Assembly: GCA_902584365.1 (NCBI GenBank) | Contig: CACHZG010000001.1 | Span: forward strand, 101,261-165,260 | DNA from: an uncultured Pelagibacteraceae bacterium | GTDB taxonomy: Bacteria; Pseudomonadota; Alphaproteobacteria; Pelagibacterales; Pelagibacteraceae | Length of the DNA stretch: 64,000 bases | Direction of reading: 5' to 3' | In this document: piece by piece, positions 1 through 64,000 of the stretch | Numbering within the stretch: position 1 is the stretch's first letter | How the letters are laid out: each line of letters opens with the position of its first letter | Program-made: the position numbers and the translations under genes | The notes under the pieces: generated by a model | The model's input: only the letters and a program-made list of their open reading frames with translations | The model's database searches: none | Told to the model about the DNA's origin: nothing

Positions 1-327
<327 letters not shown>

Positions 328-341
328 AATATTTTCCTTAA

Positions 342-1235
342 ATGGAACTTCCAATAGTAAATCATCCCGACTATGTTGCAAAAATAAATGATGACAATAA
401 ATTTCCTATTAAAAAATTTGGAGCATTAGCTAATCATCTTTTAGAGGAGAAGATAGTTCAAAAATTTCATATTCCCAAAGAGTGCTCTGTTGAAACTATG
501 AAAACATCGCATTCCCTAAAATATATAAACGACATAAAAAATAAAACACTAGACATTAAAGCCCAAAAAAAAATTGGTTTTCCCATTAATGATAGTGTTG
601 TGAGGAGATCTTTTGTAGCTACAGGGGGAACAGTTTTAGCAAGTAAACTTGCTCTGGACTCTAAACTAGCTTGTAACACGGCAGGAGGGAGTCACCATGC
701 AACATTTGATTACGGTGCAGGCTATTGTGTTTTTAATGATACCGCTGTTGCAGCAAATTATTTAAAAAAAAGGGGGTTTGCAAAAAAGATATTGATACTT
801 GATTTAGATGTTCATCAGGGAAACGGCAATTCTGAAATATACCAAAACGACAGGGATGTGCTTACTTTTAGTATGCATTGTGCCTCAAATTATCCTGCTA
901 AAAAATCTAGAAGTGATATAGACATTGAACTAAAAGATAACATGGAAGACAGTGAATATCTGAAAGTTTTGACCAATAATCTTAAGAAATTAAATCAAAA
1001 TATTTATGATTTTGTTTTCTACGTAGCAGGTGTTGATATTCATCACGAAGATAGGTTGGGTAAACTTAAAATAACTGATGAGGGTATTAATAAAAGAGAT
1101 CAAATAGTAATTGATAACTTTTACTCAAAAAAAACTCCTTTATGTGGTGTGCTTGGTGGAGGATATAACAAAAGCTTCGATAAGCTTATTCAGCTTCATT
1201 CAATGTTGCATAAAAATTGTGCCGAATATTTTTGA
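342..1235 (+). CDS. Histone deacetylase family protein (class II-like deacetylase)
   Basis: Motifs GGSHHATFDYGAGYCVFNDTAVAA, LDLDVHQGNG, AGVDIHHEDRLG, GGGY. Confidence 0.9.
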   Translation: MELPIVNHPDYVAKINDDNKFPIKKFGALANHLLEEKIVQKFHIPKECSVETMKTSHSLKYINDIKNKTLDIKAQKKIGFPINDSVVRRSFVATGGTVLASKLALDSKLACNTAGGSHHATFDYGAGYCVFNDTAVAANYLKKRGFAKKILILDLDVHQGNGNSEIYQNDRDVLTFSMHCASNYPAKKSRSDIDIELKDNMEDSEYLKVLTNNLKKLNQNIYDFVFYVAGVDIHHEDRLGKLKITDEGINKRDQIVIDNFYSKKTPLCGVLGGGYNKSFDKLIQLHSMLHKNCAEYF

Positions 1236-1335
1236 TAAGTCCTGGCTTCAGATGGAATAAACTCAGGGACCAAAGCCAAGACTTAGGATAATTATAAACT
1301 TAGAAATTATTTAATTAACATATAATACTGACGCG

Positions 1336-3264
1336 CTACAATTTTAGCTGCGACAGATTTTCAAAAAATTTTAAAGCTTCAGGATTTGCAATGGCTTCTT
1401 TATTATTTATTTTTTCGCCATTTATTATTTGTCTTACAGCTAACTCTACAATCTTCCCACTTTTTGTTCTTGGTATCTCAGGAACTTTTATGATTATTGC
1501 AGGCACATGCTTGGGGGAACAGTTTTTTCTGATTTTTGATTTGATTAATTTAATTTTTTCTTGATCTATTTCTTGATTATTTTTTGTAGTTACAAATAAA
1601 ACAATTCTTACATCATCATTAAAGTCTTGACCAACAACCAATGCTTCAGTGATAAAATCTATATCCTCAACTTGCTGGTAAATTTCAGAGGTTCCAATTC
1701 TTACCCCACCTGGATTTAATGTAGCATCTGATCTTCCGCACATAATAAAACCATTGTTGTTAGTTTTCTCAATAAAATCTCCATGATGCCAAATATTTTT
1801 AAATTTTGTAAAATAAGCTTTGTGATATTTTTGACCATCACTGTCTCCCCAGAATTTTACTGGCATAGAGGGAAAAGGTTGTTTAACAACTAACTCTCCT
1901 TTATCTCCGTCTAATATACTTTTTCCGTCATCAGTAAAGACGTCAACATTGATACCCAAACTTTGTCCTTGAATTTCTCCCTTATAAACATTTGAAAAAA
2001 GATTTCCAAGAACTAAACATCCAACTAAATCTGTTCCTCCAGCAATAGAAGCCAGGTGAACATCTTTCTTAATATTGTCATATACATATTTAAAACTCTC
2101 CTCTGCTAAAGGGGAACCAGTCGAAGTAATAATTTTTACAGAACTTAAATTTAAATTTTTACTATTATATTTTTCATTCTTTAAATGGTCTATATATTTT
2201 GCACTTACACCAAAAAGATTAATTTTTCTATTCTGACAATACTCAAGCAGAATATCTATCTTTGGATAAACTGGAGCTCCATCAAAAAGAAAAATTGATG
2301 ATCCCGTTGCTAATCCGCCTACTAACCAGTTCCACATCATCCAACCTGTTGTTGTATAATAAAATAATTTTTCGTTATCTCTTATATCGCAGTGGAGCAT
2401 AAACTCTTTATTGTGTTCAATTAATACATTTCCCGTTCCATGAGTAATACATTTTGGTTTTCCAGTCGTGCCGCTAGAAAAAAGAATATAGATAGGGTGA
2501 TTAAATTCAAATCTTTCAAAATCCTCATCTAAATCACTCATTAAAGTTTCTTCGAAATTAATAAAGTTTTTTAAGTTTTCTTTATCTTTTTTATAATAAT
2601 TATATGAAATTACTTGTTTGATTGATGGTATCTGTTTAAGGATTTCTTCAACTTTGTTTAAAATATTTATTTTTTTTCCGTTGTAATAGTAGTAATCACA
2701 GGTAATAAAAACTTTTGGTTCAATCTGTTTAAACCTGTCCACAACGCCTTGAACACCAAAATCTGGTGAGCAAGAAGACCATATAATTCCATTTTTTGCA
2801 CAAGCTAAAAAACAAATAATAGACTCTATTTTATTAGGTACATAAGCTGCAACCCTGTCTCCTTTCTGTAGATTTAGTTTTTTGAGATAAGATGAAAATT
2901 TACATACTTTTTCAAATAAGTCATTCCAAGTGATATTTTCTTCGAAGCCTCTTTCGGATAGAAAATTAATTGCTACTTCATCAGACTTTTTTCTTAGAAT
3001 ATTTTCTGTGTAGTTTAACTTTGAGTCGGAAAAAAATTTTGTTTTATTAAAAACTTTATCTTTTTTTATTACTTCAGACCCCTTATCACCAATAATTTTT
3101 GAATAATCCCAAAACTTTGACCAAAATTCATTTGGATTGTCAATCGACCATTGCCAAATTTCTTTAAAATTATTTGTTGATTTTAAATTAATAAATCTAC
3201 AGAAATCTCTTAATAGAGAATTTTCTTTTAATTTTTTTGTAGGTTGCCAGAGTGGTTTTTTCAT
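1336..3264 (-). CDS. Acetoacetyl-CoA synthetase (AMP-forming)
   Basis: 642 aa; N-term PLWQPT...FW.W, ILFSSGTTGKPKCITHG, TTTGWMMWNWLVGGLATG, GGVRIGTSEIY; acetoacetate-CoA ligase architecture. Confidence 0.9.
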   Translation of the reverse strand: MKKPLWQPTKKLKENSLLRDFCRFINLKSTNNFKEIWQWSIDNPNEFWSKFWDYSKIIGDKGSEVIKKDKVFNKTKFFSDSKLNYTENILRKKSDEVAINFLSERGFEENITWNDLFEKVCKFSSYLKKLNLQKGDRVAAYVPNKIESIICFLACAKNGIIWSSCSPDFGVQGVVDRFKQIEPKVFITCDYYYYNGKKINILNKVEEILKQIPSIKQVISYNYYKKDKENLKNFINFEETLMSDLDEDFERFEFNHPIYILFSSGTTGKPKCITHGTGNVLIEHNKEFMLHCDIRDNEKLFYYTTTGWMMWNWLVGGLATGSSIFLFDGAPVYPKIDILLEYCQNRKINLFGVSAKYIDHLKNEKYNSKNLNLSSVKIITSTGSPLAEESFKYVYDNIKKDVHLASIAGGTDLVGCLVLGNLFSNVYKGEIQGQSLGINVDVFTDDGKSILDGDKGELVVKQPFPSMPVKFWGDSDGQKYHKAYFTKFKNIWHHGDFIEKTNNNGFIMCGRSDATLNPGGVRIGTSEIYQQVEDIDFITEALVVGQDFNDDVRIVLFVTTKNNQEIDQEKIKLIKSKIRKNCSPKHVPAIIIKVPEIPRTKSGKIVELAVRQIINGEKINNKEAIANPEALKFFENLSQLKL

Positions 3265-3392
3265 AAAAGCTAATTTAGCTCCTATGAAATTATCTTAATA
3301 GATATTTTTTTAATAGAAATTTCTGAACAATTTGACCTTGATTGCCTCTAATTTCTCTCTTTTTAAACAATAAATTGATTAACCATTTCATA

Positions 3393-3414
3393 ACCTATAA
3401 AAACATGTATAGGT
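3393..3414. promoter_or_regulatory. Candidate operator: perfect 7-bp dyad ACCTATA-N8-TATAGGT in the divergent acetoacetyl-CoA synthetase / aceE intergenic region
   Basis: Read directly: acctata aaaacatg tataggt; lies between divergently transcribed genes. Confidence 0.4.
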
Positions 3415-3532
3415 GACAAAAAATGGCAAAAAATGTGTCAAAATTTGAACTATTCAACTAATAAGCGTTATTCTTTCTAGTTTATTATTCAAAAACTTTT
3501 TTATATGTTGCAACCAGTTTATAATAAGAGAT

Positions 3533-6500
3533 ATGGCTCAAAATATTGAAGTTCCAGATATAGGTGATTTTAAAGACGTAGAGGTAATCGAAATACTAGT
3601 CAAACCTGGCGACCAAGTAAATAAAAATGATCCAATAGTAACTATAGAGAGTGATAAGTCTAGTGTAGAAATTCCTTCTCCTTCAGCAGGTCAAATTAAA
3701 GATTTAAAAGTAAAAATTGGAGACAAAGTATCTGAAGGAAGTTTATTAGCGACTATTGAAAATGGTCAAGCAGCTTCTGCACCAAAACAAATAATTAAAA
3801 AAGAGGTTGTTAAAAAGGAACTAACTCAAGAAACTCCAAAAAAAAATGGAAACTTAAATCCTGTAAAACAAGTTAAAAAAGTTTTCGCAGAACCAGCTTC
3901 TAAAGATGACATCGACCCAGTTGAAACTAATGAATGGATAGACTCATTAAATTCTGTAATTGAAACTGATGGAGCACCACGAGCAAGCTACTTGCTAAAT
4001 AAAGTTATTGATCAAGCTTACAAATCAGGATTAGTTTTACCTGATACGAGAACAACTCCATATATAAATACTATTCCACCAGAAGCAGAAGCCAAATCTC
4101 CAGGCGACCAAAATATTGAAAAGAAATTAAGAGCAATCATTAGATGGAATGCTGCTGCGATGGTTGTAAAAGCAAACAAAAAAAGCTCTGAACTAGGTGG
4201 ACACATAGGGACTTTTGCATCAGCCGCAACATTATATGACGTTGGTATGAATCATTTTTGGAGAGCTAAAAATAATAAATTCGGTGGGGATTTGGTATAT
4301 TTTCAAGGTCATTCAGCTCCAGGTATGTACGCAAGAGCTTTTTTAGAGGGAAGACTCTCAGCAAAACAGTTAGACGGATTTAGACAAGAAGTTGGTAAAG
4401 ATGGACTTTCTTCTTATCCTCACCCTTGGTTGATGCCTGATTTTTGGCAGTTTCCAACAGTGTCTATGGGTCTTGGTCCTATAATGGCGATTTATCAAGC
4501 TAGGTTCTTAAAATATTTAATTAACAGAGGTTTAGTTAAAGACGAAGGTAGAAAAATTTGGGTATTCCTGGGAGATGGGGAAATGGATGAACCAGAGTCA
4601 ATGGGGGCAATCGGTTTAGCTGCAAGGGAAAAATTAGATAATTTAATATTTGTAATTAATTGTAATCTTCAAAGACTTGATGGGCCAGTTAGAGGTAATG
4701 GAAAAATTATTCAAGAACTCGAGGGAAGTTTTAGAGGAACTGGCTGGAACGTTATCAAAGTTATTTGGGGATCATATTGGGATAAACTTCTTATGAAAGA
4801 TAAGTCTGGCCTTCTAGTTAAAAGAATGAACGAATGTGTCGATGGAGAGTATCAAGCATTTAAAGCAAAGGATGGTTTATATGTAAGGGAAAAATTCTTT
4901 GGCAAGTATCCTGAATTAAAAGAAATGGTATCTACAATGACAGATAAAGATATTTGGAGACTAAATAGAGGTGGTCACGATCCGCATAAAGTTTACGCTG
5001 CCTATCATTCGGCAATGCAACACACTGGCTCTCCAACTGTCATTCTTGCAAAAACAATAAAAGGTTACGGTATGGGAAAATCCGGTGAAAGTATAAATAC
5101 GACCCATCAACAAAAAAAATTAGATGAAGAAGATTTGCTTTATTATAGAGATAGATTTGGTGTTCCTCTTACTGATAAGCAGGTTAAAAATATTGAGTAT
5201 TACAAACCTGCCGAAAACTCTGAAGAAATAAAATATTTAAAAGATCGAAGGGTAAAGCTTGGTGGTTTTATTCCTGAAAGATCTTCATTTGCAAAACAAA
5301 TTAAAGCTCCCCCAAAAGAAATTTTTGATAATTTTATGAAGTCTACAGGGGATAAAGAAATGTCAACTACAATGGCATTAGTCAGAATGCTCACGGCTTT
5401 ATTGCGAGATAAAAATATATCACCAAGATTGGTTCCTATTATTCCAGACGAAGCAAGGACTTTCGGGATGGAAGGTTTCTTCCAAAAGATAGGGATATAT
5501 GCTCACGAAGGTCAAAAGTATGAGCCAGTGGACTCGGAGCAGTTAAGTTCTTACAGAGAAGATAAGAGCGGTCAAGTATTAGAGGAAGGTATAAATGAAT
5601 CTGGAGCAATGTCATCTTGGATTGCCGCTGGAACTTCTTACACCAATCATGATTTAGAGATGATACCAATTTATATTTTTTACTCTATGTTCGGTTTTCA
5701 AAGAGTTGGTGACTTGGCATGGGCTGCTGGGGACTCTCAAGCAAGAGGTTTTTTAATTGGAGCTACTGCTGGAAGAACGACTTTAGCAGGTGAAGGCCTC
5801 CAGCACCAAGATGGTCACAGCCATTTATTAGCATCCAATATTCCAAACTGTATAAGTTATGATCCTACATTTGCGTACGAGATGGCTGTTATACTTAGAG
5901 ATGGATTAAAACGAATGCATGAAAAAAAAGAAAACATTTTCTATTATATTACTGCAATGAATGAAAATTATTCTCACCCAGAAAAACCAGAGGGTTCGGA
6001 TGCGGGTATTCTCAAAGGAATGTATTTGTTTAAAGAGAATAACAATAGGAATAAAACCAAAGTACAGCTTTTAGGATCAGGAACTATTTTAAGAGAAATA
6101 ATTGCTGCATCAGAAATTTTATCAAAAAGTTATGGTGTAGACTCTGATATTTGGAGTGTTACAAGTTTTAACGAATTAAGAAAAGATGGTATGGAAACTG
6201 AAAGATGGAACCTTTTAAACCCTAATGAAAAAAGAAAAAAATCTTATGTTCAAAAGTGTTTAGAAAAAAGAGATGGACCAATTATTGCAGCATCAGATTA
6301 TACAAGATCATTTTCTGATCAAATAAGACCTTACACCGAAAAACCATTTTATTCACTTGGTACAGATGGATATGGAAGAAGTGATACAAGAAAAAATCTA
6401 AGGAAATTTTTTGAAGTCGATAAAGAACATATAGTCGCTTATACTTTAAGTGCCTTGGCAAAAGAGCAATTGATTGAAACCAAGAAAGCTGAAAGTGCAA

Positions 6501-6550
6501 TCAAAAAATTTAAGATTGATAAAGATAGAGATTTCCCAACAAACTTATAA
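3533..6550 (+). CDS. aceE: Pyruvate dehydrogenase E1 (homodimeric type) with N-terminal lipoyl domain fusion
   Basis: N-term lipoyl domain (ESDKSSVEIPSP) then E1p: GHIGTFASAATLYDVGMNHFW, VYFQGHSAPGMYARAFLEGRL, FLGDGEMDEPES. Confidence 0.95.
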   Translation: MAQNIEVPDIGDFKDVEVIEILVKPGDQVNKNDPIVTIESDKSSVEIPSPSAGQIKDLKVKIGDKVSEGSLLATIENGQAASAPKQIIKKEVVKKELTQETPKKNGNLNPVKQVKKVFAEPASKDDIDPVETNEWIDSLNSVIETDGAPRASYLLNKVIDQAYKSGLVLPDTRTTPYINTIPPEAEAKSPGDQNIEKKLRAIIRWNAAAMVVKANKKSSELGGHIGTFASAATLYDVGMNHFWRAKNNKFGGDLVYFQGHSAPGMYARAFLEGRLSAKQLDGFRQEVGKDGLSSYPHPWLMPDFWQFPTVSMGLGPIMAIYQARFLKYLINRGLVKDEGRKIWVFLGDGEMDEPESMGAIGLAAREKLDNLIFVINCNLQRLDGPVRGNGKIIQELEGSFRGTGWNVIKVIWGSYWDKLLMKDKSGLLVKRMNECVDGEYQAFKAKDGLYVREKFFGKYPELKEMVSTMTDKDIWRLNRGGHDPHKVYAAYHSAMQHTGSPTVILAKTIKGYGMGKSGESINTTHQQKKLDEEDLLYYRDRFGVPLTDKQVKNIEYYKPAENSEEIKYLKDRRVKLGGFIPERSSFAKQIKAPPKEIFDNFMKSTGDKEMSTTMALVRMLTALLRDKNISPRLVPIIPDEARTFGMEGFFQKIGIYAHEGQKYEPVDSEQLSSYREDKSGQVLEEGINESGAMSSWIAAGTSYTNHDLEMIPIYIFYSMFGFQRVGDLAWAAGDSQARGFLIGATAGRTTLAGEGLQHQDGHSHLLASNIPNCISYDPTFAYEMAVILRDGLKRMHEKKENIFYYITAMNENYSHPEKPEGSDAGILKGMYLFKENNNRNKTKVQLLGSGTILREIIAASEILSKSYGVDSDIWSVTSFNELRKDGMETERWNLLNPNEKRKKSYVQKCLEKRDGPIIAASDYTRSFSDQIRPYTEKPFYSLGTDGYGRSDTRKNLRKFFEVDKEHIVAYTLSALAKEQLIETKKAESAIKKFKIDKDRDFPTNL

Positions 6551-6553
6551 AAT

Positions 6554-7813
6554 ATGACTAGTACAAAAATTTTAGTTCCAGATATGGGTGACTTCAAGGA
6601 TGTTGAGATTATTGAAGTTTTAGTCAAAGAAGGCCAGCAAATAAAAAAAAATGATTCTCTTATCACTTTAGAAAGTGACAAATCAAGTGTTGAGGTGCCG
6701 TCCTTATACGAGGGAGTTATTGAAAAGATAAAAGTTAAAGTTGGTGATAAAGTTAACAAAGGAGACTTAATTCTTAGTCTGAAAGCAGAGAGTGCTACTA
6801 AGGAAAAAAAAGAAGCAGTCAGTGAGCAAAAAAAAGTTGAGAAGACAGAAATAAAAAAAACCAAAACTCAGAAACCAAAAGAAATTATTCCTGTAGTGCC
6901 TACATCACAATCAGGTAGTAAGTCTGCTAGTCCAAAAGTTAGAAAATTTGCAAGAGAGTTAGGTGCCAATGTAGTTGAAATACCGGGTTCTCAAAGGGGT
7001 GGTAGAGTTTCTGAGGAAGATGTTAAAAATTTTGTAAGATCCCAAGTAACAGTCAGCGGTGGGAAAGTAGAAAAGAAAGTTCATAAAGAAGAGTACCCAC
7101 ACGAAGAGTTTGGTGAAATCGAATTAAAAGATATACCAAGAGTGAAAAGATTATCCGGTCCTCACTTAGTAAGATCTTGGACCGAAATTCCCCATGTAAC
7201 ACAGCATGATGAAATTGATATTACAGAAATGGAACAATTTAGATCCTCATTATATGACTATTATACTGGTGAAAAAATAAAAGTAACACCTCTCGCTTTT
7301 ATAACAAAAGCACTTGTAAGTTCTTTAAAACAATTTCCAAATTTTAATGCCTCAATTGACCCTATCAACGAGAAGATTATTTATAAAAAATATTTTCATG
7401 TGGGCTTTGCTGTTGATACTCCCCATGGATTAATGGTGCCAAAAATTAGAGATGTAGACAAAATGGGTATAAAGGAGATTGGTAACGCTCTTAGAAAAAC
7501 AAGCAGACTATGTAGAGATCTTAAGATTGACAAGAAAGAATTTTTTGGTGGCTCGATGACTATATCTAGCTTAGGAGGTATTGGAGGAACTTTTTTTACT
7601 CCGATTATAAATCCTCCTGAAGTAGCAATTTTAGGAGTTGGAAAAAGTTTTGATAGGTTGGTAAAAATCAAAGATAAGTTTGTTTCAAGAAAAATTTTAC
7701 CTATTTCACTCTCATATGACCACAGGATAATTGATGGAGCTGAGGGTGCTAGGTTTTGTGTTTATCTTGGACAATGTCTGGGCAAAGACTTTGCTTTTAA
7801 ACTTGCCGTTTAA
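6554..7813 (+). CDS. aceF: Dihydrolipoamide acetyltransferase (PDH E2)
   Basis: Lipoyl domain (ESDKSSVEVPS), E3-binding domain (SPKVRKFARELG), catalytic [15 protein letters not shown]; 3 nt after aceE. Confidence 0.95.
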   Translation: MTSTKILVPDMGDFKDVEIIEVLVKEGQQIKKNDSLITLESDKSSVEVPSLYEGVIEKIKVKVGDKVNKGDLILSLKAESATKEKKEAVSEQKKVEKTEIKKTKTQKPKEIIPVVPTSQSGSKSASPKVRKFARELGANVVEIPGSQRGGRVSEEDVKNFVRSQVTVSGGKVEKKVHKEEYPHEEFGEIELKDIPRVKRLSGPHLVRSWTEIPHVTQHDEIDITEMEQFRSSLYDYYTGEKIKVTPLAFITKALVSSLKQFPNFNASIDPINEKIIYKKYFHVGFAVDTPHGLMVPKIRDVDKMGIKEIGNALRKTSRLCRDLKIDKKEFFGGSMTISSLGGIGGTFFTPIINPPEVAILGVGKSFDRLVKIKDKFVSRKILPISLSYDHRIIDGAEGARFCVYLGQCLGKDFAFKLAV

Positions 7814-7836
7814 TCAATTATAAAATAGTACATAGC

Positions 7837-8736
7837 ATGAATAAAAAAGCTTTCTCTCTTATTTGTGCAGTAAGTTGTTCGTTAATTTGGGGATCAGCTT
7901 TTGTTGCTCAAGACATGGGTATGGATTATAATGGTCCATTCACTTTTACTTTCGGTAGACTATTTCTTGGATTTCTTACTCTAGTCCCATTTTTATTCAT
8001 CTTTGAATATAAACAAGTTAATTCTATAATTTTTAAGAGGGTGAATATATTAAATCTTTTACTAATTGGATTTCTTCTTTCAATGGGGAATGTTTTGCAA
8101 CAATACGCCCTTCTCTATACAGATGTAGCTAACACGGCAGTATTTACAATTTTTTATGTAATTTTAGTTCCATTTGTTGCCTACTACTTTTTTTCAAAAA
8201 ATATTCATAAATCTGTTTGGCTATCTATTATTATTTGTTTATTTGGAGGAATTCTTTTAACTGAGTTTGATAACATTCAAGTGAGAATAGGAGATAGTAT
8301 TGCAGTTTTTAATGCATTGTTTTGGGCGTTTCATATTGTTTTTATTTCAAGATTTTTAAAAATATTTAATTATCCAATTACTATTGCATGCCTTCAATGT
8401 CTGATCGCATCAATATTTGCATTAATTCCAGCTTTTGTTTTCGAAAGTGTTAAGTTTTCGAATATGGTTCTGGATGGAAAAGAAATGTTATACGCTGGAG
8501 TACTATCAAGTGGTGTAGCCTTTCTTTTACAAATTTATGGTCAGCAAAACCTATCGCCTGCTCCTGTAGCTATTATTTTTTCACTTGAAGGTGTATTTGC
8601 TTCAATTTTTGGATGGATTATTTTAGGCCAGTTTTTAAATGAAATAAAAATTGTCGGAATAATACTTATTTTATTTGCAGTTATTTTTTCACAATTAGCC
8701 CCTTTATATGATAAACAAAAGTATGGACGAGTCTAA
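7837..8736 (+). CDS. DMT-superfamily (EamA) transporter
   Basis: About 10 hydrophobic segments; LIWGSAFVAQ, SPAPVAIIFSLEGVFASIFGWIILGQ. Confidence 0.85.
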   Translation: MNKKAFSLICAVSCSLIWGSAFVAQDMGMDYNGPFTFTFGRLFLGFLTLVPFLFIFEYKQVNSIIFKRVNILNLLLIGFLLSMGNVLQQYALLYTDVANTAVFTIFYVILVPFVAYYFFSKNIHKSVWLSIIICLFGGILLTEFDNIQVRIGDSIAVFNALFWAFHIVFISRFLKIFNYPITIACLQCLIASIFALIPAFVFESVKFSNMVLDGKEMLYAGVLSSGVAFLLQIYGQQNLSPAPVAIIFSLEGVFASIFGWIILGQFLNEIKIVGIILILFAVIFSQLAPLYDKQKYGRV

Positions 8737-9097
8737 TCAAGGGTTTATGAAACATCTTGGCGGTTTAGAGCTAAAAAAAATTAGCAACACTCAATATGAG
8801 TTTACGATAGAGGTGAAAGAAATACATTTAAACACTGGTAAAATTGCACACGGTGGATTCCTCTCTACTATTGCTGATACAGGGATGGGAACCGCAGCAC
8901 ATAGAGTTGCTGGTGACAAGAGATGTGTAACAATTAATTTAGATATGAAATTTATCTCAGTAGGCCAACTTGGTGATAAACTTATTGGGAAAGTGAAAAT
9001 ATTAAAGAAAACTAAAACGCTAGTTTTTATTATCTGTGAAATTTCTAACAATAAAGAAATAGTAGCTTCTGCATCAGGGACTTGGAAAATCTTATAA
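8723..9097 (+). CDS. PaaI/hotdog-fold thioesterase family protein
   Basis: Hotdog motif GKIAHGGFLSTIADTGMG; start more likely at 8723 (MDESNQ) than the track's 8708; overlaps the transporter end. Confidence 0.85.
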   Translation: MDESNQGFMKHLGGLELKKISNTQYEFTIEVKEIHLNTGKIAHGGFLSTIADTGMGTAAHRVAGDKRCVTINLDMKFISVGQLGDKLIGKVKILKKTKTLVFIICEISNNKEIVASASGTWKIL

Positions 9098-9114
9098 ATA
9101 GGATATAAGGGTGT

Positions 9115-9444
9115 ATGGTAAAAAAAAGAAAAACTTCCAAAAAAAATAAAAACTATTTCATGAAATTTTTTGATGGTGAACTTTCTTTACCTCATTCTTA
9201 TTGGTTAGTAGGTGTCTTATATTCAATCGGTGTGGCTCTATTGGTTACAATGTTTTCTATAATGATGTCTCTACCTTCAAAAACTGATAATGTACTTTTA
9301 TTACCTTGGGTAATTTTTACATCAATTGGTATTTGGCGATCTTCTGACAATTACAAAGGTCCAAAATTTTGGTCCATATTAGCAAAGATAGCAGTTGTAC
9401 TTGGACTTATACAAACTGTTGGCTACGTGCTAATAGGTGTTTAG
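9115..9444 (+). CDS. Small inner-membrane protein of unknown function
   Basis: 109 aa, basic N-terminus, 3 hydrophobic segments, IGIWRSSDNYKGPKFWSILAKIAV. Confidence 0.6.
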   Translation: MVKKRKTSKKNKNYFMKFFDGELSLPHSYWLVGVLYSIGVALLVTMFSIMMSLPSKTDNVLLLPWVIFTSIGIWRSSDNYKGPKFWSILAKIAVVLGLIQTVGYVLIGV

Positions 9445-9815
9445 TCAGTAAAAAGTTTTTTAAACCAGCTTTTTTTTTTTGGTTTTTTCATCTTTTTTCT
9501 AATTTTGCTTTTTAGTGAATGTATACCGAACATATCTGCGTAATTTATTATTTCCTTTAAATCTCCTTTATTGGATTTCCTAGTTTGGAAATATTCTACA
9601 CCTTTATAAGCTTTTCCTGAACTATTGAATGGATCACTTGCCCATTCTGTAACACTCCTACAAATAAAACAGTATAAAGGATAAATGTTTAATTTATCAG
9701 TTTGTCTAACTCTTGGATTAAATTCATTATACATTGCTAATGATGACTCTTTTCTAATATTCATTTCATAAACTTTTTCGTCAACTTTACATTTTGGGCA
9801 TCTTAAATATTTCAT
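9441..9815 (-). CDS. Hypothetical protein with N-terminal CPKC and internal CFIC cysteine pairs (possible zinc ribbon)
   Basis: ORF with SD-like aaaggaaatt upstream; MKYLRCPKCKVDEK...YCFICRS. Confidence 0.55.
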   Translation of the reverse strand: MKYLRCPKCKVDEKVYEMNIRKESSLAMYNEFNPRVRQTDKLNIYPLYCFICRSVTEWASDPFNSSGKAYKGVEYFQTRKSNKGDLKEIINYADMFGIHSLKSKIRKKMKKPKKKSWFKKLFTD

Positions 9816-9831
9816 AATTTCCTTTCTTTAA

Positions 9832-9856
9832 GCCTGGCCTTTATTTAAGGCCAGGC
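9832..9856. promoter_or_regulatory. Perfect 10-bp-stem hairpin (GCCTGGCCTT-tattt-AAGGCCAGGC) between two minus-strand genes
   Basis: Read directly; a T tract follows only on the + strand; on the - strand it sits just upstream of the SD of the 9815 gene. Confidence 0.6.
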
Positions 9857-9864
9857 AGATTTTT

Positions 9865-10224
9865 TTAGTTACCGAAATAACCTTTTCTGTTTCCCTTGTT
9901 GTCAAAAATATTTCCGTTATTGTGATAACCCCAGCTATTTCCTTTGTTGTCGTAAATGCCGTTATTTCTGTTAAAATTATACGGACTATTATTGAAATTA
10001 TGTGGACTGTTATCAAAATTGTACGGACTATTTTTAAAGTTGTACGGACTATTATTGAAATTGTATGGACTATTATTAAAGTTTAATGATGAAGCCAATT
10101 TAACTTTTATCTCGTTATTTTGGTCAAGGGTATAGACTCCATACCAGTTCATATAGTTAGTAGCTGCATGTGCACTTAGTTGTATACCTAGGCAAGCAAC
10201 TATCATTATTATCATTTTTCTCAT
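9865..10224 (-). CDS. Secreted repeat protein with tandem (N)NSPYNF units and DNKGN..GY C-terminal motifs
   Basis: Signal peptide MRKMIIMIVACLGIQLSAHA; 5 heptapeptide repeats; ggagaaa SD-like upstream. Confidence 0.7.
   Translation of the reverse strand: MRKMIIMIVACLGIQLSAHAATNYMNWYGVYTLDQNNEIKVKLASSLNFNNSPYNFNNSPYNFKNSPYNFDNSPHNFNNSPYNFNRNNGIYDNKGNSWGYHNNGNIFDNKGNRKGYFGN
9971..10075. repeat. Tandem 21-bp repeat, about 5 units, encoding NSPYNFx heptapeptides
   Basis: Units ttaaaattatacggactatta / ttgaaattatgtggactgtta / tcaaaattgtacggactattt / ttaaagttgtacggactatta / ttgaaattgtatggactatta. Confidence 0.9.
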
Positions 10225-10320
10225 TTTTTCTCCTTTGTTGATGATTTAAATATGGTAATTGCTAGTTTTTTTTATAGTGAAATGTGTTGAACCTTATTGG
10301 ACAAAATAGTTTAATTAAAT

Positions 10321-10779
10321 ATGCCTAAACCAAGAGATATATCATCTGTCGAAGCTGGACTTTCACTAGCCATAAAAAATAACAAAGATAAAGTTATGAT
10401 TGCTACTGGTAAAAGTGAGTCCTATCTAAGGAAGTGCAGCGATCCAAGCTTACCACAGCAGCTAGATCATAAAGATGCAATAAAAATCGACAGGGCTTGT
10501 ATTGAAGCAGGTTTAATGCCTTATTTATTTGAGGCACATAGAGCAATTATAGTTTCAGAATTAAAGAAAATTAAGGGATCTAACGAAGATTTAAATGATC
10601 TCTTGATAAAATTTACCATTCTTCATGGAAGATTAATGGACTCTATTAAATCAGCTAAATCTTCTAAGGGTGATCAAGGTATTAAAATTTCAGCAGCGGA
10701 GAAAAAAGATATTTTTGATGCATTTGAGAAGTTAGAAACAAAAATTCTCAAAATTAAAAAAACTATAGAGGACAAATAA
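10321..10779 (+). CDS. Hypothetical protein resembling phage-type regulatory (CII-like) proteins
   Basis: N-term GLSLAIKNNKDKVMIATGKSESYLRKCSDPSLPQQLDHKDAIKIDRACIEAG looks helix-turn-helix-like; family by resemblance only. Confidence 0.4.
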   Translation: MPKPRDISSVEAGLSLAIKNNKDKVMIATGKSESYLRKCSDPSLPQQLDHKDAIKIDRACIEAGLMPYLFEAHRAIIVSELKKIKGSNEDLNDLLIKFTILHGRLMDSIKSAKSSKGDQGIKISAAEKKDIFDAFEKLETKILKIKKTIEDK

Positions 10780-11456
10780 TGTATTTGTTATTAGTAACGA
10801 TCATCCCATCAATAATTATTTTATTATTTTTCATGTATTCAGATAGGTTTAGAGAACCAAGAAAATCAATATTAAAAGTATTTATCTATGGATGTTTAAT
10901 TTGTATTCCTGCTTTTTTTGCAAATACAATTCTAGATAGTTTTTGGTTTTATCAAACCAAGGTTCCTGAAGAATTAATCGGTTCATTTCTCGCACCTGCT
11001 TTTGTGGAAGAAGCTTTAAAGTTTTTAGTTCTATATTACGTGGTTTACAAGATGAAAGACTTTAACGAACCTATAGATGGAATAGTTTACGGTGTTACTG
11101 TTTCGTTGGGCTTTGCAACGCTTGAGAATATTTATTATGTGTTTTTAGTTGGTTATGAAGATCCACTAGCTATAGCATACTTAAGAGCTTTCTCAGCTAT
11201 ACCAGGGCATGCGCTTGATGGTGTATTTATGGGATACTTTTTCATGAAGTATGTTTATGTCCAAAAAAGAAATAATTTAATGTTAACATTTTTAGTACCC
11301 TATTTTTTACATGCATACTATAATTACTTCGCAGTAATAAATTATAAACTTATGTATTTAGAGTTAATTATAGGATGGGCAATTGCGCTAATATTATTTA
11401 AAAATCTTAAGGCTGATCAAAAACTCAAAAGAGAAGAATATGAAAAAAAACTTTAA
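10779..11456 (+). CDS. PrsW-like intramembrane metalloprotease / CPBP-like membrane protein
   Basis: Multi-TM; FVEEALKF (EE..K motif), FATLENIYY, AIPGHALDGVFMGYFF. Confidence 0.8.
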   Translation: MYLLLVTIIPSIIILLFFMYSDRFREPRKSILKVFIYGCLICIPAFFANTILDSFWFYQTKVPEELIGSFLAPAFVEEALKFLVLYYVVYKMKDFNEPIDGIVYGVTVSLGFATLENIYYVFLVGYEDPLAIAYLRAFSAIPGHALDGVFMGYFFMKYVYVQKRNNLMLTFLVPYFLHAYYNYFAVINYKLMYLELIIGWAIALILFKNLKADQKLKREEYEKKL

Positions 11457-12966
11457 AAGTTTATTAAATACTTTAGTTAAGATTTGTTTTATTTTTCTTA
11501 TTTCAAAAAATTTATATGCAAATGAAACTGATGATTTGTGTAAAAATTTAAAGTCTGATCTTTTAGCAAATGGCTCAAAATATCTTTTATCATATTTGCC
11601 AACTGGAATGAATTATAATGATTTAGGTTTTGATTTAAAATTATTTTGGGATGAAAATAAAAATAACTGGGTAGTAACAAGAGATGAGAATAATTTCCTT
11701 ATTATCGGCGATGTTCTTCATAATGAAAATTTAGATAAGTTTGAAAGTGGTAATGTAGTTTTAGAATTAAATAATATTAAGACATCGGAAATGAAAGACG
11801 GTGCTGAGTTTTATCAAATTCTCCTAGACAGCTATGACCAAGAACAAGAAGTTGAAATTGTAATTAAGGACAATAACAAAGAAATAAAAAAATATAAGCT
11901 ACCAGTTCTTGATTATGTGGCATCAGCGACTATTTTAGATACAGAAATAAAATCAATTTCTAATATTGATGTAAAAAAAAATGAGTTCGAGGTATTTTTA
12001 AGAAGAAATTTAAAATATAATTATACGAAAGTTGATGGGCTATATAAAGCTGCAAAAAAACATTTGACTAAAGAAAATGTAGTATTAACAGAGTGTCAAG
12101 AAACTGAGGCAGATTGGAAGAAAGTTAGAAATTTTGATCCAGATTTTGTAGTCGATTACTATAACATAGTGGATTTTGACAAAACGAAAATTGATAAAAA
12201 ATACATTCTTGAATTCAATGAAAATGTGTTGAATGATAAGTCAAAACTAATACTCACAGCTCAAGAGACCGGTCTTTACAAATTTTCGAATGATTTTAAT
12301 TTAAGATCTTTCCCATTTGATAAACAAATTTTAAAAATTTCGGTCTTTAACTCTCAACATCCATTAGAAACTAATTATATAGCAAGAGGATTATATCAAA
12401 AAAGAAATACAGAATTTTTTAAAAATAATGCCAAGATCCCCGGTTGGAAAATAACAGGAGTTGAAACAAAAAGCTCTCCTTTGATAAGACCTACTTATTT
12501 TGAAGCTGGTTCTATTATGACTACTTCAATATTTGTGGAGAGAGAAATCGGGTATTACATATTCAAAGTAATCTTTCCAATTATTTTAATCTTAATGGTT
12601 TGTTGGTCGGTTTCATGGATTAATCCAAAAGAATTAGAGTCGAGACTTACCATAACAATTGTATGTTTGCTTTCTTTAATAGCTTATAATTTTGTAATTG
12701 ACAGTGAATTACCCAAACTAAATTACCTAACAGTTTTAGATTGGATCATTTTAATTTCATATATTTATGCAACAATACCTAATTTTTTAAGTATCGCTAC
12801 ATTTAGGTTAAATACTTCAAATCCTAAATTATGTTTGAAGGTTGAAAACTATAGTAAAAAATATGGAGCATTATCTTATATAGTTTTAGTTTTATTAATT
12901 ATTATGATTAATATCAATATTAGTCCTATAAATACTGGATCTTTTTTAAATTGGCTAACTTTTTAA
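11440..12966 (+). CDS. Pentameric ligand-gated ion channel (Cys-loop receptor superfamily, prokaryotic) homolog with N-terminal PDZ-like region
   Basis: Signal peptide; FPFDKQILKISVFNSQHP (Cys-loop-equivalent without cysteines); M1 YIFKVIFPIILILMVCWSVSWINP, M2 ESRLTITIVCLLSLIAYNFVIDSELPKLNYLTVLDWIILISY, C-terminal M4. Confidence 0.8.
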   Translation: MKKNFKSLLNTLVKICFIFLISKNLYANETDDLCKNLKSDLLANGSKYLLSYLPTGMNYNDLGFDLKLFWDENKNNWVVTRDENNFLIIGDVLHNENLDKFESGNVVLELNNIKTSEMKDGAEFYQILLDSYDQEQEVEIVIKDNNKEIKKYKLPVLDYVASATILDTEIKSISNIDVKKNEFEVFLRRNLKYNYTKVDGLYKAAKKHLTKENVVLTECQETEADWKKVRNFDPDFVVDYYNIVDFDKTKIDKKYILEFNENVLNDKSKLILTAQETGLYKFSNDFNLRSFPFDKQILKISVFNSQHPLETNYIARGLYQKRNTEFFKNNAKIPGWKITGVETKSSPLIRPTYFEAGSIMTTSIFVEREIGYYIFKVIFPIILILMVCWSVSWINPKELESRLTITIVCLLSLIAYNFVIDSELPKLNYLTVLDWIILISYIYATIPNFLSIATFRLNTSNPKLCLKVENYSKKYGALSYIVLVLLIIMININISPINTGSFLNWLTF

Positions 12967-13030
12967 ATATCAAATTGTCCAAAAGATTTAGATAGTTTTC
13001 ACATTAAAAAAAATTAAAAGTAATTAAATA

Positions 13031-13061
13031 CTAATTGTAAGGCATAAAGTCTTACAGTTAG
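13031..13061 (+). promoter_or_regulatory. Leader hairpin (CTAATTGTAAG-N9-CTTACAGTTAG) overlapping the Shine-Dalgarno of the 67-aa ORF
   Basis: 10/11-bp inverted repeat read directly; 3' arm ends in the first G of the GGAG SD. Confidence 0.4.
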
Positions 13062-13068
13062 GAGTAAA

Positions 13069-13272
13069 ATGAAAAGAAGTAAAACTTTAACAAGTGCACC
13101 AAATAAATTTGGTCTTATGTTTGGTTACATCTTAGTTGCATTCGCAATGCTTGATTTCGTATTGTCTTATGCTGGCGTAAACCTTACGCCATTTTTAGGA
13201 GCTTTTTCTAGATACTCGCCAATACTTATTGGTGGACTAGGGTACCTCTTCATAAGTGGAAACAGCAGATAA
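13069..13272 (+). CDS. Small membrane protein (2 predicted TM)
   Basis: 67 aa; good SD (ttaggagtaaaATG); followed by a strong terminator. Confidence 0.65.
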   Translation: MKRSKTLTSAPNKFGLMFGYILVAFAMLDFVLSYAGVNLTPFLGAFSRYSPILIGGLGYLFISGNSR

Positions 13273-13276
13273 AATT

Positions 13277-13310
13277 ATAGCCTTTATGTTAATCATAAAG
13301 GCTATTTTTA
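13277..13310 (+). terminator. Rho-independent terminator (ATAGCCTTTATG-ttaat-CATAAAGGCTAT-ttttta)
   Basis: Perfect 12-bp stem, 5-nt loop, T tract. Confidence 0.85.
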
Positions 13311-13363
13311 ATTCAAGCGACATAGTTGCCTCTGCAAGTGGAACTTGGAAAATACTACAGTAG
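13310..13363 (+). pseudogene. Diverged 3'-terminal fragment of the PaaI-type thioesterase gene (NSSDIVASASGTWKILQ*)
   Basis: In-frame translation nearly identical to the end of the intact thioesterase at 9049-9097 (NNKEIVASASGTWKIL*) with several synonymous differences. Confidence 0.8.
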
Positions 13364-13369
13364 TATTTA

Positions 13370-14821
13370 ATGAAATTAAAAACTGTCTTCGTTACGATAT
13401 TATTTATTTTTATTTCAATAAAAAGTGTATCGGCTAATTTTTTTAATAACATTACTGATTTAATAGAAAATAACTATGAAAGTCTTAGATATGGTATTTC
13501 TGTAGCTGATGTTAATAATGATGGGGCTTACGAGTTTATAGTAGCTGGTTTCGGAAGTGAAAATTTAGCATTAGCATACAAAAACAATAAAATAACAAAT
13601 ATCGTGGATGATACAAAATTCACAGATAGAAGTAGTTTTACTATTGGTGTAGCCGCTTGCGATATCGACTCTGATGGATACGAAGAAATTTATTTTTTAA
13701 ATACTGATACTTACAGTGGTGAAAAGAAATATTCAGATCGTTTAATAGATCTAAAAAATAATAAATTTTTTGATATTTTTGAACAAAAGAAAAATCAATT
13801 AGATCTTAACTTCACAGCAGGCCGTTCGGTGGTGTGTGTTGATAGGAAAGGAAATGGAAAATACGGAATTTATGTTGCTAATTATGGCGGTCCAACAAGG
13901 TTTTATGAAAAGTTCAAAGGAAAAATTAAGGATAAAGCGGCAGAATTAGGCTTGGATAAAATAACCGGAGGAAGAGCAGTCGTTGCTGGACATATATTAT
14001 CAAACAATATTGATATTTTCGCGGCTAATGAGAGAGGTGTAAACTTTTTGTATAAAAATGTTGATGGTACTTTTTATGATGTAGCGTCAGGGTATAATGT
14101 TTTAGACCCTTATGAAAACGGAAGAGGAACTGCATTAAGTGATATTTTGTACAGAGGTCAATTAGATATTGTAAGTGGAAATTGGGATGGAGAACACCGT
14201 ATTTTTGTAAAAAAAGAAGACTCTTTTGAAGATATTGCTAATAGCGATTTTAAAAGGCCATCTAAAATTCGAACAGTCATCACAGCTGATTTTGATAATG
14301 ATGGATATGATGAAATATTTCTTAACAATATTGGTGAACCAAATAAATTATTTAAAATTAAAGAAAATGGAAAACTAGAGGAAATCGATATCACCTCTAA
14401 CTCTGAAGCAAATGGTCTTGGAACTGGTGCTGCTGTAGCGGACATTGATAAAGATGGTATCTTAGAATTGTTAATCGCACATGGAGAAACAGGAAATCAA
14501 ATACTAACACTTTATAAAGCAAAGGTAAAAAAAGAGAAGAATTACCTAAGAATAAAAGCTTTAAATAAAAATGGAGCTCCAGCAAGAGGAGCAACGGTAA
14601 CACTAAGATCTAATTTGAGAAAACATTCCAAAACAATAGACTCTGGTTCAGGATATCTGTGCCAAATGGAACCTGTTGCTCACTATGGAATTAGAAATGG
14701 TGAAAAAGACTTTGAAATCCAAATTAAATGGACAAACGGAAGTATAAATAATTATAAAATAACAGAAACGGGAAAGACTTATATTTTCAAACAAAACAAA
14801 ATGGCTATCTCGCCATCTTAA
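13370..14821 (+). CDS. Secreted FG-GAP/VCBS-repeat protein with ASPIC/UnbV C-terminal domain
   Basis: Signal peptide; repeated DVNNDGAYEF, DIDSDGYEEIYF, DFDNDGYDEIF, DIDKDGILELL; C-term RGATVTLRS...IQIKWTNGS. Confidence 0.85.
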   Translation: MKLKTVFVTILFIFISIKSVSANFFNNITDLIENNYESLRYGISVADVNNDGAYEFIVAGFGSENLALAYKNNKITNIVDDTKFTDRSSFTIGVAACDIDSDGYEEIYFLNTDTYSGEKKYSDRLIDLKNNKFFDIFEQKKNQLDLNFTAGRSVVCVDRKGNGKYGIYVANYGGPTRFYEKFKGKIKDKAAELGLDKITGGRAVVAGHILSNNIDIFAANERGVNFLYKNVDGTFYDVASGYNVLDPYENGRGTALSDILYRGQLDIVSGNWDGEHRIFVKKEDSFEDIANSDFKRPSKIRTVITADFDNDGYDEIFLNNIGEPNKLFKIKENGKLEEIDITSNSEANGLGTGAAVADIDKDGILELLIAHGETGNQILTLYKAKVKKEKNYLRIKALNKNGAPARGATVTLRSNLRKHSKTIDSGSGYLCQMEPVAHYGIRNGEKDFEIQIKWTNGSINNYKITETGKTYIFKQNKMAISPS

Positions 14822-15503
14822 TAAAAATATCACCCATACCAATATTCATATCTTCTAATGGGATATCATTTTTAAAAGCACAAAATCTTCCTGTAATTTC
14901 ATTAGCTTCTATTTTTTCTATATCAGCTTTTTGACATTTTTTAGCCTCATAAAAAAGACCTATTACAAGTTTACCGTCAACTATAAATACTTCATCATCA
15001 TTTAATCTTTGCTGTTTACAAAAATAATTTCTATTTACTTCCTTAGGAAAATCTTTTTTTGAGCAAGGATTATCAATTAACAAAACATCGATTTTTTTAA
15101 AACCATCTTTAAATTTATGTTTAATTTTTTTTACTTTTGTATAATTCATGAGATCACAAGAACAAGGCCAACAACATCTATAAAGTTCACCACAAATATT
15201 CTTTCGTGTTTTTAATTCTTTAACAAAAATATAGTCGGGTTTTTCACCTGGATTTATTAATGAACCTGAAACAGGACAGTAGAGTTTATTATATTCTTTA
15301 AATTCCTCATAAGTTAGGTTTTGGTCTATTAAGTATTTAAAAAATCTTGGACCTGCAGCATTTCGATTACTATCTGGAAATATTTTAGACCAGTTTTTAA
15401 CAAGGTTTTCATAATAAAATTTTTTTTGCTGAAAATTTACTTCTGCGGTAGTTAATGAGAAATGAATTAGTATTAAAAATAATACTTTTAAAAAAAATTT
15501 CAT
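14805..15503 (-). CDS. Secreted cysteine-containing protein of unknown function
   Basis: 232 aa; signal peptide MKFFLKVLFLILIHFSLTTA; cluster CGELYRCCWPCSCDLMNY. Confidence 0.6.
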   Translation of the reverse strand: MKFFLKVLFLILIHFSLTTAEVNFQQKKFYYENLVKNWSKIFPDSNRNAAGPRFFKYLIDQNLTYEEFKEYNKLYCPVSGSLINPGEKPDYIFVKELKTRKNICGELYRCCWPCSCDLMNYTKVKKIKHKFKDGFKKIDVLLIDNPCSKKDFPKEVNRNYFCKQQRLNDDEVFIVDGKLVIGLFYEAKKCQKADIEKIEANEITGRFCAFKNDIPLEDMNIGMGDIFIKMAR

Positions 15504-15561
15504 TAATAAAGCTAAATCAATTTCAAGTTGCTTTCACTGCGGTTTTCTTTCTTATCTGATA

Positions 15562-15711
15562 TCAATTTTTCTGTCTAATTTTTACAACTCCACAATCTTT
15601 ACATTTTATCGTTTCAGTTGAGCTTGCAGGTCCAAAACCATATTGGGTATCGATGATTTCGTATCTATGCCAGCCTATTTTGCACAATAATTTATACAAC
15701 CGCTCAATCAT
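15562..15711 (-). CDS. 49-aa small protein with CxxC motif (zinc-ribbon-like), not in ORF track
   Basis: MIERLYKLLCKIGWHRYEIIDTQYGFGPASSTETIKCKDCGVVKIRQKN*; C-KIGWHRY ... CKDCG pattern. Confidence 0.55.
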   Translation of the reverse strand: MIERLYKLLCKIGWHRYEIIDTQYGFGPASSTETIKCKDCGVVKIRQKN

Positions 15712-15756
15712 AATTTTGACAATAAATTAATTATCCTTAAATCGGAGGTAATTAAT

Positions 15757-15816
15757 ATGACAGGTGTCGAAGTTATTGTTGTAACTTTTATTGTATTCGC
15801 ATTTTTAAACCAATAA
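15757..15816 (+). CDS. 19-aa hydrophobic micropeptide, not in ORF track
   Basis: MTGVEVIVVTFIVFAFLNQ* preceded by SD atcGGAGGTaattaat. Confidence 0.5.
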   Translation: MTGVEVIVVTFIVFAFLNQ

Positions 15817-15832
15817 AAGGTCAAAATTAATA

Positions 15833-17173
15833 TTATAGTTTTATCATCGCAATTGATGGTGTGAGTTCAAAAATTGCGATTAGAGACTTACTTTCTTTAT
15901 CGTATTTTAAATCTCTAATTCTTTGATTTTTAAAATAGATTCTGTCCTCAGCTAGAATTTTTTCATTTTGAAAATCTACCTCAAAAACATAAATTGACCC
16001 CGCTCTTAAAGAGGATGCATATAAAAAACTTTTTCCCTTAGTATCCTCAGTTGCATGGATAATCTCACTTATTCCAATAGATGGTGTAAAGTTTTTAAAA
16101 GGTTCAACAAATCCAAATTCTTTATGGGATTTTTTATAAGGATCTGTTCCATCATACTCGATACCATACGAAGAAACGTTCCATCCAAAATTTTGTAATT
16201 TTTTAAATGATTTATTTAAATTTATTTCGTCACCACCTTTTGGGCCATGTTCAGAGTTAAGAATAATATTTTTTTCAGGAATGTAAGCTAAACCTTGTGG
16301 GTTTCTGTGACCAAAAGATATAATTTTAGCATCACCATTTTTTTTATTTATAGATAGAATTTTTCCAAATGATGATTTTAAATCTTGAGCTTTTTCCTGA
16401 TTAGTAAATGTCCCTACAGAGAATAAAATTTTATCATTTTCAAATTTTTCTATTCTACCTCCGGTTTGAACAGAGTAATTTTGGTGGTATTCATCCAAGT
16501 CAAATAATCTTTCAAAAGCAAGGTTATCTTTGTTAAATTTTGCTTTGAAAATATTAAGAGTAGTTCCTTTTGTATTTTTGATTACTGTCGTTATATAAAT
16601 ATGTCGGTCAAGTTTATCATAATATAAATCTCTAACTCCTAAAAATTTATTATTTAAACTTTCAATTTTTGTCACTAAGTTATTTGGGATAATTTTTTGA
16701 TCTAGTTTTTTATTTTGCAAGTTATTTTTTTTAAAAATTATAATTTCTCCCAATCCTGATAGAGCAATGATATTTTCTTCAATAATTTCAACATAATGTG
16801 CCCTTTTTGAGTTTTCATTAGCTTTCCAACCTAAATTTACATCCAATCTTTTAAATGGTAAAAAAAATTCTTTAGTTAAGTATGTGTGCCCTAAATCTTC
16901 AGACTTTATTTTTTTTTCTGAAATTAAAAGACCTTGATACCCTTGAGACTCTTTTTTTTCAATTAGTCTATTATTTTTAATTTCATAATATTTTGAACGT
17001 AATTCACTCAAAAAATTATTTTTAATACCTTCTTTAATATTTTGTGGAATTAGCTCTTTTACAAAAAGATAGAACTTATTTTGTTTATCATACTGATTTG
17101 TTAGTAAAGGCCATGATATAAATAAAATTAAAACAAAAACTATTAAAACAACTATTGACCCTTTTTTTTTCAT
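15833..17173 (-). CDS. Glucose/sorbosone dehydrogenase-like beta-propeller protein, membrane-anchored
   Basis: N-term TM; GHRNPQGLAYIPEKNIILNSEHGPKGGDEINL. Confidence 0.8.
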   Translation of the reverse strand: MKKKGSIVVLIVFVLILFISWPLLTNQYDKQNKFYLFVKELIPQNIKEGIKNNFLSELRSKYYEIKNNRLIEKKESQGYQGLLISEKKIKSEDLGHTYLTKEFFLPFKRLDVNLGWKANENSKRAHYVEIIEENIIALSGLGEIIIFKKNNLQNKKLDQKIIPNNLVTKIESLNNKFLGVRDLYYDKLDRHIYITTVIKNTKGTTLNIFKAKFNKDNLAFERLFDLDEYHQNYSVQTGGRIEKFENDKILFSVGTFTNQEKAQDLKSSFGKILSINKKNGDAKIISFGHRNPQGLAYIPEKNIILNSEHGPKGGDEINLNKSFKKLQNFGWNVSSYGIEYDGTDPYKKSHKEFGFVEPFKNFTPSIGISEIIHATEDTKGKSFLYASSLRAGSIYVFEVDFQNEKILAEDRIYFKNQRIRDLKYDKESKSLIAIFELTPSIAMIKL

Positions 17174-17178
17174 TTTGA

Positions 17179-19524
17179 CTAGTTAGATTTTCTTTTATAA
17201 TTCATAAAACCAAATAATATTAAAAGTATTACAGAAAAAGGGTAAATTATAGATTTATTTGGCCGCATCAAATTTTCTGTTTTAACCTCAGTTATAATAT
17301 CCCCAGTTTCAAAACCACTTTTTTTTGCTAAACCATTCCACTTAAGCGTATCTACTCTTAAGATTTTATCCTCTTGACTCAGATTGATTCCGTAATCTTC
17401 TAAATTAAACTCATTCTGAAATGATGATTTTTCGATAACAATTAATTTATACCTGTCACCATATTCTGTTTGTCTTGTGATTTTTATATGAGTTTCTTTA
17501 TCTGGATTAAATTTTGAGATTAAAAGCTCATTTTTAGCTAAGTTTATATTTTCAAATTCCGGGTAAAACTTATCTAAAATATATCCTGGTCTAAACAATG
17601 ACATTGAGATAGCTAAAAATATAATTATCTCATACCATTTCAATTTATTAAATAACCAACCCTGCGTTGATGCAGTAAACACTAAAATTGCGATTAAAGA
17701 TGTGATCACTACAGTTAAACCATGCCAGAAATTTTCTATACCGATTAGCAGTAATTCTGGATTAAAAATAAAAACGATAGGTAATATCCCTGTTCTTAAA
17801 CTATACCAGAAAGCTTGAACACCAGTTTTAATTGGATCTGCTTTTGATATCGCGGCTGCAGCATATGAGGCAAGGCCCACTGGTGGTGTAACATCTGCCA
17901 TCAAACCATAGTAGAAAACATATAAATGTATGGCAATTAAGGGAAAAACATATCCAGACGCACTTCCTACCTCTACAACTACTTGAGCCATTAAAGCTGC
18001 AACTACTAAATAGTTAGCTGTTGTTGGTAAGCCCATTCCAAGAATGATACAGAGCACCGCCGTTAATAATAGTAGTGTAATTACATTTCCTCCAGAGATA
18101 GCTTCAACGATAACAATTAAATTATTACTCAAACCAGTTGATGCTACTGCACCAACAATTATTCCAGCGGTAGCTATAGCGATTGCAACGCTAATCATAT
18201 TCAAGGCACCTTTTTCTAAACCAGTAATGACTTTGTTATAACCTTCTCGTAATCCGTTTAAAAATCCCTCATTTAATTGAATGGCTGTGAGAACTTCTTT
18301 GACAATTATGATAGCAAATAAAGATAAGATAGAATAAAAAACTGCTGATGCTGCTGTCCAACGCTCAACTAATAATAAATAGACCAAAATAAAAATTGGA
18401 ATTAAAAAATGAATACCACTTAAAAATGTTTTTCCTAGAGATGGTATTTGATCGTCTGGCAATCCCTTTATATTTAATTTTACTGACTCTAGATGTGAAA
18501 TGTAAAACAAAGCTATGTAAGAAATAACAGCAGGTAAAAACGCGTGAGTAATAACTGTAAAATATGAGATACCAAGCAGTTCAGCCATTACAAACGCAGC
18601 AGCGCCCATAATTGGTGGCATAATCTGTCCATTAACTGAAGCCGCAACTTCAATGGCACCTGCTTTTGTAGATGTGAGACCAGTTCTTTTCATTATTGGA
18701 ATCGTAAAAGTTCCAGTTGTAACAGTATTTGCAACTGATGATCCAGATATCAATCCAGTCAATCCAGACGCTAAAATAGCAGCCTTTGCTGGGCCACCTC
18801 TCATTTTACCTACTAACGCAAAAGCCAGATTGAGAAAATATTTACCACCACCTGCTGCATCTAATGTGGCTCCGAACAAAACAAATAGAAAAATAAAACT
18901 AACTGAAACACTAATAGGTATTCCAAAAATTGCTTCTCCACCAAACCAATGATAACCAACCAGTCTTGTTATCGACAAACCTTGGTGAGATATTAAATCG
19001 GGCATTTTTTGACCAAAAATTGAAAACAGTAAAAATATTAAAGCTATAACTACCAATGGGATTCCTATAGCTCTTCTAGTTGCTTCTAAAAGAAGTAAAA
19101 TACCTAAGCTTCCAAGAATTAACTCATAGGAAATCTTTAGGCCAAATAAATCAAATGAAGCTAGGATACCCTGCCTGTAAACTAAAGCTTCGTACTCCGT
19201 TACTAAATAGAGTGTAGCTAAAATTGAAATTAAAGCCAAAAAAAAGTCAAAAAAATTTATCGGCGAATTCCTTTTTGTTTTAAAGGCTGGGTACGCTAAA
19301 AAACAAAGGCCCATACCGAAAGCCAGATGAATTGCTCTTGCAGGTACGTCAATGAATTTGCCAAAATTTAATAAGAATGGAAGCGGTGATGCATACCACA
19401 ATTGAAACAATGACCAGCTTATAGCTATAAATCCAACAAGTTTTAAATTCAAATTTTTAAGGATTCTTCTAGAGCCACCTTCCTCATCGTGTTGCTTAAA
19501 GAAATTTTCTTTTACTTCTGACAT
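17179..19524 (-). CDS. TRAP transporter fused permease (4TM/12TM, TAXI type)
   Basis: 781 aa; GLTGLISGSSVANTVTTGTFTIPIMKR, AAASVNGQIMPPIMGAAAFVMAE, MGLPTTANYLVVAALMAQ. Confidence 0.95.
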   Translation of the reverse strand: MSEVKENFFKQHDEEGGSRRILKNLNLKLVGFIAISWSLFQLWYASPLPFLLNFGKFIDVPARAIHLAFGMGLCFLAYPAFKTKRNSPINFFDFFLALISILATLYLVTEYEALVYRQGILASFDLFGLKISYELILGSLGILLLLEATRRAIGIPLVVIALIFLLFSIFGQKMPDLISHQGLSITRLVGYHWFGGEAIFGIPISVSVSFIFLFVLFGATLDAAGGGKYFLNLAFALVGKMRGGPAKAAILASGLTGLISGSSVANTVTTGTFTIPIMKRTGLTSTKAGAIEVAASVNGQIMPPIMGAAAFVMAELLGISYFTVITHAFLPAVISYIALFYISHLESVKLNIKGLPDDQIPSLGKTFLSGIHFLIPIFILVYLLLVERWTAASAVFYSILSLFAIIIVKEVLTAIQLNEGFLNGLREGYNKVITGLEKGALNMISVAIAIATAGIIVGAVASTGLSNNLIVIVEAISGGNVITLLLLTAVLCIILGMGLPTTANYLVVAALMAQVVVEVGSASGYVFPLIAIHLYVFYYGLMADVTPPVGLASYAAAAISKADPIKTGVQAFWYSLRTGILPIVFIFNPELLLIGIENFWHGLTVVITSLIAILVFTASTQGWLFNKLKWYEIIIFLAISMSLFRPGYILDKFYPEFENINLAKNELLISKFNPDKETHIKITRQTEYGDRYKLIVIEKSSFQNEFNLEDYGINLSQEDKILRVDTLKWNGLAKKSGFETGDIITEVKTENLMRPNKSIIYPFSVILLILFGFMNYKRKSN

Positions 19525-19534
19525 TTACATAGAA

Positions 19535-19568
19535 TAAAAAAAAAGGCCCAGTTTTTCAACTGGGCCTT
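19535..19568 (-). terminator. Intercistronic terminator-like hairpin (AAGGCCCAGTT-gaaa-AACTGGGCCTT-T8) between TAXI SBP and permease genes
   Basis: Perfect 11-bp stem; T tract on the transcribed minus strand. Confidence 0.85.
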
Positions 19569-19581
19569 AAGTTTTTTAGAC

Positions 19582-20580
19582 TTACATTAAGCCTTTTTCT
19601 TTATAGTATTTTACTGCACCAGGATGTAATGGGGCAGAAAGACCATCAACGATCATTTTCTTTGGATCTAAATTTGCAAAAGCTGGATGTTGTTTTCTAA
19701 AATCATCAAGATTTTCAAAAACAGCTTTTGTAACTGAATATACTAGGTCCTCAGAAACATCTGCACTCGTCACAAATGATGCCATAACACCAAAAGTTGT
19801 TACATCTTTTTTAGAAGTTTTGTAAGTTCCTTTTGGAATAGTTGCAAATGCATAAAAAGGATTATCAGCTACTAGTTTTTTAACTGCGTCCGTATTTAAA
19901 TTAATTATGCTTGCGCCACATCCATCTGTTGACTGTGCAACACCTGCGTTTGGAACACCTACTGTGTAACCAAATGCATCGATTTTTTTATCACAAAGAG
20001 CTCCTGACTGTTCAGAAGAAGTAAGTTCAGAAGTAGCACCAAAATAACCAGTGTCTACACCGTGAGCTTCCATAAGAACTTCAAAAGTCCCTCTTTGACC
20101 AGAACCAGGATTACCTATGTTAACCTTTTTACCTTTTAAGGATTTCCAGTCTTTAATCTTTGAACCTTTTCTAGCTATTATTTGAAATGGCTCTGGATGA
20201 GCTGAAAAAACAGCTCTTAATTTGTCATATGGTTTTACTTTGTCAGGTCTTGTTCCATTATAAGCATGATATTGCCAATCTGATTGAGCTACTCCAAATT
20301 GTAACTCGCCTTGCATGATCTGACCTATGTTATAAGTTGAACCACCTGTTGATGGAGCAGAGCATCTGTATGCTTTATCTGTTCCTTTTTTTCTACCATG
20401 TTCTGCAGACTGTATTTTTGCTACCATTTTGCAAACCGCATTTCCTACTTGGAAATAAACTCCTGTAGGTCCGCCAGTTCCTATTGAGAAGAACTCAGCA
20501 GATTTAGCTATTGAGTTAAATGGGCTTGAAACCGCAAATAATACTAATGCAGCAGAGATTGTTGTTATTATTTTTTTCAT
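19582..20580 (-). CDS. TAXI-family TRAP transporter solute-binding protein
   Basis: Start moved to MKKIITTISAALVLFAVSSPF (signal peptide) from the track's 20634; FFSIGTGGPTGVYFQVGNAVC, VNIGNPGSGQRGTFEVLMEAHG. Confidence 0.95.
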   Translation of the reverse strand: MKKIITTISAALVLFAVSSPFNSIAKSAEFFSIGTGGPTGVYFQVGNAVCKMVAKIQSAEHGRKKGTDKAYRCSAPSTGGSTYNIGQIMQGELQFGVAQSDWQYHAYNGTRPDKVKPYDKLRAVFSAHPEPFQIIARKGSKIKDWKSLKGKKVNIGNPGSGQRGTFEVLMEAHGVDTGYFGATSELTSSEQSGALCDKKIDAFGYTVGVPNAGVAQSTDGCGASIINLNTDAVKKLVADNPFYAFATIPKGTYKTSKKDVTTFGVMASFVTSADVSEDLVYSVTKAVFENLDDFRKQHPAFANLDPKKMIVDGLSAPLHPGAVKYYKEKGLM

Positions 20581-20643
20581 TGTATCTCCCTTTGTTAGTT
20601 GAATGATTAAACTACTTTGCCACTGCAAGGTCAAAGAGATTCT

Positions 20644-21882
20644 TTAAAATTTTTTTGCCCAATTTGATAGTTTTTGTACACCTTCAACTACATTTGGTGC
20701 ATATTTTAAGATTAAGGCATCATCTATAATCGTGTTGTTTTGAATATTTCTTAAGAACAAAGAGCCGTCAAAATCTGTATAGCTTAATCTAACTATCATT
20801 TTTTTTGAATTAAAACCGAAATCACTTCCTGGCAACAAAGCCACACCTGTATCTTTCAAAATTGACTCACATAATTTTGCAGAATTAGTAAATTTAGTGT
20901 TTAGAAATTCGGGCATTAAGTAAAAGCCACCTTGAGGTTTATTTAAGATTACATTATTAGATTTCAAATTTTTGTACACGTATTGTCCAACTGAGTTTAG
21001 AATATTTATCGTACTAATCAAATAATCATCGTAGTTTCCACTATAAGCTTCGACAGCAGCAAATTGAGTTGGGGTATTTACTGTTGAAAATGTTTCACTT
21101 GCCAAAACTTTCATACTTTCTAGGAAATTTTTATGCTTTTTAGGGGCGGCTATAAAACCAATTCTCCATCCACCAGCACCACACCATTTACTTAGTCCAC
21201 TACTTATAAATGTATTTTCTGGATAATACTTTGAAATAGACTCGTACTTTTTATCGAATGACAACTCAGTATAAATTTCGTCTGATAATATTATAAGATT
21301 ATTTTTTTTTGCCACATCTGCTAATTCTCTTAAATTATTACACTTTGTACCGGAGGGATTATTTGGAGAGTTAATAATCAAAATATTATTTTTACTTTTT
21401 AACTTTTTGATTATTTTTTTGATTTGTAATGTTGTTGGAAACCAATTCCCATCTCTAGAAGTCTTAATCCAGTATACTTTATTTTCTGCTATTTTTGCTT
21501 GAGGATTGTAAGAAACCCAGCTTGACTCAGGTAATAATATATTTCCCTTAAAGGCTAAATGCATTAAGTACATTGCTTCTTTCGATCCAGGAGTAATTAA
21601 AATATTTTCAGCAGGATATTCGTTCCCTGTTCTTTTTAAAAGATATCTTGATATAGCCTCTCTTAAATCTAATAGTCCTTTAACTGGTAGGTAATCTTTT
21701 TTTGCAGCATTCAATTTTAAACATTCTACAATTTTCTCTGGAACTGGAAATGGTGATTGTCCAAAACCAAATCTATAAATCTTTTTACCTTTTTTAATTA
21801 AATCTTTTGATTTCTCGTTAATAGCTAGAGTAGATGAAGGCTTTAAGTTTTTTATTTTATTTTTAATTGGGATTTTGCCCAT
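20644..21882 (-). CDS. Pyridoxal-phosphate aminotransferase (class I/II, AspAT-like)
   Basis: INSPNNPSGTKC, LSDEIYTELSF, SSGLSKWCGAGGWRIGF. Confidence 0.9.
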   Translation of the reverse strand: MGKIPIKNKIKNLKPSSTLAINEKSKDLIKKGKKIYRFGFGQSPFPVPEKIVECLKLNAAKKDYLPVKGLLDLREAISRYLLKRTGNEYPAENILITPGSKEAMYLMHLAFKGNILLPESSWVSYNPQAKIAENKVYWIKTSRDGNWFPTTLQIKKIIKKLKSKNNILIINSPNNPSGTKCNNLRELADVAKKNNLIILSDEIYTELSFDKKYESISKYYPENTFISSGLSKWCGAGGWRIGFIAAPKKHKNFLESMKVLASETFSTVNTPTQFAAVEAYSGNYDDYLISTINILNSVGQYVYKNLKSNNVILNKPQGGFYLMPEFLNTKFTNSAKLCESILKDTGVALLPGSDFGFNSKKMIVRLSYTDFDGSLFLRNIQNNTIIDDALILKYAPNVVEGVQKLSNWAKKF

Positions 21883-22020
21883 GCACTAATTAAACGCTTT
21901 TTCTGTTATTTAAAATGATAAAATTAGAACATTTGACATATTGATTCGGTCATGTTTTAATCATATTTTGTTCTCTAAACTAATCTATATATAGTGTTAA
22001 ATTAAAATTCAGACATAATT

Positions 22021-24489
22021 ATGGAAAACATGAAAAATAGAATTGTAGCTCTTTTAGGTCCCACAAATACAGGTAAAACTCATGTAGCCATAGACAAAAT
22101 GCTTACCTACGAGAGTGGTATATTTGGATTGCCTCTTAGATTACTTGCAAGAGAAATTTATGATAAGTGTCTGAAAAGGGTTGGTTCTGACAAAGTTGCT
22201 CTAATTACAGGTGAAGAAAAAATTATCCCAAGCAACGCTCAGTACTTTATCTGCACGGTAGAGTCTATGCCGATAGATAAAGAAGTTGAATTTATAGCTA
22301 TAGATGAAATTCAAATGTGTGCTGATAAGGAAAGAGGACATGTATTTACAGACAGGCTTTTAAATTTAAGAGGGAAAAAATTAACAATGTTTCTCGGCTC
22401 ACAAATAATGAAAAATATTATAAGTGACCTTATTGATAATGTAGAATTTGAAAAAAAGGAAAGATTTTCAAAATTGAGCTATGGGGGTTATAAAAAAATC
22501 TCAAGACTAGATAGAAAAGTTGCAATTATAGCTTTTTCAATTGAAGATGTTTACGCTTTAGCGGAGTTAATAAGAAGACAGAAAGGTGGAGCAGCTGTAA
22601 TTATGGGATCTTTAAGTCCTAAAACAAGAAACTCCCAAGTAAATTTATACCAATCTGGTGATGTCGATTATTTAGTTGCTACTGATGCTATTGGAATGGG
22701 ATTAAACATGGATATAAATGAGATATATTTTTCTAATCTCAAAAAATTTGACGGGAAAAAAACTAGAAGATTAAATACAATCGAAATCTCGCAAATTGCC
22801 GGCAGAGCAGGAAGATTTAAAAATGATGGTGTTTTTGGAACTACTGGAGAGTGTAGCAACTTAAATTCTGATGAAATTGAAAATATAGAGAAGCACACGC
22901 TGCCGGACTGCAAAACAATTTATTGGAGAAATAATAATCTCGTATTTGAGAGCACCAGCAAATTAATAAATTCACTAGAGCAAAAGCCTAATAGACGATC
23001 ACTTATCAGGACCCAAGACTCTTTGGATGAAACAGTCCTTAGATATTTTGTAAAAAAAAGTGACAATAATAATTTATATACAAAAAATTTAGAATTATTG
23101 TGGGAGTGTTGTCAAATACCAGACTTTGAAAAAAAAGCTTATGGACAACATATTAATATAATTGATAAAGTTTTCAAATTTCTCTCTACAAGAAAAGGTA
23201 AAATACCTAATGAGTATATGAGAGAACAATTAAAAGGTTTAGAAAAGCAGCATGGTAATATCGATGTTTTGTCTCACAGAATATCCAACGTTAGAACTTG
23301 GTCATATGTTGCGAATAAAAAAAATTGGGTAGAAAACTCAGATTACTGGGTACAGCTTACAAAAAGTATTGAAGATCAATTGTCAGATAAACTCCATGAT
23401 GAACTGACTAGAAGTTTTATTGACAAAAAAATTAGTGTTTTATCCAGAAGTTTAAAACAAGATTTACAACTAAAAACTACTATTGATGCAGAAAACAAAA
23501 TCATTATTGATAACCATACGATTGGGGAACTTAAAGCTTTAAAATTTAATATAGCTCTAACGGCAAAAACATTAGACACTGATATTAAGTCAATAAAGAA
23601 AGCGGCAAGAAAAAGTATAGGAGAGGAATTATCAAAAAGAGTCGAGGAAATAATCGAAAAAAAAGAAATCCATATTAATGAAAAAAATTATATTGTTTGG
23701 AAAGATAATCCTATTGCTAGATTAAAAAAAGGGCATGATTATCTTAACCCAATAGTTGAGTCTATTGCTGACGAAGCGATTAGTAATGATTTAAGACTAA
23801 AATTAGACAGTTTTTTAAAAGAATGGCTACATCATTATATGAGAGAAATCTTGGGAGATTTAATTAATTTAACAGATGTAAAAATCAAAAATCAATATTT
23901 AAGAGCTCTAGCATTTCAACTTTTTGAAAAAAATGGTGTGATAAAAAGAGATGAAATAAATAATATTATAAAAAAAATACCAGAAGCTGAAAGAAAAATG
24001 TTATGGGGAATGGGTATAAAGATTGGAAGATATCACGTTTACTTACCAAAAATGTTAAAGCCTAAAGCAGTTACGTTTAGAGTATCTCTTTGGAATTTGT
24101 TTAATAATTTTCAAACAAACTTTGATATACCAAAGTTTGGATTAAATTTTTTAGAAAAATCAAGAATTAATCAAGAATTATTACTTCTATGCGGTTTTGA
24201 AAAATTTAGAGAATTTTTTGTAAGAATAGATATATTAGAAAAATTATTCCTAAAAATTATTGAAAAAACAAAAGAAAATAAATTTCAAGTTGATTCCTCC
24301 ATGATGAATTTACTTGGATGTTCAAAAGAAAATTTTTATAAATTAATGATTTTTATGAATTATAAAAAAGATAAAGACTTAGATACTTATAAATATATCG
24401 GATTAAGAAAAAATAAGTTGAAAAAAGATAAATTAGATAATAAAGATAATCCCTTTAACAAGCTTCTTGAATTAAAGTTAGGTCACTAA
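22021..24489 (+). CDS. Suv3-like DEAD/DEAH-type RNA helicase
   Basis: GPTNTGKTHVA, PLRLLAREIYDK, IDEIQMCAD, VATDAIGMGLNM, QIAGRAGRF; C-terminal extension with VTFRVSLWNLF. Confidence 0.9.
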   Translation: MENMKNRIVALLGPTNTGKTHVAIDKMLTYESGIFGLPLRLLAREIYDKCLKRVGSDKVALITGEEKIIPSNAQYFICTVESMPIDKEVEFIAIDEIQMCADKERGHVFTDRLLNLRGKKLTMFLGSQIMKNIISDLIDNVEFEKKERFSKLSYGGYKKISRLDRKVAIIAFSIEDVYALAELIRRQKGGAAVIMGSLSPKTRNSQVNLYQSGDVDYLVATDAIGMGLNMDINEIYFSNLKKFDGKKTRRLNTIEISQIAGRAGRFKNDGVFGTTGECSNLNSDEIENIEKHTLPDCKTIYWRNNNLVFESTSKLINSLEQKPNRRSLIRTQDSLDETVLRYFVKKSDNNNLYTKNLELLWECCQIPDFEKKAYGQHINIIDKVFKFLSTRKGKIPNEYMREQLKGLEKQHGNIDVLSHRISNVRTWSYVANKKNWVENSDYWVQLTKSIEDQLSDKLHDELTRSFIDKKISVLSRSLKQDLQLKTTIDAENKIIIDNHTIGELKALKFNIALTAKTLDTDIKSIKKAARKSIGEELSKRVEEIIEKKEIHINEKNYIVWKDNPIARLKKGHDYLNPIVESIADEAISNDLRLKLDSFLKEWLHHYMREILGDLINLTDVKIKNQYLRALAFQLFEKNGVIKRDEINNIIKKIPEAERKMLWGMGIKIGRYHVYLPKMLKPKAVTFRVSLWNLFNNFQTNFDIPKFGLNFLEKSRINQELLLLCGFEKFREFFVRIDILEKLFLKIIEKTKENKFQVDSSMMNLLGCSKENFYKLMIFMNYKKDKDLDTYKYIGLRKNKLKKDKLDNKDNPFNKLLELKLGH

Positions 24490-24490
24490 T

Positions 24491-24883
24491 ATGTCAAAAT
24501 TGAATAAAGAAGAAATAGTAAAAATAGCTGCTTTAATGATTCATGCATCCAAATTAGATGAACATTTTACCGAAAAAGAAAAAAAACTTGTAATTAACTT
24601 TGTCAAAAATAATTGTTCTGAAAATAGTGATGAATTGAATATTTTTCAGGAAGCCGAGAAACTTGAGAATAATACAAATCAACTTTTAAATTACACGAGA
24701 ATTATAAAAGAAAAATCAAATGAATTTAAAAGTGAAATAATAGAGGAGTTATGGAAAATTATAATTTCAGATGAAAAAGAAGATGAATATGAATCTAATT
24801 TTATGAGAAGACTTTGTGGTTTGATTTATTTTAGTGATAAAAGTTGTGGAGAGATTAAATTAAGGGTAAAAAATAAAAATTAA
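24491..24883 (+). CDS. TerB-family protein
   Basis: 130 aa; [26 protein letters not shown] ... [15 protein letters not shown]. Confidence 0.75.
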
Positions 24884-24884
24884 A

Positions 24885-25223
24885 ATGACTTATTACGTTA
24901 AGGATGAATGTATAAAATGCAAATTAACAGACTGTGTTGAAGTATGTCCGGTTGATTGTTTTTATGAAGGTGAAAATATGTTGGTTATAAATCCTGACGA
25001 ATGTATAGATTGTGGCGTATGTGAACCTGAGTGCCCTATTGATGCTATAAAACCAGATGTTGATGATATTGAAGATAAGGAAAAATGGGTATTGATAAAT
25101 AAAAAGTATTCTGCAATATGGCCGAATATTACAAAAAAAAAAGATCCTATGAAAGATCATGAAAAATTTAGAAAAATTAAAGACAAATTTAAAAACCACT
25201 TTTCAGAAAAACCAGGAACATGA
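24885..25223 (+). CDS. fdxA: 7Fe-type ferredoxin
   Basis: [47 protein letters not shown]. Confidence 0.95.
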
Positions 25224-25891
25224 TGAAGAAGCGAAAAAAAACTAAGAAAAAATTAAAAAAAAAAATTAAAACGAATGTAAAGAAAAAAATTGCTTCACAA
25301 ATATTGCAAACTAATATCGAAAAAAAGACAGCGGCAGATGCAGATCAAAAACCCGTAATCACCAAAATTAAGAAACAAGCCACAGAAAAGAGAGTATATA
25401 ATTTAAAAGACTTCGTAGTTTATCCTAAACATGGGGTAGGTAAGATTATAGCAATAGAAAAAGCAAAAATTGGACAAATAGATATTCAGTTCTATAAAAT
25501 ACTAATAGAAAAAGAAAAATTGACTTTAACTATTCCAATAAATCAACAAAGTAATTTAAGACCCATTTCATCAATAAATCAAATTAACAAGTGCATATCT
25601 ATATTGAAAACAAAACCGAAAATTAAAAGGACTATGTGGAGCAGAAGAGCTCAAGAGTATGACCAAAAAATCAACTCTGGAAAAATTTATGAATTAGCTG
25701 AAGTTGTAAAAGATTTAAATAAAAATAGTGACATAATTGCTGATCAGTCTTATTCGGAAAGACAACTTTTTGAAAAAGCTTATGAAAGGCTCAAATCTGA
25801 ATTTGAAGCTGTTCTTACTATAAGTTCAGATGAAGTTAAAAAGAAAATGGATAAAGCTTTAGGCAGATTAAATCTTGCAGATGAACAATAA
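25220..25891 (+). CDS. CarD-family transcriptional regulator
   Basis: Lys-rich N-term, then [17 protein letters not shown] ... [32 protein letters not shown] overlap with fdxA. Confidence 0.95.
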
Positions 25892-25892
25892 A

Positions 25893-25927
25893 AAAACGCC
25901 CTTTTAATAATTATTAAAAGGGCGTTT
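25893..25927. terminator. Bidirectional terminator (AAACGCCCTTTTAAT...ATTAAAAGGGCGTTT) between carD-like gene and convergent poly-basic micro-ORF
   Basis: Long perfect inverted repeat flanked by A/T runs. Confidence 0.85.
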
Positions 25928-25940
25928 CTAAAAAGAAAAA

Positions 25941-26006
25941 CTATCTTCTTCTTCTTCTTTTTTTAGCTTTTTTCTTTTTTTTAGCTTTTTTTCTTCTTTT
26001 AGCCAT
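25941..26006 (-). CDS. 21-aa poly-Lys/Arg micropeptide, not in ORF track
   Basis: MAKRRKKAKKKKKAKKRRRRR*; SD-like aagGGAGagaag upstream; convergent terminator downstream. Confidence 0.65.
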   Translation of the reverse strand: MAKRRKKAKKKKKAKKRRRRR

Positions 26007-26214
26007 CTTCTCTCCCTTGTTATTAAACAAATCTTAATGATTCGTTTGTTAATTAAACATTAATTATTAAAAGATTCATGTCAAACATAAATTAATTTGC
26101 AAATTTGATTCAAAATTAAATTTTTTTAATTTATTTTTAATTTTTAAAGAAATTAAAAAAAGTTAGTAATATCAATGTTTTTTTAAGCAAATAAATTAAG
26201 TTTTAATTTAATTT

Positions 26215-27891
26215 TTAGTAAAGATTTTCAAGTTGTTGTTTATAATTTTTAATTATTTCTTTTCTTTTTAACTTTAAAGTTGGTGTTAACATTCCGTTTT
26301 CAACTGTAAATTCTTCATTAATTAGTACAAATTTTTTAATTTTTTCAATTAAAGTTAAACTTTTATTTGTATTTTCAATTGTAAGTTTAATTTTTTCTTC
26401 AGTAATTTCCTTTTCACTTACAATTAATGCAACTAAATAATTTTTTTTATCTCCGTACACAAAAGATTGTTTAATATTTTCATTTAAGCATAAAATATTT
26501 TCAACTTTACTTGGAGATATGTTATCTCCACCAAGATTTACAATAATATCTTTTTTTCTATCAGTAATTTTTAAATAATTATTTTTATCAAGCTCTCCTA
26601 TGTCTCCAGTATGAAGCCATCCGTCTTTAATTGCTTTTTCTGTCTCTTCTTTTAAATTCCAATATCCCAACATAACGTTTTCACCTTTAATAAGAATTTC
26701 TCCATCTTCTGCTATTTTCACTTTATTTGTTCTAAATGGTGGTCCCACCGATTCGACTTTGACTAAATCTGGTAAATTACAGCTTACTACCGGGGAGGCC
26801 TCAGTTAATCCATAACCTTGAAGGGTGGGTAGACCTACAGCATTTAAAAACTCTCCAATATTTTGATCTAGAGCCCCTCCCCCAGATACAAAAGCCTGGA
26901 GATTGCCACCAAATTGATTTCTGATTTTTTTTCTCACTAATTTTTCACATAAAAGATTTATGATTTTTTCACCCAAACTTAATTTTTCCTTTTTGAGGAT
27001 TTTTTTTCCTAAATTTAAAGTTTGATTTATAAGTTTCCTTTTAAGTCCTGATTGTTTCTCAAAATTCATATTTATTTTTGTAAAAAGGTTTTGATAGAAT
27101 CTTGGTACAGCAGTCATGATTGTGGGTTTTGCAACTCCCATATTAGAAATCAGTTTTTCTAAACTTTCAGCATAGAAAACTTTTGCTCCAACTATAATTT
27201 GTATAAATTGAACTGTGTGCTCATAAGAATGTGATAAAGGTAACCAAGTCAAGAATACTGGATTTTTTTTTGAGATTAATGTTTCTAATAATTCAACTGC
27301 ACCCTCACAGTTTGATAAAATACCTCCATGGCTTAAAACAACACCTTTAGGATTTCCTGATGTTCCTGAGGTATAAATTATGCAAGCAGGCATATTTCTC
27401 TTTAAATCTTTATTTTCTATTTTTTCGTTAATTGCTTCATCTAATATTTCTTTAATTAATAAACTTTCTGTATCTATTTTTTCAAAGGATATTATTTTTT
27501 TAACATCACTGTTTATAAACTTTTTAATTTTATTGAATTGATCTTGATTTGAAACAAATATTAATGAGGGCTTGCAATCATTTAGAATATATTCATAATC
27601 GTTTGCAGAATAAGTTGTAAAAATAGGAACTGAAATTCCCCCAGCATTCATAATAGCAATATCTGTCATTAACCAATATGGTCTATTCTCAGAAAGTATT
27701 AAACATCTATCACCTTGTTTTATTAGCGATTTAATCTTTGTGGTAAGTTTATAAATTCTTTCAGTTATATCTTCCCAATTATAAGTTTGCTTATCTGGTT
27801 TTAACCATTTTAAGAATGGTCTTTTGCCGTCAACTTCTTCTTTTTTTTTGAAATAAAGTTCAACTAAGCTATTTAATTTTTTTATTTCCAT
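26215..27891 (-). CDS. AMP-binding long-chain acyl-CoA synthetase family protein
   Basis: CIIYTSGTSGNPKGVVLSHGG, QGYGLTEASPVVSCN, GWLHTGDIGELD, TDRKKDIIV. Confidence 0.9.
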   Translation of the reverse strand: MEIKKLNSLVELYFKKKEEVDGKRPFLKWLKPDKQTYNWEDITERIYKLTTKIKSLIKQGDRCLILSENRPYWLMTDIAIMNAGGISVPIFTTYSANDYEYILNDCKPSLIFVSNQDQFNKIKKFINSDVKKIISFEKIDTESLLIKEILDEAINEKIENKDLKRNMPACIIYTSGTSGNPKGVVLSHGGILSNCEGAVELLETLISKKNPVFLTWLPLSHSYEHTVQFIQIIVGAKVFYAESLEKLISNMGVAKPTIMTAVPRFYQNLFTKINMNFEKQSGLKRKLINQTLNLGKKILKKEKLSLGEKIINLLCEKLVRKKIRNQFGGNLQAFVSGGGALDQNIGEFLNAVGLPTLQGYGLTEASPVVSCNLPDLVKVESVGPPFRTNKVKIAEDGEILIKGENVMLGYWNLKEETEKAIKDGWLHTGDIGELDKNNYLKITDRKKDIIVNLGGDNISPSKVENILCLNENIKQSFVYGDKKNYLVALIVSEKEITEEKIKLTIENTNKSLTLIEKIKKFVLINEEFTVENGMLTPTLKLKRKEIIKNYKQQLENLY

Positions 27892-27895
27892 AATA

Positions 27896-27982
27896 TGGTG
27901 GGCGAAGAGAGACTCGAACTCTCACAGTATTGCTACCACCGGATTTTGAGTCCGGCGCGTCTACCAGTTCCACCATTCGCCC
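27896..27982 (-). tRNA. tRNA-Leu (anticodon CAA), CCA encoded
   Basis: Minus strand GGGCGAATGGTGGAACTGGTAGACGCGCCGGACTCAAAATCCGGTGG...GAGAGTTCGAGTCTCTCTTCGCCCACCA; 7-bp acceptor, long variable arm, anticodon loop CTCAAAA. Confidence 0.97.
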
Positions 27983-27995
27983 TTTTTTAAATAAT

Positions 27996-28841
27996 CTAAT
28001 CGATTTTTCTTACTATGAGAACAAAAAATATCGAGGTTACAAACATTATTAAAGCATATGCAGCTGTTGGATACAAAAATACTATATCATCAAACAATTG
28101 GGTAGCTACAACAACTGCCAATGTTCCATTTTGTAAGCCGCATTCTAACGATATACATTTTCTTTGTGGAATACCTGACGCAAAGAATTTTGCTAAAAAA
28201 TATCCAATAAAAAGCATTATTATGTTGAGCGTTAAAGCTATAAGACCAGAAGAAGTTATAAAAGAAAGAAGTCTATCCCACTCCTCAACCCAAATAGATA
28301 TAAATACGATTAAAAACAAAATTATTGAAGTTCTTTGAATAAATAAATTTTTAGAAATGACAAAATTAGTCATTAAACTTCTTGTAACCATACCAAAAAA
28401 AACTGGGACGGTTACAACAAAAAACATCTTTAAAGCAACTGTAATCATCGATATTTCCTTTGTAACCTCAATACCAATTAAACTTGCAGATTTAAAAACT
28501 ATAAATGGAACTGTAATAATACTCAGCAAACTAATAATTGCTGTTAAGCTTATAGATAAGGCTACATCTCCACCTGCAAACTTGGTTAATACATTAGAAG
28601 TTACTCCGCCCGGTGCTGAAGCTATTATCATTATACCTAGAGCAATTTCAGGAGGGACATTGATAAATTGTACTAATCCAAAAGCAATAATTGGGAGTAA
28701 AACAACCTGACCTATAAAACCTACGAAAAAATCTTTCGGAAAACTTATAACTCTTTTGAAATCATGAGATGTTAAACCAAGACCTAAACCAAACATGATT
28801 ATTGCAAGCGCAATAGGAGCTATCTGTTTTGCTATTTCCAT
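27996..28841 (-). CDS. Bile acid:sodium symporter (BASS) family transporter
   Basis: About 8-9 TM; GLGLTSHDFKRV, IIASAPGGVTSNVLTKFAGGDVALS, ECGLQNGTLAVVVA. Confidence 0.9.
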   Translation of the reverse strand: MEIAKQIAPIALAIIMFGLGLGLTSHDFKRVISFPKDFFVGFIGQVVLLPIIAFGLVQFINVPPEIALGIMIIASAPGGVTSNVLTKFAGGDVALSISLTAIISLLSIITVPFIVFKSASLIGIEVTKEISMITVALKMFFVVTVPVFFGMVTRSLMTNFVISKNLFIQRTSIILFLIVFISIWVEEWDRLLSFITSSGLIALTLNIIMLFIGYFLAKFFASGIPQRKCISLECGLQNGTLAVVVATQLFDDIVFLYPTAAYALIMFVTSIFFVLIVRKID

Positions 28842-28862
28842 ATTTATTTATAAAGTAAAATA

Positions 28863-29939
28863 TTATTTAGATTTTGGTATTTTGTCTCGGTTATTGTATA
28901 GATCAAAAAAAGTACCGATAAAATTGTAAATTCTAAATTGAACAGATTTACCAGCATCAAAAAATTGTTTAAGCTTAACAACTTTTAACTTTTTCATTAT
29001 ATAAAGTTGGTTTTTATCTTTATCTAAAACTCCCATCTTCATTCCTAGTTTAAGTTTTCTAATCACTGTCGCACGTGGTATACCTGATATTTCAGAAATA
29101 GAGGATGCATTTACTCCTGTAATTTCATTTCCTTTAGATAACGCTGTCTCATAAACTTTTTTAAATTTTTCATCATTGCTCAATTTGTCCGAGTCAAATA
29201 TCACTCCTTTGCCTTTATATTTGTCTCTAATTTTATGCATTTGATTAGTTAAAACAGTTCCTGCTACTGCCCAGGACTCAAGATCTCCATAAAAATTTCT
29301 CCAGTCTACTAAATTTGGAATTTGAGCCCTAAAATAAAACTTCCAAACTAATGTAAAATTACTTTTTATGAAATTTTCAAGTTCTTTAGACTGGACAGGA
29401 GAATTAATAATGTTTCTATTTTCTTCAGAAAGAATACGTGAAATGACAGACAAAAAATTTGCTAAGAGCCTGATTGTTTTATAAGGTCTTTGTTTTGCAA
29501 AAGCTTCTGTGTGGAGAATAATCTTTTTTCCTGATCTTTCAATTATACCACTATTATTGAGCTCATTGATTTTTCGTCTTACAGTTTCTTTTGCTATATT
29601 AAGTTCTTCGGATATTTCGATTAAGTTAATTTTCTCTATTTCAAATTTTTCTTGATTATAAATTGACTCCTCAGATATTATCAAAAACATATCTGAATAA
29701 TGTTTGAATGTTTTTTGAATCAAATAAATAAGAATTAAATATTTGTCTAAGTCTTTAAGAGTTTTATACGCATTATAAGTCCATTCGGATTGAAATCTAA
29801 ACCAGTGATTTGCAACAAAGGACATGTTATTTACTAAAATATTTTCAATATCGGAGTTTTGCGTAAATTGTAAAGGAAAAGATGAACTTGTATTTGATGG
29901 ACGTATTCTAGTGACATTATCTTTTTTAGTTTCAGACAT
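28863..29939 (-). CDS. Putative transcriptional regulator with two winged-HTH-like segments
   Basis: INLIEISEELNIAKETVRRKINELNNSGIIERSG and NASSISEISGIPRATVIRKLKLGMKMGVLDKD. Confidence 0.7.
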   Translation of the reverse strand: MSETKKDNVTRIRPSNTSSSFPLQFTQNSDIENILVNNMSFVANHWFRFQSEWTYNAYKTLKDLDKYLILIYLIQKTFKHYSDMFLIISEESIYNQEKFEIEKINLIEISEELNIAKETVRRKINELNNSGIIERSGKKIILHTEAFAKQRPYKTIRLLANFLSVISRILSEENRNIINSPVQSKELENFIKSNFTLVWKFYFRAQIPNLVDWRNFYGDLESWAVAGTVLTNQMHKIRDKYKGKGVIFDSDKLSNDEKFKKVYETALSKGNEITGVNASSISEISGIPRATVIRKLKLGMKMGVLDKDKNQLYIMKKLKVVKLKQFFDAGKSVQFRIYNFIGTFFDLYNNRDKIPKSK

Positions 29940-30123
29940 TATTTTTCCAAGTTACACTGCTAGATATTAAAAGTGCCATTAACAACCATATAACGAATGA
30001 CTCTCCATGTGTAAATTCGTAATTAGCTCCAAATATTTTAGCTAATAATAGAACTGCATATACAGCTATAGGAGATAAAATTAGACTTGCTAAGAACTTA
30101 AGTATTGTGCATTTTATGTTCAT
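29932..30123 (-). CDS. Small membrane protein, unknown function
   Basis: 63 aa, two hydrophobic segments; 8-nt overlap with the downstream regulator gene. Confidence 0.5.
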   Translation of the reverse strand: MNIKCTILKFLASLILSPIAVYAVLLLAKIFGANYEFTHGESFVIWLLMALLISSSVTWKNNV

Positions 30124-30132
30124 AAATTTAAA

Positions 30133-30738
30133 ATGATTAAAAAGTTATACGATAGATGTGTTGAATTGGCTAGACATAAATTTTCTAAGCCTATTTTAGG
30201 TTTTATATCTTTTATTGAGAGTTCCTTTTTTCCAGTTCCTCCAGACGTAATGATAATTCCAATGGTTGTCGCAAAAAAAAATGATTATTTGATTATAGCT
30301 ACAGTCGCCACAGTATGTTCTGCTTTAGGAGCTCTATTTGGATATTTAATTGGAGTTTTATTTTTTAATGAAATTGGTGTTAAAATTTTTCAAATTTATG
30401 GATATGAAGATGTTAATTTTTTGAAGGAGAAATTTTCTGAGAGTAAAAGTATGTTACCATTTATCATAACATTATTTATAGCAGGTTTTACTCCTGTCCC
30501 TTTTAAATTGTTGACCATCACTAGTGGTTTTGTCCAATTTAATTTAATAATCTTTTTCATAACCTGTGTTGTTACCAGAGGTTTAAGATTTTTTATAATC
30601 GCTTACCTCACAAATAGATTTGGTAGAGCATTCGGTCCATTTCTTGAAAAAAAAGGCGCTAAGTTCTCATTTTTTTTGGTGTTGGGACTATGTATAATTT
30701 TAATCATCGCTTATATTTTAATAAAAAATTATGTTTAA
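30133..30738 (+). CDS. VTT/DedA-family (YqaA-like) membrane protein
   Basis: FIESSFFPVPPDVMIIPMVVA, AALFGYLIG, GFTPVPFKLLTITSG. Confidence 0.85.
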   Translation: MIKKLYDRCVELARHKFSKPILGFISFIESSFFPVPPDVMIIPMVVAKKNDYLIIATVATVCSALGALFGYLIGVLFFNEIGVKIFQIYGYEDVNFLKEKFSESKSMLPFIITLFIAGFTPVPFKLLTITSGFVQFNLIIFFITCVVTRGLRFFIIAYLTNRFGRAFGPFLEKKGAKFSFFLVLGLCIILIIAYILIKNYV

Positions 30739-31216
30739 TTTATCACTAAATACAATTTTAAAATTCATTTTACTATTAAGTTTTTTTGCATTAAGTGCTG
30801 CTTATTTTATTGAATTTGCGTTAGGTCATTTACCTTGTGCGTTATGTAAAATTCAAAGAATTCCTTACATTGCTGCTTTAGTTTTAATTTCTTTATTCTT
30901 TCTATTAAATTCTCCAAATAAATATATCTTGATAATATTGATAGTTATGTTTTTTCTAGGAACAATTGTGTCCTTATATCATGTGGGTATAGAGCAAGGT
31001 GTTTTTAATGAAAGCTTTCTATGTAAATTACAAGGTAACTCTGATGTGAACAGTGCCGCTGAACTTTTGTCACAACTTAAAACTATTAATGTAAGTTGTA
31101 AGGAAGTTCCAATCACTTTTATGGGTTTTTCACTTGCTACATTTAATGCTCTTTTATCTTTTACAATATTTGCTATTTTAATCAAAAATTTTAATAAATA
31201 TGAAAAAAACAAATAA
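30731..31216 (+). CDS. Disulfide bond formation protein B family
   Basis: 4 TM; LPCALCKIQRIPYI, second Cys pair in FLCKLQGN...NVSCKEVP. Confidence 0.85.
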   Translation: MFNLSLNTILKFILLLSFFALSAAYFIEFALGHLPCALCKIQRIPYIAALVLISLFFLLNSPNKYILIILIVMFFLGTIVSLYHVGIEQGVFNESFLCKLQGNSDVNSAAELLSQLKTINVSCKEVPITFMGFSLATFNALLSFTIFAILIKNFNKYEKNK

Positions 31217-31733
31217 AAAAGCGCTAGAAGAAATCATAAGAGTTGATCATGCAGGAGAACGTGGGGCGATTAAGATCTACGAGGGGCAGCTATTGGCTCT
31301 AAAAACATTTAAACAAAATGAGCCCCTTAAAAGAAAAATTGAAGAGATGAGAGAACATGAGGCTGAACATTATGAATTTTTTAGGGATGAAATAAAAAAA
31401 AGAAATATTAAACCAACAAAATTTCTTCCGTTATGGGACTTGATGGGTGTGACACTTGGTTTTGGGACTGCTATGCTTGGAGAAAAAGCTGCAATGCTTT
31501 GTACTGCTTCGGTTGAGGAAGTAATTGACGAGCATTACAAAAACCAAACCTTTAAGTTAAAAGACGATGAAAAAGAACTAAAAAAGAAAATAGAAAAATT
31601 TAGGGCAGATGAAATAGAGCATAAAAATATTGCATATGACTCTGGAGCAACCAAAAAAGGGCCCTATGGTTTATTAGACAAAATAATTAAAACTTCGTCA
31701 AGAATTGCAATTACTATTTCTGAAAAAATTTAA
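31200..31733 (+). CDS. coq7: Coq7-type demethoxyubiquinone hydroxylase
   Basis: IRVDHAGERGAIKIYEGQ, EHEAEHYEFF, DEIEHKNIAYD (diiron EXXH motifs). Confidence 0.95.
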   Translation: MKKTNKKALEEIIRVDHAGERGAIKIYEGQLLALKTFKQNEPLKRKIEEMREHEAEHYEFFRDEIKKRNIKPTKFLPLWDLMGVTLGFGTAMLGEKAAMLCTASVEEVIDEHYKNQTFKLKDDEKELKKKIEKFRADEIEHKNIAYDSGATKKGPYGLLDKIIKTSSRIAITISEKI

Positions 31734-32303
31734 TTAAGGTTCTAACTCTATATCCCAGTATAGATAATCCATCCAACTTTCATGAAGAAAGTTGGGAGGA
31801 AAGTTTCTCCCATTTTTATGTAAATCATCAACTGTCGGAATAAAAGGTTTATTAAACAGTTTCATTCCACTATTTTCGAATAGTTTTCCACCCTTTTTAA
31901 CATTACATGTAGAACAAGCTGTAACAACATTTTCCCAGTCTGTAACTCCACCTTTCGATTTTGGTAGCAAATGATCAAAGGTTAAATCTTTTTTGTCACC
32001 ACAGTACTGACAAGTAAATTTATCTCTTAGAAAAACATTAAATCTTGTAAAGTTTGGGTTTTCGGACGGCTTGATAAAATTTTTTAGTGCGATAACGCTA
32101 GGCAAATTCATTTCAAATGAAGGACTTCTTATTTTTCTCTTATAGTTTGATACAATACTTACTCTGTTTAAAAAAACTGACTTGACTGCATCTTGCCAGC
32201 ACCAAAGTGATAAAGGATAATAGCTTAACGGTCTAAAATCAGCATTTAAAACTAATGCAGGACACTTCTCTAATGGAACTTGTTTGTTCGCAGATATAAT
32301 CAT
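31734..32303 (-). CDS. HNH endonuclease family protein
   Basis: FTCQYCGDKKDLTFDHLLPKSKGGVTDWENVVTACSTCNVKKGG. Confidence 0.9.
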   Translation of the reverse strand: MIISANKQVPLEKCPALVLNADFRPLSYYPLSLWCWQDAVKSVFLNRVSIVSNYKRKIRSPSFEMNLPSVIALKNFIKPSENPNFTRFNVFLRDKFTCQYCGDKKDLTFDHLLPKSKGGVTDWENVVTACSTCNVKKGGKLFENSGMKLFNKPFIPTVDDLHKNGRNFPPNFLHESWMDYLYWDIELEP

Positions 32304-32367
32304 TGTTAAAAGCTATCTGAAAGTAAAAATTTAATCAAGTTATTAATTTGTCTTAAAATAAGTTTAA

Positions 32368-33021
32368 TTAATATAAGTTTTTTTTTATAAATTCCAAACC
32401 TAAACTTGATCCCTCTTGAGGAATTCTATGTTCACAATTCTTGAATATTTTTGCCTTTATTGAATAATTATTTTTAAAAAAAAATTCTTTAGCCTCAAGA
32501 AAAGATTCGATTGGTACCACCTCATCTTTATCGCCATGCATCAAAATAACCTCGGGTCTTGAGTTAATATTTCTTGAGAGATGATCTGTGCTTATAATTC
32601 TCCCAGAATATCCAATTATTGCTTTTATTTTATCAGTTCTTTTTAACCCAGTTTGAATGGATATCATGCACCCTTGGCTAAATCCTCCTAGTATAATATT
32701 ATTTGACTTCAAATTTAGATTGTCTTTTACTTCATCAATTAACTTATTTAGTTTAATTTCAGCTACCAAAGATTTCGTTAAAATTTCATCTTTAGTTTGG
32801 TCCATTAGATCAAACCACTGAAATCCTGTTGCACTTACCGCACATTTCTCCGGTGCATCCGGACAAATAAAAATAGTTTCAGGTAAATAATTTTTCCAGT
32901 AATTGGCTAAAATTGAAATATCCTTTCCATCTCCTCCATAGCCGTGGCAAAGTATTACAGCGTTTTTAGGTTTTTGACTTGATTTTGGATTTATAATTGT
33001 TGTGTTTAGTGTGTACGTCAT
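32368..33021 (-). CDS. Carboxylesterase/phospholipase-type alpha/beta hydrolase
   Basis: ILCHGYGGDG, ILGGFSQGCMIS, MHGDKDEVVP, CEHRIPQEG. Confidence 0.9.
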   Translation of the reverse strand: MTYTLNTTIINPKSSQKPKNAVILCHGYGGDGKDISILANYWKNYLPETIFICPDAPEKCAVSATGFQWFDLMDQTKDEILTKSLVAEIKLNKLIDEVKDNLNLKSNNIILGGFSQGCMISIQTGLKRTDKIKAIIGYSGRIISTDHLSRNINSRPEVILMHGDKDEVVPIESFLEAKEFFFKNNYSIKAKIFKNCEHRIPQEGSSLGLEFIKKNLY

Positions 33022-33042
33022 GTTAATAAAGTTTGTTTTGTT

Positions 33043-33243
33043 ATGTCAGAATTTTTTTTCAATTTAATAGGATTTACTTTATTGGGAGCTGTAGCCATAG
33101 TTCTAATTATGGGTATTTATACTTTATTTAAAGGTGGGAACACCAGTAAAAAATATTCCAATAAATTAATGCAATTAAGAGTTCTTTTGCAGTTTATAGC
33201 AATAATTGTTCTTGTTGTTATCGCGTACTTTTTTAAAGATTAA
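33043..33243 (+). CDS. HIG1-domain/twin-TM small membrane protein
   Basis: 66 aa; LFKGGNTSKKYSNKLMQLRVLLQFIAI between two TM segments. Confidence 0.8.
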   Translation: MSEFFFNLIGFTLLGAVAIVLIMGIYTLFKGGNTSKKYSNKLMQLRVLLQFIAIIVLVVIAYFFKD

Positions 33244-33767
33244 GAATTTTTTCTTATTATTTTTTTGAAATCTTTAGTATCAAAATCAATTTCTCCAATT
33301 ATTCTGGCAAATTCATTACCATTCTTGTCAATTAATATTGTAGTTGGCAGACCTCTCATTTTAAATTTTTTTGCTAAATTGAATTTAGGGTCAAAATAGA
33401 TGTCTAGATTATCAATATTTAGATCATCAAAAAATTTTTTTGCTTTGATTTGATTGGGTTTCTCCATATTGATTGCAAAAATCTTGAGTTCAGGCATATC
33501 TTTTGCCAGTCGGCTAAGGGAGGGCATTTCCTTTTTACATGGAGCACACCATGTAGCCCAAAAATTTAAAATCATGATCTTGCCTTTATTTTCGCTTAAG
33601 TCGACATCTTGAAGATTAAAATCTTTAAATTTTAGATTTTCAATGGGTTTGGGATTATCGTAAAAAATTATATTTTTATTAAGATTTGTTACCGCTTTAA
33701 CATTGCCTATAAAGAAAATCACAATTAGGGTGTGAATATAAGTTTTAAAAGATTTACTAATTTTCAT
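33240..33767 (-). CDS. TlpA-like thiol:disulfide interchange protein
   Basis: Signal anchor; NFWATWCAPCKKEMPSLSRLAKD, MRGLPTTILIDKNGNEFARIIG. Confidence 0.9.
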   Translation of the reverse strand: MKISKSFKTYIHTLIVIFFIGNVKAVTNLNKNIIFYDNPKPIENLKFKDFNLQDVDLSENKGKIMILNFWATWCAPCKKEMPSLSRLAKDMPELKIFAINMEKPNQIKAKKFFDDLNIDNLDIYFDPKFNLAKKFKMRGLPTTILIDKNGNEFARIIGEIDFDTKDFKKIIRKNS

Positions 33768-33797
33768 ATTAATTTAAATTAAAAATAACATAGTGAA

Positions 33798-35180
33798 ATG
33801 AAAAATAAAACTGTTTGGTCAAATAGATTTAAAGGAGAGACTTCGATATCTCTTCAAAAAATTGGCTCATCCATTAATGTCGATAAAAGACTTTATGAGC
33901 AAGACATAGCTGCGTCTATTATTCACGCTAAAATGCTCATGAAACAAAAAATAATCAATAGTTCTATTGGAAATAAAATTATTAATGGTCTTAAAAAAAT
34001 TAAAATTCAAATTGATAAAGATAATTTTAATTTTCAAGAAAAATATGAAGACATTCACTTAAATATAGAAAAAAAATTATTTGAAATTATAGGACCTGCA
34101 GCAGGGTATTTGCATACAGCTAGATCTAGAAATGATCAAGTTGTAACAGATTTTAAGCTTTGGGTTAAACAAGCTTCAAAAAGCTTAAATAAAAAAATTA
34201 TATTATTAATGAAAAGTTTAATAAAAAAAGCTGAAAAAAATACAGGAACTATAATGCCAGGCTTGACGCATTTAAAGAATGCTCAACCTGTTTCGTTTGC
34301 TCATTATCTTCTATCGTACTATGAAATGTTCAAAAGAGATAAACAAAGATTTGAAAATAATATTGATCTTTTAAATGAATGTCCTCTTGGATCTGCTGCG
34401 CTTTCAGGCACCTCATATAAAATAGATAGAAAATATACTGCAACAAAACTTGGTTTCAAAAAACCAACTGACAATTCAATTGACTCAGTTTCGGATAGAG
34501 ATTTTGCTATAGATTTTTTATATGCATCTGCTTTAAGTGCAATGCATTTATCAAGATTAGCTGAAGATTTTGTTATCTATAATTCTGATGCTTTTAATTT
34601 CATATCCTTTGAAGATAATATGCTGACTGGTTCTTCTATTATGCCACAAAAAAAAAATCCTGATCCTGCAGAAATTATTAGAGGTAGAGTTGGACTAAAT
34701 TATGGATATTTGAATTCAATGCTAACTATCATGAAAGGCCTTCCAATGTCTTACTTCAAAGATTTACAAGATGACAAGGAATTAGTCTTCAATGGATTTG
34801 ATACTTTAAACGACTCTCTGACTTTAGGTATTGAGCTAATTAATTCTGTAAAACCAAATAAATCTCAAATGTTAGTAATGGCGAATCAAGGGTTCACAAC
34901 AGCAACAGATTTTGCAGATTATCTGGTTAAAGAAAAAAATTTATCATTCAGAGAATCTCACTCATTGTCAGCAAAACTAGTGGGTTTGGCAGAAAAAAAA
35001 GGTGTTACTTTGAATGAACTGTCATTACAGGAATTAAAAAAAATTAACAAAAATTTGGACAGAGATGTCTTAAAAATTTTTGATTTAAAAAACTCCATGA
35101 ATTCCAAAAAATCATATGGTGGAACTGCAGAAGCTAATGTAAAAATGATGATTAAAAAATATAAAAAGGAGACAAAATGA
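33798..35180 (+). CDS. argH: Argininosuccinate lyase
   Basis: HTARSRNDQVVTDFKLW, GSSIMPQKKNPDPAEIIRGR. Confidence 0.97.
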   Translation: MKNKTVWSNRFKGETSISLQKIGSSINVDKRLYEQDIAASIIHAKMLMKQKIINSSIGNKIINGLKKIKIQIDKDNFNFQEKYEDIHLNIEKKLFEIIGPAAGYLHTARSRNDQVVTDFKLWVKQASKSLNKKIILLMKSLIKKAEKNTGTIMPGLTHLKNAQPVSFAHYLLSYYEMFKRDKQRFENNIDLLNECPLGSAALSGTSYKIDRKYTATKLGFKKPTDNSIDSVSDRDFAIDFLYASALSAMHLSRLAEDFVIYNSDAFNFISFEDNMLTGSSIMPQKKNPDPAEIIRGRVGLNYGYLNSMLTIMKGLPMSYFKDLQDDKELVFNGFDTLNDSLTLGIELINSVKPNKSQMLVMANQGFTTATDFADYLVKEKNLSFRESHSLSAKLVGLAEKKGVTLNELSLQELKKINKNLDRDVLKIFDLKNSMNSKKSYGGTAEANVKMMIKKYKKETK

Positions 35181-35287
35181 AAATATTAGCTTCTATATCT
35201 ATTTTAGTTTTGATTATCTCCGGCTGTGGAAAAAAGTCAGAACCTAAATATAGTGGAAAACCCACACAAATACAAATAACTATATAA
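35177..35287 (+). CDS. 36-aa small lipoprotein (LptM/YifL-like position), not in ORF track
   Basis: MKILASISILVLIISGCGKKSEPKYSGKPTQIQITI*; lipobox IISGC; ATGA overlap with argH, between argH and lysA. Confidence 0.8.
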   Translation: MKILASISILVLIISGCGKKSEPKYSGKPTQIQITI

Positions 35288-35291
35288 TTAT

Positions 35292-36521
35292 ATGCAAAGT
35301 TTAAGATATGTAGGTAAAAATCTATTTTTAGAAAAAATTTCTTTAAAAAATTTTTTGAAGAAAAATAAATCTCCCTTTTATATCTATTCTGAAAACCAGA
35401 TTATTTATAATTTTATAAAATTTAAAAATATTTTCAAAAAAACTGATCCTTTAATCTGCTTTGCTGCTAAATCTAATAGTAATGTTCAAATACTTAAAGT
35501 TTTAAGTAAATTAGGAGCAGGCGTGGATGTTGTATCAGGCGGTGAATTATTAAAAGCTCTTAAGGCAGGCATAAAACCAAAAAAAATTGTTTTCTCTGGT
35601 GTGGGAAAAACAGAGGAAGAATTACAAGTTGCAATAAATAAAAATATTTTATTAATTAATTGTGAGTCTGAAAGTGAAGCACTATTAGTCAATAATATCG
35701 GAAAAAGATTAAAAAAACATGTGTCTATTGGATTTAGGTTAAATCCAAATATTGATGCAAAAACGCATAAAAAGATATCAACTGGAAAAGCAGAAAATAA
35801 ATTTGGATTATCAATCAAATCTTTCAAATCTTTTTTGAAAAAAATTAATTCTTTAAAAAATGTAAGGTTGAATGCCTTAAGCGTACACATTGGTAGTCAG
35901 ATTTTAAGTGAAACACCTTTTAAAAGGACGCTAGGTGTTATGCAAAAATTAATAATGGAATTGAAATTAAATCTTAATTTTGTAGATTTTGGTGGAGGTT
36001 TTGGTATTGACTATAGCGGAAAAGACAAAACCTTAAATCTTACTAATTATTCTAAATTGGTAGAAAAATTTGCAAAAAAAATAAATTGTAAAATTATTTT
36101 TGAACCGGGACGGTCTATTATTGGGAATGCTGGTATACTTATAAGTAAAGTTCAATTTATCAAAAGAGGAAGTAAAAAAAGCTTTATAATTTTAGATGCT
36201 GGAATGAACGATTTTATGCGACCAGCTTTATATGATGCATTTCATAAAATCATTCCTATATCTAAAACTTCATCGAGAATGACAGGTGCAATAGAATTTG
36301 TTGGTCCTATTTGTGAAAGTACATGTAAATTTGGAGTTTATAAAAAATATCAAAAATTAAACGAGAACGACTATATTGCAATTACAAATGTAGGTGCTTA
36401 CGGTTCTTCTTTGTCTTCTAATTATAATACAAGACCTTTAATCGCTGAAATTTTAATCAATAAAAATAAATATAGATATATTAGAAAAAAACAAAATATA
36501 CTTAAATTGATTAATTCTTAA
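35292..36521 (+). CDS. lysA: Diaminopimelate decarboxylase
   Basis: FAAKSNSNVQILKVLSKLGAGVDVVSGGEL, HIGSQI, DFGGGFGIDY, EPGRSIIGNAG, GPICEST. Confidence 0.97.
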   Translation: MQSLRYVGKNLFLEKISLKNFLKKNKSPFYIYSENQIIYNFIKFKNIFKKTDPLICFAAKSNSNVQILKVLSKLGAGVDVVSGGELLKALKAGIKPKKIVFSGVGKTEEELQVAINKNILLINCESESEALLVNNIGKRLKKHVSIGFRLNPNIDAKTHKKISTGKAENKFGLSIKSFKSFLKKINSLKNVRLNALSVHIGSQILSETPFKRTLGVMQKLIMELKLNLNFVDFGGGFGIDYSGKDKTLNLTNYSKLVEKFAKKINCKIIFEPGRSIIGNAGILISKVQFIKRGSKKSFIILDAGMNDFMRPALYDAFHKIIPISKTSSRMTGAIEFVGPICESTCKFGVYKKYQKLNENDYIAITNVGAYGSSLSSNYNTRPLIAEILINKNKYRYIRKKQNILKLINS

Positions 36522-37228
36522 TGCAGTTTATCAAATCTTTAATTTTTAATATTTTTCTTTATTGTGGGCTTGTTTTAATTTTTATTTTAGCAATACCTAC
36601 CTTAATTCTTCCTGATAAATTTACAATTTTTTTTGGAAGGATGTCTGCAAAATACATTGTCTTCATTTTAAAACTTGTATTAAATACCAAGGTAATTTTT
36701 CATGGAGAGGAAAACTTGAAAAAGGTTGATCGTTTTTTTGTTGCCTCTGCACACCAGTCAATGTTTGAAACTTTTGCTTTGCAAATTCCTCTAGATGGTC
36801 CAATTTTTATTTTAAAAAAAGAGCTTATGAATATTCCTTTATTTGGTTGGTATCTTAGAAAAATCGGCGCGATAGCGATTATAAGAGAGACAACGACTAA
36901 AGAAAATTTAAGTTTTTTTGATAAAATAAAAGAAAAGTTAGAGGAAAATAAAAGACCACTTCTAATATTTCCTCAAGGCACCCGGGTCAAACTAGATGAG
37001 CACCCGCCTTTCAAAAAAGGTGTTGGTAGAATATACAATGCACTAAATTTGCCATGTATACCAGTTGCATTAAATACAGGAAAAGTTTGGCCAAAAAATA
37101 GTTTTATGAAGTATTCAGGAGATATGCATATTTCATTTTTAGAACCAATAATGCCTGGAAAAGAAAAAGATGAATTTACCAAAGAAATTGAAAATAAGAT
37201 TTATAATGAAATAAAAAAATATTATTAG
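36521..37228 (+). CDS. plsC: 1-acyl-sn-glycerol-3-phosphate acyltransferase
   Basis: ASAHQSMFET (HX4D-like, HXXXXE), FPQGTRVKLDEHPPFKKGVGRIY. Confidence 0.9.
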   Translation: MQFIKSLIFNIFLYCGLVLIFILAIPTLILPDKFTIFFGRMSAKYIVFILKLVLNTKVIFHGEENLKKVDRFFVASAHQSMFETFALQIPLDGPIFILKKELMNIPLFGWYLRKIGAIAIIRETTTKENLSFFDKIKEKLEENKRPLLIFPQGTRVKLDEHPPFKKGVGRIYNALNLPCIPVALNTGKVWPKNSFMKYSGDMHISFLEPIMPGKEKDEFTKEIENKIYNEIKKYY

Positions 37229-38125
37229 TTATTTTCTACCAAAGTCTGGTTTTTCAGTATCCTGCCCTGCTTCAATAATTTCTTTTCTGACTTTTTTGGT
37301 TGAAGCAAAGATTTCTAGGAGCTTTTTGCTATCTTTATTTTTAATAGCATTTTTAATTTCATCAAGATTTTTTGAGTAGTTATCTAAAACCTTTAATATA
37401 TTGTCGCTATTATCAATAAAAATATCCTTCCACATTAATGGATCAGATGCAGCTATTCTTGTAAAATCCCTTAATCCGCCGGCACTATACTGAATAACAT
37501 CATCTTTAAATTTATCTTCATTATTAATTGCAGTTTTAACAATACTGTAGGCTACTGCATGAGGTAAATGACTTGTTAATGACAAAACATAATCGTGATC
37601 TTCAAATGACATAAATTTTGTTTTACTACCAAGTTTAATCCAAAATTCTTCCAGCTTGCTCGTTTTACTCTTACTTACCTCTTTGTCTGTTGACAAAATA
37701 CACCATCTATTTTTAAAGAGTTCTGAAAACCCTGCTTCAGGTCCACTATACTCAGTGCCTGCTATAGGATGTGAAGCAATCCAATGAATATTGTCTAAAC
37801 TAATATTTTTAATAATTTTGTTTACTTCTTTTTTGGCAGAACCTGTATCAGTCAAAATGGAGTCTTTTTTTAAATTAGCCTTTATCGAAAGTAAAATTTC
37901 CTTATAGCTACTCAGGGGAGATGCGATAATTGTCAAATCAGAGTCAATTACAGCTTCAGAAATGTTGCTGCAAACTTCTGATGAGAAATTTTTTTTTAAA
38001 TAACTGTTTACATGACTAGACTTATCAAAAACACTTAATTTAGAAGCTAGTTTTTTTTCTTCAACTGCACGCAAAATAGAAGAACCAATTAAACCGCAAC
38101 CGATAATACTGATTTTATTAAACAT
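37229..38125 (-). CDS. Prephenate/arogenate dehydrogenase
   Basis: IIGCGLIGSSILRAVEE, DTGSAKKEV, WIASHPIAGTEYSGPEAG, SLTSHLPHAVAYS. Confidence 0.93.
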   Translation of the reverse strand: MFNKISIIGCGLIGSSILRAVEEKKLASKLSVFDKSSHVNSYLKKNFSSEVCSNISEAVIDSDLTIIASPLSSYKEILLSIKANLKKDSILTDTGSAKKEVNKIIKNISLDNIHWIASHPIAGTEYSGPEAGFSELFKNRWCILSTDKEVSKSKTSKLEEFWIKLGSKTKFMSFEDHDYVLSLTSHLPHAVAYSIVKTAINNEDKFKDDVIQYSAGGLRDFTRIAASDPLMWKDIFIDNSDNILKVLDNYSKNLDEIKNAIKNKDSKKLLEIFASTKKVRKEIIEAGQDTEKPDFGRK

Positions 38126-39200
38126 TTAAAATCTTTCTCATTTTTTTTATTAATTCTGTATTCTCCGAGCTTGTCCCAATTGTAATACGTAAAGAATTTT
38201 TTATACCATATACATCCATTTTACGTACTAATATTCCATACTTTGCTAGCTGTTTAAAAGCTTTAGCTGAATTAACTTTTACTCTATCAAAGTTTACTAA
38301 TAAAAAATTAGTAAAACTTTTATTTGTGTCTATTTTCATTTTTTTAAATTCAGCAAACAGTTTTTTATTCCATTTATTTACGTGATTAATTTCTTTGTTT
38401 AACCATGAACTGTCTTTCACTGCAGCAGAAGCTGCAAATAAAGCTGGCCTACTTACATTAAACGGAGGTTTAATTCTATTTAATGCAGAAATTATTTCTT
38501 TGGACCCGTAACCCCAGCCTACTCTCAATCCAGCAAGACCGTAAATCTTTGAAAAGGTCCTAGTCATTACCACATTTTTAAAGTTTGTAAAAGTTTGGAG
38601 GCCTGACATGAAGTCTTTCTGTTTTACATACTCGAAATAGGCATCATCCACTACTAGCAAAATATTACTTCTTAATTTTTTTCTTAAAAAAAGTAATTCT
38701 TTTCTTTTAATGTATGTGCCTGTGGGATTATTTGGATTAGCTAAAAAAACTATTTTTGTTTTTCTAGTAACTTTTTTAAGTATATCTTTTACAGATACAG
38801 TAAAATTATTTTCATTAGCATAAATTACTTTGGCTCCACTCATTTTGCTATAAATCCTGTAAATAATAAAACTATATTTCGGTACAATAACTTGATCACC
38901 TTTTTTTAAAAAAGATTTACAAATTAATTCAAAAATTTGATCTGATCCAGAACCTAATATAATTCTGTTCCTGTCGATTCTAAATTTATCAGAAAGTGTT
39001 TTTCTTAAAAATGTACCGTCGGAATCAGGGTATCTAGCGAAATTTTGTGAAACTTTGAGATATTGTTTCTTTGCCAAAGGGCTGGGACCTAAGGCGGACT
39101 CGTTAGCTGATAATTTTATTTTAGCGAGTTTACTCTTAAATAAACTCATTCCAGCAACATATTTCTCTGCAACAATGTTATTTGGTTTCGGAAATTTCAT
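38118..39200 (-). CDS. hisC: Histidinol-phosphate aminotransferase
   Basis: KLSANESALGPSP, FLANPNNPTGTYI, MTRTFSKIYGLAGLRVGWGYG. Confidence 0.93.
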   Translation of the reverse strand: MKFPKPNNIVAEKYVAGMSLFKSKLAKIKLSANESALGPSPLAKKQYLKVSQNFARYPDSDGTFLRKTLSDKFRIDRNRIILGSGSDQIFELICKSFLKKGDQVIVPKYSFIIYRIYSKMSGAKVIYANENNFTVSVKDILKKVTRKTKIVFLANPNNPTGTYIKRKELLFLRKKLRSNILLVVDDAYFEYVKQKDFMSGLQTFTNFKNVVMTRTFSKIYGLAGLRVGWGYGSKEIISALNRIKPPFNVSRPALFAASAAVKDSSWLNKEINHVNKWNKKLFAEFKKMKIDTNKSFTNFLLVNFDRVKVNSAKAFKQLAKYGILVRKMDVYGIKNSLRITIGTSSENTELIKKMRKILNV

Positions 39201-39260
39201 TTACTCAATGTATTATCTAAATTGTATAAGTTTTTCTATAGGTCTTTATCGTATATAAAA

Positions 39261-39289
39261 TTGACAAGTTTAAGACGATTTAGTACTAA
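39261..39289 (+). promoter_or_regulatory. Sigma70-type promoter candidate for the metX leader (TTGACA-N17-TACTAA)
   Basis: Consensus -35, 17-bp spacer, partial -10; predicted start falls at the riboswitch 5' end. Confidence 0.6.
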
Positions 39290-39292
39290 TTT

Positions 39293-39345
39293 GAAGCGCT
39301 GATTTAACCAAATTGCAAGCGCTAAATAAATTTTGCTAAAAAGGG
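39293..39345 (+). ncRNA. SAM-II riboswitch upstream of metX
   Basis: GAAGCGCTGATTTAACCAAATTGCAAGCGCTAAATAAATTTTGCTAAAAAGGG matches the recognised SAM-II pattern (GCGCUGAUUUAACC...UUGCAAGCGC...AUAAA...GCUAAAAAGGG). Confidence 0.93.
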
Positions 39346-39350
39346 TATAT

Positions 39351-39376
39351 GCCCAGTTTAGCTGGGCTTTTTTTTT
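39351..39376 (+). terminator. Intrinsic terminator directly after the SAM-II aptamer (GCCCAG-tttag-CTGGGC-T9)
   Basis: 6-bp GC-rich stem followed by a T run, 5 nt after the aptamer. Confidence 0.85.
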
Positions 39377-39378
39377 GG

Positions 39379-40512
39379 ATGAATGAAAAACTTGAAAATA
39401 TAAAGAAACTTAAAGTCTCAAATTCACTTAAGTTGGATTGTGGAAAGACTATAAAAAATTTTCCTTTAGCTTATGAAACGTATGGAAAGTTAAATTCAAA
39501 TAAAGACAATGCAATTCTTGTTTTTCATGCTTTAACAGGAGATCAATTCGTTGCTGGCACAAATCCAATAACAAATAAAAACGGATGGTGGGTGACAGCA
39601 GTAGGACCGGGGAAAGCTATAGACACAAATAAATATTTTGTAATTTGTGCAAATGTAATTGGTGGATGCATGGGTTCATTAGGGCCAAGAAATATTAATC
39701 CAGAAACCAATCAACCTTATGGATTGGATTTCCCTGTGATAACTATTAAGGACATGGTTAGAGCCCAAGAGTCATTATTAGAGCACCTCGGTATAAAAAA
39801 ACTTCTTTGTGCTACAGGTGGTTCAATGGGCGGAATGCAATTACTTCAGTTTTGTTCAACTTTTCCAGATAAAACTTTTTCTGCTATTCCAATTGCATGT
39901 AGTACTAGTCACAGTGCACAAAATATTGCTTTAAATGAATTAGCTCGTCAGTCAATTATGGCTGACCCTGTTTGGGATAATGGAAAATATTTTTTAAAGA
40001 ATGTTCAGCCAAAAAATGGCTTAGCTGTTGCGAGGATGGTAGGACACATTAGTTATCTATCTGAAAAAGGAATGCAGGAAAAATTTGGAAGAAAGTTACA
40101 AGAAAAAGCAGATTACGAATTTAGTTTTAATGCGGATTTCCAGGTCGAAAGTTATCTCAGACATCAAGGATATGCTTTTGTGGAAAGATTCGATGCAAAC
40201 TCAATTCTATATATAACAAGAGCCATGGATTATTTTGATTTATCAAAACAATTTAAAGGAGGTCTTACTGAAGCATTTAAAGGTCAAAGAACGAAATTTT
40301 TAGTAATATCTTTTTCTTCTGATTGGCTTTACACGACCAAGAATAACAAAGATATAGTTATCGCTTTAAATGCTGCTGGTGCGAATGTTTCTTATTCCGA
40401 AATTGTAACAGACAAGGGGCACGATTCTTTTTTACTAGATGAATTAAATTTTTTAAAGACTCTTAAAGGTTTTATAGACTCAATGTACGAGAAATTTAAA
40501 AATGAAAAATGA
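39379..40512 (+). CDS. metX: Homoserine O-acetyltransferase
   Basis: Start corrected to 39379; [56 protein letters not shown]. Confidence 0.96.
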
Positions 40513-41095
40513 ATTTAAAGTAATAGCAAACTTATTATCCGAAAACACTAGAGTTCTTGATGTGGGGTGTGGTGATGGATCTTTAATGAGTTTACTTGAG
40601 AAAGAAAAAGGTATCGAGGTTCGTGGATTAGAAATAGATCAAACTAACGTACAAAAATGTATTCATAAAGGTCTTAGCGTAATACAAGGTAACGCTGAAA
40701 CAGAGTTACATCAATTTCCAGATCGATCTTTTGATTACGTTATTCTAAGTCAGACTCTGCAAGCTTTTTATGACCCAAGTAAAGTTATGAATGAACTTTT
40801 AAGAATTGGAAAATCGGTAATAGTTTCGATTCCTAATTTTGGTTTTTGGAAAGTAAGATTAAAATTATTACTCTTTGGAAAAATGCCGGTTACTAAAACT
40901 TTACCTAATACGTGGTACAATACTCCAAACTTACACATGTGCACCATAAAAGATTTGTTTATTTTTTGTGATGAAAAGAGCATCAAAATAAAAAAAGTAA
41001 TTGGTATAAACGAAGATAAAACATCTTATATTAAAAAGAGTAATTTAGAAATAAAAAATCTTTTTTCAAAGGTTGGAATTTTTTTAATAGGATAA
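40502..41095 (+). CDS. metW: Methionine biosynthesis protein MetW
   Basis: [55 protein letters not shown]-like; overlaps metX. Confidence 0.95.
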
Positions 41096-41096
41096 T

Positions 41097-41855
41097 ATGA
41101 AAATAGAAGTTATTCCGTGTTTAAATGATAATTACAGCTATTTAATTTATGAGGAAGAAACTAATACTGTTTCAATAGTTGATCCCTCGGAATTTTCCCC
41201 ATGTGAAAAAATAATAAAAAATTACAAAAAATTAGATAATATTTTAATTACTCATCACCATGCAGATCATGTAGGTGGAAATTTAAAACTAAAAGAAAAA
41301 TATAATTCAAAAATCTTTGGATACCAAAAAGATAAGAGCCGTATTCCTGGAATTGACATTTTGTTATATGAAGACCAAATTTTTAATGTTGGAAATTTGG
41401 AAGTAAAGGTAATTTTTATTCCAGGTCATACTAGTGGTCACATCGCTTATTATATTAAAAAAGAAAATGTTATTTTTACTGGAGATACTTTGTTCTCTTT
41501 AGGGTGTGGGAGAGTTTTTGAGGGAAGTCATAAACAAATGTTTGAGTCTCTTAATAAGCTAAAAATTCTTGATCCCAAGACTAAAGTTTATTGCGGTCAT
41601 GAGTATACAAAAAAAAATTTAGAATTTTGTTTAACATTTGACACAGAAAACTCTTTTTTAAGAGAGAGAGAACAAGATATAAATGCTAAAATAAAAAAAA
41701 ATCAACCTACGATTCCGACATCTTTAGAGGAAGAATTAAAGACAAATATCTTCTTGAGATGTGATAATATCAAGGTAAAACAAGCTCTAAATCAAAAAGA
41801 CTCTTCCGATCAAGAAATATTTACAAAATTAAGGGATTTAAAGGATACATTTTGA
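41097..41855 (+). CDS. gloB: Hydroxyacylglutathione hydrolase
   Basis: ITHHHADHVGGN, IPGHTSGHIAYY, FTGDTLFSLGCGRVFEGS, YCGHEYTKKNLEF. Confidence 0.95.
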   Translation: MKIEVIPCLNDNYSYLIYEEETNTVSIVDPSEFSPCEKIIKNYKKLDNILITHHHADHVGGNLKLKEKYNSKIFGYQKDKSRIPGIDILLYEDQIFNVGNLEVKVIFIPGHTSGHIAYYIKKENVIFTGDTLFSLGCGRVFEGSHKQMFESLNKLKILDPKTKVYCGHEYTKKNLEFCLTFDTENSFLREREQDINAKIKKNQPTIPTSLEEELKTNIFLRCDNIKVKQALNQKDSSDQEIFTKLRDLKDTF

Positions 41856-41866
41856 TCTCAATAATC

Positions 41867-41894
41867 TTGACTTGATATAATTGCAAGCTATATT
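41867..41894 (+). promoter_or_regulatory. Sigma70-type promoter candidate upstream of rplU (TTGACT-N16-TATATT)
   Basis: Read directly; 27 nt before the rplU start codon. Confidence 0.5.
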
Positions 41895-41920
41895 GCGTCA
41901 AAACTTAATAATTAAATTTT

Positions 41921-42328
41921 ATGTCATTTGCAATTATTGAAACAGGTGGAAAGCAATATAAGGTCTCTACTAGCAAGATACTAGAGATTGAGAAAATTAA
42001 TGCAAAAAAAGGTGAAACAATTAAGTTTAATAATGTTTTGCTATTAAACAATGATCAAAATACCGAAATAGGGAGTCCAAGTATTGAAGGAGCTTCCGTA
42101 GAAGCTAAACTTTTAGATACTGTAAAAGACAGGACAATTTTAGTTTTTCACAAGAGACGAAGAAAACATTCTAGAAAAAAAAATGGTCATAGACAAAGGC
42201 ACTCTAAAATTCAAATAATGAAAATTTTAGCTAAAGGTGGAAAAGTAATTGATGAAGCAAAAATCGTTGAAAAAAAGAAAACCGTAAAGACTGAAAAAAA
42301 AGATATTAAAAAAGTACAAAAAAAATAG
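41921..42328 (+). CDS. rplU: 50S ribosomal protein L21 (with C-terminal Lys-rich extension)
   Basis: FAIIETGGKQYKVS, HKRRRKHSRKKNGHRQRHSKIQI. Confidence 0.97.
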   Translation: MSFAIIETGGKQYKVSTSKILEIEKINAKKGETIKFNNVLLLNNDQNTEIGSPSIEGASVEAKLLDTVKDRTILVFHKRRRKHSRKKNGHRQRHSKIQIMKILAKGGKVIDEAKIVEKKKTVKTEKKDIKKVQKK

Positions 42329-42336
42329 GATACTAA

Positions 42337-42591
42337 ATGGCAACAAAAAAAGCTGGTGGATCGTCAAGAAACGGAAGAGATAGTAAAGGTAGAAGACTTG
42401 GTGTAAAAAAATATGGCAATCAATTAGTAATACCAGGTAATATTATTATTAGACAGAGAGGGACAAAAATACATCCTGGCGAGAATGTTGGCATTGGAAA
42501 AGATCACTCAATTTTTTCTTTGATAAAAGGAAAAGTTAAATTTAAAAAATCAAAATTAAACAGAACATTTGTATCTGTTATTCCCAATTAA
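42337..42591 (+). CDS. rpmA: 50S ribosomal protein L27
   Basis: [48 protein letters not shown]. Confidence 0.98.
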
Positions 42592-42624
42592 ATATATAAA
42601 TAACTAAGGTTATTTAAAATCAAA

Positions 42625-43608
42625 ATGAAGTTTTTAGATCAAGCTAAAATATTTATAAAAGCCGGCAATGGTGGCTCTGGATCAGCAAGTTTTAGAAGAG
42701 AAAAATTTGTTGAGTTTGGTGGGCCTGATGGGGGTGATGGTGGTGATGGTGGTTCAATTATAATTGAGTCAGATAGAAATCTGAATACACTTATTGATTT
42801 TCGTTATTCTCAACATTTTAAGGCTCAACATGGTCAATCTGGAAGCAAAAAAAATAAAACAGGCGGTAGAGGAAAAGATTTAGTATTAAAAGTACCAGTG
42901 GGCACTCAGATTTACGAAGAGGATAATAATACTTTGATTTATGATTTCCTAAAAAATAAGGAAAAATTTCTTTTGGCAGCAGGAGGTAAGGGAGGATTAG
43001 GTAATGTTAGATTTAAATCCTCTACTAACCGAGCTCCAAAGAAAAAAACTAATGGAAAAATTGGTGAAGAATTTTGGATTTGGCTACAATTAAAAGTTAT
43101 AGCTGATATTGGGATCATTGGATTACCTAATGCTGGAAAATCAAGTTTACTTAGCGCCCTAACAAGAGCTAGGCCAAAAATAGCTAATTATCCATTTACT
43201 ACAATTAACCCAAACTTAGGAGTTTGTTACATAAAAAATAAAGAAATAATTCTTGCAGATATTCCTGGGTTAGTAGAAGGTGCTCATAAAGGAGTGGGCC
43301 TTGGTGATAAATTTTTAAGACATGTAGAAAGGTGTAAAATATTACTTCATATGATAGATGTTTCTGAGGAAGATTTAGTTGGAAACTATAATAAAATTAG
43401 ATCAGAACTTTTAGCGTATGACAAAAACTTATATAAAAAAAAGGAGATTATTGTTTTTAATAAGTCAGATATTATTCAAAAAGATCAATTAAAAAATAAA
43501 CTGAAGAAGTTCAAAAATAGAATAAAAAATAGATATAATTTAATTTCTACATATAATAAGACTGACTTAGATGGTCTTAAAAAATCTTTAATAAAATATG
43601 CAAGTTAA
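42625..43608 (+). CDS. obgE: GTPase Obg
   Basis: GDGGDGGSIIIES, GIIGLPNAGKSSLLSALTRARPKIANYPFTT, DIPGLVEGAHKGVGLG. Confidence 0.97.
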   Translation: MKFLDQAKIFIKAGNGGSGSASFRREKFVEFGGPDGGDGGDGGSIIIESDRNLNTLIDFRYSQHFKAQHGQSGSKKNKTGGRGKDLVLKVPVGTQIYEEDNNTLIYDFLKNKEKFLLAAGGKGGLGNVRFKSSTNRAPKKKTNGKIGEEFWIWLQLKVIADIGIIGLPNAGKSSLLSALTRARPKIANYPFTTINPNLGVCYIKNKEIILADIPGLVEGAHKGVGLGDKFLRHVERCKILLHMIDVSEEDLVGNYNKIRSELLAYDKNLYKKKEIIVFNKSDIIQKDQLKNKLKKFKNRIKNRYNLISTYNKTDLDGLKKSLIKYAS

Positions 43609-44683
43609 TAAATTTAAAAAAATTGTTATAAAATTAGGTTCCTCAACTGTAATTGACAAGAAGGGTAAATTTAAATCAGCATGGGTTCAAAGCCTTATTA
43701 AAGATATTAAGAGTTTAAAAAAAAATATTGAGGTAATTGTTGTCTCATCAGGAGCAATAGCTTTAGGACAAAATTTTTTGAAGATTAAAAAGAAGAAAAT
43801 TAAAATAGAAATGAGCCAAGCAATAGCGGCTGTAGGTCAAATTCACTTATCTGAAGAATTTAGAAAAAATTTTAATAAACAAAAATTAAAAACCGCACAA
43901 ATTTTAGTATCACTTGATGATACAGAACAAAGAAGAAGAGCTTTAAATATAAGAAGAACTTTTGAAAATTTATTCAAAATTAAAGCTGTTCCTATAGTAA
44001 ATGAAAATGACACAACAGCCACATCTGAAATTAAATATGGAGATAATGATAGATTAGCAGCTCGCGTTGCACAAATCGTTAATGCTGATGCACTTATCTT
44101 GCTATCAAATGTTAATGGGCTTTATGACAACAAAAAAAAATTAATTAAATCAGTCGATACAATAAGTGACGAAATATTAAATTTAGCAAATAAAGATATA
44201 AGTAATTATGGTTCTGGAGGTATGATTACAAAAATAGAGGCTGCTAAAATATGTATGAATGCAGGATGTTTGATGTACATAGCAAACGGAAATATAAAAT
44301 ATCCAATTACAAATATGAAAAAAAATAAAGTGTACACCTGCTTTAAGCCTAAAATATCAACCTTAGATGCCCGAAAAAAATGGATTGTTAGTTCTTTAAT
44401 TTCTTCAGGAAAAATTCAAGTCGATAAAGGTGCAGAAAAAGCTTTAAAAAACGGAAAGAGCTTACTGGCTATTGGAATTATTAAAATTGATGGATCTTTT
44501 TCAAAGGGTGATAATATTCTCATTTTAAATGAGAATAACGATGAACTGGCTAGAGGTTTGTCGTCTTTTTCGTCAAAAGAGCTTATAAAAATAATAGGAA
44601 AACGTAGTAAAGAAATAGAAAAAATATTAGGATACCCAAGTAAGTCTGAGGTTGTACATATAGACGATATGGTGAGAATTTAA
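43598..44683 (+). CDS. proB: Glutamate 5-kinase
   Basis: IVIKLGSSTV, VVSSGAIALG, VNENDTTAT, GSGGMITKIEAAKIC; PUA domain C-term. Confidence 0.96.
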   Translation: MQVNKFKKIVIKLGSSTVIDKKGKFKSAWVQSLIKDIKSLKKNIEVIVVSSGAIALGQNFLKIKKKKIKIEMSQAIAAVGQIHLSEEFRKNFNKQKLKTAQILVSLDDTEQRRRALNIRRTFENLFKIKAVPIVNENDTTATSEIKYGDNDRLAARVAQIVNADALILLSNVNGLYDNKKKLIKSVDTISDEILNLANKDISNYGSGGMITKIEAAKICMNAGCLMYIANGNIKYPITNMKKNKVYTCFKPKISTLDARKKWIVSSLISSGKIQVDKGAEKALKNGKSLLAIGIIKIDGSFSKGDNILILNENNDELARGLSSFSSKELIKIIGKRSKEIEKILGYPSKSEVVHIDDMVRI

Positions 44684-45925
44684 ATGAATTATTTATCTGA
44701 AATAGGTAGCAATGCCAAAAAAGCTTTTTATAAATTACAAAAATGTGATCATAAAGATATTAAAAAAGTTTTAAACACATACAATAAAAAAATTCTTAAA
44801 AATAAAAATTTTATTATCAGGGAAAACAATAAAGATATTAAAAATATAAAAAGAAAACATTTGGTTGATAGATTGATACTTAATGAAAAAAGGATTGAAT
44901 CAATTCGAAGTTCAATAAATGAAATAATTAAGTTTTCTAATCCAATTGGAAAAATTTTAGAAGTATGGAGTCGACCAAATAGACTAAAAATAAAGAGAGT
45001 TACAACTCCAATTGGGGTTATCGGTGTCATATACGAAAGCAGACCTAATGTAACTGCAGATGTTGCTTCGCTCTGCCTTAAGTCCAGTAATTGTGTTATT
45101 TTAAGAGGTGGATCTGAGGCTTATAATTCTAACAAAATTTTAGCTAACTTATTTAGAGATAGCCTTTTTTTCAATAATTTTGATAAAAATTGTGTTCAAA
45201 TGATTGAGAAAAAAAATAGAAAAATAGTTGATCATATGCTTTCTAGGATGAGTGAATATATTGATGTCATAGTGCCTAGAGGTGGGAAAGGTTTAGTGGA
45301 AAAAGTTCAAAAACTCTCTAACATTCATGTTATTGGTCATCTAGAGGGTCTTTGCCATGCTTTTGTAGAAAAATCTTCTGACATTAATACCGCTAAAAAA
45401 ATAATATTGAATGCTAAAATGAGAAGAACGAGTATATGCGGCGCACTTGAGACTTTAATGATTGAAAAATCCGCAATTAAATCTCACGGAGTTCCAATAA
45501 TAAATTCATTAATAGAAGAAGGCTGTGAAATAAGGGTGGATAAAAAAATTAACAAATTTTTTAAAAACAAGCTTAAAGTGGCAAAAGAAAAAGATTGGAA
45601 AACTGAATATTTAAATTCTATTTTATCTGTTAAATCAGTAAATAATGTTAAGGAGGCTGTGTCTCACATACTTAAATACGGAACAATGCATACTGACACT
45701 ATAATTACAAAAAATAAAAAAACTGCAGATTATTTTTTAAAAAATGTTAATAGCTCCATCGCAATGCATAACGTATCAACACAATTTGCTGATGGTGGTG
45801 AATTTGGTTTTGGAGGAGAAATAGGAATATCAACAAATAAATTACCTCCTAGAGGGCCAGTAGGAATTAATCAACTAACTTCTTACAAGTATATTGTAAC
45901 AGGAGATGGTGTCACAAGGCCTTAG
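44684..45925 (+). CDS. proA: Gamma-glutamyl phosphate reductase
   Basis: PIGVIGVIYESRPNVTADVASLCLKS, IVPRGGKGLV, HVIGHLEGLCH, FADGGEFGFGGEIGIST. Confidence 0.97.
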   Translation: MNYLSEIGSNAKKAFYKLQKCDHKDIKKVLNTYNKKILKNKNFIIRENNKDIKNIKRKHLVDRLILNEKRIESIRSSINEIIKFSNPIGKILEVWSRPNRLKIKRVTTPIGVIGVIYESRPNVTADVASLCLKSSNCVILRGGSEAYNSNKILANLFRDSLFFNNFDKNCVQMIEKKNRKIVDHMLSRMSEYIDVIVPRGGKGLVEKVQKLSNIHVIGHLEGLCHAFVEKSSDINTAKKIILNAKMRRTSICGALETLMIEKSAIKSHGVPIINSLIEEGCEIRVDKKINKFFKNKLKVAKEKDWKTEYLNSILSVKSVNNVKEAVSHILKYGTMHTDTIITKNKKTADYFLKNVNSSIAMHNVSTQFADGGEFGFGGEIGISTNKLPPRGPVGINQLTSYKYIVTGDGVTRP

Positions 45926-45930
45926 ACTAA

Positions 45931-46461
45931 ATGAAAAAATTACAATTTAATTCCTTTGGTTTATTAGGAGGCTCATTTGATCCACCGCATTACGGGCACT
46001 TAAAAATTTCAAAAATAGCACTGAAAAAACTTCCTATAAAAAAAGTTGTATGGATTGTTAATAAAAAGAATCCATTTAAAAAAAAAACATATTTTTCTTT
46101 AAGACAGAGATTATTAAAATGTAAAAAAATGACTAAGAAAAATAAAAAAATTCGAGTAATGTATTTAGATCAGATAGTTAAATCCCCTAGAACATTTAAG
46201 GCAATTAATTACTTTAAGAAAAAATCGAAAGAAAGAATTTTTTTTTTAATAGGTTCAGATAACTTGATTTATTTCCATAAATGGAAAAATTATAAAAGTA
46301 TTTTAAAATCTTGTGTTCTAGTGGTTTTCTCCAGAAAAGGATATGATAATCGTGCAAAAAAGTCTATTTTATTGAAAAAAAAAGACTTTAATAATATTAT
46401 TTTTGTTAATAATAAAAAGTTTAATATTTCATCTACTATGATAAAAAGAAAATTAATTTAA
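45931..46461 (+). CDS. nadD: Nicotinate-nucleotide adenylyltransferase
   Basis: GLLGGSFDPPHYGHLKIS, IGSDNLIYFHKWKNYKSI. Confidence 0.92.
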   Translation: MKKLQFNSFGLLGGSFDPPHYGHLKISKIALKKLPIKKVVWIVNKKNPFKKKTYFSLRQRLLKCKKMTKKNKKIRVMYLDQIVKSPRTFKAINYFKKKSKERIFFLIGSDNLIYFHKWKNYKSILKSCVLVVFSRKGYDNRAKKSILLKKKDFNNIIFVNNKKFNISSTMIKRKLI

Positions 46462-46464
46462 TTA

Positions 46465-46812
46465 ATGGAAATATTAAAAATAAAAACCCTTATAGAAAAG
46501 ACATTAGACCTTAATAAAGCTCAAGATATTGTCACGATAGATCTTAAGAAGAAAACTTATATTGCTGATTATATGATTATAGCATCAGGAACTTCATCAA
46601 GACATATACAATCTTTAAGTGAAATTTTGCTCACTGAACTAAAAAAATTTGGGATTGATAATTGTAAGATTGAAGGAAAAGATAGTCAGGAATGGAAATT
46701 AGTTGATGCATTGGATGTTATAGTTCATATTTTTCACCCTGAAAAAAGAAATTTTTACGATCTTGAAAAAATGTGGAAAGAACAAATTCCTAAAGAAAAC
46801 GCAATAATATGA
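46465..46812 (+). CDS. rsfS: Ribosomal silencing factor RsfS
   Basis: DYMIIASGTSSRHIQSLSE, EWKLVDALDVIVHIFHPEKRNFYDLEKMW. Confidence 0.95.
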   Translation: MEILKIKTLIEKTLDLNKAQDIVTIDLKKKTYIADYMIIASGTSSRHIQSLSEILLTELKKFGIDNCKIEGKDSQEWKLVDALDVIVHIFHPEKRNFYDLEKMWKEQIPKENAII

Positions 46813-47948
46813 AAAAAAATTTAATCATAATTTTATTATTGATGTTTGGGTTTAATAACGCTTATGCAAATAAGTATGATGATCTTTATGGAAAAATAGA
46901 TTTATTTGGTGAAGTCTTAGAAAAAATTAGCAAAGAATATATTGATAAGATTGATCAAGCTGAGGTGATGGACTCTGCAATTAATGGTATCTTACAATCT
47001 TTAGATCCTTATTCATCCTATATGAGCCCAGAATTATTTAAGGACATGCAAACAGATACGAGAGGTGAATTTGGAGGTCTTGGAATTGAAATTGGCATGG
47101 AAGCGGGTGTAGTTAAAGTAATATCTCCAATTGATGGAACTCCTGCAGCTAAAGCTGGTATTAAAGCTGGCGATTACATAGTTAAGATTAATGATGATCA
47201 GGTTCAAGGTAAAACTTTAATGGAATCAGTAAAATTGATGAGAGGACCAGTTGGTTCCTCAATTAAATTAACTGTTCGAAGGAAAAATCAAAAAAAAGCA
47301 TTGGAATTCTCAATCAAAAGAGAAATTATTGAAATTAAATCTGTAAACGCCAAAATGATAGGTAAAAAGAAAAATATCGCATATATAAGACTAAAGTCTT
47401 TCAATGAAAATAGTGACAGTCAACTAATCAAAAATGTAAAAAACTTCGAGAAAAAAAATAATCCAAAAGGGTATGTGATAGATGTTAGAAATAATCCTGG
47501 AGGTCTGTTAACACAAGCAATAAGAATTACAGATTTCTTTCTTGATGATGGGGAGATTGTATCAACAAAAGGAAGAAAAAAATCTGAAACTAGAAAATTT
47601 TTTGCTAGATCTGGAGACGGTATATATGGAAAACCTCTTATAGTTCTAATTAATAGTGGGTCAGCTTCAGCATCTGAGATATTAGCTGGTGCGTTGAAAG
47701 ATCATAAAAGAGCTATTATCCTAGGCGAGACCTCTTATGGAAAAGGTTCAGTTCAATCTATAATTCCACTTAAAAATGGTGGGGGAATGAGATTAACTAT
47801 CTCAAAATATTACCTTCCATCAGGTAAATCAATTTCTGAAGTTGGAGTTTCACCTGATATTTTAGTTGAAGAAAAAGATGATGAATTTCAAATTGATACA
47901 GAGTCAGATAACCAACTTAATTATGCAATAAACCTCTTCCAATCTTAA
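46809..47948 (+). CDS. S41-family carboxyl-terminal processing peptidase
   Basis: PDZ domain; GYVIDVRNNPGGLL, LINSGSASASEILAGAL, GETSYGKGSVQSI. Confidence 0.95.
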   Translation: MKKNLIIILLLMFGFNNAYANKYDDLYGKIDLFGEVLEKISKEYIDKIDQAEVMDSAINGILQSLDPYSSYMSPELFKDMQTDTRGEFGGLGIEIGMEAGVVKVISPIDGTPAAKAGIKAGDYIVKINDDQVQGKTLMESVKLMRGPVGSSIKLTVRRKNQKKALEFSIKREIIEIKSVNAKMIGKKKNIAYIRLKSFNENSDSQLIKNVKNFEKKNNPKGYVIDVRNNPGGLLTQAIRITDFFLDDGEIVSTKGRKKSETRKFFARSGDGIYGKPLIVLINSGSASASEILAGALKDHKRAIILGETSYGKGSVQSIIPLKNGGGMRLTISKYYLPSGKSISEVGVSPDILVEEKDDEFQIDTESDNQLNYAINLFQS

Positions 47949-48419
47949 ATGACAAATTCTTCACTACCTTTAAGAATAGGAGTTGGTGCAATTGTATTAA
48001 ACCAACATGATAAAGTTTTGGTGGGAAAAAGAAAAGACAATCCTATTGATAAGTGGCAAATGCCTCAAGGTGGGGTTGATAAGGACGAAGATCTTTATTC
48101 TGCTATGAGAAGAGAACTGTACGAGGAAACAAGCATAAAAAGTTTTAAATGCATCAGAGAGATAGAGAAATGGCTAACTTACGAACTTCCAGAAAATTTA
48201 AAAGGTAAAATATGGAAAGGTAAATTTAGGGGTCAAAAACAAAAATGGTATATTTTGAGATTCACAGGGGACGATAAAGAAATTAATGTTAAAACCAAGA
48301 ATCCAGAATTCATAGATTGGAAGTGGATAAAAATTGAAGAACTACCACAAAGTATAGTTGATTTTAAAAAAAAGGTTTATGAAGATTTGGTTGAAGAAAT
48401 AAATAAAACTATTGATTGA
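47949..48419 (+). CDS. rppH: RNA pyrophosphohydrolase (Nudix)
   Basis: WQMPQGGVDKDEDLYSAMRRELYEETSI; WYILRFTGDD. Confidence 0.92.
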   Translation: MTNSSLPLRIGVGAIVLNQHDKVLVGKRKDNPIDKWQMPQGGVDKDEDLYSAMRRELYEETSIKSFKCIREIEKWLTYELPENLKGKIWKGKFRGQKQKWYILRFTGDDKEINVKTKNPEFIDWKWIKIEELPQSIVDFKKKVYEDLVEEINKTID

Positions 48420-48798
48420 TCATTCTTAAAACTTCTACCTTGTGAGATAAAATAAATTTTTTTTTATCATTTATATCTTCTTCTTTTAACATTTTTTCAT
48501 TTAATTCAATCATTTTATCGATTTTTCCTTTATTTAATTCTTTAATATTAATTGCCGTATTAGTTAGTATTAGCATCTTATTATTAGAAAACTCTACTGT
48601 CCCTTCCTCGATAAAATATTTTTTTGTTTCACTACCCTTTACTTCAATAACCCCAGGCCTCAAGAACGTTATTAATGCGGAATGATCATATAATATTGTC
48701 ATATATCCCTCATATGATGGAATGACAACTTCGTTAGGTTCAGAGGAATAAATAATTTTCTCTGGAGAGATTATTTCAAATTTAAATTGTTTTGACAT
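48409..48798 (-). CDS. atpC: ATP synthase F1 epsilon subunit
   Basis: FEIISPEKIIYSSEPNEVVIPSYEGYMTILYDHSALIT; after atpD. Confidence 0.95.
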   Translation of the reverse strand: MSKQFKFEIISPEKIIYSSEPNEVVIPSYEGYMTILYDHSALITFLRPGVIEVKGSETKKYFIEEGTVEFSNNKMLILTNTAINIKELNKGKIDKMIELNEKMLKEEDINDKKKFILSHKVEVLRMINQ

Positions 48799-48800
48799 TA

Positions 48801-51099
<2,299 letters not shown>

Positions 51100-51100
51100 A

Positions 51101-52624
51101 TTATCCTTTATTTAAATTCTCAATTATCTCTTTTAAACTTTTCTCTGTTTCTTCATCAAGTTTACCAGTTGATTGAATATTGTCTAAAATATCTTTTTTT
51201 TCATCTTTAATCTTACTTAATAAATTTTTTTCGAATTCTTTTATTTTTCCAAGTTCAATATCATCTAAAAATCCTTTTACTCCTGAGTAAATAAGTACGA
51301 CCTGCTCTGAAACAGTTAAAGGCGAATACTGATTTTGTTTCAATAATTCTGTCAGTTTAGACCCCCTGTTCAAAAGTTTTTGGGTAGCTTGATCCAAATC
51401 TGAACCAAATTGAGCAAAAGCTGCCATTTCTCTGTATTGGGCTAGTTCTAATTTAATTGAACCTGCAACTTTCTTCATAGCTTTAGTTTGAGCCGCAGAT
51501 CCTACTCTTGACACTGATAAACCCACATTAACAGCAGGTCTAATTCCTTGATTAAAAAGCTCTGTTTCTAAAAATATTTGTCCATCTGTAATGGATATTA
51601 CGTTCGTAGGGATATAAGCTGACACGTCACCTGCTTGAGTTTCTATTATTGGTAAAGCTGTTAGTGATCCACCTCCTTTAGTTTCATTTAATTTTGCAGC
51701 TCTTTCTAATAGTCTGCTATGAAGATAAAAAACATCTCCAGGATAAGCTTCTCTACCCGGAGGTCTTCTCAATAATAGAGACATTTGCCTATAAGCAACT
51801 GCTTGTTTTGACAAATCGTCATAAATTATCAAAGCATGCATACCGTTATCTCGATAGTACTCTCCAATTGTGCAACCAGTATAGGGTGCCAAAAATTGTA
51901 ATGGAGCAGAGTCAGAGGCAGTTGCTGAAACAACGGTTGTATATTTCATGGCACCAGCATCCTCTAATGTTTTTACTATTTGAGCGACAGTGGATCTTTT
52001 TTGACCAATTGCAACATAAACACAATACAATTTCTTTTTTTCGTCTTCAGACTCATTAATAGATCTTTGATTGATAATTGTGTCAACTGCAACTGCTGTC
52101 TTGCCTGTTTGTCTGTCGCCAATTATTAACTCACGTTGTCCTCTTCCAATTGGTATTAGACTATCAATAGCTTTTAATCCAGTTTGCATTGGTTCATTTA
52201 CTGACTGTCTTGGAATTATTCCAGGAGCTTTTACTTCAACTCTCTTCCTTGTGCTTGCAGACAAATTTCCTTTTCCATCAATAGGATTACCTAATCCATC
52301 GACAACTCTTCCAAGTAATTCTTTTCCTACAGGCACATCTACTATTGAGTTAGTTCTCTTTACTGTGTCTCCTTCTTTAATTTCTTTATCATCTCCAAAA
52401 ATTACAACACCTACATTGTCATTTTCTAAATTTAGAGCCATGCCTTTTGATCCATCTTTAAATTCAACCATCTCCCCAGCTTGAACATTATCTAAACCAT
52501 AGACACGGGCGATACCATCTCCAACTGATAAAACTTTTCCAACTTCAGAAATTTCAGCAGATTTTCCAAAATTTTTTATTTGTTCTTTTAATATTTTTGT
52601 TACTTCAGAAGGGTTTATATCCAT
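51101..52624 (-). CDS. atpA: ATP synthase F1 alpha subunit
   Basis: [46 protein letters not shown]. Confidence 0.99.
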
Positions 52625-53181
52625 TATCTCTCCAACATCATTTGTTCAAACTTTCTGAGTTTGTTTCTTATTGAGGTGTCTATCATCAGACTTCCAAGTT
52701 GAATTTTAATGCCACCTATAAGATCTTTATCAACTTTAAATTTAAATTTGATTTTTTTATTTATAGATTTAGACAATTCATCGCTTACTTTTTTTATTTC
52801 TTCATCTTTTAAGTTTTGAGCTGATATAAAGGTTGCCTGTAATTCTCCTTTTTCCTTATTTAAAAGGTTGTGAAAACTACTCAATATTTTTGATAAAAAA
52901 AATATTCTTCTTTTTTCAATTAAAAGAAGTAAAAAATTTACCATAGTTTCTGAAAATTTTACTAGCTCTGATAATTTTTTAATTATTTTTATTTGATCAA
53001 TTTTTGAATAAGTTGGGTTTTTAATTATATTTTCAAAATCTTTGTTTTTAGAGTAGATTAGAATTAAATTCTCTACGTCCTTACTAATACTTGTTAAGCT
53101 AGAATTTTCTTTACCTATTTCTAAAAGAGCAAGTGCATATCTTTCAGATGTTTCAGTTGAAAATGATTTATTCTTACTCAA
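52624..53181 (-). CDS. atpH: ATP synthase F1 delta subunit
   Basis: [13 protein letters not shown]...[24 protein letters not shown]; first gene of atpHAGDC. Confidence 0.95.
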
Positions 53182-53258
53182 TTTAATACCTTATTTGAAT
53201 ATTTTGGATGTCAGGTCGTATCATATGAAACAAAGTCCATCAAGATGATAAGAAGGTG

Positions 53259-55208
53259 TTAAGAAAAGTTTATTGGATCAACATCAACCGTGAGTTTAAT
53301 TTTTGTAGAAATAGTTAATTTTTGTAAGGTATTAGCTATATTTTTTTGAATTAATTTGTCGCTATTTGTTTTTATCAAGATGCGTGATCTATAATATTTT
53401 TTTATCTTTGACATCGGTGACTCAACTGGTCCTAAAACCTCGGTATCAATATTTTTTAATAATTCTAATTTAAGTTCCTGAGCTCCCCTGAAACTGTTTT
53501 CTTTGGACTTTGATGAAATTATTATAGCAATTAATCGTTTAAATGGAGGTAAATTGTTTTCTTTTCTAATTTTTAATTCGTTTAAAAGAAATTCATCAGG
53601 TTTATTTATTAGTGTTTTTTGAATAGAGAAATTAGATGGTAATAAAGTTTGATAAACAATTAAAGAATCTTTAGAAAAACGACCAGCTCTTCCGCTCAAC
53701 TGATTGAGTAATTGAATATTTTTTTCAGTAGATCTAAGATCGTAACCTCTACCAGAAAAATCAGCATCTATTACTACTATACAATTCAGTTTACTAAAAT
53801 TATAACCTTTAGAAATCATTTGGGTTCCAACAATAATATCGATTTTATTATCTTCGATTTCCTTTAGGATTTTTTGACCTTCTTTTACTTTTTTTAAATA
53901 ATCACTTGAAAAAATTTTTATATTTTTATTTGGGTATTTTTCTTTAAGCTCCTCATAAATTTTTTCAACACCGGGACCAAATTTATAAAAATCACACGGA
54001 CTATTTAATTTCTTACAATAATTTTTTACTTTTTTTTTAACTCCACAGTAATGACAAATCAGCTTATTGATATTTTTATGATAAGTCAGATATATTGAAC
54101 AATTATCACATAAAAATTTATATCCGCAATTTTTACAAATAAGCATTAATGAGTGCCCTCTTTTGTTGAGAAAAAACAGAACCTGATCACCCTTTAATAT
54201 ATATTTTTGAATAGACTCGTACGTTTCATCTGAAATATAATTATCTTTTTGTCTTTTAAGATTTAAATCAATAATTTTTGTTGATGCAAAAGGTAAATTA
54301 TTGAATCGTTTTTTTAATTGTATCAATTGATATTTTTTATTTTGAATATTATTGAAAGTTTCAATTGATGGAACTGAGGTTACTAAATTTATAGGGATAT
54401 TTTCAATTGATGATCTTAATATTGCCATGTCTCTAGCATTATAAATAAGACCTTCTTCTTGTTTGTATGAAGTATCGTGCTCCTCATCTACAATTATTAA
54501 TTTTAATTTTTGAAAAGGTAAAAAGAGAGATGACCTTGCGCCAAGGACAACTTTTATTTTATTTTTCGAGACACCTTGCCAAATTTTTCTTCTTCTTTTT
54601 GGATTTATTTTTGAGTGCCATACATCTGGTCTAAACCCAAAAAAATTGAAAAACCTTTCCTCAATTTGACGAGTTAAATAAATTTCAGGTAATAATATTA
54701 AAACTTGGTTTTTTTCTTTGAGAATCTTTTTTATTCTTTCAAAGTATACTATTGTTTTCCCTGATCCTGTAACTCCCTGTAGGACACTTACGCAAAATCT
54801 ATCCTTAAATTTATTTAAATATTTTACAGCATCTTTTTGTTCATTACTTAGTATTAATTTTAAATCTTGAATTTTATTTTTACTGTCTAAAGTTTCGTCT
54901 TTTAAAAAAATATTTTTGTTACTTAAACAAAGTTTTAAAGTTAATCCTCTAGGACTAATATTGTAAGTTGAAAATTGATTTATAAAATCAATTAAATTTT
55001 CACTTAAACTATAATTCAGCTTTTTTTTTATATTTTTAATTTTAATATTTTTTGGAGTAACTTGTTTTTTGTCCCAAATTACCCCTATTTCTTCAGAACG
55101 TCCAAAAGGTACAACGACTACATCGCCAGTTTTAAGGTTACTGATTTTTCCAGCGTTATAAGTGAAAGGAAAATGCAGCTTTTTGGGTATTAACACCGGA
55201 TATTGCAT
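53259..55208 (-). CDS. priA: Primosomal protein N' (PriA helicase)
   Basis: GVTGSGKTIVYFERI, DEEHDTSYKQEEGLIYNARDMAI, LNKRGHSLMLICKNCGYKFLCDNCSIYLTYH, LSGRAGRF. Confidence 0.96.
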   Translation of the reverse strand: MQYPVLIPKKLHFPFTYNAGKISNLKTGDVVVVPFGRSEEIGVIWDKKQVTPKNIKIKNIKKKLNYSLSENLIDFINQFSTYNISPRGLTLKLCLSNKNIFLKDETLDSKNKIQDLKLILSNEQKDAVKYLNKFKDRFCVSVLQGVTGSGKTIVYFERIKKILKEKNQVLILLPEIYLTRQIEERFFNFFGFRPDVWHSKINPKRRRKIWQGVSKNKIKVVLGARSSLFLPFQKLKLIIVDEEHDTSYKQEEGLIYNARDMAILRSSIENIPINLVTSVPSIETFNNIQNKKYQLIQLKKRFNNLPFASTKIIDLNLKRQKDNYISDETYESIQKYILKGDQVLFFLNKRGHSLMLICKNCGYKFLCDNCSIYLTYHKNINKLICHYCGVKKKVKNYCKKLNSPCDFYKFGPGVEKIYEELKEKYPNKNIKIFSSDYLKKVKEGQKILKEIEDNKIDIIVGTQMISKGYNFSKLNCIVVIDADFSGRGYDLRSTEKNIQLLNQLSGRAGRFSKDSLIVYQTLLPSNFSIQKTLINKPDEFLLNELKIRKENNLPPFKRLIAIIISSKSKENSFRGAQELKLELLKNIDTEVLGPVESPMSKIKKYYRSRILIKTNSDKLIQKNIANTLQKLTISTKIKLTVDVDPINFS

Positions 55209-55236
55209 TTTGTAATTTTATTAGAAAATTTTTGAT

Positions 55237-56637
55237 TTAGAAATGAATTGGTCTTTTATCAACAGCTAATGCTGCTTCTTTTATAGCCTCAGTGTGAGTA
55301 GGGTGGGCGTGACAAGTTCTAGCGATATCTTCTGAACTTGCACCAAATTCCATGGCCAAAGCCATTTCGGCAATCATATCGCCGCAATGGGGGCCAATAA
55401 TATGAACTCCTAAAACTTTATCTGTATTCTTATCAGCTAATATTTTTACAAAGCCTTCTGTTTCATTGTTTACTTTTGCTCTAGAGTTAGCCAAAAAAGG
55501 AAATTTTCCAACTTTATAGCTAACATTTTGTGTCTTTAATTGCTCTTCAGTTTTGCCTACCGTAGCGACCTCTGGTGACGTGTAAATAACTCCAGGAATA
55601 ATATCATAATTTACATGCCCTGCTTGACCAGCCAAAATTTCGGCTACAGCAATACCTTCTTCCTCTGCTTTATGAGCTAACATAGGACCACGAATTACGT
55701 CACCTATCGCATAAATATTTTTTATACTTGTCTGCAGTTTATTATTAACTTCGATTCTACCTTGATTATCTTTTTTAACACCAATTTTACTCAGATTGAG
55801 ACCTTCTGTATATGGTCTTCTTCCTACAGCTACTAAAACCTTTTCTGTGTTAATTAAATGTTTTTCATTTGAAATTTTATCTTGGCACTCCACTTCAATT
55901 TGGGAAGATTTCTTTTTTACGGAAGTTACTTTTGTATTTAGTTTAAACTTAATACCTTGTTTTTTTAAAATCTTCTGAAATTCATTAGACACTTCTCTAT
56001 CCATGCCTGGGGTAATATGATCTAGATACTCAACCACCGTTACTTCTGATCCTAGTCTAGACCAAACAGATCCCATTTCCAATCCTATGTAACCACCACC
56101 AATCACTGTCAGAGATTTAGGAACACTGCCTAATGACAAGGCACCTGTGGATGAAACAATATCTTTTTCATCAATATCTATTCCAGGGATTGAGGTCGGA
56201 TAAGATCCTGTTGCAATAACAATATTCTTAGTTTTGTAATTTTTTTTTTCATTGTTATTATAAACTACCACATCTTGTTTTGAAAAAAGCACTCCTTTTC
56301 CTTTGATGTAAGTGACTTTATTTTTTTTGAATAAAAATTCAATTCCTTTGGTTAATACTTGAACAGATTTGTTTTTATTAGACATCATCTTATCAATGTT
56401 AAGTTTAACATTACTTATCTCTATACCTTGATTGTTAAAATCCTTTTTTGCTTTTTTATAATTTTCAGATAGATTTAAAAGACTTTTGGATGGTATGCAT
56501 CCAACATTCAAACATGTGCCGCCTAGCGCCCCACGACTTTCAACACAAGCTGCTTTCAGTCCTAATTGGGCTGCTCTAATGGCACAAACATAGCCTCCGG
56601 GACCACCTCCAATTACAATTAAGTCAAATTCTTCCAT
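55237..56637 (-). CDS. lpdA: Dihydrolipoamide dehydrogenase (E3)
   Basis: VIGGGPGGYVCAIRAAQLG, GGTCLNVGCIPSK, GDVIRGPMLAHKAEEEG, CHAHPTHTEAI. Confidence 0.97.
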   Translation of the reverse strand: MEEFDLIVIGGGPGGYVCAIRAAQLGLKAACVESRGALGGTCLNVGCIPSKSLLNLSENYKKAKKDFNNQGIEISNVKLNIDKMMSNKNKSVQVLTKGIEFLFKKNKVTYIKGKGVLFSKQDVVVYNNNEKKNYKTKNIVIATGSYPTSIPGIDIDEKDIVSSTGALSLGSVPKSLTVIGGGYIGLEMGSVWSRLGSEVTVVEYLDHITPGMDREVSNEFQKILKKQGIKFKLNTKVTSVKKKSSQIEVECQDKISNEKHLINTEKVLVAVGRRPYTEGLNLSKIGVKKDNQGRIEVNNKLQTSIKNIYAIGDVIRGPMLAHKAEEEGIAVAEILAGQAGHVNYDIIPGVIYTSPEVATVGKTEEQLKTQNVSYKVGKFPFLANSRAKVNNETEGFVKILADKNTDKVLGVHIIGPHCGDMIAEMALAMEFGASSEDIARTCHAHPTHTEAIKEAALAVDKRPIHF

Positions 56638-56639
56638 AT

Positions 56640-57956
56640 TTATAAATTTAAAAAAAGTCTTTTAGGTTGCTCAAGTGACTCTTTTACTATTTTAAGAAAA
56701 GACACAGCTTCTTTTCCATCTATTATTCTATGATCGTACGAAAGAGCCAAATACATTATTGGTCTTATTTTTACCTCACCGTCAACATTTGTTGGCCGCT
56801 CAATAATATTATGCATTCCTAAAACTGCAGATTGAGGTGGGTTCAATATTGGTGTAGATAGCATTGAACCGTATATACCACCATTAGTAATAGTGAATGT
56901 TCCTCCTTGTAAATCTTCTATAGTTATTTTACCATCTCTAGCTTTTTGGCCTAATTCACCAATTTTCTTTTCTATGTCAGCAAAAGACATCTCGTCTGAA
57001 TTTTTTATAACAGGAACTACCAAACCTTTATCAGTACCTACAGCTATACTCACATTATAATAATTTTTGTAAACTATCTCATCTCCTTGTATTTCAGAGT
57101 TAACAGCAGGAAAATTTTTTAAGCCAATAATAGACGCTTTAACAAAAAATGACATAAATCCAAGCTTAACGGAATATTGATTTTTGAATTCATTTTTATA
57201 TTCATTTCGCATAGAAATAACCTCGCTCATATCAACCTCATTAAAAGTAGTTAGCATTGCTGCATTTTCTTGAGCCTCTTTTAATCTCTTTGCGATCGTC
57301 ATTCTTAACCGTGTCATTCTAATTCTTTCCTCTGGCCCATAAGTAATTTTTCTTTCGGAAGGTTTTGGTTTAACTCCCATTAAAGCCATTACATCTTCTT
57401 TTAAAATCAAACCATTTTTTCCAGATCCTTCAATATTATTAATATTTAAATTAGACTCAGTTGCTAATTTTCTTGCAGATGGTGATATATTTTTTGTACT
57501 CTCGGGTGTAAGCTTTGTTAACTCGTCAGTAAGAACTAGCGGTTCTGCTGTGGTCTCCCCATTGGAAATTTCGTCATCTAAAAGTTTCATGGGTTCGTCA
57601 CTTAATTTTTGAATTTTTTCAACCTTTTTTTTGACAATTTTATCCTTTTTTTTTGGCGGTTTATAATCTTTAATAATCTCTTCATCTTTTTTAGTTTGAG
57701 TATCTTCATTAGAAGCTTTACTTTGACTAAGCGTTCCTAATATAGCTCCAACATTTACTGTTTCTCCTTCTTTTGCGGATATTGTCTCTAAAACCCCATT
57801 TGATGGAGCTGGAACTTCAACGTTAACTTTATCTGTCTCTAGTTCAACTAATGGTTCGTCTGAACTAACTTTGTCTCCTTTGGTTTTTAACCACTTTGAT
57901 ACTGTGGCTTCTGTAATTGACTCACCCAGTGCAGGTACTAAAATTTTATTTGACAT
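56640..57956 (-). CDS. sucB: 2-oxoglutarate dehydrogenase E2 (dihydrolipoamide succinyltransferase)
   Basis: [30 protein letters not shown], catalytic [18 protein letters not shown]. Confidence 0.97.
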
Positions 57957-60850
57957 TAATTATACTTTCCAACTATCTTTTCTAATATTTCTCGTTGTTG
58001 TGCAACATGTTTATTAAGGTTTCCAGTCGCAGTTGAAGATGATGGTTTTCTACCAACATACTTAACATTTTTATTCTTATTGCCGCATATTTCTAAAGTT
58101 CTATCTATGTAGTTTCTTACTGTATTCCATGCACCCATATTTTTTGGCTCCTCTTGACACCATATAAATTTTGCATTTTTATATCTCTTTAAGAGTGTCG
58201 CAAGTGTTTTTACTGGGAATGGATAAAGTTGTTCTATCCTAATGAAAGCTACATTTTCATTTTTCGCTTTTTCTCTAGCCTCCACAAGATCAAAATAAAT
58301 TTTACCAGAGCACATCACTACTTTTGAAATTTTTTTATCTTTTTGAAGTTTTATAAGATTATTTTGGTCTTCATACGCATGATCTTCTAAAATTCTATGA
58401 AAAGAATTCTGTTTTGTAAAATCTTTTAAAATAGAGACACATCTTTTGTTTCTTAACAAAGATTTAGGAGTCATTATAATAAGAGGCTTTCTAAAATCTC
58501 TGTGAATTTGTCTCCTTAAAGCATGAAAATAATTTGCTGGTGTTGTGCAATTCATTACTTGAATGTTTTCCCCAGCACACATTTGTAAAAATCTTTCAAG
58601 TCTGGCCGATGAATGCTCTGGGCCTTGACCTTCATAACCATGAGGTAATAACATTACTAGTCCACTAGCTCGACCCCATTTTGCCTCTCCTGAAGTTATG
58701 AATTGATCAATAATTATTTGTGCTCCATTAGCAAAATCTCCAAATTGAGCTTCCCATAAAACTAATGTATCGGGCTCAGATAAAGAATAACCAAACTCAA
58801 ATCCTAAAACAGCAAGTTCAGATAGCAAACTATCAATAATTTCAAATTTTTTTTGTTTTTTTGAGATATTATTTAAAGGAATATAACGTTGATGGTTTTC
58901 TTGATTTCTAACAACAGCGTGTCTTTGGCTGAAAGTTCCCCTACCTGAGTCTTGTCCAGAAAGTCTTACAGAAAAGCCTTCGTCCAACAGAGTCCCAAAC
59001 GCTAGTGCCTCAGCTGTCGACCAATCAATGGGGCCATTTTCCATAAATTTTTTTAACCTTTGGTCAAAAATTTTAGATAATGTTTTATGAATGGCAAAAT
59101 CATTTGGGATCTTTGAGATTTTAGTTCCGATATTAATTAGTTTGGATTTCTCAACTCCACTCACTCCTCTTTTATCTTTACCTAAGCCAGGTTTAAATCG
59201 GGACCAAACTCCATCAAACCATTTGAGTTCAGATTTATAATTCTCGGAGGCTCTATATTCTTTTTCTAAAAAATTTTTAAATTCTTTTTTATTGTTATTA
59301 ATCTCATCATCATTAGTCAGTTTTTCTTTTGTTAATTGGCTTCCATATATTGATAAAGTAGTTGGATGATTTTTTATTTTTTTGTACATTAATGGTTGTG
59401 TAAAAGAAGGCTCATCACCCTCGTTGTGCCCAAAACGTCGATAACAAACCATGTCTATAACAACATCTCTATTAAACTTTTGTCTATACTCGGTTGCAAT
59501 TTTTGCACAATGAACTACTGCTTCGGGATCATCTCCGTTTACATGAAAAATAGGAGCTTGAGCAGTTTTGGCAACATCTGAAGGATAAGGAGATGATCGT
59601 GCAAATCTTGGGGCTGTTGTAAATCCAATTTGATTGTTAACTATAACGTGTATTGTTCCGCCAATGTTATGCCCTGGCAAACCAGACATTGCAAAACACT
59701 CAGCTACAACTCCTTGACCGGCAAAAGCAGCATCGCCATGTATTAAAACAGGTACAACTTTCTTTCTTTCTGGGTCATTATGAAAAAACTGTTTTGCTCT
59801 TACTTGTCCAAGAACCACTGGGTTTACAGCTTCAAGATGTGAAGGGTTATCTGTAAGACTAATATGTACAACATTTCCATCAAACTCCCTATTAGAGGAA
59901 GCACCCAGATGATACTTTACATCACCCTCAAAATCTTTTTTTGCTGCAACACTTTTTCCAAAAAATTCACTAAATATTGCTTTAAAAGGTTTGCCCATAA
60001 CGTTAGCTAAAACATTTAATCTTCCTCTGTGAGGCATTCCTATCTTAATCTCTTTAACACCTAAATTTCCTCCTCTTTTGATTATCTGCTCTAATGCTGG
60101 AATTAAAGCTTCCGCTCCATCCAAACCAAATCTCTTCGTCCCAACAAATTTTATATGAAGATATTTTTCAAACCCTTCCGCCTCAACTAACTTATTAAAA
60201 ATTGCTTTTTTTCCTTTTTCTGTAAAAGCAATTTTTTTTTCAGGTCCCTCAATCCTATTTCTAATCCAAGCTTTCTCCTCTGGATCTCCCATATGCATAA
60301 ATTCATAACCTATTTTTGAAGAGTAAGTTTTTTTTAATATTTCAATTATTTTCTTTAAGCTCGCATGTTGAAGACCCAGAACTCCATCTAAAAAAATATT
60401 TCTATCATAGTCATTTTTTGTGAATCCATACGTTTCAGGTTTTAATTCAGGATGCTCTTCTTTTTTTTGAATTTCTAGTGGATCAAGATTAGCTATAAGA
60501 TGGCCTCTAATTCTATATGCTCTAATGAGCATAATCGCACGAACTGAGTCCTTAGCAGCTTGTTTTATAGACTCTGGTTCCTGAGCATCATCTTTAAGAA
60601 AGCTTTCTTTTTTTTCTATAATCTTGTTTAATTTTGTAATTTTTTTTTTTGGAGACCAACTTGGTCCGTTAAAGTTTTTCAGTATCAATTCTGTATCATC
60701 GCCAAGACCATCAAAAAAACTTTTCCAGTCTTGAGAAAGTTTATTAGGATCAGTCAAATATTGTGAATATAGCTCATCAATTAGTTTTGAATTTGCACCA
60801 GCTAAGAAGGAGGTTTTTTTGTAAATTTGATTATCTTTAAAAGAAGACAT
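57956..60850 (-). CDS. sucA: 2-oxoglutarate dehydrogenase E1
   Basis: [75 protein letters not shown]. Confidence 0.98.
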
Positions 60851-60879
60851 TTCGATATTTTAACATAATATTTAAAAAA

Positions 60880-61755
60880 TCAACTATTAAGTTTTTCATA
60901 TAGAGTTTGGCCGATATCTGCAGGAGATTTTGAGATTGTAATATCTGCTAACTTCATTTTTTCAATTTTATCCTCTGCTCCACCTTTACCACCCGAGATT
61001 ATCGCACCTGCGTGACCCATTCTTCTACCGGGTGGGGCTGTTAAACCAGCAATAAATCCAACTGTTGGTTTTTTGATTTTTGATTTTTTTAAAAACTCAG
61101 CGGCTTCCTCTTCAGCCGTACCACCAATTTCTCCAATCATAATTATTGATTTTGTGTCATCATCTTTAAGAAAAAGCTCCAAGCAGTCAATAAAGTTGGT
61201 TCCGTTAATAGGGTCTCCGCCTATCCCAATACATGTTGATTGACCTAGACCAGTCACGGAAGTTTGTGCAACTGCTTCGTAAGTCAAAGTTCCTGATCTT
61301 GAAACTATTCCAACCGAACCCTTTTTATGTATTTTGCCTGGCATTATTCCTATTTTACATTCCGCTGGTGTTATGATGCCTGGGCAATTAGGCCCGATCA
61401 GTCTACTATTGCCTTTTGATAAGGCTGATTTAACTTTTAACATATCTAAGACAGGTATTCCCTCTGTGATACAAACTATTAAATCTATTTTAGATTCTAT
61501 TGCTTCTAATATTGCTCCAGCCGCAAATTTTGGAGGCACGTATATCATCGTTGCATCAGGCTTAACTTTATCTTTAGCTTCTCGAACGGAGTTGAATACT
61601 GGTAAACCTAAATGCTTCTGTCCTCCTTTTTTTGGCGTAACACCTCCAACTAAATTGGTACCGTATTTAATTGCTTGTTCTGAATGGAAAGTTCCATGCG
61701 TTCCAGTAAAACCTTGGCAAATAACTTTTGTATCTTTATTCACTAAAACTGACAT
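60880..61755 (-). CDS. sucD: Succinyl-CoA synthetase alpha subunit
   Basis: [44 protein letters not shown]. Confidence 0.98.
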
Positions 61756-62916
61756 TTAATTAATAGCCTCAACAATTTTTTTTGCAGCATCATTTAAATC
61801 AGAAGCTGACAATATTTGTAAACCAGATTTATCTAAAATTTCTTTTCCTTCCTTAAAATTTGTTCCAGCCAATCTCACAACTAATGGGACGGATAACTTC
61901 GTCTTTTTTGCAGCATCTACAACTCCTTGCGCAAGAACATCGCATCGCATAATGCCACCAAAGATATTGATTAAAATTCCTTTTACATTTTTATCCGAAA
62001 GAATTAATTTGAAGGCTGCTTCTACTTTTTCTTTAGAAGCCCCGCCTCCAACATCAAGAAAGTTTGCAGGTTCTTGACCGTATAGTTTGATAATGTCCAT
62101 GGTGGCCATAGCTAAACCTGCTCCATTTACCATGCATCCAATCACACCATTTAACTTAATATAAGCTAAGTCATTTTTACTTGCTTCTATTTCTGCTGGG
62201 TCCTCTTCGTTCAAGTCCCTTAGCTTTAAAATTTCAGGTCGTCTAAATAAAGCATTAGCGTCAAAATTTATTTTTGCATCTAAGCATAACATTCTTCCAG
62301 TTTTTGTTATAATTAGTGGGTTTATCTCAACAAGGAGAGCATCTTTTTGTAAAATAATTTGATAAATTGAATTTATGATTTTTTTTCCATCAGCAAATTG
62401 TTCATCTGTAAGATTAAAAGGTTTCAAGATATTTTTGATATCTTTGTGATCTAAATTTTCTTTGAGCGTAAATTTATTTGTGACAATTTTTTTTGGATTT
62501 TCCTCAGCAACTTTTTCAATGTCCACGCCTCCCTCTATACTGCTAATAAAGGCAATTTTAGAGGAAGCTCTATCTACTAAGCAAGAAAGATAGTATTCTT
62601 TGGAAATATCCGACGCTTCCTCCACATAAACTCTTTTGACTACCTTCCCCTCTGGTCCCGTTTGATGTGTAACTAACTTTTTTCCAAACATGTTAATAAT
62701 TTCTTGCTCTAACTTACTTGGATCATTTACTAGTTTTACACCTCCTGCTTTTCCTCTTCCACCAGCATGAATTTGGGCTTTCACTACAAATTTTTTAGAT
62801 TTGAGTTCTCTGATTTTTTTTGAAATTTCATCTTTAGATAAAATTACAATTCCATTAGATACAGGGGCACCATAGTTTTTAAGTAAATCTTTAGCTTGGT
62901 GTTCATGAATGTTCAT
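61756..62916 (-). CDS. sucC: Succinyl-CoA synthetase beta subunit
   Basis: MNIHEHQAKDLLKNYGAPVSNG, KAQIHAGGRGKAGGVKL, NGAGLAMATMDIIKLYG. Confidence 0.98.
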   Translation of the reverse strand: MNIHEHQAKDLLKNYGAPVSNGIVILSKDEISKKIRELKSKKFVVKAQIHAGGRGKAGGVKLVNDPSKLEQEIINMFGKKLVTHQTGPEGKVVKRVYVEEASDISKEYYLSCLVDRASSKIAFISSIEGGVDIEKVAEENPKKIVTNKFTLKENLDHKDIKNILKPFNLTDEQFADGKKIINSIYQIILQKDALLVEINPLIITKTGRMLCLDAKINFDANALFRRPEILKLRDLNEEDPAEIEASKNDLAYIKLNGVIGCMVNGAGLAMATMDIIKLYGQEPANFLDVGGGASKEKVEAAFKLILSDKNVKGILINIFGGIMRCDVLAQGVVDAAKKTKLSVPLVVRLAGTNFKEGKEILDKSGLQILSASDLNDAAKKIVEAIN

Positions 62917-62919
62917 AAT

Positions 62920-64000
62920 TTAATTACACTTAGTAATTTCATGCTTTGAAAAAACTCCTTCGATAATTTGTTTACTTTTAAAGCAATACTCTGGTAAAAA
63001 AATTTTAAAATTTTCAATATTTATATTATCTTTTGCATTACTATCAATGATATAAATAACCTCTATATTATTATTTTTTATTTTATTATTAATAAAATTT
63101 TCATAAATTTTAAAATATTTATTATCTTTTAATGGATAGCTATTATTATCATGTGTATACCATCTATTAAGATTATTGAGTTCTTCATCTAATAAAATTG
63201 AGAAAAATTGATAGTCTGTTATTACCATTTTAATCTTTTTGTCAGATTTTATAATGTCCAAACTTTGTTTAATAATTTGGATTTCTATGCTTGGGTTATC
63301 GGGATATATATGTGAAATCCATCTCAAACCTTTAAATTTAGAATCTATAGAATTAGCCTCTATAGCTTTACTTAACTTAACCGACTGTAAATCTATAAAC
63401 TTTCTTTCTAGGACATATTCAAAAAAATATTTAAAAGAGCTTATACTTACTATTAATACAACTATTAAATTCAGAAAAATATTTTTTTTTCCGTAATTTT
63501 TTATCCCGTAATGTGCAAATAAACCTATAATTGGGATTAATGAAAAAATAAAAGTCTGATTTGCAGTTATTAACTGACTAAAAATAAAAAGATAACTAGA
63601 AGAAATTATTAATAGAAAAATAATAATATCATTATTTTTATAATTATTCTGTCGTAAACAACTTATTAAACAATAGATAAGAATTATTAATATTAAATGA
63701 AAGAATTTAAAATGTCCTACCACACTTTTGAGGTTAAAATTTGAATTAAGTGCCACAAAGGCAGAGTCTTCACCTAATATTCTACTTATTCCAATAGACG
63801 AAGGAAACAGAATATATTGATTTATAAATTCCAGTAAAGGAATCTGAAATATGTAAAGAAATAAAAAAAATAAAAGAATAGAAGTAAATACCCCACCCAC
63901 TAGAAAAATGATATTTTTAAAATTTTTTTTCAGAATTAAGTTAAAAAAGATAATTAAACCTGAAAGAAAAATTATATATATGCTTGGAGTTTGCATAAAT
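62920..64000 (-). CDS. Polytopic membrane protein, C-terminal part (possible glycosyltransferase-like membrane protein); likely truncated at window end
   Basis: Multiple TM segments then a soluble C-terminal domain; frame stays open to the window edge. Confidence 0.5.
   Translation of the reverse strand, partial: FMQTPSIYIIFLSGLIIFFNLILKKNFKNIIFLVGGVFTSILLFFLFLYIFQIPLLEFINQYILFPSSIGISRILGEDSAFVALNSNFNLKSVVGHFKFFHLILIILIYCLISCLRQNNYKNNDIIIFLLIISSSYLFIFSQLITANQTFIFSLIPIIGLFAHYGIKNYGKKNIFLNLIVVLIVSISSFKYFFEYVLERKFIDLQSVKLSKAIEANSIDSKFKGLRWISHIYPDNPSIEIQIIKQSLDIIKSDKKIKMVITDYQFFSILLDEELNNLNRWYTHDNNSYPLKDNKYFKIYENFINNKIKNNNIEVIYIIDSNAKDNINIENFKIFLPEYCFKSKQIIEGVFSKHEITKCN

Follow-up and report, generated by a model that had tools for sequence, protein, structure and literature searches.

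A 21-residue polycationic peptide gene convergent to carD in SAR11 bacteria and its longer, H1-like counterparts

Introduction

The H1-like proteins of bacteria include AlgP of Pseudomonas, Hc1 and Hc2 of Chlamydia and BpH1 of Bordetella, which carry Lys/Ala(/Pro)-rich tails and vary in size with the number of their repeats. The known ones are roughly 100–350 aa long; in AlgP, a helical domain is found apart from the tail. Smaller basic proteins are the ribosome-associated eL41 of eukaryotes and bTHX and bS22 of bacteria, which are highly basic and about 25 aa in length. AlgP is a DNA-binding protein with KPAA repeats that associates with polyphosphate (PMC9239181), and the size of Hc2 varies from 165 to 237 aa through Lys-rich pentamers (PMC2848022).

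The gene described here lies in a 64,000-nucleotide stretch of DNA from an uncultured Pelagibacteraceae bacterium (GCA_902584365.1, contig CACHZG010000001.1), referred to below as the window. It belongs to a series of SAR11 genes whose products share with the H1-like proteins a Lys/Ala(/Pro)-rich composition and size variation through repeat number. The window peptide differs from those proteins, however, in being only 21 aa long, without Pro, without another domain and without a Pfam match, and no H1-like protein known to us comes close to being so short. It resembles eL41, bTHX and bS22 in size and basicity, but there is no sequence match, and the SAR11 peptide varies several-fold in length among relatives. 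HU and IHF (PF00216) are also basic nucleoid proteins, but they form a structured 90-aa family that is encoded separately in the SAR11 genomes checked.

The peptide gene and its neighbors

The gene, its ribosome binding site, its terminator and the flanking genes are located as follows:

25941–26006, minus strand: 21-aa polycationic peptide gene MAKRRKKAKKKKKAKKRRRRR, identified by translation, conservation at the carD locus and a codon-position test
26012–26016, minus strand: Shine-Dalgarno (SD) sequence GGGAG, 5 nt ahead of the peptide ATG
25892–25929, minus strand: intrinsic terminator of the peptide transcript, with a 17-bp stem and a T-rich tail
25220–25891, plus strand: CarD-family transcription factor (PF02559, PF21095), convergent neighbor with a Lys-rich N-terminal tail
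26215–27891, minus strand: AMP-binding (acyl-CoA ligase-like) gene (PF00501), about 210 bp upstream of the peptide gene

A preliminary description, made from the letters alone, had proposed an ORF at 25941–26006 with an SD-like GGAG upstream and a carD-like gene convergent to it. The minus-strand translation is indeed MAKRRKKAKKKKKAKKRRRRR followed by a stop, GGGAG is found at the expected place, and the neighbor matches both CarD models. The number of basic residues, put at 18 of 21, has to be corrected: Lys and Arg make up 17 of the 21 (0.81). A “long bidirectional terminator” had also been proposed. The 17-bp terminator is present and is the only one called in the region (shuffled sequences give a mean of 0.1), with a T-tract that reaches the end of carD. 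However, “bidirectional” is a weak description, as TTTCT alone comes after the hairpin on the carD side. Since the call was made on the minus strand only, the terminator belongs mainly to the peptide gene.

An in-frame TTG eight codons upstream, which would add MFNNKGEK, was ruled out as the start: the stretch from the TTG on includes the SD, and relatives either lack these codons or have different ones. With a length of about 160 nt, the locus forms a gene that stands alone and consists of a promoter, a 5′ stem-loop, the SD, 21 codons and the terminator. A leader peptide is excluded because no gene follows in the same direction. The plus-strand neighbors encode a Suv3-like helicase, a TerB-domain protein, the ferredoxin FdxA and CarD.

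Searches of Pfam, NCBIfam and the PDB returned no relevant family for the peptide. The 21-mer has no Pfam match at E 0.001, PF00216 included, and the longer forms have no relevant Pfam match even at E 10, including the Hc1 and Hc2 models. There is no sign of an origin from a phage gene; a search of a viral collection gave a single match, to an unrelated longer protein.

Conservation in SAR11

Orthologous loci were found by using CarD as the anchor. Within the genus of the window, a K/R/A(/T) ORF of 20–25 residues convergent to carD is present in 29 of 29 loci from a first search, the window’s own included. Throughout Pelagibacterales, the ORF is found at all 86 readable carD loci, 74 from one family and 12 from a second; L053 is counted among these, though its ORF has only a non-ATG start and is missed by ATG-only searches, and L077 of the second family is outside the 86, as its downstream sequence ends too early. 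The frame is thus conserved next to carD, one of the points on which the preliminary description had staked its proposal. Among 28 carD loci of other Alphaproteobacteria, none has a Lys-rich convergent ORF. A 21-codon, Arg-containing frame at L224 (0.43 K+R) appears to be accidental.

An independent DNA-pattern scan of GTDB genomes yielded at least 118 stretches, and in at least 91 of these the pattern is convergent to carD; of the remaining ones from SAR11, most break off where the sequence ends. L154 and L201 have the usual helicase, TerB and FdxA genes and, at the carD position, a convergent ORF rich in Lys that the scan motif missed. In the record of strain HIMB058, the peptide is present and its leader is the same.

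Genomes scored as lacking carD were considered as a test of independence from carD, and none of the 18 has the peptide. This test was dropped: 16 of the 18 also lack fdxA, and at least seven have a contig that breaks off within the neighboring ligase gene, so that most of these genomes represent assembly gaps. Contigs often stop inside the ligase gene (L245–L250, L252 and L253), and assembly breaks cluster at the peptide locus. In G199 (L251), other genes follow the ligase instead, possibly a true rearrangement.

The peptide gene is therefore real, with positional orthologues conserved throughout the Pelagibacterales loci examined, and is an order-wide gene that has probably gone unannotated.

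Proteins rich in K, A and P with a similar MAKKRKKA-type start and repeats also occur in HIMB59-like MAGs, Bradyrhizobium, Planctomycetota and Bdellovibrionales, but there is no carD beside the readable ones. Two marine alphaproteobacterial MAGs, which we take to be HIMB59-like, encode KKAAPKRR-repeat proteins of 55–68 aa (L111, 4436–4642; L166, 7345–7512) upstream of an ABC-ATPase/ccmA-like cluster. Their leader contains two hairpins (GGAGG...CCTCC) and is unrelated to that of the SAR11 peptide.

Coding evidence

The 108 distinct ORFs contain 2334 purine-only codons, in which G falls at position 1 in no case, at position 2 in 645 and at position 3 in 484. This pattern describes constraint rather than probability, as the sequences are relatives of one another and the ORFs had been chosen for K+R ≥0.5. 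The codons are AAA (1232), AGA (618), AAG (457) and AGG (27), with GAA, GAG, GGA and GGG all at 0; start codons were left out of the test, as were the 8 N-terminal residues of the long forms. Since G is excluded from codon position 1, the ORF is protein-coding by its codon pattern and not a mere purine-rich tract. The reading frame of the peptide has 0 acidic residues; the two other frames have 525 and 448, and one of these two also has 518 stops. Every one of the 108 distinct ORFs ends in K or R. Over their 3148 codons, counted with the same omissions, K+R amounts to 0.75 and Ala to about 0.20, with no Asp or Glu, a composition dominated by K, R, A and P as in H1-like proteins.

Two strong hairpins flank the ORF, and the whole transcript of about 160 nt has a z-score of −6.3, as might be expected of a structured small RNA in which the ORF is incidental. 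However, the codon-position pattern, the exclusion of acidic residues and the conserved SD spacing make such an RNA extremely improbable.

AAG codons tend to break runs of A: the mean longest run is 7.3, versus 9.5 when the Lys codons of an ORF are shuffled among themselves (relatedness uncorrected). The tendency is clearest in single long-form sequences and absent in some short ones. It perhaps avoids slippage of polymerase or ribosome.

Size series

The peptide is 20–25 aa long in the genus of the window and 21–46 aa in other genera of the same family, for example MPKKRKKAAKKTKKKAAKKTKKKAKKAKKAKRRKR; the 46-residue maximum (L209) counts from an upstream ATG, and the length is 36 from the ATG that follows its SD. 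In the second family, the range is 40–91 aa, mostly 76–91 aa, with KKAAPKKKK/KAAKRKP repeats, for example KKAAPKKKRKAAKRKPAKKK, following a short start of the form MEELK(V/I)IFAKA or MEDLKI(I/L)FAAA. Tandem KAAP/KPAA-type repeats are present in the 76–91 aa orthologues and absent from the 21-aa window form. The orthology of short and long forms is based on position, promoter, stem-loop and composition, as sequences of such low complexity do not support homology statistics. One family strongly conserves M[AP]K[KR]RKKA as the start motif; bulk charge alone would not demand this, a point against the nucleic-acid-condensing role proposed below.

The preliminary description had compared the peptide to the tail of histone H1, and this comparison is strengthened by the syntenic second-family copies, mostly KKAAPKK-repeat proteins of 76–91 aa. 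The main rival is a basic peptide that associates with the ribosome or RNA, like eL41 or bTHX/bS22, and neutralizes rRNA or aids assembly. The peptide resembles tiny ribosomal proteins in charge and, at 20–46 aa in one family, in size, and it has dedicated, conserved expression signals. However, a length of 20–91 aa across lineages, reached by repeat expansion, is unlike a protein fitted to a ribosomal site, and the short forms have no hydrophobic or aromatic contact residues. The 21-mer matches no solved ribosomal protein (phmmer, E up to 10, a weak test for so short a query), and the long form has one weak, composition-type match (E 0.52). We consider ribosome association unlikely, though worth keeping in view.

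The CarD neighbor

In Pelagibacterales, CarD has a Lys-rich N-terminal tail ahead of its RID domain, about 55–125 residues in intact genes (25220–25400 in the window). Such a tail is missing from most other alphaproteobacterial CarD proteins examined, and a few (L210, L212 and L219) have K/A-rich tails.

The peptide might be a partner of CarD and RNA polymerase that influences transcription together with the Lys-rich tail of CarD; alternatively, it might bind polyphosphate. The convergent carD neighborhood is invariant, and from lineage to lineage the CarD tail lengthens with the peptide (Spearman 0.72, for loci of one family and uncorrected for relatedness). In addition, the H1-like AlgP associates with polyphosphate granules (PMC9239181). 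However, convergent genes need not interact, the support comes from the neighborhood alone, and the correlation of lengths may reflect only shared ancestry. Such a partnership is decidedly improbable, below even a ribosomal role.

Promoter and leader stem-loop

Two further elements were found upstream of the SD:

26079–26084, minus strand: −35-like box TTGACA of the peptide’s own promoter, at a conserved distance from CGAATC
26025–26047, minus strand: 5′-leader stem-loop AAACGAAUC-AUUAA-GAUUUGUUU, −7.2 kcal/mol, z −4.15

In 163 of 165 leaders, TTGAC(A/T) begins 38–42 nt ahead of CGAATC, which is invariant, and GGGAG is spaced 5–6 nt from the start codon in 150 of 166 distinct leader+ORF sequences. 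A terminator, too, accompanies nearly every copy of the gene. In the window, the −10 element is weak (TAATGT at 26057–26062, with 16-nt spacing), and a consensus promoter scan consequently made no call for the peptide promoter. With standard sigma-70 geometry, the position of TTGAC(A/T) suggests that transcription starts within a few bases of the CGAATC stem-loop, which would thus form the 5′ end of the mRNA.

CGAATCA makes up the 5′ arm of the fold in 115 of 117 distinct leaders (mean z −4.5). Covariation is limited, since the 5′ arm is nearly invariant: there is G-U versus G-C at one pair and A-U, G-U or G-C at another, and three genera have longer stems in which the 3′ arm is new. An RNA stem-loop accounts better for the displaced 3′ arms and the widespread G-U pair than a palindromic DNA operator would. 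A genome-wide element was rejected: where the exact form was found, there is one per genome, as in the genome of the window.

In leaders of the second family and of genera g5 and g8, among them L030 and L071–L076 (second family), L055, L056 and L209, a CUCC or CCUC can pair with the SD, a possible translational switch.

At the Rfam gathering score, only a tRNA was matched within the window, and the leader matches no family; sub-threshold matches fall on the terminator region and none is relevant. A structured-RNA screen of P. ubique (Meyer et al. 2009, PMC2704228) lists no carD-flanked region in its Table 1, and carD, ferredoxin, histone and lysine are unmentioned in that paper. The order-wide conserved CGAATC leader is undescribed.

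Proposed function and significance

Taken as a whole, the preliminary description is partly supported: its frame proved to be conserved, and the likeness to H1 tails is strengthened. The promoter, the 5′ stem-loop seen throughout the order and the size series had gone unnoticed in it. The current thinking is that the peptide is probably a stably expressed, disordered polycation that binds and condenses nucleic acid alongside HU, a reading drawn from sequence comparison. It would act without sequence specificity, neutralizing and condensing nucleic acid, with chromosomal DNA as the likeliest target. The absence of acidic residues, the several-fold tolerance in length and the H1/AlgP-like long forms favor non-specific binding to polyanions, most probably in the nucleoid. 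Composition does not separate a DNA target from RNA, the ribosome or polyphosphate. HU-family genes were present in all 12 genomes checked, with two or three per genome, so that the peptide was rejected as a substitute for HU and would rather be an accessory to HU/IHF-type proteins.

A 5′-terminal stem-loop can shield an mRNA from 5′-end-dependent decay. The leader may protect a short, well transcribed mRNA in this way, or it may take part in controlling how much peptide is made. A bolder and rather doubtful proposal is that the gene encodes a dedicated “bacterial protamine” of the SAR11 core, a polycation that genome streamlining has cut down to about 21 residues and whose amount would be set by the order-specific 5′-terminal stem-loop (CGAAUC...GAUUCG), possibly through feedback from free peptide binding to its own leader.

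No description of the peptide gene was found in the open-licence PMC literature. H1-like polycations as such are already known; the short SAR11 form and its conserved leader appear to be new. Trypsin destroys such a Lys/Arg-rich peptide, and trypsin-based proteomics together with ORF length cut-offs would hide genes of this kind. SAR11, the most abundant bacteria of the ocean, carry a core polycation gene, of which the 20–25 residue form in the genus of the window would be the most reduced H1-like version, in a streamlined lineage. With a syntenic series that falls from 91 to 20 residues, it becomes possible to ask how short an H1-like tail can be and still function.
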